A stretch of DNA of 26,851 nt from a virus. A model generated the notes under the pieces. That model saw only the letters and a list, made by a program, of their open reading frames with translations, had not been told where the DNA came from and did not search any database. A program made the translations under genes and the position numbers. Location of the stretch: the IMG/VR virus record IMGVR_UViG_3300020456_000270, positions 1 to 26,851 of that record; one strand, 5' to 3'. Shown here piece after piece: positions 1 to 26,851 of this stretch. Position 1 is the stretch's first letter, and the number at the start of each line of letters is the position of its first letter.

Positions 1-1827
1 CCAGGAATAAATAAAGAAACAACAGATTATACAGACGAAGGTGGCTGGACTGATGGTAATCTTGTTCGTTTCCAATCTGGTCTTCCTCAAAAAATAGGTG
101 GTTGGGAAAAGTATTCTGATAATACTTTTGTAGGTAGTTGCCGAACATTATTTGAATGGTCTGATTTTGACGGCAATCAATATTTAGGTGTAGGCACTAA
201 CCGTAAATTTTATGTTTTAAACGATGGTATTTATTATGACATTACACCATTAAGAGCTACACAAACTGTAAACAATCCTATGACAACAAATGGCACAACT
301 TCTGTGCGGTTTACTGTCACATCTCATGGTTGTGCAACTGGTGATTTTGTTACTATATCTGGCCTTGGAGCACCAGTTAATGGTATTCCAATTGCAGAAA
401 TTAATAAAAATCATACGGTAGCTGTTGTAGATGCTGATAATTTTGATATAACAGTAGATACGACTGCTTCTGGTTCGACTTCCAATACTGGAGGCTCTCT
501 AACATTTAAATTTGAAATTCCAACTGGAGAAGACCAGCAATCCTTATTAGGTGGTTGGGGTGCTAGTAGTTGGAACTCAGGCTCTTGGGGGTATGGTACT
601 CCTACAGAATTTAGATTATGGAATCAGGATAACTACGGTGAAGACCTTATTATTAATTATCGGGGTGGAGCTATTTACAAATGGGATGAGTCTGGAGGGA
701 CGGCTTCCCGTGCCACCAACATTACGGCTGATGCAGGTGCCAACCTTGCACCAACTAAAGCCAATCAAGTTATCGTATCTGAAAGAGATGGACATGTTAT
801 AGCACTTGGTGTTGATCCAATATCTGGAGCGTCAAGAACTGGAACAATAGACCCTATGATAATAGCAATATCTAACCAAGATAGTGCTGTTGATTGGGAA
901 ATAAGAACAGACGGCACCTCAACTGCCGATCAAATAGAATTAAACTTAGGCTCAGAAATTATTGGTGGTCTACAAACAAGACAAGAAATATTAGTATGGA
1001 CCGACATCGCATTGTTTTCATTGCGATTCGTAGGCGGACCCCTTCCCTTTACCACTTCTCTCCTCGCTAGGGGTCCGTCGATTTTAGGACCTAATGCTGC
1101 TGTCAATGGTGCTGACGCAACATTTTGGATGGATAAATCTAACTTCTATGTATATACAGGTTCTATTCAAGCGTTACCTTGCACTGTTAAAGAATATGTG
1201 TTTGGCGATCTTAACTACGATGAACGATATAAAATATTTGGTTTTTCAAATCAGACATTTGACGAAGTAGGTTGGTTTTATCCTTCCGCTGGTTCAGCTG
1301 AAATAGATAGATATGTAACATATAATTATGTTCAACAAACATGGTCTATAGGTAAGTTAGAAAGAACAGCTTGGATTGATTACGGTATCTATCAAAAACC
1401 AAGAGCTGCAAAAGGTTCATCAACTGGATATGTGTATGCTCATGAAACTGGTTATGATGATGACGGTTCTCCAATGGATGGTGTGTTTGTACAATCTGGA
1501 GATATAGACTTACAAGATGGTGAACAATTTGCCTTTGTTAGTAGAGTTATACCAGACTTTAAATTTATTGGAGTAGACGGAGCAGGTGCACAAACTGTTG
1601 ATTTACTTGTACGAATGCGTGATGCACCAGGTGGAAATCTTGTTACCGATGCAAATGTTGCAGTTGACTCAGAAACACAAGTTAAGAATATTAGAGGGCG
1701 TGGTAGACAATTTGCTTTAAAAGTATCAAGTCACAATGATAGTTCACAAAATACAGCAAACAGATTAGGTGTAGGATGGCGATTAGGTTCTACACGATTA
1801 GATGTTAAACCAGATGGGAGACAATAA
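1..1827 (+). CDS. Tail/hub structural protein, 5' end cut by window edge
   Basis: The frame is open from base 1, so the gene starts outside the window; the first internal ATG (280) is not the likely start. The visible part is about 608 residues. It opens with PGINKETTDYTDEGGW and LVRFQSGLPQKIGGWEKY, a type of N-terminal region I associate with large beta-rich podovirus proteins from marine phages, possibly analogous to the P22 gp10-type hub (inference). Many short beta-strand/turn stretches rich in G, T, N and D and repeated W residues suggest a beta-propeller-like fold. There is no signal peptide or coiled coil in the visible part. The gene ends in a TAATG overlap with the next gene, so it belongs to the late structural operon. 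It could instead be a tail tubular or fiber-attachment protein. Confidence 0.7.
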   Translation, partial: PGINKETTDYTDEGGWTDGNLVRFQSGLPQKIGGWEKYSDNTFVGSCRTLFEWSDFDGNQYLGVGTNRKFYVLNDGIYYDITPLRATQTVNNPMTTNGTTSVRFTVTSHGCATGDFVTISGLGAPVNGIPIAEINKNHTVAVVDADNFDITVDTTASGSTSNTGGSLTFKFEIPTGEDQQSLLGGWGASSWNSGSWGYGTPTEFRLWNQDNYGEDLIINYRGGAIYKWDESGGTASRATNITADAGANLAPTKANQVIVSERDGHVIALGVDPISGASRTGTIDPMIIAISNQDSAVDWEIRTDGTSTADQIELNLGSEIIGGLQTRQEILVWTDIALFSLRFVGGPLPFTTSLLARGPSILGPNAAVNGADATFWMDKSNFYVYTGSIQALPCTVKEYVFGDLNYDERYKIFGFSNQTFDEVGWFYPSAGSAEIDRYVTYNYVQQTWSIGKLERTAWIDYGIYQKPRAAKGSSTGYVYAHETGYDDDGSPMDGVFVQSGDIDLQDGEQFAFVSRVIPDFKFIGVDGAGAQTVDLLVRMRDAPGGNLVTDANVAVDSETQVKNIRGRGRQFALKVSSHNDSSQNTANRLGVGWRLGSTRLDVKPDGRQ

Positions 1828-2150
1828 TGCCAAGATATGACATAAGACAGGCTTTCTCTTCTCTTCCTCGATTTAATAAAGATGATGTAGATGCCAATAC
1901 TTTGAATAGGTTAGTGAGAACAATTGAACAAAACCTTTTTCAATTGGACTTAAATGTAGTACCTTCCTACACAACAACGGAAAGAAATAGTAGAAAATTT
2001 AGTCCAGGTGGGTTAATATTCAATACAACGATCGAAGTACATCAAGCGTACGATGGCAATGCTTGGAGAAATTTGTATGAACCGGTGTTTTACCCGACAG
2101 GGGTAAGTGCCACTAGTTCATTAGGAACAGTAACAGTGGTGATAACATAA
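1827..2150 (+). CDS. Small structural protein of unknown role (107 aa)
   Basis: It starts at the ATG inside a TAATG overlap with the tail/hub gene and ends in another TAATG overlap, so translation is probably coupled on both sides. The N-terminal half is helical (residues 8-42, with NTLNRLVRTIEQNLFQLDL). The C-terminal half is a beta-type stretch containing NTTIEVHQAYDGNAWRNLY, of the sort seen at tips of phage fiber or baseplate proteins. No catalytic motif, signal peptide or membrane segment is visible. Its position between the tail hub and the internal virion proteins suggests a minor tail or connector component. The function is not recognised. Confidence 0.75.
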   Translation: MPRYDIRQAFSSLPRFNKDDVDANTLNRLVRTIEQNLFQLDLNVVPSYTTTERNSRKFSPGGLIFNTTIEVHQAYDGNAWRNLYEPVFYPTGVSATSSLGTVTVVIT

Positions 2151-3523
2151 TGCCTTTACCAGCAATCATAGCATCAGCAGGATTACCAGCATTAATAGGA
2201 GCAAGAGCAGTGGTTCCTCATGTTGCAAAAAGAGGGCTTCCAGCTTTATGGAGTAATGCTAAAAAAGTGTTTGGACCTTTTGGTGGAAGAGCAGGGGCAA
2301 GTAAAGCAGCATCAAAAGCTGGTCAATTTTCTGGTCTCAGCGGATTTATGGGAAAAGCACTTAGCCCATTAAAAAGTCCTTATGTTCATTCAGGTCTATT
2401 ATTAGCTCCAACATTAGCTGACCCTAAAAGTGGTCTTCGTAAAGATTTTCAAAAAGGTAATTACGGAAGAGCACTAGGAACAATAGCGGGAACAACTTTA
2501 GGTGGTGGATTGCTTGGAAAATTAGGAGGAAAATTAGGAAGTAAATTATTTCCAAGATTAGGTATAGGAGGATTAGCAGGTGGTACTTTAGGTCTTTTAG
2601 GAGGAGGAATAGCAGGTGGTATTGGTGGTTATAATGCAGGAAATATTATGGATGCATTAACTGGCTCTGGTCAAGCACAAGCTATGCCTAGTCTACAAAA
2701 CATAGGACAAGGTATAACTTCTTTAGCTGGAAATTCAGAAAATTTACAAAATACATTATCAAATGTAGCAGGAATGTATGCTCAAGGTAAATTAATGGAT
2801 GCACTAGGTTTCCCTCAAGCTGATCAATATACAGATATGCAATTAAAAAATTACTTAGGTTCTGAGCTACTTGGTAGTGGTTTTGAACAAATTCCTAATA
2901 TTGGTTTATCAAGTGGTATGGGAAGTATTGGTCAATTTGATCAAACATCAAACACTTACGCTGATATAATTAACAATCCATATAAAGAACAAATAAAAAA
3001 TGATTCTGGTATGACAGAAATTAGTGATGAAGATATTATTAATTTTATAGCAAAATTAAATGATAGAGAATCTGATGTCTATGATGATGATGGTAAATTA
3101 AAACCAGAATCTATAAGAATGTTGATGTTAGTACAGGCATTACAACAGCCAACTAATTTACCAATTAGAAATGCACAAACAAATATACAAGCAAGAAACG
3201 CACAAGCGAGAATGGATATACAAAATCAATTAGGTGGAAAATTTAAAACAATTGATCCTAATCAATTATATCCTACTTACGCACAACCTAATGTTCCAAT
3301 TAATACACCTAGAATGGGTTATGCCGCTGGTGGTGTAGCTAATTTAATAAACGGTGGAGCAGCTAATGGTCCAGGAACAGGAACAAGTGATTCTATACCA
3401 GCCAGATTATCAGATGGTGAGTTTGTTATGACAGCTAAAGCTGTTAAAGGAGCAGGTAATGGAAGTAGAGCAGAAGGTGTAAGAAAAATGTATGAGTTAA
3501 TGAATAGTTTGGAGAATGCATAA
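2150..3523 (+). CDS. Gly/Ala-rich putative internal virion (ejection) protein, 457 aa
   Basis: Residues about 1-60 are basic and Ala-rich. Residues about 108-170 form a long Gly-rich hydrophobic stretch with GxxxG spacing (LGGGLLGKLGGKLGSKLF, GGGIAGGIGGYNAGNIM) that could insert into a membrane. The C-terminus (about 412-457) carries GTSDSIPARLSDGEFVMTAK followed by VRKMYELMNSLE, a tail motif seen in tape-measure and internal proteins of many marine phages. No enzyme motif is seen. Hydrophobic Gly-rich segments followed by helical regions fit a podovirus ejection protein that forms a channel during DNA entry; this is inference from composition and position. It overlaps both neighbours by a TAATG. 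Confidence 0.7.
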   Translation: MPLPAIIASAGLPALIGARAVVPHVAKRGLPALWSNAKKVFGPFGGRAGASKAASKAGQFSGLSGFMGKALSPLKSPYVHSGLLLAPTLADPKSGLRKDFQKGNYGRALGTIAGTTLGGGLLGKLGGKLGSKLFPRLGIGGLAGGTLGLLGGGIAGGIGGYNAGNIMDALTGSGQAQAMPSLQNIGQGITSLAGNSENLQNTLSNVAGMYAQGKLMDALGFPQADQYTDMQLKNYLGSELLGSGFEQIPNIGLSSGMGSIGQFDQTSNTYADIINNPYKEQIKNDSGMTEISDEDIINFIAKLNDRESDVYDDDGKLKPESIRMLMLVQALQQPTNLPIRNAQTNIQARNAQARMDIQNQLGGKFKTIDPNQLYPTYAQPNVPINTPRMGYAAGGVANLINGGAANGPGTGTSDSIPARLSDGEFVMTAKAVKGAGNGSRAEGVRKMYELMNSLENA

Positions 3524-4767
3524 TGGTTGATGAAACATCTACAACGGGATTACCTCTCGCAACAGATTATATACCTCAAGGTGAGGTTGCATATCAAATG
3601 GCTGACCCTTATATAAGGGCTCTTCAAGAATTTTTATTTAATCAAGCCTATGCTGTTTCTTCTAATCCCCCTCCAATTGAAGCACTTACAACTCAAATTG
3701 CTCCATTTAACCCTTTAGAGCAAAGAGCTTTAGATTTAACCTCAGTAGGAGTAGGTTCTTATTTACCTTACTTTAATAGGGGAGTAGAATTAGCTGAAGG
3801 TGCCCTTCCTTTTATTGGAGAAGGTGCTGCTGTAATGAGAGATGCTTATCCTCTTTATAGCGAAGCAGTTAGAGGGCAAAGAGACGCTGCTAATTTAGCA
3901 AGAAGTGGATTACAACCAACTGAAAGAGGAATTTACGAAGCAATTAATATGCTTAACGCTGGGCTTGGTTCTTTTGATCAAAGAGCAGCTAACTATTATA
4001 TGAATCCATATGTTAATGCTGTTTTAGAAAATCAACTTGAAGATATAGATGAGTTTTATAATCAAAAAATAACAGACTTAAATACTCAAGTTGCCGGTTC
4101 TGGTTTAAGAGGTTCTGCACGAGCAGGTTTATTAGGTTTACAACTACAAAAACAACAACAAGAAGCAAGACAAGATGCTCTTGAAAGAGGATTAGGTACA
4201 GCATTTAATCAAGCACAAAATCAATTTAACTTAGAACAACAAGCATTAAGAACAGGTGCCCCAACTATGGCTAATTTAGGTCAAGCCTTTGGACAAACAA
4301 GAAGTGGTTTAGCGGCCCTTCTTTCCAATCTTTCTACTGGAATAGGTGGAATGGGAGGTAGTTTTGCTCAACTTGGACAAGGATTAGGAAACTTTGCCCC
4401 AGTTATGTCAGGACTTGGAAATACATTTAATCAATATGGTAATAATTTACAAGGATTACAATTTAATGACATTAATGCTTTAACTTCTGCTGGACAAAGA
4501 GCAAGAGCTTTTGAACAAGCTGTTTATGATACGCAAAGAGCTAACGCTATGAGCATATATATGGACCCATTAAATAGAACTGCGTATCAACAAGGGTTCT
4601 TAGGAATGTCTCCTAATACAATGAGTTATGGTATGATGCAACAACCAGCTCCAAGCCCAATGCAACAAACATTTGGTAATCCATCTTTTACTTCTCAATT
4701 CCCCACAGGAGTAGCTGGTCCTGGAGGAGGATTTTTTAACACAGCTTTTGATTATTTAGGATTCTAA
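3523..4767 (+). CDS. Gln/Ala-rich helical putative internal virion protein, 414 aa
   Basis: It starts at an ATG overlapping the previous stop, with GGAG nine bases upstream. Residues about 130-250 are predicted helical and Q/A/N-rich (LEDIDEFYNQKITDLNTQ, LLGLQLQKQQQEARQDALE), consistent with a coiled coil. The middle has Gly-rich repeats (AQLGQGLGNFAPVMSGLG), and the C-terminus is Met/Gln/Pro-rich and low in order. The segment GSGLRGSARAGLLGLQ is typical of a family I associate with marine podoviruses near ejection proteins. There is no signal peptide and no enzyme motif. Position in the virion operon supports an internal core protein (inference); a head-tail adaptor is less likely. Confidence 0.65.
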   Translation: MVDETSTTGLPLATDYIPQGEVAYQMADPYIRALQEFLFNQAYAVSSNPPPIEALTTQIAPFNPLEQRALDLTSVGVGSYLPYFNRGVELAEGALPFIGEGAAVMRDAYPLYSEAVRGQRDAANLARSGLQPTERGIYEAINMLNAGLGSFDQRAANYYMNPYVNAVLENQLEDIDEFYNQKITDLNTQVAGSGLRGSARAGLLGLQLQKQQQEARQDALERGLGTAFNQAQNQFNLEQQALRTGAPTMANLGQAFGQTRSGLAALLSNLSTGIGGMGGSFAQLGQGLGNFAPVMSGLGNTFNQYGNNLQGLQFNDINALTSAGQRARAFEQAVYDTQRANAMSIYMDPLNRTAYQQGFLGMSPNTMSYGMMQQPAPSPMQQTFGNPSFTSQFPTGVAGPGGGFFNTAFDYLGF

Positions 4768-4769
4768 CC

Positions 4770-6893
4770 ATGAATAACCCACCAATCATAAAGCCAAAAA
4801 TATTAAATATGGCAACTAAATTTGCTAAAAGTCCTGCTGGAAGAGTAGTAGGTCTTTCCCCAATGGGAAGAGCAGCAATGGGTATTTTAGGTTTAGGAGC
4901 GGTTGGGCCATCAGTTATTAACGCTATGGATAATGCTGAAAAGCGTTCTGCAAATTTACCAAAAGATGTTGTTCTTGCAGGTGGTGGAACTGATGCTATC
5001 ATTCCAGATTCTCAACCTTTAGAAATACAAGATAGATTAAATAATCTTACAAAAAGTATAACTGCATTATCCGGACAAGAAAAAAAGAAAAAACCAAAAG
5101 AAGTAAAAAAAGATGAATTAGCAGAATTTGATGATGCTAAAGATTTTAAAAAATGGATAAAAAAGAATACAGAAACAGACGATGATGGAAATGTATCTTT
5201 TATTCAACCTATAACAAAAGAAAAAATTGGTATTGAAAGTAATCCTGAGAGCAATGTTTTGTTATATGAAGTATTTAAAGAACAAACGGGTAGAACTGGT
5301 GAAGCGGCTGAAGTTATAAAAAATATGGATATTGCTGAATTACAAGCAGACCCAACTCCACCAATAAATTCTAAGGCTTCTTTATTACAAGATATACAAT
5401 TATTAAGAGGACAAGATTTACCGGCTAAAGAAGCAACTGGTTTTCAAAAATTAGCAAAATTAGGTGGACAAGCTGTTGGTGCAGTAGGTGGGATAGGAAT
5501 GACTTTAGCTACAAAAAATCCAAGATATTTATTACCACTTGCAGGTGGCGGTGGATATGCGGGTGGTAAAATTTCAGAAGGTACTTTTGGTTATGGTGAA
5601 GATGCTGTTGAAAGTTCTCAAACACCAAGAGCAGAGCAATACGCAGAAGCACAAGCTAGAATGTTACCTATAGATTATAATGACCCAGGTAAAACAATGT
5701 CTAATTATCAAAATGCTAAAATTTTAGCAGAAATGCAATACGAAGATCAGCAAGCTGCTAATTCACAAAGAATGGCGTTTAGAAAGCCTGGTGAAGAATG
5801 GCAAATGACTCCTACAGCTATAACTCCATTAGAAGCTAGACAATTAGAAAGTCTTGGTTATGAATTTGGTCCAGCAAACTTAAATGATGAAGAGTTTATG
5901 AGAGAAGCAATGTTAGCTGGAAGAATACCAGCAGGGCCAACCGCATTAGAAATAGAAAAAGCTCAATTAGATAATGCGTTAACTCTTTCTAAAATAGAAA
6001 AAAATTACGCTGATATGCAGGCAGAAGGTGGTGCGTCTCCACTTATGCATAAAAAAGCATATGGAATAAAACTTCCTGGCATGTATTCTAGAAATTCTAA
6101 TGAAGGATTAGAATACAAAGTAAGGTTACTTGAGGATGATCAAGGAAACACAAGACTTACTGCTGATTTAGATTTAGCACCAGTTATGGCTGAGATTTAT
6201 AGAGCTGAAAGATACACTGAAGAAACACAAGGCGAAATTGAAGAGATAAGAAATTTATTAGGACCTGATACAATAGGTTTAGCTCAAAGAGTAAATGATG
6301 TTATTAGAGGTATAAATGCATTATCCGGAACATCAAGAGGATTAGATGTAGAAATAGAATTTGAAACAATGATAGATGATGATGAAACTTCTCCAACTTA
6401 TGGTCAAGTTATTGATGTAACTGATGAATTTGGGCAACCAGTATTAACTGAAAAATCACAAAAAGTAGCATCAGAAGTTATGAGTAGATGGGCAAAAAGA
6501 TTTACTGCACAAAACATTACAACATTATTAGGTGAATCTAATAGAACAATATCTGACGCTGATAGAAAAAGAGCCGATGATATTGTTAATGTTTTAAGTA
6601 CTACTACAGATATGACATCTGCTTGGATAGCGTTAGATGAACTACTTCATATATTTGAAAAACCATCTCAAAACGCTAATACAGCTTTACAAGCTCTTTA
6701 TGCACAAGCTGAACAAAGTGGATATATGGATGAGGTTTTAGAAATAGAAAAAGGGCTTTCTGATGAAATAAAAAGAGGTGGGACAAGACTTTCAATTCCT
6801 CAATCTAGTAGATTTAAATTTGAAGCTGTAAGTGCTTCTGATATTCCAAAAGATGCAGTTATAAGAACAATTAATGTAGCTGGAGGCTCTTAA
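4770..6893 (+). CDS. Large putative internal virion protein, 707 aa
   Basis: The ATG lies two bases after the previous stop, with an AGGA-type ribosome site. A short hydrophobic N-terminal segment (about 27-52, MGRAAMGILGLGAVGPSVI) and a second Gly-rich one (about 235-275, GGYAGGKISEGTFGYG) flank a Lys-rich charged linker (about 105-130). The C-terminal half is helical and contains LLGESNRTISDADRKRADDI (about residues 590-609), a stretch I recognise as recurrent in marine-phage virion proteins of unknown function. No lytic transglycosylase or peptidase motif is obvious. It ends in a TAATG overlap with the 1357-aa gene. Size, position and amphipathic regions fit an ejection protein. Confidence 0.65.
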   Translation: MNNPPIIKPKILNMATKFAKSPAGRVVGLSPMGRAAMGILGLGAVGPSVINAMDNAEKRSANLPKDVVLAGGGTDAIIPDSQPLEIQDRLNNLTKSITALSGQEKKKKPKEVKKDELAEFDDAKDFKKWIKKNTETDDDGNVSFIQPITKEKIGIESNPESNVLLYEVFKEQTGRTGEAAEVIKNMDIAELQADPTPPINSKASLLQDIQLLRGQDLPAKEATGFQKLAKLGGQAVGAVGGIGMTLATKNPRYLLPLAGGGGYAGGKISEGTFGYGEDAVESSQTPRAEQYAEAQARMLPIDYNDPGKTMSNYQNAKILAEMQYEDQQAANSQRMAFRKPGEEWQMTPTAITPLEARQLESLGYEFGPANLNDEEFMREAMLAGRIPAGPTALEIEKAQLDNALTLSKIEKNYADMQAEGGASPLMHKKAYGIKLPGMYSRNSNEGLEYKVRLLEDDQGNTRLTADLDLAPVMAEIYRAERYTEETQGEIEEIRNLLGPDTIGLAQRVNDVIRGINALSGTSRGLDVEIEFETMIDDDETSPTYGQVIDVTDEFGQPVLTEKSQKVASEVMSRWAKRFTAQNITTLLGESNRTISDADRKRADDIVNVLSTTTDMTSAWIALDELLHIFEKPSQNANTALQALYAQAEQSGYMDEVLEIEKGLSDEIKRGGTRLSIPQSSRFKFEAVSASDIPKDAVIRTINVAGGS

Positions 6894-9800
6894 TGGCTGT
6901 TGAAAAATATTATAAAGATTCAAATGGTGAATATATAAAAGTTATTCAAGAATCAGAAAATTTAACTCAAACAGAAGAAGCTAAACTTCGCAATCAATTA
7001 CAAGGAAAAAAACCTAGCATTAGAAAACAAACTTCTGATTTAAAAACTAACGCCGGTAGAAAAATATATAAAGACCCAAAAACTGGAGAAAATTATTCTG
7101 AAAAATCCACAACTTTTCAAACTGAAGATGGTAAGTGGATTACTATGCCAACAGTAAATACTGAAGGTGGTCAATTTGATGTAAGTTTTTTAGAAGATTT
7201 TGTAAAAAGAAACGGAGCTAAAGACCCATTAACAGGAAGAGATATTCCTTTATTTGAATCAGAAGAAGAAGCTGTTAATTATGCAAAAGAAAGAAGTAAT
7301 TCTTTAACACCTCAAAGAAGAATATCAAACAAACTTTATGACAGCAGAGGTCGCTTTAGAGGAGCTGATTATAAGACTGGTGTTAACAATGATATTTTTA
7401 GAATGGGTTTTTCTGGAACAAATAACTTTAAAGAAAAAGTTAATTTTTTAGATAAAGAAGTTGGAAAAAATGGATATATCGTTGATAAGATGGGTAACTT
7501 TCTTTTAACACAAGAAGGCAGAAGTAAAATTGGTCAAGAAGGTTCTAATCTTCTTGCAATAGATGCCGAAAGATTTGAGTCAGAAGATTTTTCTGATTTC
7601 TTTGGAGAGTTTGGAGAAGTTTTAGCTGCATCAGTAGTTGGTGAAGTAGCAGCGGATGCTGGCTTTAGAAAGGTAGCTACATCTAATAGCCCCATAGGAA
7701 GATTACTCAGAAAAGGTCATTTAGGAAAAGCAAATAAATTAGCAAGTATTTTAGGGAAAACAATGAATATTGTAAGACCTACAACAAGAATAGCTGCTAA
7801 TGCCGCAGGTGCTGCTGGCGGAGCATATGTTGGTAATGTTTTAGCTGAAGCAGAACAATTACGCAAAGGTATTAGTGAAGAGTCATGGAAAGATATTCAA
7901 GCAAGAGGTATAACGGAAGCAAAATTAGCTGGAGGTTTTGCAGTGTTAGGACAATTAGCAGGTAAAGGTATACAAACGGCTATAAAAACAAAGGGTGCTA
8001 CAAAATTTACAAAAGAAGTTTATGGAGAACAGGCGTATAAAAATTGGCAAGAAACAGGAATTTTAAAAGCTGACGAAAACAGTATTATGGATAGAGTACA
8101 AAGAGGTTATCTTGTTGATATATTTAATGAAATGGAATCTCCTGTAAGAGGAAGAATTATGGCGGCTATAGATGCTATAGGAAAAGGTAATCTTACAAGA
8201 GATAAAGTAAATGCACGAGTTGCACTTAAAGAACTTAAAGAACAATTTCCGTCTGAATTAAAAAATTTTACAGATAAAGAATTAATTGAAACACTTCAAA
8301 TGCACCTTAATGGAGAAGGAAAACTTTTACAAAAGGCATTAAAAACACATAGAGCAAATCTTGGAGCTGCTGCGGCTGATGGTTTAGGAGCTTTATTAAG
8401 GTTATCGCAAAAAGGTGAAATCCCAATAAATGATATAGCAGATATGTATGACACTATTAATCAAGCTGTTGCTTTAAGTAGTGTGGAAGCAATGAAAACA
8501 GCAGAGGTGCTAGGTAGAAAAGGTCTTCAAAATGTTGATGAATTATTTGTTGGTTTAGATGAGGCTTTAGATACCATGGGTGCTAGAATTAACGATATAA
8601 AAGGAAGTTCTAGTGCCATAACTAATAATTCAATGAATTATTTACAAGGTTTAAAAGGAAATAAAAATGTAGAAGATTTAAGATTTTTAATTGGTGATAA
8701 TGGAGATGTTCTTTTAGTAACTACTGGTGGTTCTCAAAACTTTATTGGAACTCAAAGAATTTCTCAAGAACTAGCAAAAGTAAAAGGTTCTTTTAAAGAT
8801 GTAATAATTGAAGAAGGAGGCCCTTTAGCAAAAATTTGGGATAATATTGATCCTGAAACTGGACAAGTTATTAAACCATTATACATATCTCCAGCAGAAT
8901 CTAATTTACTTATTCAGCAAATGAGAAAAATTTCTTTAGATGGGGTACAAGGTTCTAAATTTGATACACGAAAATTGTGGGACGCTGCTATTGAAGATAA
9001 TGATATTGCAACAGCTGCATTAGATAACGCAATAAATCAAGCAAGAGCCGGAAAAATAAAAGCGAAACCTGGAGCTGATAAAAATCTTATTAGTAAGGGT
9101 TTATCTCAAATGGATGAATATAATGCTGCTATTAAAGACATAACGATTGACAGCAAAAATCAAATGAAAATATTTGAAGAGTATGGTTTAGGAGAATTAG
9201 CAATAAGGGTTGCTGACGGAGAGGTAAATTATAATAACTTAATAGATGTTTTATTAGACCCAAACAATCCAGAAAGTTTAGAATCTTTTATGAAGTTTTT
9301 TACTGAAACTATTAAAAAACAAAGAAAATCTATTTATCAACCAAGCAAACAAATGCCTGATGAATATCTTGATATTGCCCTTGATGATGCAGGTCAACCA
9401 ATTAGAACTGTAACAGGTGCTCAAAAAACTGCTTACGATGCAATACAAAGTGGTCCAATGGATAGTGATGTTGCTGAAGCAGTGTTTAAACCTGGATCAA
9501 GACCAGCTGATAAATTAGCACAACAAGATAAAATTAATTTTGTTGATAGTAATATGTCTATTGATGAAATAGAAAATTTTGTAAGAGATGAACTTAAAAG
9601 AGCTACGCTTAGAAGAATGATTAATGAAGAAGGACAATTAAGTTTAAGAAATATTAGAAAAGTTATTGATGAATTAGGAGTTGATGATGTAGGAAAACCT
9701 GGAGCCAAAAGTTCTCTTGTAACTATATTTGGTGAAAAAACAGCAAAAGAATTATTAGATTTTTCTAATAAACTTGACAATGTTGTATCAGGTATTGATG

Positions 9801-10966
9801 TGCCACCAGATATTGCAAATAGATTACAAAATGGTTTAGCACAAGTTAATCGTGTGCTTAATGACGCTAATCCACAAGGATTAGATGAAGCATTAGAAAA
9901 TTTTTCAAAAGCTCAAAGAGATTTAGATAAGTGGAATAATGATCAATTTATAACAAAGTTAAGAGATCAAGATTATAAATTAACAAATGATTCTGATTTT
10001 AATCAATTTGTTGATGATTTATTTAATAAAGATAGGTCTACAAAAGATATTGAAAAAGTTATTAATAAAATGGCACCTGAAGAATTAGAACAACTTCAAT
10101 CTCGTGTTATGGATAAGTTTATAAAAGACCTTGGGTTTGAAGGTTTAGATGCTACTGACCAAATAACACTTCAAAGCGTTGTTGATTTATTTAGTGATGC
10201 TAATGTTCAAAGAGTAATAGGTAATATGGACCCAAAAAGATTTAACATCGTCTTTAAAGGAACAGGAGGTAAGGGAAGTTTTAAAGGAAAAAATCCTTTT
10301 GAAACATTAAAAACAATTTCTAATGCAGCAAAAAAATCAAATAAAAGCACTAGCATGGGAAGTATTGTTGCTGCTGCTTTTGCTATGCAAGTTGCAGGAG
10401 CTCCTATGGCAATAGCTGGAGGTTTATTAGGTCTTAATGCAGCAATGATTACTGGTGGTGCAAGTTTAGTCTTAGCTGGTGCTGCTATAGTTGCATTAAG
10501 CAAACTAATGTTAAAACCTGAATTTATGAAAATTTTAGCAAAATCAGCATTGCCGCAAAAAACTTTAACAAAAGGTGAATTAGGCAGACAAATAACAGCA
10601 AAAACTTTAAGAGATTTAACTTACCTTACAGCTAGAGATAGACAAGGTGATAGAGATAGAATGGGTCCGTCTGCAACTGATATAAAAAAAATAAGAGATG
10701 CACAAGGTATTAAACAAAGAACATCAAACATAGCCGATAGACTAGCAAACACAGGTTCGCAAGTATTAGCAGCTGGTCCTAATATAGCTAATAATCTTGT
10801 AAATCAATTTACTGGTGGCTCAAGAAAATTTTCATCTCGATATAAAACTCCAACTAGACTTCCAAATGTTCAAACTTTTGATGATACAATATTTACAGAA
10901 ATAGATAGACGAAGGGCTCTTGCTGGAAACAACCCAAAAAATCAAGATTTGGTGAGGAGAAGATAA
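6893..10966 (+). CDS. Giant internal virion protein with N-terminal small folded domain (1357 aa)
   Basis: It starts in a TAATG overlap with GGAGG just upstream. Residues about 55-138 hold a compact domain (YKDPKTGENYSEKSTTF, KWITMPTVNTEGGQF, FESEEEAVNYAKERS) that recurs at the start of many unrelated phage virion proteins; its function is not established. A Gly/Ala-rich helix lies near 300-320, long mixed helical regions follow, and a strongly hydrophobic hairpin-like segment covers about 1155-1205 (AGAPMAIAGGLLGLNAAMIT). The last 150 residues are basic. The length is close to that of T7 gp16 (about 1300 aa), but no catalytic transglycosylase motif can be seen. It is best explained as the main ejection protein of the core; this is inference from size, membrane segments and order. 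Confidence 0.65.
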   Translation: MAVEKYYKDSNGEYIKVIQESENLTQTEEAKLRNQLQGKKPSIRKQTSDLKTNAGRKIYKDPKTGENYSEKSTTFQTEDGKWITMPTVNTEGGQFDVSFLEDFVKRNGAKDPLTGRDIPLFESEEEAVNYAKERSNSLTPQRRISNKLYDSRGRFRGADYKTGVNNDIFRMGFSGTNNFKEKVNFLDKEVGKNGYIVDKMGNFLLTQEGRSKIGQEGSNLLAIDAERFESEDFSDFFGEFGEVLAASVVGEVAADAGFRKVATSNSPIGRLLRKGHLGKANKLASILGKTMNIVRPTTRIAANAAGAAGGAYVGNVLAEAEQLRKGISEESWKDIQARGITEAKLAGGFAVLGQLAGKGIQTAIKTKGATKFTKEVYGEQAYKNWQETGILKADENSIMDRVQRGYLVDIFNEMESPVRGRIMAAIDAIGKGNLTRDKVNARVALKELKEQFPSELKNFTDKELIETLQMHLNGEGKLLQKALKTHRANLGAAAADGLGALLRLSQKGEIPINDIADMYDTINQAVALSSVEAMKTAEVLGRKGLQNVDELFVGLDEALDTMGARINDIKGSSSAITNNSMNYLQGLKGNKNVEDLRFLIGDNGDVLLVTTGGSQNFIGTQRISQELAKVKGSFKDVIIEEGGPLAKIWDNIDPETGQVIKPLYISPAESNLLIQQMRKISLDGVQGSKFDTRKLWDAAIEDNDIATAALDNAINQARAGKIKAKPGADKNLISKGLSQMDEYNAAIKDITIDSKNQMKIFEEYGLGELAIRVADGEVNYNNLIDVLLDPNNPESLESFMKFFTETIKKQRKSIYQPSKQMPDEYLDIALDDAGQPIRTVTGAQKTAYDAIQSGPMDSDVAEAVFKPGSRPADKLAQQDKINFVDSNMSIDEIENFVRDELKRATLRRMINEEGQLSLRNIRKVIDELGVDDVGKPGAKSSLVTIFGEKTAKELLDFSNKLDNVVSGIDVPPDIANRLQNGLAQVNRVLNDANPQGLDEALENFSKAQRDLDKWNNDQFITKLRDQDYKLTNDSDFNQFVDDLFNKDRSTKDIEKVINKMAPEELEQLQSRVMDKFIKDLGFEGLDATDQITLQSVVDLFSDANVQRVIGNMDPKRFNIVFKGTGGKGSFKGKNPFETLKTISNAAKKSNKSTSMGSIVAAAFAMQVAGAPMAIAGGLLGLNAAMITGGASLVLAGAAIVALSKLMLKPEFMKILAKSALPQKTLTKGELGRQITAKTLRDLTYLTARDRQGDRDRMGPSATDIKKIRDAQGIKQRTSNIADRLANTGSQVLAAGPNIANNLVNQFTGGSRKFSSRYKTPTRLPNVQTFDDTIFTEIDRRRALAGNNPKNQDLVRRR

Positions 10967-12628
10967 ATGCCACCTTTAACTAATCCACAGCTTTTTCCAA
11001 AATCATCTTCTGCTTACGGATATAGAAGCCCTTCACGAAGAAATGTTTTAAGTTCTGATATTGTAGGATTATTACAAAGAGACCCAAGAGGAAGTGCAAA
11101 AATACCTACTAGCGGTCTTCCTTCTTATGCTTATGCAGACCCTAATTATAAAGGTGTTCCTTTAAGGCCAGGTGTAGGATTAGGAACAGGACAAGGTGTA
11201 ACTTTTGGAGGCACACCTCCAGGTCTTGCAGGTAACACACCAGTGCAAAGTTATAATCCTATGGATAATTTAGGTTATGAATCTGGAACAATGGGTTTTG
11301 GAACTCCATCATTAGGAGACGCAGTAAAAGATGCCTTAAAAATTGGAGCCGCTACTACTGGTGTTGGAACATTATTAGATTATGCTGGATTACCAACTCT
11401 TGGTTTTGCATCAATGAAAGGTAATATGGGTTCTTTAAATCCTTTAAATTGGTTTAAAGATGATAAAGGATTTTTTGAAAAAGGTGGAGCACTTGAACAG
11501 TGGGCTCGACCAATAGATTCAGCTATAGCATCAGGTATTGGAAGTTTAGGTCAAGCACTAGGAAGTTCTAATTTAGCTCCTGCAATGGCAGGAGGCACAC
11601 AAAACATTTTGTTAAATGCTAATGGTTCACCGGCTATGATGAAACCAGGAGCAGAAATAGCAGATTTTTGGAATTACATTAGAGGAAAACCAAGTGTATT
11701 TGGTGGTGATTTAGCTCCAACAGCTAATCAATATATTTCTGGTCAAACGCCCAACCTTACAGATGCCGACCCTGGTTTTTTCCAGCAAGTAGGAAATTTC
11801 TTTAACGCACCTCGATCTTGGATTCCTGGTGTTTCAGGAACTGGATCGAATGCTACTGGATTTTTAGGCGGCGGAAACCCTGGTCAAGGTATAACAAGTA
11901 TAGGTAATGTTCTCGGAACTGTTGGTGGTGTATTATCTTTAGCTGACTTTATTGACGATCCATCTTTAGCATCTGGGCTTGGAACTTTAGCGGGAGCTGG
12001 AGCCTCTGGTATAACTGGATTGTCTACAACAGCAGCTGGAACACAAACATGGCTTGGAGCAGCAGCCCCATGGCTCGCAGGTGCAGCTTTAGTTGCTAGC
12101 CTTTTAATGAACAAAAAACCATCTAACAAAACAGGCTACACATCAATTGACTTAGATGAGTTTAAACCATTAAGTTTTGGTATGGAGGGTAAAAAATATA
12201 GTCAAGAAAATGTAGATCAAACTATGAAAATAATGGAACCAATTATTCCATTAATTCAAGAACTTGAAAAACAATATGGCGTTGATTTAAAAGGTGATAT
12301 TCAAGTTAACTATGGTGGTAGAGATGGTCTTGCATATAACATTGGTAACAGAGATGTTACAGGATTTAGACAAAGATTAGATTATTTTGATGGAAAAGAT
12401 CAATCAACAAGAGACGGTGGTAATATTTATAGAAGAACATTTAAAGGTGAAAATGCTGGAAAAGATTTTTATAAATCATTGATAGGTGATTTAGAAACAT
12501 TAGCTAAACAAAAACAAGCTGGTGGTGGAGGAATTATAGACCTTGCTAATTATAGTGGCGTACAAAAAGCACCTCAAAACATTTCACCAGAACAGTTAAG
12601 AGCATTAGCAGCAAATGTTAATTTCTAA
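10967..12628 (+). CDS. Gly/Pro-rich virion-associated protein with C-terminal folded domain, 553 aa
   Basis: The ATG directly follows the previous stop and has a GAGGAG site seven bases upstream. Residues 1-350 are Gly/Pro/Asn-rich with low order. A hydrophobic helix lies at about 364-382 (AAPWLAGAALVASLLM). After it comes a more regular domain of about 165 residues (SIDLDEFKPLSFGMEGKKYS, then IPLIQELEKQYGVDLKGDIQ and VNYGGRDGLAYNIGNRDVTG) with helix-strand alternation. There is no signal peptide. The last large gene of the cytoplasmic virion block; it could be another ejection protein or a fiber-adaptor. The family is not recognised. Confidence 0.6.
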   Translation: MPPLTNPQLFPKSSSAYGYRSPSRRNVLSSDIVGLLQRDPRGSAKIPTSGLPSYAYADPNYKGVPLRPGVGLGTGQGVTFGGTPPGLAGNTPVQSYNPMDNLGYESGTMGFGTPSLGDAVKDALKIGAATTGVGTLLDYAGLPTLGFASMKGNMGSLNPLNWFKDDKGFFEKGGALEQWARPIDSAIASGIGSLGQALGSSNLAPAMAGGTQNILLNANGSPAMMKPGAEIADFWNYIRGKPSVFGGDLAPTANQYISGQTPNLTDADPGFFQQVGNFFNAPRSWIPGVSGTGSNATGFLGGGNPGQGITSIGNVLGTVGGVLSLADFIDDPSLASGLGTLAGAGASGITGLSTTAAGTQTWLGAAAPWLAGAALVASLLMNKKPSNKTGYTSIDLDEFKPLSFGMEGKKYSQENVDQTMKIMEPIIPLIQELEKQYGVDLKGDIQVNYGGRDGLAYNIGNRDVTGFRQRLDYFDGKDQSTRDGGNIYRRTFKGENAGKDFYKSLIGDLETLAKQKQAGGGGIIDLANYSGVQKAPQNISPEQLRALAANVNF

Positions 12629-12734
12629 TGAAGAAAAAAAATGTTGTAAAGAAGTGCCTTTAGAACAGAAAACGGTTGACTATAAGTGTCAAGGCGTGTG
12701 TAAATCAGAGAAAGAGGAGAGTAAAGAGAAATGA
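12615..12734 (+). CDS. Candidate 39-aa Cys/Lys/Glu-rich micro-protein
   Basis: This short frame overlaps the last 14 bases of the 553-aa gene in the +1 frame and stops three bases before the next gene. The product is highly charged with four Cys (CC at residues 10-11, C25, C29) and ends in Lys/Glu repeats. It has no clear ribosome site. It fills the only gap between two otherwise tightly packed genes, which is the main support. It might be the translated leader of the exported-protein genes, a +1 frameshift extension of the 553-aa protein, or chance. Confidence 0.3.
   Translation: MLISNEEKKCCKEVPLEQKTVDYKCQGVCKSEKEESKEK
12676..12704 (+). promoter_or_regulatory. Candidate sigma70-type promoter ahead of the exported-protein genes
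   Basis: TTGACT (12676-12681) is followed after exactly 17 bases by TGTAAA (12699-12704), a five-of-six -35 box and a four-of-six -10 box. It lies about 30 bases upstream of the first secreted protein gene and would let that pair and the holin-like gene be transcribed separately from the virion genes. AGAGGAG (12713-12719) follows as a ribosome site, although it is 18 bases from the chosen ATG (12738) and better spaced for an ATG at 12731 that opens only a 20-codon frame. Confidence 0.35.
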
Positions 12735-12737
12735 GAA

Positions 12738-13688
12738 ATGAGACAAACTTTACGAGACCTTTTAATTATTTTTGTATCAGTAGCAGTTGTTAGTTCTATT
12801 GTTATAGCTGAGGACAGCAACATAACAAATACGACTACGACGACTTCTACTGTTACTAGCAATAATACCAACACCAATAATAATACCAATGTAAATCAAA
12901 GCACTAGCACGAACACGAATACTAATTTTAATACCAACAACACGACAATTTCTCAGACTAATAATTCTACATCGAACAATACAAATGTGAACACATCAAC
13001 GGTAACAAGCACGATTAATCAGACGCAAAATGTTAACAACACTTCTTTGATAACTAACAACTCTACATCAGAAAATACCAACTTGAATACGAACAATTCA
13101 ACAAGTGTTTCAACAAATACTAACAACAACAACAATGTCAGCTCATCAACTTCCGATGTTACAACGAGCAACCAAAATGTGAACACAAATAACAATACTT
13201 CACAAAATGTGAACACAAATAATTCTACAAGCCAAAGTTCACAAAAGGTGACACAAAGAGTTAAAAGTCCGCCTCCGTCAGCGGTGGCTCCTTCCATCAT
13301 GTCCTATTCCCAGGACCTATGCACTTCGGGGGCCTCATCGGCAGTCCAAACACAGTTCTTTGGTATATCTACCGGAAGAAGTGTACGAGACGAAAACTGC
13401 GAACGCTTAAAACTTTCCAAAGGTCTCTATGATATGGGGATGAAGGTCGCAGCCGTTGCATTACTTTGTGAGGATGCTCGCGTGTGGCGTTCGATGATGC
13501 AAGCCGGCAGTCCCTGCCCGTATAAAGGTAAGATAGGTGAAGAGGCAAAAGTTGCATGGGAACAAAATCCAGAAGACAGACCAGACTGGGACGAAGTAAA
13601 AAAAGAACTTACTGGTTATGAAATAAAAGCATATAGAAAAGGCGACTTCTGTAAGAAGTATCCTAAGCACAAGATATGTTCCGGCTAA
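12738..13688 (+). CDS. Exported Asn/Thr/Ser-rich protein with conserved Cys-containing C-terminal domain, 316 aa
   Basis: The N-terminus is a Sec-type signal (basic MRQTLR, then LLIIFVSVAVVSSIVIA) with likely cleavage before EDSN. Residues about 28-172 are almost only N, T, S, Q and V in loose repeats (VNTNNNTSQNVNTNNSTSQ), probably a flexible extracytoplasmic linker. The C-terminal domain (about 180-316) is ordered, has six or so Cys (DLCTSG, DENCERLKLS, ALLCEDARVW, SPCPYKG, DFCKKYP, KICSG) that could form disulfides after export, and resembles a conserved domain of unknown function I have seen in other marine phages. It overlaps the next exported gene by 13 bases. A surface or periplasmic role late in infection, or a secreted virion appendage, is plausible. 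No enzyme motif is seen. Confidence 0.75.
   Translation: MRQTLRDLLIIFVSVAVVSSIVIAEDSNITNTTTTTSTVTSNNTNTNNNTNVNQSTSTNTNTNFNTNNTTISQTNNSTSNNTNVNTSTVTSTINQTQNVNNTSLITNNSTSENTNLNTNNSTSVSTNTNNNNNVSSSTSDVTTSNQNVNTNNNTSQNVNTNNSTSQSSQKVTQRVKSPPPSAVAPSIMSYSQDLCTSGASSAVQTQFFGISTGRSVRDENCERLKLSKGLYDMGMKVAAVALLCEDARVWRSMMQAGSPCPYKGKIGEEAKVAWEQNPEDRPDWDEVKKELTGYEIKAYRKGDFCKKYPKHKICSG
12829..13253 (+). repeat. Low-complexity Asn/Thr/Ser-codon tract inside the exported protein gene
   Basis: AAC/AAT/ACA/ACG/TCA codons dominate for about 140 codons. An exact 20-base unit, CAAAATGTGAACACAAATAA, occurs at 13173-13192 and again at 13203-13222 (period 30 bases). The tract is prone to copy-number change by slippage or recombination while keeping frame, as 30 bases is ten codons. 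Confidence 0.7.
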
Positions 13689-15601
13689 TTACACTATTAT
13701 TTTTAACGACATCTGCCTGGGCGACAGACCCTGTATTCACAATTGGTTCTGATCCTGTTATTGATATAACTGGAACTGGCCAAGGATTAAGCCTCGGCGA
13801 CGATTCGATGTCTGGGATGAAAAATATCGGTTTCGATTTTACCTTTTATGATCAGACCTTCTCTCAAGTAAATATATCTATGAACGGGTTCTTTACTTTC
13901 CAGTCAAATTTTTCTGTGCCAAGGGTAAGAAATTACAGATCGGAAACGCTCCCAGCTACTTCATTTAACTATTCTGTCTTTCCTGCATGGTCTGATTTTA
14001 TTAGAAGGTCTAGTGGCAATCAATCTCCCTACATACAGACCTTTGGACAAACAGCAGATACAGATCAATATTTTGTCATCATGTGGGACAATGTTTCTGA
14101 ATACAGTAATGGGTTAAAAAGTACTTTCCAAGCTATATTATATGAAACGACTAATGAAATTGCTTTTCGCTACGATGAGCTTCGTATCCAGAATCACGAT
14201 TTGACCATCGGAATCCAAGGCAACAATGAAGCTTTAACTTATATGCGGTATGAAGACACTAATAGTACAACTTTTATTGAGACAGATGATTTTAGTGTAA
14301 GTACAGCTATTGATGAGTCTTTTAGCAACCTTTCCTCTGAATGTTTAATTGATTCTAGCTTTTCTACACTGTGTGATGTGTATGATTTAGGCAACAATTT
14401 TGAGGATGATGACTATCTTTATGGGATAAGTGAGGATATAATATATGGATATGATGAAGATACGACATTTTACGGATTCGATATGGACGAAGATGAACAA
14501 CCTTTCGCCATTTCAGTTATTTTTGCGGATGACGGTGATTGGAGTGATGATGGTCATTATGATGATACTTTTCTTATCTTTAACGATATTGAACCTAGTC
14601 AAGAGTTTGAATTAGAAGATGATACATTATTTATACATCTTGATGGCGAGTATGATATTGAGTATTTTGATCCATTGCCTGATTTGGAAGAAATCGACTT
14701 TTTAGAAATAGTCGAAATTGAAGAAGAAGAATTTATTCAACATTTTGAAGAAGTGCACGAAAGAATGGAAGAGGACTTTCTTGTGTTTATGGAAGAAGAA
14801 ATTTCTGAGGAAGAATTTGCTGAAGTTGTAGAAGAGTTTTTTGATGAAGAGGAAGCAATAGAGGAAGAGGAAGAGGCATTAGACGAAGCTATAGAAGAAA
14901 TAACACCAGAGGAAGTAGAGGAAGAGCAAGAAGAAAAAGGAGCTACGAGAAGAAATATAATAACAACAAGAAACCTTGTCTCTGACCTTGTTACAAGCGT
15001 TGTTAGAGGTAGTTACACATCAGCAAATAGCACAAGTAATGACAGTAATAACAGTGGTTCTGTAAGCGTTTCTGGTACGACAGTAGGGAATGTTAATTCA
15101 CCTACCGTGTCGAACCAAGTTGCTGCTGATCAAGTGCAGACTAATACTGTATTGCAATCTATTACTGTAATGCCAATGCCTGGTGTTGATAATACACCAT
15201 CTGTTGCTATGGCTGAGGTCCAAGTAACAACTATGGAGAACCAGATAGAGAGCGTTACATCTTCTGTTATGACTGCATCGGAAGCAGACCAAGTAGCAGA
15301 CCAAATTGTAGCTCAGAATATACAATCTCAACAGGAAGAAAACGAAAGAAGCCAAAGCGAGTCTGGAGAATACAGCACGCAAGGGCAAGCTAACTTATTG
15401 GCTTATATGGGTTATTCAGCTGGGTTCAATGCTTATCAAAATATGAACATACCAGATGGTTCAAATTGGTATGAACCAAGAACTATATATGCAAATGTAA
15501 TTTTAGATGATAATATAACCGGATATTATAGCTTGGTAGGAACAAACTTAGATCAACAAGCTAACTTGATACAAACACAAAACATGGAGTTTTTTAGATG
15601 A
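13676..15601 (+). CDS. Exported protein with nidogen-like N-terminal domain and long acidic tract, 641 aa
   Basis: The first 16 residues form a signal peptide (MFRLITLLFLTTSAWA, AxA cleavage site). Residues about 25-215 look like a NIDO/nidogen-type beta domain: GFDFTFYDQTFSQVNISMNG, then YFVIMWDNVSEYSNGLKSTF, FQAILYETTNEIAFRYDELR and an IGIQGN turn. Residues about 221-421 are extremely Asp/Glu-rich, with runs such as EEEEF and EEEEEALDEAIEEITPEE, possibly calcium binding or a flexible spacer. The remainder is Ser/Asn/Val/Gln-rich and ends in GSNWYEPRTIYANVILDD and a YYSLVG segment. No catalytic motif is seen. The 13-base overlap with the preceding secreted gene suggests the two act together, for example at the cell envelope or on the particle surface. 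The nidogen match is by eye and moderate. Confidence 0.7.
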   Translation: MFRLITLLFLTTSAWATDPVFTIGSDPVIDITGTGQGLSLGDDSMSGMKNIGFDFTFYDQTFSQVNISMNGFFTFQSNFSVPRVRNYRSETLPATSFNYSVFPAWSDFIRRSSGNQSPYIQTFGQTADTDQYFVIMWDNVSEYSNGLKSTFQAILYETTNEIAFRYDELRIQNHDLTIGIQGNNEALTYMRYEDTNSTTFIETDDFSVSTAIDESFSNLSSECLIDSSFSTLCDVYDLGNNFEDDDYLYGISEDIIYGYDEDTTFYGFDMDEDEQPFAISVIFADDGDWSDDGHYDDTFLIFNDIEPSQEFELEDDTLFIHLDGEYDIEYFDPLPDLEEIDFLEIVEIEEEEFIQHFEEVHERMEEDFLVFMEEEISEEEFAEVVEEFFDEEEAIEEEEEALDEAIEEITPEEVEEEQEEKGATRRNIITTRNLVSDLVTSVVRGSYTSANSTSNDSNNSGSVSVSGTTVGNVNSPTVSNQVAADQVQTNTVLQSITVMPMPGVDNTPSVAMAEVQVTTMENQIESVTSSVMTASEADQVADQIVAQNIQSQQEENERSQSESGEYSTQGQANLLAYMGYSAGFNAYQNMNIPDGSNWYEPRTIYANVILDDNITGYYSLVGTNLDQQANLIQTQNMEFFR

Positions 15602-15777
15602 CAGAAAGAACATACAAAACAAATTTAAAAACTTTTCAGTTTCCTTTGCTTCATAAAGAAAAGGGTCTGGATAAAAAATATAGAGGTCTTGATTATCCTT
15701 TAGTAACAGTTCACGAGATAAGTTCTCAGCTGGGTAGATACAGGGGTATAGAACACCAGGTAACTGTAAGGTCTTAA
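15598..15777 (+). CDS. Small basic protein of unknown function, 59 aa
   Basis: It begins at an ATGA overlap with the stop of the 641-aa gene and its TAA is directly followed by the ATG of the holin-like gene, so it exactly fills the gap. The product begins MTERTYKTNLKTFQF and is basic with many Tyr, His and Lys, and ends RYRGIEHQVTVRS. It has no membrane segment or Cys. The perfect coupling on both sides is strong evidence that it is translated. The role is unknown; co-transcription with the lysis-type gene suggests late expression. Confidence 0.7.
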   Translation: MTERTYKTNLKTFQFPLLHKEKGLDKKYRGLDYPLVTVHEISSQLGRYRGIEHQVTVRS

Positions 15778-16017
15778 ATGTCTGAAGAAGTTAAAGTAGT
15801 ACAAGTAGAAAAAAAGTCTTGGTATAACAACGCTGAAGGCTTTGACAAGTGGAGAGTTTTTCCACGAATATTAATAACATTATATGGCATTATGTTTTAT
15901 AAAACATGTGATTGGTTTATGACTTTACCTGACCCAACTAACTCACAATCAGCTTTTGTATCTGTAATTGTAGGTGCTGGAGCTGCTTGGTTTGGTCTGT
16001 ATATCGGTAAAAAGTAA
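15778..16017 (+). CDS. Putative holin, two transmembrane segments, 79 aa
   Basis: A hydrophilic N-terminus with WRVFPR precedes TM1 (about residues 30-48, ILITLYGIMFYKTCDWFM). A short polar loop (LPDPTNSQS) follows, then TM2 (about 59-76, AFVSVIVGAGAAWFGLYIG), and the protein ends in KK. The size, two-TM topology, loop with PDPT and the Gly/Ala-rich second helix ending in WFGLYIG match a small membrane protein family found in marine phages and usually annotated as holin. It would permeabilise the inner membrane late in infection. No endolysin is adjacent; it may lie outside the window. The start directly abuts the previous stop. Confidence 0.65.
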   Translation: MSEEVKVVQVEKKSWYNNAEGFDKWRVFPRILITLYGIMFYKTCDWFMTLPDPTNSQSAFVSVIVGAGAAWFGLYIGKK

Positions 16018-16044
16018 TGTCAAGAAATATATATGGAGTAAATA

Positions 16045-16311
16045 ATGAAAAATATCTTGCCTAAATTACAACAGTACATCACCATAGTAGGGGTAATCAC
16101 TGCTATAGGTGGCGGTTTTTACACCTGGGGACAGTTCAATTTGCGTCTCGATAATATTGAGAAGAAGAAAATTAAAGCAGTTGATTTAACCCCACTTAAT
16201 ACAAGTATTGCTGAACTATCGACAAAGGTCGACAACATAGAACAGAGATTAGATAGAACAGAGGACAGGATTGATAAGCTCGGCAATAACGATAACCCAC
16301 TAGCTAGGTAA
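16045..16311 (+). CDS. Membrane-anchored coiled-coil protein, spanin- or holin-like, 88 aa
   Basis: GGAG lies seven bases upstream of the ATG. A single N-terminal TM (about residues 12-31, ITIVGVITAIGGGFYTW) is followed by a charged heptad-like region (about 45-80, with IAELSTKVDNIEQRLDRTED) that should form a coiled coil outside or inside the membrane. This is the topology of i-spanin or haemolysin-XhlA-like phage proteins. Its place right after the holin-like gene, at the end of the late operon, fits a lysis role (inference). No outer-membrane spanin partner is seen within the frame; the early-block lipoprotein at 23604-23798 is far away. It ends in an eight-base overlap with the convergent primase gene. 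Confidence 0.55.
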   Translation: MKNILPKLQQYITIVGVITAIGGGFYTWGQFNLRLDNIEKKKIKAVDLTPLNTSIAELSTKVDNIEQRLDRTEDRIDKLGNNDNPLAR

Positions 16312-18367
16312 CTTTACCTGCTCTCAATTCCCCATATCCATGAGCAAATGGCCCTTCAGGTACATCAAGGTATTTTGCTTGACCTGTGTTTTCTTTAAGT
16401 CTTGCACGGACAATTTTTCTGTCGTCAATAAGTTCTGATACATATCTTCTGAATGTACTTTGAGATACACCTTTTAACTCAGGAGGCATTTCGCCCTCAC
16501 GAGCTACAAAACCATCTTCGCCTGTAACTGTAAAAGGATTACCTTTTTGTGCTGCTAACTTAATTATTTGAACAAGGCTTCTAAGTCTTATAACTTTATC
16601 CTGCTCGTCTACAACAGATATATCTTGTGAAGTTCCTTCTAATAAACCAGACTCTTCATCTCTAACAAAGATACGAACCTCTCTATTAACAGGACCATTA
16701 GATTTAACAACGGCACCATAAATAACTTTATTCCTTTTAAATGGAACCTCCATTTTATGACAGACTGTTTTAGCCTCACTTTCTGGAGCGGGCCATAAAC
16801 CAATAGCAAAACGAACACCGTCAACAAGTGCCGATGTTCCTCTAATTAAATTTCTTGCATGTTCTGGTGTACGAACAGGATACTTCATATCAATCTTGGT
16901 CATATGATGGACCATGAGAAATGTAGCTTTAGTCTTTGTGGCTAAACTTGCAAAGTATCCTGTTACGAATGCACCATGTGAAGGGTCAGCGTTGATATCT
17001 GCTAGAACAAAACTAGCAAGAGGATCAACAACAACGAGAGCCAAATTATCCATTTGCAATAATTGTCGCTCAATCTGCCGCCACTCATCTGTGATAACAG
17101 GTCGACCGTTTTCGATTGCAACGATAGGAGTAACTCCACCGTGGTCTGGGAAAGGGACAGTATATAATTCACACCCTGTTTCCCTAAATCTACGACCTTC
17201 AGTGTCCAGTTTTTCAATTCGTCTATGTATTTCATCTTTTTCATCCTCTGCGGTTAAAATGACGACATTGCCATTATTTACTATTGTAGCATCAAAGGCA
17301 GTGTCGATGCCGATATTACCATATGCTATCTTCATACCCAAGTCTAAAGTCAAAAGACCTTTACCTGTGTCCCCTGATGCCGCTAAAATACCGGCAACGC
17401 CTTTAGGTAATGTTGATTCTAATAAATATTCATAAGAAGGTGCTTCTCCTTGCACTAAATTTTTAACAGATAATGAGCTATTTAAAAGGTTAACAGGCGA
17501 AGAACCTTCCGTTCTAAGTAATTCATCAATGTCATAACCTTCTTCTATTGCGTCAGCAGCGTCCCAACCCTTTTTCTTTTCTCTTGGTATATCTATTACT
17601 CTGATAGAAGAACATATATCTACAAGGTATTTAGAGAGCTTTTGAGCGTATTTTACGCCAGCATCATCATTATCTGGCCATATAATCAAATGTTTACCTG
17701 TGAGCACACTCCAATCTGTTTTATCTAAATTAGTATTAGCACCACCCATAGCACTTCCTGCTGCTATATTTTTCTTAGATAAATAATCAACACACTTTTC
17801 GCCCTCAACAAAGACAACTGTATCAGCGTCTTTTATGTTTGGTATATTATATAGAGGTCTAATCTCAGGCATTTTATATTCCCCTGTAACTAAACGAGGT
17901 CTAAAAGTTTTTTCTCCATTGCCAGACTCTATTCGCATAACAGTGCATATCAAATCATTGTTACGATCATAATATTTGTATTCTAATGTTTGAGGTTTTG
18001 GTGTTGGCTTAGGTGCTGTATTAATTACAGGGATAGAAAATTTTTCTGATATACCTTTAACAGCTTCAGCAAAGTTACATCCATATACTTTTTGCCATAC
18101 ATCAATAAAGTCACTGAAAGATTGACCACCATTAAATTCGCTACCAACTCCGTCTTTATCTAAATTAAAAGAACAGGAGTCTCCTGGAGCTCCATTTAAA
18201 TCGCCTATAATAAATTCGTTTCCTCTCATTTTTCCTTGAGGAAACATGTGTGTAAATATACTTTTTATTGAGCCTCGTGCTCTATCTTTGAATCCCTTTA
18301 CATCAAATTTCTCTGGCTTATCACGCCCACTTGGGTTGAAGTCCAGTATGCTCTTCTCTTCGTTCAT
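16304..18367 (-). CDS. TOPRIM primase fused to RepA-like helicase, 687 aa
   Basis: Residues about 1-115 form an N-terminal region without a visible zinc-ribbon (no CxxC pair). A TOPRIM domain follows (VVFVEGEKC at about 185-192, PDNDDAG at 231-237). The second half is a RecA-fold ATPase of the RepA/AAA_25 type: Walker A SGDTGKG (about 331-337, ending in Gly where Ser/Thr is usual), LTAEDEKDEIHRRI (about 371-384), Walker B LVVVDPL (about 444-450), MVHHMTK (about 485-491) and IRGTSALVDGVRFA (about 508-521). A winged-helix-like C-terminus (STFRRYVSELIDD) follows. It would prime and unwind at the phage fork. It starts inside the Cas4-like gene (47-base overlap) with GGGAT upstream. Confidence 0.85.
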   Translation of the reverse strand: MNEEKSILDFNPSGRDKPEKFDVKGFKDRARGSIKSIFTHMFPQGKMRGNEFIIGDLNGAPGDSCSFNLDKDGVGSEFNGGQSFSDFIDVWQKVYGCNFAEAVKGISEKFSIPVINTAPKPTPKPQTLEYKYYDRNNDLICTVMRIESGNGEKTFRPRLVTGEYKMPEIRPLYNIPNIKDADTVVFVEGEKCVDYLSKKNIAAGSAMGGANTNLDKTDWSVLTGKHLIIWPDNDDAGVKYAQKLSKYLVDICSSIRVIDIPREKKKGWDAADAIEEGYDIDELLRTEGSSPVNLLNSSLSVKNLVQGEAPSYEYLLESTLPKGVAGILAASGDTGKGLLTLDLGMKIAYGNIGIDTAFDATIVNNGNVVILTAEDEKDEIHRRIEKLDTEGRRFRETGCELYTVPFPDHGGVTPIVAIENGRPVITDEWRQIERQLLQMDNLALVVVDPLASFVLADINADPSHGAFVTGYFASLATKTKATFLMVHHMTKIDMKYPVRTPEHARNLIRGTSALVDGVRFAIGLWPAPESEAKTVCHKMEVPFKRNKVIYGAVVKSNGPVNREVRIFVRDEESGLLEGTSQDISVVDEQDKVIRLRSLVQIIKLAAQKGNPFTVTGEDGFVAREGEMPPELKGVSQSTFRRYVSELIDDRKIVRARLKENTGQAKYLDVPEGPFAHGYGELRAGKVT
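16306..16319. other. Small palindrome at the convergent operon junction
   Basis: AGGTAACTTTACCT is a perfect 6-bp inverted repeat with a 2-base centre, or a 5-bp stem with a 4-base loop, exactly where the + strand late operon and the - strand replication operon run into each other and their stop codons overlap. No T-run follows, so it is not a standard terminator. Confidence 0.35.
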
Positions 18368-19112
18368 TTATATTATCCCAACATTTGTTTTTAAACTCAC
18401 ACCATTTACATAAAAAACTATCACTCTTCGCCGCAACCCTAGGCATCAGTTCGTTGTTCTCAACGGCTTTTAAAATACTAACTGCTGAATCTGACACTCG
18501 CTGAGCCACTTTAGCATCAAACGGTACTTTTTCAAAATATATCTCCTGAGTATTTTTGTTGACAACTGTAAAAAGAGCAGGGTTATCCATTAGGCCCATG
18601 TAAGCCTGGTACAGAACAACCTGAGCGTAATAAACAACATTTGCTTTCTCTACGCCTTTTGATTGAAACTCTTTAAACTTCCTATCGTTAGCGGATTTAC
18701 ATTCCCAAAGAAAAGGATATTCCCAAGAGACAGGTCCATCTGTAATAATGCCATCGACATGTCCTTGTATCTCTCCATCGGCTGTATCAAAGCCAAATTG
18801 TCTTCCTTGTTTATCATGTGTAAGTAAGTTAAATCCTGCTTGCACAAGCCATGCTACGGCAAGCTCTTCAAAATTATGACCGACTTGAAATATTCTCAAA
18901 GTCTTTCCGTCAAAATCTTTTCCCTCATCCTTTTCAGTCTTCATATATCTATATTGTAATTTTCTTTTACAAGGTTCGCCAAGAGATGATGCACCTAAAT
19001 ATTTTCTTTCCGGTTCTCTCTTGTTAGCTTCAACAAGAGCTTTATCTATAAAAGGAGTAATAATCTCACTCACATCTCCTTTATTTTCTGGAGGATTAAA
19101 ATCTAAAGCCAT
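18321..19112 (-). CDS. Cas4/RecB-like PD-(D/E)XK nuclease with Fe-S cluster cysteines, 263 aa
   Basis: The nuclease core is visible: VGHNFEELA (His79), GHVDGIITDG (Asp120), LWECKS (Glu137-x-Lys139) and YYAQVVLYQAYM as a QxxxY-type helix. Four Cys, C48 (GEPCKRK) and C235/C238/C244 (CKWCEFKNKC), have the split one-plus-three spacing of Cas4/AddB 4Fe-4S nucleases. It likely resects phage DNA ends to give single-stranded tails for the neighbouring recombinase. There is no CRISPR array or Cas1 nearby, so this is a phage replication nuclease rather than an adaptation factor. It begins MALDFNP and ends PKWA, short peptides shared with neighbouring replication proteins, and overlaps the primase (47 bases) and the 160-aa gene (10 bases). 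Confidence 0.85.
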   Translation of the reverse strand: MALDFNPPENKGDVSEIITPFIDKALVEANKREPERKYLGASSLGEPCKRKLQYRYMKTEKDEGKDFDGKTLRIFQVGHNFEELAVAWLVQAGFNLLTHDKQGRQFGFDTADGEIQGHVDGIITDGPVSWEYPFLWECKSANDRKFKEFQSKGVEKANVVYYAQVVLYQAYMGLMDNPALFTVVNKNTQEIYFEKVPFDAKVAQRVSDSAVSILKAVENNELMPRVAAKSDSFLCKWCEFKNKCWDNINERREEHTGLQPKWA

Positions 19113-19585
19113 GGTATATCATCATCAAAAGGTTCATGGTATTTTTTGTTTTTACCAGAACCTGTTACTTTGCCTCTTTCTGTTGGTATCTCTACCCCGT
19201 TAACATTAAGAAAATCTTCTGCTTTTTTATCCTCAACACCAATATGTTCATGGAGATGATCTCGATAAGAGTTCAAAGTTGTGATAATAATTTTTTGTAT
19301 TTGTTCTTTAGTAATAGCAGATAGTGGAGTACTCCAACCTATCTCTTCTAGTACTACAGCTAAATCCTTTATAGTGTCATCAACTGCTTTTCTCTCTGGT
19401 ACTAAATCTTGATATGACATTGTTCTTTTTTCCTTATTGTATTTAGACATTAGCTTCATTGCAGCATAACATCCATAAAAACCGACTACTTCATTCTGCT
19501 TAAAATTAACATTATCAAATAAAATGTAAGGCACAACCCTACTATATGAACATAACCCACAGACCCTTCTCCTTTTTAGATTCAT
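19103..19585 (-). CDS. Small Cys-containing protein with SSB-like acidic C-terminal tip, 160 aa (or 105 aa)
   Basis: A first start at 19585 (AAGGGT upstream) gives a Cys-bearing N-terminus (RRRVCGLCSYSR, GFYGCYAAMKL) that could bind zinc. A second ATG at 19420 has a good AAGGA site and would give only the helical part (MSYQDLVPERKAVDDTIKDL onward). I favour the longer form because the N-terminal residues look protein-like. The last residues FDDDIPWL closely mimic the bacterial SSB tail (DFDDDIPF), which binds many repair proteins. No enzyme motif is seen. Its location between the DUF669 gene and the Cas4-like gene points to replication/recombination. It may be an accessory factor competing for SSB-binding partners. 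Confidence 0.65.
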   Translation of the reverse strand: MNLKRRRVCGLCSYSRVVPYILFDNVNFKQNEVVGFYGCYAAMKLMSKYNKEKRTMSYQDLVPERKAVDDTIKDLAVVLEEIGWSTPLSAITKEQIQKIIITTLNSYRDHLHEHIGVEDKKAEDFLNVNGVEIPTERGKVTGSGKNKKYHEPFDDDIPWL

Positions 19586-19601
19586 TATAAACTACCCTTG
19601 G

Positions 19602-19634
19602 TTGTGGAGTTTGTGACAGACAGGCACTCCACAA
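19602..19634. other. Intergenic hairpin between the DUF669 gene and the Cys-protein gene
   Basis: TTGTGGAGT (19602-19610) and ACTCCACAA (19626-19634) form a perfect 9-bp stem with a 15-base loop. It lies in the 86-base gap upstream of the longer start of the Cys-protein gene. There is no U-run on either side, so it may process or stabilise the mRNA, or bind a regulator, rather than terminate. Confidence 0.5.
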
Positions 19635-19671
19635 GCCTGCAATATAGGTCAATGAAGAAAAGACCTTCTGT

Positions 19672-20292
19672 CTAAGCCCAAGCTGGTTTCTCGCCCCCAG
19701 ACTGATCGCTAGTTACTTGTTGTGGGGAGGGTTGTGTATCAGTCTGTGTAGATGGTGCGGGAGCACTAGCCTTGACTGTTCCATCTGGACCTAATGGTTG
19801 TTTATACTCTGGCATGCCAGGAGTTACAACCCTTGATAACCTATTGTTATCTTTGTCGTTATAGGTTTCTATACCTACTTCAACTTTTGCTAATAGATTA
19901 TTTAAGTCCATATAAGATGATAATGTTCTCGCAGCTTTCGCTGGCTCGCTCATATCCTTCGGTTGAATGGCATAACAAGACTCTAATAAAGCACGAATAG
20001 TTCTTTTAGAAATATTACCTGCTTTACTTTGTCCTTTATCATCAAGGCTACCACCGGCTACAGTTAAGTTTGACCAGAATTTTCTTCTTTCAAACTCTCC
20101 TGATGTTACCGTAAATTCGCATTGCAGATATTGTGCGTCAGATCGTTGTGATTGTGTCAACGCTCCGTCAGGACCTGCTCCGCCTGGTTTAATTGTTAAT
20201 ACTGTATCAACAATTGTGCCGTCTGGTATTGGTGAAAAATCAGTTGATGGTCCATCATACTGTTCTTCGGCTGTGTTAAAATCTAGTGTCAT
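19672..20292 (-). CDS. DUF669-family, single-stranded-DNA-binding-like protein, 206 aa
   Basis: The order of elements fits DUF669: N-terminal LDFNTAEEQYD, a strand-rich start with FSPIPDGTIVDTVLTIKPGG, then YLQCEFTVTSGEFERRKFWS (the R-x-F/W strand typical of this fold), NLTVAGGS, and a helix with KRTIRALLESCYAI. The C-terminal 45 residues are Pro/Gln/Thr/Ser-rich and disordered, ending GGEKPAWA, as in SSB-like proteins with a protein-binding tip. DUF669 genes commonly sit next to Sak4-type ATPases, as here, where the two overlap by one base. It probably coats single strands for the recombinase. The family assignment is by motif eye-match only. Confidence 0.75.
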   Translation of the reverse strand: MTLDFNTAEEQYDGPSTDFSPIPDGTIVDTVLTIKPGGAGPDGALTQSQRSDAQYLQCEFTVTSGEFERRKFWSNLTVAGGSLDDKGQSKAGNISKRTIRALLESCYAIQPKDMSEPAKAARTLSSYMDLNNLLAKVEVGIETYNDKDNNRLSRVVTPGMPEYKQPLGPDGTVKASAPAPSTQTDTQPSPQQVTSDQSGGEKPAWA

Positions 20293-21164
20293 TATGCTAC
20301 CTCTTTCTTTTTAGTTTCTTGTGTTGGAATTGTGTGATCAAATTTTTGCGTTACAGTACCGCTCTTAGTTGGCATTAACTTTGTTAATAACTTACCAAGA
20401 TGAGGCTCTTCAATCGCATTAAGAAGACCACTTCTATCTTTAGCTGGATAATTATATTCATTGTCAGTATGACATATAAATTCACGCCATGTTTTACCCT
20501 GCTCATCTTTATTTATGTGCATAGTAATAACTTCATCAACAATGCCTGGTAATTCCCTGCCTGTTTTTGACCCTTCAATCTGTAAAGAATAAACGGTCTG
20601 ATTAAATTCGTCTTGATATTCATCAAGTATGCCGACGAAAATAATATTCTTGTTACGGATGTGCTGTAAATGTGTCAACCAATCCATCATTTCACGACCA
20701 TGTAGACCATAAACTGCAAAGTTATTAATCTTTCTGGTCTTGTCAGTATAAACTTCGTCTTGTTGTTTACACCAACGGAAACATAGACGGCCCGCAACAG
20801 TAATTGAATCAATAAACAATGTTGAATATTTACTTATTGCCTCTGCTGGATCGCCATGTTGCTTAACAAGATGATCGAAATGTGCCTGAGAATATGGCTG
20901 ATCATCTGCAAGACTTGGGTTAGGACCTCCGTAATAACATGCAAAGTCCCTAGCCTCTTGCCAAGTCTTAGGACGGATAGTATCACCTTTCCACCCACCG
21001 TTCTTTTCAAGGGCTAAATCGCCAGCTTCAAAGTCCATAAATAATGTCCCCTCGTCTGGCAATGTATAAAGAAGACTAGTTTTACCAACACCCGCTTTAC
21101 CGGCGATGACAACCTTAGCCCCTTTATCTTCTCTTTGTCGTTCTGATGCTTTAATTATTTTCAT
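20292..21164 (-). CDS. Sak4-like RecA-fold recombination ATPase (AAA_24), 290 aa
   Basis: Walker A AGKAGVGKT (residues 21-29) follows KVVI; a DFEAGDLALE motif (about 44-53) and Walker B TLFIDS (about 115-120) come next, and the polar stretch with EGSKTGRELPGIVDEVITMH (about 215-234) is typical of phage AAA_24/Sak4 proteins. Sak4 proteins are RecA-type single-strand pairing or annealing proteins that work with an SSB. The neighbouring DUF669 protein and Cas4-like nuclease complete the module. The basic C-terminus ends KKKEVA. The start is preceded by GAGAGGTAAAACT, a strong ribosome site also used at other genes of the block. Confidence 0.85.
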   Translation of the reverse strand: MKIIKASERQREDKGAKVVIAGKAGVGKTSLLYTLPDEGTLFMDFEAGDLALEKNGGWKGDTIRPKTWQEARDFACYYGGPNPSLADDQPYSQAHFDHLVKQHGDPAEAISKYSTLFIDSITVAGRLCFRWCKQQDEVYTDKTRKINNFAVYGLHGREMMDWLTHLQHIRNKNIIFVGILDEYQDEFNQTVYSLQIEGSKTGRELPGIVDEVITMHINKDEQGKTWREFICHTDNEYNYPAKDRSGLLNAIEEPHLGKLLTKLMPTKSGTVTQKFDHTIPTQETKKKEVA

Positions 21165-21176
21165 AGTTTTACCTCT

Positions 21177-21413
21177 CTAATTAATTAAATTTTGATTTAT
21201 GTTTATTAAATTTTTTTCATCATCTTCTTTAATTGGTTCGATGATGATACGAACAGAAGGGAGGTGTATACCAGGTGTAAATTTGTCTTTGTCGAAGACA
21301 TGCACAACCTCAATAGTTTTTTGCATTTTATTTTGACCAACAAAAGAACAACCACCCGCAATAAAAGCCTCCCCTAACGCAGAAAGAATATTTTCAATAT
21401 CTTTCTTAGTCAT
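21177..21413 (-). CDS. Small protein of unknown function, 78 aa
   Basis: Start chosen at the ATG (21413) after GAGGAG, overlapping the end of the 163-aa gene by 8 bases. A longer upstream extension in the same frame would lie antiparallel-free but inside that gene and is hydrophobic noise. The product begins MTKKDIENILSALGEAFIAG and continues in a strand-rich region (MQKTIEVVHVFDKD, SVRIIIEPIKEDD) with an acidic, then Asn/Ile-rich tail. There is no catalytic motif. It sits in the leader of the Sak4 gene, 12 bases upstream, and is probably an accessory protein of that module. The function is unknown. Confidence 0.7.
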   Translation of the reverse strand: MTKKDIENILSALGEAFIAGGCSFVGQNKMQKTIEVVHVFDKDKFTPGIHLPSVRIIIEPIKEDDEKNLININQNLIN

Positions 21414-21897
21414 GAGGTTTCTCCTCAATACTAATATAGTAATCAGGACCTTTAGCCTCAACTGTCCGTGCATCGTCAAGAATAAGACGGACTTTAGTTT
21501 CTGCATCCTTATACTTATTCTCTGGGATTTTAACAGTAACATCAGAAATATTTTTTGCGACTTCTGATCCAAACTCTTTCGATATTTGGTCCAGTGCTTC
21601 CCACAATGTATTCGGTTCCCAAGTTACTGCCTTTCTCACAGTAGCTTTGACACTAAAACCTTCTTCGTCAAAAACCACTGTGCCTGTATCCTTATTATCT
21701 CCTTTAAGCCGAGATTCAACACGCTGCCCGTATTTACGGTCGCATGTTTTCTTCTCTAAGTTACGGAAAAATTCAGATACGCCTTTAAAATATTTACTTT
21801 GCTCATGTAAATCTTTTAAAAGTTTTGGATCGCTTGCAATGTCATCAATGTTTTTTGAATCCCAATCACTCACAACCCCTTTCGCTATATTTTTCAT
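21406..21897 (-). CDS. Conserved phage protein of unknown function, 163 aa
   Basis: First gene of the replication block; its start is preceded by AATTAATTAGCGAGGTAG, a good ribosome site. The N-terminal half is helical and charged (MKNIAKGVVSDWDSKNID, YFKGVSEFFRNLEKKTCDRK). The C-terminal half alternates (KATVRKAVTWEPNTLWEALD, VTVKIPENKYKDAETKVRL, ARTVEAKGPDYYISIEE). This resembles phage proteins that accompany recombination exonuclease or annealing genes (recollection, not checked). No signal peptide, membrane segment or enzyme motif is seen. It is the first product made from the leftward promoter opposite the HTH regulator, so it may be the earliest replication-linked factor of this block. 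Confidence 0.65.
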   Translation of the reverse strand: MKNIAKGVVSDWDSKNIDDIASDPKLLKDLHEQSKYFKGVSEFFRNLEKKTCDRKYGQRVESRLKGDNKDTGTVVFDEEGFSVKATVRKAVTWEPNTLWEALDQISKEFGSEVAKNISDVTVKIPENKYKDAETKVRLILDDARTVEAKGPDYYISIEEKPHD

Positions 21898-21930
21898 TTC
21901 TCTACCTCGCTAATTAATTTATTTATCTAA

Positions 21931-21959
21931 TTTACTTTTTACTTTATTTACGCTATATA
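21931..21959 (+). promoter_or_regulatory. Candidate promoter for the HTH regulator gene
   Basis: TTTACT (21931-21936) and TATATA (21954-21959) are separated by 17 bases and face the regulator gene. The -10 box abuts an inverted repeat (21960-21979). It overlaps the opposed candidate promoter of the replication block, so the two cannot easily fire together. Confidence 0.35.
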
Positions 21960-21979
21960 TTGTTCCGTTTGTGAAACAA
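21952..21979 (-). promoter_or_regulatory. Candidate promoter for the replication block
   Basis: Reading leftward, TTGTTT (21979-21974) and TATAGC (21957-21952) are 16 bases apart, a weak but correctly placed sigma70-type pair about 55 bases ahead of the 163-aa gene. The -35 box lies inside the inverted repeat that may be an operator. Confidence 0.35.
21960..21979. promoter_or_regulatory. Possible operator for the HTH regulator
   Basis: TTGTT (21960-21964) and AACAA (21975-21979) form an inverted repeat around a 10-base centre. It lies between and over the two opposed candidate promoters, the position expected for autoregulation plus repression of the replication block. The match is short, hence low confidence. 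Confidence 0.35.
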
Positions 21980-22000
21980 CTATGGGAGTTTATACTACAC

Positions 22001-22297
22001 ATGATAACCGCAAGTCAACTAAAATTTTCACGAAATATTTTAAGGTTATCCACAAGAGAGTTATGTGCTCTTTCCGGAGTATCGCCTGCGACTATATCAA
22101 GGGCTGAGAATGGAGCCGATGTCAAGTATTCGACTATTAAAAAACTTGCCAAAGTTTTCGAGAGTAAGGGAATAACTTACCCGACTAGTAAGTCCTTAAA
22201 ACACCAAGGAGTGCTCGTTGACTTTGATGATTCTCACAATCAATCATGCGAAACCAAAAATTACCTGAGCGAAGGCTCTTATTTGTCACGCTCTTAA
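22001..22297 (+). CDS. Cro/CI-type (XRE family) HTH regulator, 98 aa
   Basis: Start chosen at the ATG at 22001, because XRE proteins commonly begin MITxxQL and a GGGAG lies 12 bases upstream; an upstream GTG at 21971 would add ten residues that overlap the likely operator. The HTH covers about residues 12-65: STRELCALSGVSPATISRAE, then YSTIKKLAKVFESKGI. The tail (SLKHQGVLVDFDDSH) is short, with no dimerisation or protease domain, so it resembles a Cro-like or anti-repressor-controlled repressor. It is one of only two + strand genes within the early region and is divergent from the replication block, so it likely controls that promoter. There is no integrase in the window. Confidence 0.85.
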   Translation: MITASQLKFSRNILRLSTRELCALSGVSPATISRAENGADVKYSTIKKLAKVFESKGITYPTSKSLKHQGVLVDFDDSHNQSCETKNYLSEGSYLSRS

Positions 22298-22410
22298 TAA
22301 ACATATTGATTATCTTTTCAAATTACATAACTGACGAAAATCAAAACCTAGTGTTTTTCGGTCGCCGTCGTGGTATTAATTCTGAAATAAATTATTTAGT
22401 GGAGGATTAA
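22246..22410 (+). CDS. Candidate 54-aa single-TM micro-protein overlapping the HTH gene
   Basis: This frame begins inside the HTH gene (52-base overlap) and stops at a TAA that shares bases with the stop of the convergent 113-aa gene, filling an otherwise empty gap. The product has a basic start (MRNQKLPERR), one hydrophobic helix (LLFVTLLINILIIFSNYI, about residues 11-28), then a polar tail with FFGRRRGIN. It has no clear ribosome site, which lowers confidence. It could be a membrane toxin-like or signalling peptide translated by coupling with the HTH gene, or a chance frame. Confidence 0.35.
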   Translation: MRNQKLPERRLLFVTLLINILIIFSNYITDENQNLVFFGRRRGINSEINYLVED

Positions 22411-22748
22411 TTTTCGTCGTCTTGATTAAAATCCATGTAAACAACATTGTCTTCTCTTAATAGATCATCTTCCATTTCAAAAACAACATCATTCTCTTGA
22501 CTGCCTTCTGGCATAAAACCAGGTACACCCGTAACATCAACTTCTTGCTGACCATTAGCAATAGCTGCCGTGCATACTTGTAACAATGCAATGCCAGCCG
22601 CCTCACCTCTCTCCTCAATGAAGCGACTGATACATATCATTATGTTCATGATAGCAACTTGACCAATAGAAAAATCTTCTTGCTGACTGTCTATCAGGTT
22701 CCTTGTTTCTATTGCAAGTTTTGTAAGGTCTGTAGGCCCTTTAGGCAT
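22407..22748 (-). CDS. Acidic protein of unknown function, 113 aa
   Basis: Start chosen at the ATG (22748) that overlaps the stop of the ribbon-helix-helix gene in ATGCCTAA; a GTG further up (22796) would overlap that gene and is less likely. The product is helical in the first two-thirds (PTDLTKLAIETRNLIDSQ, IGQVAIMNIMICISRFIEE, AAGIALLQVCTAAIANGQQ) and has an acidic tail ending VVYMDFNQDDEN. The MDFN in this tail resembles the LDFN peptides of the replication proteins. No catalytic motif or membrane segment is seen. Translation coupling with the RHH protein suggests a partner, perhaps like an antitoxin-toxin or regulator-effector pair (speculative). Confidence 0.65.
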   Translation of the reverse strand: MPKGPTDLTKLAIETRNLIDSQQEDFSIGQVAIMNIMICISRFIEERGEAAGIALLQVCTAAIANGQQEVDVTGVPGFMPEGSQENDVVFEMEDDLLREDNVVYMDFNQDDEN

Positions 22749-22893
22749 TGGGAAAGACTTCGCTATGTCTTTTCTCAATAATACCACCGAGCTCACGACC
22801 TATTGGTCTATTCTCTTTTTCAGCAACCTTTTTTAACTTAGAATATAAATCTACTCTAAGGGCTACGCTTTTATATGATTCTTTATCTGGCAT
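22741..22893 (-). CDS. Ribbon-helix-helix (Arc/CopG-type) DNA-binding protein, 50 aa
   Basis: The ATG follows GAGAGGTAAAATT, the same strong ribosome site as at the Sak4 gene. The sequence fits an RHH fold: strand SYKSVALRVD (about residues 6-15), helix LYSKLKKVAEKEN (16-28), Pro-Ile-Gly turn, and second helix RELGGIIEKRHSE (33-45). The basic residues on the strand would read the major groove as a dimer. Such small proteins are autoregulators in phage early regions or antitoxins. It overlaps the next gene by 8 bases (ATGCCTAA), consistent with translational coupling. Confidence 0.75.
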   Translation of the reverse strand: MPDKESYKSVALRVDLYSKLKKVAEKENRPIGRELGGIIEKRHSEVFPNA

Positions 22894-22948
22894 AATTTTA
22901 CCTCTCTATTAAGTTATGGAATATTATATAAACTATTGAATAAGATAA

Positions 22949-23152
22949 TCAAGCATTATTTGCAGCGTGCTTTAAACCCCAACATTTAAATGGACCGCAT
23001 TGACCTTCATTGTCTTCAGGTAAACCAGCTCCACAATGCATACAAGTTCTAGACTCTATAGCAATTTGCCTTCTTTCTTCTTCTTCAGCTAATTCAGCTA
23101 GATGATCGTTTTCTGTCATCCAACATTCTTCGTAATCATTTTCATTTATCAT
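22949..23152 (-). CDS. Small zinc-ribbon-like protein, 67 aa
   Basis: The N-terminal half is acidic (EEEERRQ, HLAELAEEEE). Residues 37-57 carry CMHCGAGLPE and then QCGPFKC, giving a C-x2-C-x11-C-x4-C arrangement that should bind one zinc. It ends with a Lys/His/Asn tail. Such tiny zinc proteins in phage early regions can bind nucleic acid or host proteins. It starts after a GAAGG site about 10 bases upstream and follows a terminator-promoter pair, so it may head a separate transcript that continues into the RHH pair. The exact function is unknown. Confidence 0.7.
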   Translation of the reverse strand: MINENDYEECWMTENDHLAELAEEEERRQIAIESRTCMHCGAGLPEDNEGQCGPFKCWGLKHAANNA

Positions 23153-23185
23153 AATTAAAATCCTTCGTTAGTTAATTTATATATC

Positions 23186-23214
23186 TATATATATGTTCCC
23201 ATATAATAAATCAA
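23186..23214 (-). promoter_or_regulatory. Candidate promoter for the zinc-ribbon/RHH transcript
   Basis: Reading leftward, TTGATT (23214-23209) and TATATA (23191-23186) are exactly 17 bases apart, with the start about 10 bases further and the gene about 35 bases away. It sits just after a strong terminator, so it would restart transcription after the upstream early genes end. Confidence 0.45.
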
Positions 23215-23224
23215 GATGTAATGT

Positions 23225-23278
23225 AAAAAAAATGAGGGCCGGCTATGTTGTTAAAGAAGGAAAGGATGTCCGGCCCTC
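23225..23278 (-). terminator. Rho-independent terminator (leftward)
   Basis: GAGGGCCGG (23278-23270 on the - strand) pairs perfectly with CCGGCCCTC (23242-23234), a 9-bp GC-rich stem, and is followed by A then eight T (from 23232 down to 23225). The loop is long (27 bases, pyrimidine-rich on the transcript), which is unusual, but the stem and T-run fit termination of transcripts from the GcrA-like gene. Confidence 0.75.
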
Positions 23279-23367
23279 GCAACGAAGGAACCACAATTAT
23301 ATTGGGATACATAATCGTGGGAGCACCCCATATCTAGTATGTTCGCAACTATCCGTCAACTAGATAT
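23225..23367 (-). ncRNA. Candidate structured noncoding RNA or 3' UTR element, three hairpins
   Basis: Reading leftward, three consecutive hairpins lie in about 145 bases. Hairpin A has a 9-bp stem (ACTAGATAT/ATATCTAGT at 23367-23359 and 23338-23330, 20-base loop). Hairpin B has a 10-bp stem at 23320-23311 and 23300-23291 with one G.U pair that is a mismatch on the other strand, supporting a leftward transcript. Hairpin C is the terminator stem. It lies directly after the GcrA-like gene; the stop of that gene is at the edge of the first loop. It may be an sRNA cut from the 3' end, an attenuator or a bound site. Short chance frames exist on both strands but are poorly supported. Confidence 0.5.
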
Positions 23368-23580
23368 TGCATCTTTTTTCATAAAGTTATATGTAGGTAG
23401 GGTAATTTTTGTTAAATGTGGCGGTCTGTGGGAGGTTAAACCTAATCTATGAACCTTACCAATAACAGAATTTCTTGATATATCACCAAAAATTATAGCT
23501 ATTTCTTTAGCTGTTTTGCCTTCTGCCCATAATTTTTTTAATTTTTCAATGCGTTGATTATCCCAATGTATCCTTGTCAT
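23356..23580 (-). CDS. gcrA-like: GcrA-family DNA-binding protein, DNA-binding domain only (74 aa)
   Basis: Residues 1-48 match the N-terminus of GcrA: MTRIHWDNQRIEKLKKLW, then GKTAKEIAIIFGDISRN and SVIGKVHRLGL, including the SRNxVIGKVHRLGL signature. Host GcrA is about 170 residues with a C-terminal sigma70-binding region; this protein ends at residue 74 after a short Pro/His-rich stretch, so the activating region appears missing. GcrA acts at promoters with GANTC sites methylated by CcrM in Alphaproteobacteria. A DNA-binding-only form could compete with host GcrA or act in phage promoters (inference). AAAGGAG precedes the ATG by about six bases. Confidence 0.85.
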   Translation of the reverse strand: MTRIHWDNQRIEKLKKLWAEGKTAKEIAIIFGDISRNSVIGKVHRLGLTSHRPPHLTKITLPTYNFMKKDAISS

Positions 23581-23603
23581 CGTTACTCCTTTGTTGCAAG
23601 CGG

Positions 23604-23798
23604 TTAGTATATATTATCAGAGACGGGAGGACAACCAATTTCATTAACATATATGGCTTCTGTCATTCCATCCTCGTCATAGCCTGTGCCAATGTGAATT
23701 GGAACGCAGCCTGGATCATTAGGAGCAGTGCAACCCACGAGAAAAACAATAAAAAAATAAAAAATTAACATATTAATTATAACTTTTATCGCAAACAT
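23604..23798 (-). CDS. Small lipoprotein, 64 aa
   Basis: A signal with MLIFYFFIVFLVGC carries a lipobox (FLVG-C at residue 23), so the mature protein is a lipid-anchored peptide of about 42 residues (CTAPNDPGC, VPIHIGTGYDEDG, EIGCPPVSDNIY). It has three Cys after or at the anchor. The start overlaps the previous stop in TAATG. Being in the early block rather than in the lysis genes, a role in the envelope early in infection, for example blocking a receptor, as T5 Llp or T1 Cor do, is more likely than an outer spanin. This is inference from location only. Confidence 0.7.
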   Translation of the reverse strand: MFAIKVIINMLIFYFFIVFLVGCTAPNDPGCVPIHIGTGYDEDGMTEAIYVNEIGCPPVSDNIY

Positions 23799-23968
23799 TA
23801 TCTTTTCCTCTGGTAGATATCAATGAGCCTGTTAAGAACAAACAATACATCCTTATCGTTTTTCCAATAATGTCTCATGTTAGTGCCATCGCTTTTGCTA
23901 ATCATTATATAAAGATCGTTGACCTCAACAATTGTATCATCATCGTCCACTTTAACCTCCTCTGTCAT
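23798..23968 (-). CDS. Small acidic protein of unknown function, 56 aa
   Basis: Start chosen at the ATG at 23968, preceded by GGGAG at a normal distance; a GTG 15 bases further up would overlap this site. The product begins MTEEVKVDDDDTIVEV, has a strand-helix pattern (LYIMISKSDGTN, VLFVLNRLIDIYQRKR) and ends basic. There are no Cys or membrane segments. It overlaps the lipoprotein gene in TAATG, so the two are co-translated and may be functionally linked. The function is unknown. Confidence 0.7.
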   Translation of the reverse strand: MTEEVKVDDDDTIVEVNDLYIMISKSDGTNMRHYWKNDKDVLFVLNRLIDIYQRKR

Positions 23969-23983
23969 TGCGTAAACTCCCAC

Positions 23984-24079
23984 CTTATACCTCGCCTTGC
24001 CGTGCTGTGCTGTGCAACGCTATGCGTGGCCATGGCGGGCAGTGGATTGCCGTAATTTGCAGGGCACCGCCTAGCACAG
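23984..24079. other. GC-rich structured intergenic island
   Basis: Bases 23991-24079 have 56 G+C of 89 (63%), roughly twice the surrounding level. It contains GTGCT repeats (24002-24015), a direct repeat TTGCCGT (23997-24003 and 24047-24053), and nested inverted repeats: CTGTGCT/AGCACAG (24005-24011 with 24073-24079), GGCGG/CCGCC (24034-24038 with 24067-24071) and GGCA/TGCC (24038-24041 with 24048-24051, competing at one base with the former). No tRNA arms or T-run can be seen. It lies between the 72-aa gene and the ribosome site of the 56-aa gene. It may be a structured leader, an RNA gene or a recently acquired fragment. A 22-codon leftward frame ends in an ATGA overlap with the 56-aa gene. 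Confidence 0.6.
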
Positions 24080-24298
24080 TTATATCTTTAATTGTTCCCA
24101 TTTAAATTCCTTCGCTTTTTTCCTTGCCAGCGATTTTGTTTTCGCTGTACCTATGCAGACCCATCGACCTGAGTACCAGGACCAATAAGGCCAATCTTCT
24201 AATCTTAACTTAACCCAAATATTATATATGTCATCATATGCTCTTTTTCTTAATTCAATAATTTTTGGCTCTACGAACGCTTTCTTTTTACCTGCCAT
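24080..24298 (-). CDS. Small basic Trp-rich protein of unknown function, 72 aa
   Basis: It begins inside the end of the 191-aa gene (28-base overlap) with an AAGGTAA site. The product is basic at both ends (MAGKKKAFVEPKIIEL, SLARKKAKEFKWEQLKI) with a Trp/Tyr-rich centre (EDWPYWSWYSGRWVCIGTA). The central strand-turn-strand followed by a Lys-rich helix is like some small double-stranded RNA or nucleic-acid-binding folds, but this is by eye only. There is no Cys pair. The function is unknown; expression is coupled with the 191-aa gene. Confidence 0.65.
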   Translation of the reverse strand: MAGKKKAFVEPKIIELRKRAYDDIYNIWVKLRLEDWPYWSWYSGRWVCIGTAKTKSLARKKAKEFKWEQLKI

Positions 24299-24846
24299 TT
24301 ATTTACCTTATACTTTCCAAATGGTCCTTTCCTATCTGGTCTGTAATCGCCCAAGCCAATTCTTTTCCCTGCGTCGTCTATAATCTCCCGCATTAAATTC
24401 ACGGAAATAATATCTGTATCAAGTGTTGCGTCAAATTCCAACTGCCAATCGTTAAATTTAGGTCTATATGCCAAGATACGACCTCCTGTTGCCGGTATCC
24501 TTACGGGCCTCTCATCAACTTCCCATCCTTTTGTTTTAATAGGTAACATAATACCTTTAATATCAAAACAAGATGGAATCATGGATTTTTGCATTGTCGT
24601 TACCGATCTGTTTTTAATTTTATGGAACCGTCCGCCTTCTATAATACTTGCTAATATGTTTGGCTGAGGAATACATGCTTTCTTTTTTTCCATGTATAAC
24701 TTCTCTTCAGCTTGTTCATGTGGTGTTAAAGGCTCTCCTCTATTGTTAGAGCTAACTCCGGTGGTTGCAGCAAGGGCTGCTTTATCTGTAAATTTATTAC
24801 ATATCAATGGCGTAACACCATTAATGGTTATCTTTATATCTAACAT
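24271..24846 (-). CDS. Conserved phage protein of unknown function, 191 aa
   Basis: It starts MLDIKITINGVTPLICNKF, a beginning common in a widespread family of phage early proteins, followed by LTPHEQAEEKLYMEKKKACI and PQPNILASIIEGGRFHK. It ends in GLGDYRPDRKGPFGKYKV, another hallmark of that family, then a basic tail. The middle is strand-rich (SCFDIKGIMLPIKTKGWEVD, QLEFDATLDTDIISVN). No catalytic motif is clear; the family function is unknown to me. The ribosome site GAGGAG lies just upstream, next to a small hairpin covering the previous stop codon. Confidence 0.75.
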   Translation of the reverse strand: MLDIKITINGVTPLICNKFTDKAALAATTGVSSNNRGEPLTPHEQAEEKLYMEKKKACIPQPNILASIIEGGRFHKIKNRSVTTMQKSMIPSCFDIKGIMLPIKTKGWEVDERPVRIPATGGRILAYRPKFNDWQLEFDATLDTDIISVNLMREIIDDAGKRIGLGDYRPDRKGPFGKYKVNKWQVKRKRS

Positions 24847-24857
24847 GTCTCTCCTCT

Positions 24858-24872
24858 ACGCTAGTGTAGCGT
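24858..24872. promoter_or_regulatory. Hairpin around a stop codon ahead of the 191-aa gene
   Basis: ACGCTA, three-base loop GTG, TAGCGT: a perfect 6-bp stem. On the leftward transcript it contains the last codons and TAG stop of the 77-aa gene and sits immediately before the GAGGAG ribosome site of the 191-aa gene. It could tune re-initiation between the two genes. Confidence 0.35.
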
Positions 24873-25094
24873 GTCTCTCTTTAGTGCTAAAAAATTATAT
24901 TCGTTTTGGACAACCTTATAAAGGTTCATTAAACTTTCTGCCTTGTCTTTATTGAATACGCCTTGGCATAACTCCATTTCAAGTTCTTTAGAATAAAGCC
25001 TTATTGCAGTAGCAAGAGAAGCCATAGCTTCTTCTTCGGTTGTTGCAAGTGGCAGGAATTTAATTTCATCTGACATTTTCTGCATTATAATCAT
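24861..25094 (-). CDS. Small helical protein of unknown function, 77 aa
   Basis: It starts at an ATGA overlap with the upstream gene, with AAAGGGA six bases before. The sequence is mostly helical (TTEEEAMASLATAIRLYS, KDKAESLMNLYKVVQNEYNF), with an acidic first half (SDEIKFLPLATTEEE). Internal Met at residues 4 and 7 could also serve as starts. No Cys pair or membrane segment. Probably a short helical-bundle protein. The function is unknown. Confidence 0.7.
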   Translation of the reverse strand: MIIMQKMSDEIKFLPLATTEEEAMASLATAIRLYSKELEMELCQGVFNKDKAESLMNLYKVVQNEYNFLALKRDTLH

Positions 25095-25333
25095 ATTTGT
25101 CCCTTTTTCACAAATGTTGGATGAATTAATAATATTTCGTGTTCAATAATTTCTCTTCCGTATTTTGGATGCCACTCGACCTCCTCTTTGACAAAATCAT
25201 CAGAGGTGCCGTCGTCAAAAAACGGAGCAAACAACTTTCTATAAGTCGAGCCGTCGTCCTTTTTAAAAGTTACCAAAACTCCAAAGACTTTATCGTTAGG
25301 GTCTGGGTTGATGTCTAGAACTTTTATCGTCAT
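25091..25333 (-). CDS. Small protein of unknown function, 80 aa
   Basis: The start follows GGAG seven bases upstream. The product begins MTIKVLDINPDPNDKVFG, then VLVTFKKDDGSTYRKLF and a region rich in Asp, Phe and Glu (DFVKEEVEWHPKYGREI), with a final strand HEILLIHPTF and a basic end KKGQI. The LDINP near the N-terminus is similar to the LDFNP peptides of the replication proteins. The fold looks beta-rich. The function is unknown. It overlaps the 77-aa gene in an ATGA. Confidence 0.7.
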   Translation of the reverse strand: MTIKVLDINPDPNDKVFGVLVTFKKDDGSTYRKLFAPFFDDGTSDDFVKEEVEWHPKYGREIIEHEILLIHPTFVKKGQI

Positions 25334-25392
25334 TATTTACTCCACATAAATCTAAAGCATAATAAATTTCTTATGTAATATATAAATTTCAT

Positions 25393-25776
25393 TTAATAAT
25401 CTCCCCATACTTTTGTTTTAGTCCCACCGTCATATTCAACAGCATGACCTTCTTTAATAAGGATTTGACAAATATCCTGGCCATCTTCTGTATATGGTAT
25501 AGCCAATATTCTGCCGTATTTCCCTTTTCCTAATGATTTAATCTTTAATTTCTTCCCGCATAACGCTTTTAATCGTGCGGACGCTTTCTTGCCTAACGCT
25601 TTTTCAGCCAGGTCTCTAGTTCTTGATTCCGGTGTATCAATACCAGCTAAACGACATCTCTGTTTGTGCAGCTTAACATTAAAACCAAGATCAATAGTAA
25701 TATCTATAGTATCGCCATCGACCACTCTTTCTAATTCAGCATGATATATAAATGCCTCAACTTGACTTTTGCTCAT
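25393..25776 (-). CDS. Staphylococcal-nuclease-like (SNase) protein, 127 aa
   Basis: The SNase fold signatures are present: VVDGDTIDITIDLGF (residues 18-32), CRLAGIDTPES (41-51, with Arg42, Asp47 and Glu50) and KYGRILA (86-92, Arg89), so the catalytic Arg/Glu/Arg set and calcium-binding Asp are intact. Near the end are DICQILIKEGHAVEYDGG and TKVWGDY. It lacks a signal peptide, so unlike the secreted enzyme it should act in the cytoplasm, degrading host DNA or RNA or processing phage nucleic acid. The ribosome site AAAGGAAAG precedes the ATG by a few bases. Confidence 0.85.
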   Translation of the reverse strand: MSKSQVEAFIYHAELERVVDGDTIDITIDLGFNVKLHKQRCRLAGIDTPESRTRDLAEKALGKKASARLKALCGKKLKIKSLGKGKYGRILAIPYTEDGQDICQILIKEGHAVEYDGGTKTKVWGDY

Positions 25777-25814
25777 TTTCTTTCCTTTGAAAACTATATG
25801 TTGGTAGTGAAACT

Positions 25815-25834
25815 TTTAAACCTTTTCGTTTAAA
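25815..25834. promoter_or_regulatory. Inverted repeat upstream of the SNase gene
   Basis: TTTAAAC, six-base centre, GTTTAAA: a perfect 7-bp inverted repeat (25815-25821 and 25828-25834), in the 74-base gap between the 79-aa gene and the SNase gene. It has the form of a dimer-binding operator; the RHH or HTH protein would be candidate binders. It could also be a weak hairpin in the leader. Confidence 0.4.
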
Positions 25835-25850
25835 GTGTGCCTGTGATATT

Positions 25851-26090
25851 TTAATCTTTTTTATTAAGTGATAATCTTTCATATTGTAATCCATCCTCGC
25901 TTTTTAAAACTGTTCTTCTCCCACATTGTAAAATGTAGTGAGCTTTCATAGGGTCCATATCGTGTAAAAAATCAAACGCTTTATCTTTTAGCTCTTCATT
26001 ATCTTTTGCATAAAATGAAGTTACTAACTCAATATTGATTAAAACTTTTACACTATATTCTTTATCTTCCTTTACCATGAAGAATGTCAT
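25851..26090 (-). CDS. Small protein of unknown function, 79 aa, first gene of the early block
   Basis: Several starts are possible (TTG 26102, ATG 26090, ATG 26078) and none has a good ribosome site; ATG 26090 is chosen. The product begins MTFFMVKEDKEYSVKVLINI with strand character, then a helix (DNEELKDKAFDFLHDMDP) and ends in GRRTVLKSEDGLQYERLSL. No motif recognised. It would be the first product of the leftward early promoter in the iteron region and therefore made very early. The exact start and the function are uncertain. Confidence 0.6.
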   Translation of the reverse strand: MTFFMVKEDKEYSVKVLINIELVTSFYAKDNEELKDKAFDFLHDMDPMKAHYILQCGRRTVLKSEDGLQYERLSLNKKD

Positions 26091-26133
26091 AGCATGGGAC
26101 AATATCTAAGTAAAGAAAAAAATATATTTAATG

Positions 26134-26323
26134 AAGTGCTTGACCACTTGACCACTTGCTCATTGGGCTAGTTGAGCAGTGAGCTAGCACTCTTCCTTGT
26201 AAGTTATTGTTTTTGTTATATAAAAAAAAGTGCTTGTCCACTAGCTCAATCAGGGTATTATAAGGTGAGCAAGCAGATTAAGTCATTGAAAAATAAAGAA
26301 ATGTTCAGCTTGTCCAGCTTGCC
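26134..26323. repeat. Iteron-like repeats: candidate replication origin or terminase recognition region
   Basis: Within the 292-base noncoding gap, tandem 8-base units (TGACCACT, TGACCACT) occur in the block at 26134-26162 (AAGTGCTTGACC...CTTGCTCA). A second copy, AAGTGCTTGTCC then ACTAGCTCA, lies at 26228-26248; after removing one unit it agrees at 19 of 21 bases. A partial inverted copy is at 26171-26192 (AGTGCT/AGCACT and TGCTCA/TGAGCA pairs), another inverted CTTGCTCA is at 26266-26273, and two 9-base tandem units (CAGCTTGTC, CAGCTTGCC) lie at 26306-26323. Such arrays bind initiators or, next to a small terminase gene, packaging proteins. Confidence 0.6.
26257..26286 (-). promoter_or_regulatory. 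Candidate leftward early promoter
   Basis: Reading leftward, ATGACT (26286-26281) and a perfect TATAAT (26262-26257) are 18 bases apart. This promoter would drive the early small-gene block starting with the 79-aa gene. It lies among the repeats, so an initiator or regulator bound there could affect it. Confidence 0.45.
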
Positions 26324-26331
26324 TATATAAT
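26304..26331 (+). promoter_or_regulatory. Candidate rightward promoter for the terminase gene
   Basis: TTCAGC (26304-26309) and a perfect TATAAT (26326-26331) are 16 bases apart. The -35 box is weak, and overlaps the CAGCTTG tandem repeat, so an activator or terminase could act there. The transcript would include the strong hairpin that follows. Confidence 0.4.
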
Positions 26332-26338
26332 ATATATA

Positions 26339-26371
26339 TGTAGGGGTGGGCTAACGCCCCACCCCCTTACA
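26339..26371 (+). promoter_or_regulatory. Strong GC hairpin in the terminase leader
   Basis: GGGGTGGG (26343-26350) pairs with CCCACCCC (26358-26365) around a 7-base loop, and the outer TGTA/TACA (26339-26342 with 26368-26371) can extend the stem across a two-base bulge. No T-run follows in either direction, so it is not a clear terminator. It lies about 24 bases ahead of the terminase start and could control translation or mark a packaging/cleavage site. Confidence 0.5.
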
Positions 26372-26394
26372 AACATTAACGCTAGGTGATCAAC

Positions 26395-26851
26395 ATGGAA
26401 GAAGAAAAGATAGAAATAACTGAGGTGGAAGAAGTAGAACAAAACCAACTCGGGCTGTCAGTTAATTTAACACAACAACAACAAAAATTTGTAGAGAATG
26501 TCGTTTATCATGATATGTCTCAAACTGAGGCTGCAAGAAAAGCAGGTTACAGTAACCCCGCAGTCCAGGCTCATAGAAATATGAAATCAAAAAACATCAT
26601 GATAGCTATTGAAGAGTTAAGGCATGAGGCTCAACATAGAAACAATGTCACATTAGATCGTTCACTTCGGGATTTAAAATCAATTCGGGATGCAGCTGTA
26701 TTAGATGGAAGTTGGGGACCGGCAATTAAAGCCGAAGAATTAAGAATGAAAGCAGTCGGACTTCTTATTGAAAAGAAAGCTGTATTGCATGGTCGGGTTG
26801 ACGCATTATCAAAAGATGAAGTTTTAAAAGAACTTAAAAAGTTACAAGATA
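26395..26851 (+). CDS. terS: Terminase small subunit, 3' end cut by window edge
   Basis: The ATG has AGGTG six bases upstream. After an acidic start (MEEEKIEITEVEEVEQ), residues about 25-60 form the N-terminal HTH typical of small terminases: LTQQQQKFVENVVYHD, MSQTEAARKAGYSNP, then AHRNMKSKNIMIAIEEL. Helical residues (NNVTLDRSLRDLKSIRDAA, GPAIKAEELRMKAVGLLIEK) form the oligomerisation region, and KKAVLHGRVDALSKDEV follows. At least 152 residues are visible and the frame is still open. It recognises the packaging site and hands DNA to the large subunit, which should lie beyond the edge. Confidence 0.9.
   Translation, partial: MEEEKIEITEVEEVEQNQLGLSVNLTQQQQKFVENVVYHDMSQTEAARKAGYSNPAVQAHRNMKSKNIMIAIEELRHEAQHRNNVTLDRSLRDLKSIRDAAVLDGSWGPAIKAEELRMKAVGLLIEKKAVLHGRVDALSKDEVLKELKKLQD

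Follow-up and report, generated by a model that had tools for sequence, protein, structure and literature searches.

A previously uncatalogued family of predicted small RNAs 3′ of a gcrA-like gene in marine phages

Within IMG/VR virus records, a conserved intergenic and non-coding element next to a gcrA-like gene represents a small-RNA family of marine phages that is genuine and had not been catalogued before. In the window, as we call the whole 26,851-nt stretch of DNA analyzed here (IMG/VR record IMGVR_UViG_3300020456_000270), the element is predicted to specify a small RNA of about 99 nt (23226..23324, minus strand), which would run leftward from a 5′ end at GCUCCCACG to a 3′ U-tract. Its best explanation, and one that we consider reasonably probable, is a stand-alone, trans-acting small RNA of the phage that carries anti-Shine-Dalgarno motifs and would work like AbcR and NfeR, without being a member of that group.

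Occurrence of the element and the phages that carry it

Relatives were gathered from IMG/VR by means of the GcrA-like protein, the Sak4 protein and short DNA patterns. The element is carried by 25 IMG/VR contigs (the window and 24 others, near-identical contigs counted), with 13 distinct RNA sequences among them; it always lies 3′ of the GcrA-like gene (PF07750), is present in each relative with DNA that extends over the site, and occurs in one convincing copy per genome and no more. Among the loci of the Sak4 group, all 17 that contain a gcrA-like gene have the element, at the identical place and in the identical orientation. The carriers form two clades, A and B, with Sak4 proteins about 70% identical and GcrA-like proteins about 50% identical. 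No Rfam family matched the element at its gathering score, and nothing credible was found there at E <= 5; isolated phages (INPHARED) and plasmids (PLSDB) gave no match, and none came from GTDB genomes scanned for the exact pattern. Nor was it found in searches of more distant Sak4 relatives (about 60%), of other gcrA-carrying phages, or of HTVC023P-type pelagiphages (the first 50 kb of each record).

The phages appear to be mosaic (window 16304-21164; L206:5498-6979), with an HTVC023P-type virion module (TerL, 55-62%) and a WO-like replication module (primase and Sak4). The terminase in the record of L057 is 62% identical to that of Pelagibacter phage HTVC027P and 55% identical to that of HTVC023P, and the replication proteins are nearest to those of Wolbachia phage WO (primase, 38%; Sak4, 53%). 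Judged from these sequences, the host is likely to be a marine alphaproteobacterium; a search of GTDB genomes by Sak4 gave no prophage or host match, and GcrA and small RNAs go unmentioned in the papers searched on HTVC023P-type phages and on pelagiphage transcriptomes. Two other features of the window may be recorded here. A Cro/C1-type HTH protein (PF01381) is encoded by a divergent gene (21930-22297, plus strand) that faces away from the replication genes and has its own promoter-like site, ATTTAC-N17-CTATAT; the region looks like a phage switch. In addition, a 173-aa frame antisense to the primase gene (16914-17435, plus strand) is open in L205 too, the two sequences being too similar to tell coding from non-coding.

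Folding, covariation and conservation

For the 99-nt RNA, which extends from GCTCCC to the T-run, the folding energy is -32.0 kcal/mol, whereas shuffled sequences average -16.0 (z = -5.4) and none of 200 equals it. The opposite strand gives z = -3.0, and the leftward fold is the better one in all 13 distinct versions. Three successive stems and a T8 run had been described on the leftward strand in an earlier note on this DNA, and the sequence confirms them: the arms in the window are ATATCTAGT/ACTAGATAT, CCACGAUUAUGU/AUAUAAUUGUGG and GAGGGCCGG/CCGGCCCUC, followed by T8. Several details of that description have to be revised. Hairpin 2 has two G-U pairs in the window, not the sole imperfect pair that had been counted; the gap, put at about 145 bases, is shorter, the 5′ arm of hairpin 1 overlapping the last codons of the GcrA-like gene; and neither of the two tertiary contacts suggested is conserved, since the GCGAA of GCGAA/UUCGU lies in a variable stretch and the UGGG of UGGG/CCCA is UGGA in L067 and L069.

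Hairpin 2 (23291..23320, minus strand), identified by folding and alignment, has a 12-bp stem and the loop AUCCCA. Ten of its 12 pairs are invariant, one changes from U-A to U-G, and one is a terminal mismatch in one subclade; covariation is absent because the hairpin hardly varies and, as far as sequence comparison goes, this near-invariance is support for selection, not by itself for structure. Next comes the linker UUCCUUCGUU (23281..23290, minus strand), a single-stranded, anti-Shine-Dalgarno-like stretch of 10 nt and a candidate seed, which does not vary among the 17 aligned matches and stays unpaired in every fold. Hairpin 3 (23234..23278, minus strand), the terminator stem, consists of a G+C-rich stem of 9 bp and a 27-nt loop, and here covariation is found. 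Six sequences served to build a covariance model, with which 17 matches were aligned; both-side changes occur in four of the nine pairs of hairpin 3 with 100% of the cells paired, the covariation score of the whole structure is 0.184 as against 0.102 in shuffles (none of 500 reaches it), and pairing falls below 50% when the partners are shifted by 1-3 columns. This alignment is fitted to the structure, but inspection by eye also shows the arms of hairpin 3 in sequences that were not so fitted (GAGGGCCGG/CCGGCCCTC, GGGGGTCGG/CCGACCCCC and GGGAGCCGG/CCGGCTCCC, as well as GGGAGTCGG/CCGACTCCC and GGGAGCCAG/CTGGCTCCC). One change in hairpin 3, from C-G to U-A, is seen in both clades and so probably arose twice. 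All versions keep UCCUU in the loop (23262..23266, minus strand), a second anti-Shine-Dalgarno-like motif, beyond which the loop varies in length and sequence. The terminator is completed by the T8 run (23225..23232, minus strand), and between five and nine T follow the stem in all versions; the covariation of hairpin 3 and the T-run together make this a conserved secondary structure that ends in an intrinsic terminator. The earlier claim of a functional leftward RNA with more structure than a terminator needs is thus supported: it was to be given up if homologues showed no compensatory changes, and the covariance check over related phages found such changes.

Hairpin 2 and the linker hold the most conserved letters of the region. 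Between the window and clade B this block is 96-100% identical, whereas fourfold-degenerate sites in the Sak4, exonuclease and primase genes are identical at a fraction of about 0.32-0.60, and the GcrA-like protein at 49-59%. The gene for the latter (74 aa; 23356..23580, minus strand; PF07750, 57.5 bits against a cut-off of 26.9) is the upstream neighbour of the element; with the small RNA more conserved than this adjoining gene, what matters to the virus appears to be the RNA itself and more than a message's end. A small peptide was considered on either strand, including a 56-aa frame on the opposite strand of the window, and was rejected: the short frames differ between versions, so that selection acts on RNA or DNA, not on a peptide. 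There is strong evidence, in our view, that the leftward RNA is under selection, and we hold this with high confidence.

A putative promoter and the origin of the RNA

Upstream of the RNA, a putative -35 box, GTTGAC (23355..23360, minus strand), and a putative -10 box, CTAGAT (23332..23337, minus strand), fit the pattern [AG]TTGAC-N17-CTA[CG]AT in all 11 distinct versions of the promoter region, at a distance of exactly 17 nt in each. The boxes are 93-95% identical, against an average of 52% over 12 nt of the spacer, the length of which is constant. Alphaproteobacterial σ70 promoters have the consensus CTTGAC-N17-CTATAT (PMC2873474, PMC8844928), to which the promoter of the window has 10 matches out of 12; five sites in the window reach this score where three are expected by chance, and the -10 region motif does not recur in the window above chance. 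The case for a promoter rests on conservation, as the 10/12 score alone is not convincing. In the window, the stop codon of the gcrA-like gene (23356-23358) falls within the block; across the clades, the gcrA frame stops either ahead of the block or within it, and coding therefore does not explain the conservation of the block. Viewed from the gene (window 23356-23580, minus strand, and relatives), it is the end of the GcrA-like C-terminal codons that drifts around a fixed putative promoter.

Farther upstream, the stretch AATATCTA (23361..23368, minus strand) is invariant in 10 versions, although it too lies beyond the end of the gcrA frame in some clades and has that end within it in others. 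Together with the -10 region it forms an imperfect dyad (AATATCTA...TACATAT), a possible operator, and it is this dyad that the earlier note had taken for hairpin 1. As an RNA stem, hairpin 1 was rejected, because in 8 of 10 versions a C-C mismatch replaces the C-G pair at its center and in 7 of 10 one base is deleted, with no covariation. The proposed architecture of three hairpins is thus not kept in the relatives, and the stretch looks more like putative promoter DNA.

From its position over the gcrA-like stop codon, a promoter of this σ70 type would start a leftward RNA of about 99 nt, the 5′ end being placed by promoter spacing, and the transcript would end at hairpin 3 and the U-tract. 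The conserved block begins at GCTCCCACG in all 13 distinct versions. The same region bears on whether the RNA might, as was suggested earlier, be released from the GcrA-like mRNA, that is, be cut by an RNase from the 3′-UTR with no promoter of its own. The element always lies directly 3′ of gcrA, with no terminator between the two, so that read-through must include the element and could also yield the RNA. However, TTGAC and CTA[CG]AT boxes around a variable spacer fixed at 17 nt characterize a promoter and neither an RNA stem nor an RNase site, and it is at GCTCCC, after a short variable stretch, that the RNA proper begins to be conserved. We therefore regard processing from the gcrA-like mRNA as unlikely, and less likely than a promoter of its own. 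To judge from sequence, there is good evidence that the small RNA is a separate transcription unit, which we consider probable.

A promoter, a structured RNA and a terminator are also what the leader of an attenuator would look like, in which hairpin 3 would be a conditional terminator, controlled by a riboswitch or a protein, of a downstream operon; in most relatives, a homologue of orf22407 is indeed located about 210-250 nt downstream. Yet a second putative promoter, CTTGAT-N17-ATATAT (23187..23215, minus strand; 10 of 12 matches to the alphaproteobacterial consensus), is found directly after the terminator, and CTTGAT follows the terminator in the relatives too. The next gene, moreover, differs, being orf22949 in the window and in L057; a search by hand for a conserved alternative pairing able to open hairpin 3 revealed none; and the most conserved part of the RNA is unpaired. 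An attenuator is accordingly improbable. As to the downstream promoter-like block itself, it consists of CTTGAT and then A+T-rich sequence, and CTTGATTATCCCA is common to clade B and part of clade A.

Possible mode of action and known systems

As a stand-alone small RNA, the transcript would have a 5′ hairpin, the unpaired linker UUCCUUCGUU and a terminator hairpin with a long loop presenting UCCUU. These pyrimidine-rich anti-Shine-Dalgarno motifs most likely pair in trans with AACGAAGGA-type ribosome-binding sites and thereby prevent translation, and Hfq, bound to the 3′ U-tail that the RNA has, would probably aid it. The evidence for this mode of action is inferential, and we put it at somewhat better than even. 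The linker is perfectly complementary to the ribosome-binding site of the next gene in the window and in L057, and to that of gcrA in L059 and L061 (AACGAAGGA type). The next gene in the window, orf22949 (22949-23152, minus strand), encodes a small cysteine-rich protein, possibly a zinc ribbon, without a Pfam hit; its ribosome-binding site is complementary to the linker over 10 bp, one G-U counted. The candidate phage pairings are not kept in clade B, no orthologous target was found across the clades, and phage ribosome-binding sites show no enrichment of AACG ahead of AAGGA (5 of 111). Either these pairings are due to chance, or else the conserved partner is a host mRNA. Since the linker is invariant while its candidate phage partners change, a conserved mRNA of the host is the probable main target, and the linker offers a concrete handle: once the host is known, the target should be predictable from pairing with AACGAAGGAA in 5′ UTRs.

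Instead of acting on one mRNA or a few, the RNA might slow host translation in general during infection or serve as a decoy for ribosome-binding sites; the motifs that suggest this are the linker UUCCUUCGUU, the loop UCCUU, which resembles the 3′ end of 16S rRNA, the 5′ GCUCCC and the loop UCCC, and we give it little credence. Still less do we favor a strong intrinsic terminator next to promoter DNA, with an RNA that has no function of its own: hairpin 3 and the U-tract are a terminator by sequence, but hairpin 2 and the linker are dispensable for termination, and plain terminators do not usually have a loop of about 25-30 nt. Least probable of all is a site that acts as DNA (an operator, or a replication or packaging signal), for which the high sequence conservation and the dyad around the promoter could speak. 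Against it, the stems depart from Watson-Crick pairing by G-U on the leftward strand only, bar one terminal mismatch, and hairpin 3 keeps its pairing through both-side changes and is followed by T-runs.

Few phage small RNAs have been described outside enterobacteria, and the examples in the part of a 2025 review that deals with them come mostly from phages of enterobacteria or vibrios, with few others, such as a cyanophage (PMC12197685). The present family belongs to uncultured ocean phages with a virion module related to that of HTVC023P-type pelagiphages, and it indicates that an entire RNA gene can lie concealed in what passes for an intergenic "terminator" of a metagenomic phage genome. 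The cyanophage and marine metagenomic motifs of Rfam (wcaG, manA, glnA, GOLLD and others) are likewise structured RNAs, which comparative genomics brought to light in DNA of marine phages or of the environment; no Rfam family matches the present RNA. Like 3′-UTR-derived small RNAs, it is located at a gene's 3′ end, and gene and RNA share one terminator; unlike them, it has a promoter-like signature over the stop codon, which suggests a promoter of its own. VpdS (VP882), PreS (lambda), DicF and AgvB are, like it, short RNAs encoded by phages, and are described in the same part of that review as Hfq-type RNAs that act on host or phage mRNAs (PMC12197685). These, however, belong to phages of enterobacteria or vibrios, whereas the present RNA is found beside a gcrA-like gene in uncultured marine phages, and we found no sequence relation between them.

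The closest parallel in layout is with AbcR1/AbcR2 (αr15) and NfeR1 of the Rhizobiales, which have motifs in a loop and between hairpins, as does the phage element. NfeR1 is a small RNA of 115 nt, AbcR1 has a σ70 promoter of the type CTTGAC-N17-CTATAT, and in AbcR1/2 one anti-Shine-Dalgarno motif is exposed by a loop and another by the single-stranded stretch that separates two stem-loops (PMC8844928). The AbcR/NfeR motifs are UUCCCCUC and CUCCUCCC, as compared with UUCCUUCGUU and UCCUU in the phage RNA. Membership in AbcR/αr15 was considered and rejected: aSD1 (CUCCUCCC) is absent from the first loop, which reads AUCCCA, aSD2 (UUCCCCUC) is absent between the stem-loops, where the linker is UUCCUUCGUU, and the Rfam families of alphaproteobacterial small RNAs gave no match. 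With different motifs and no Rfam match, the likeness to AbcR is a working analogy, not membership; and whereas AbcR and NfeR are chromosomal, the present RNA is encoded by phages and would act in the way proposed here by analogy with them.
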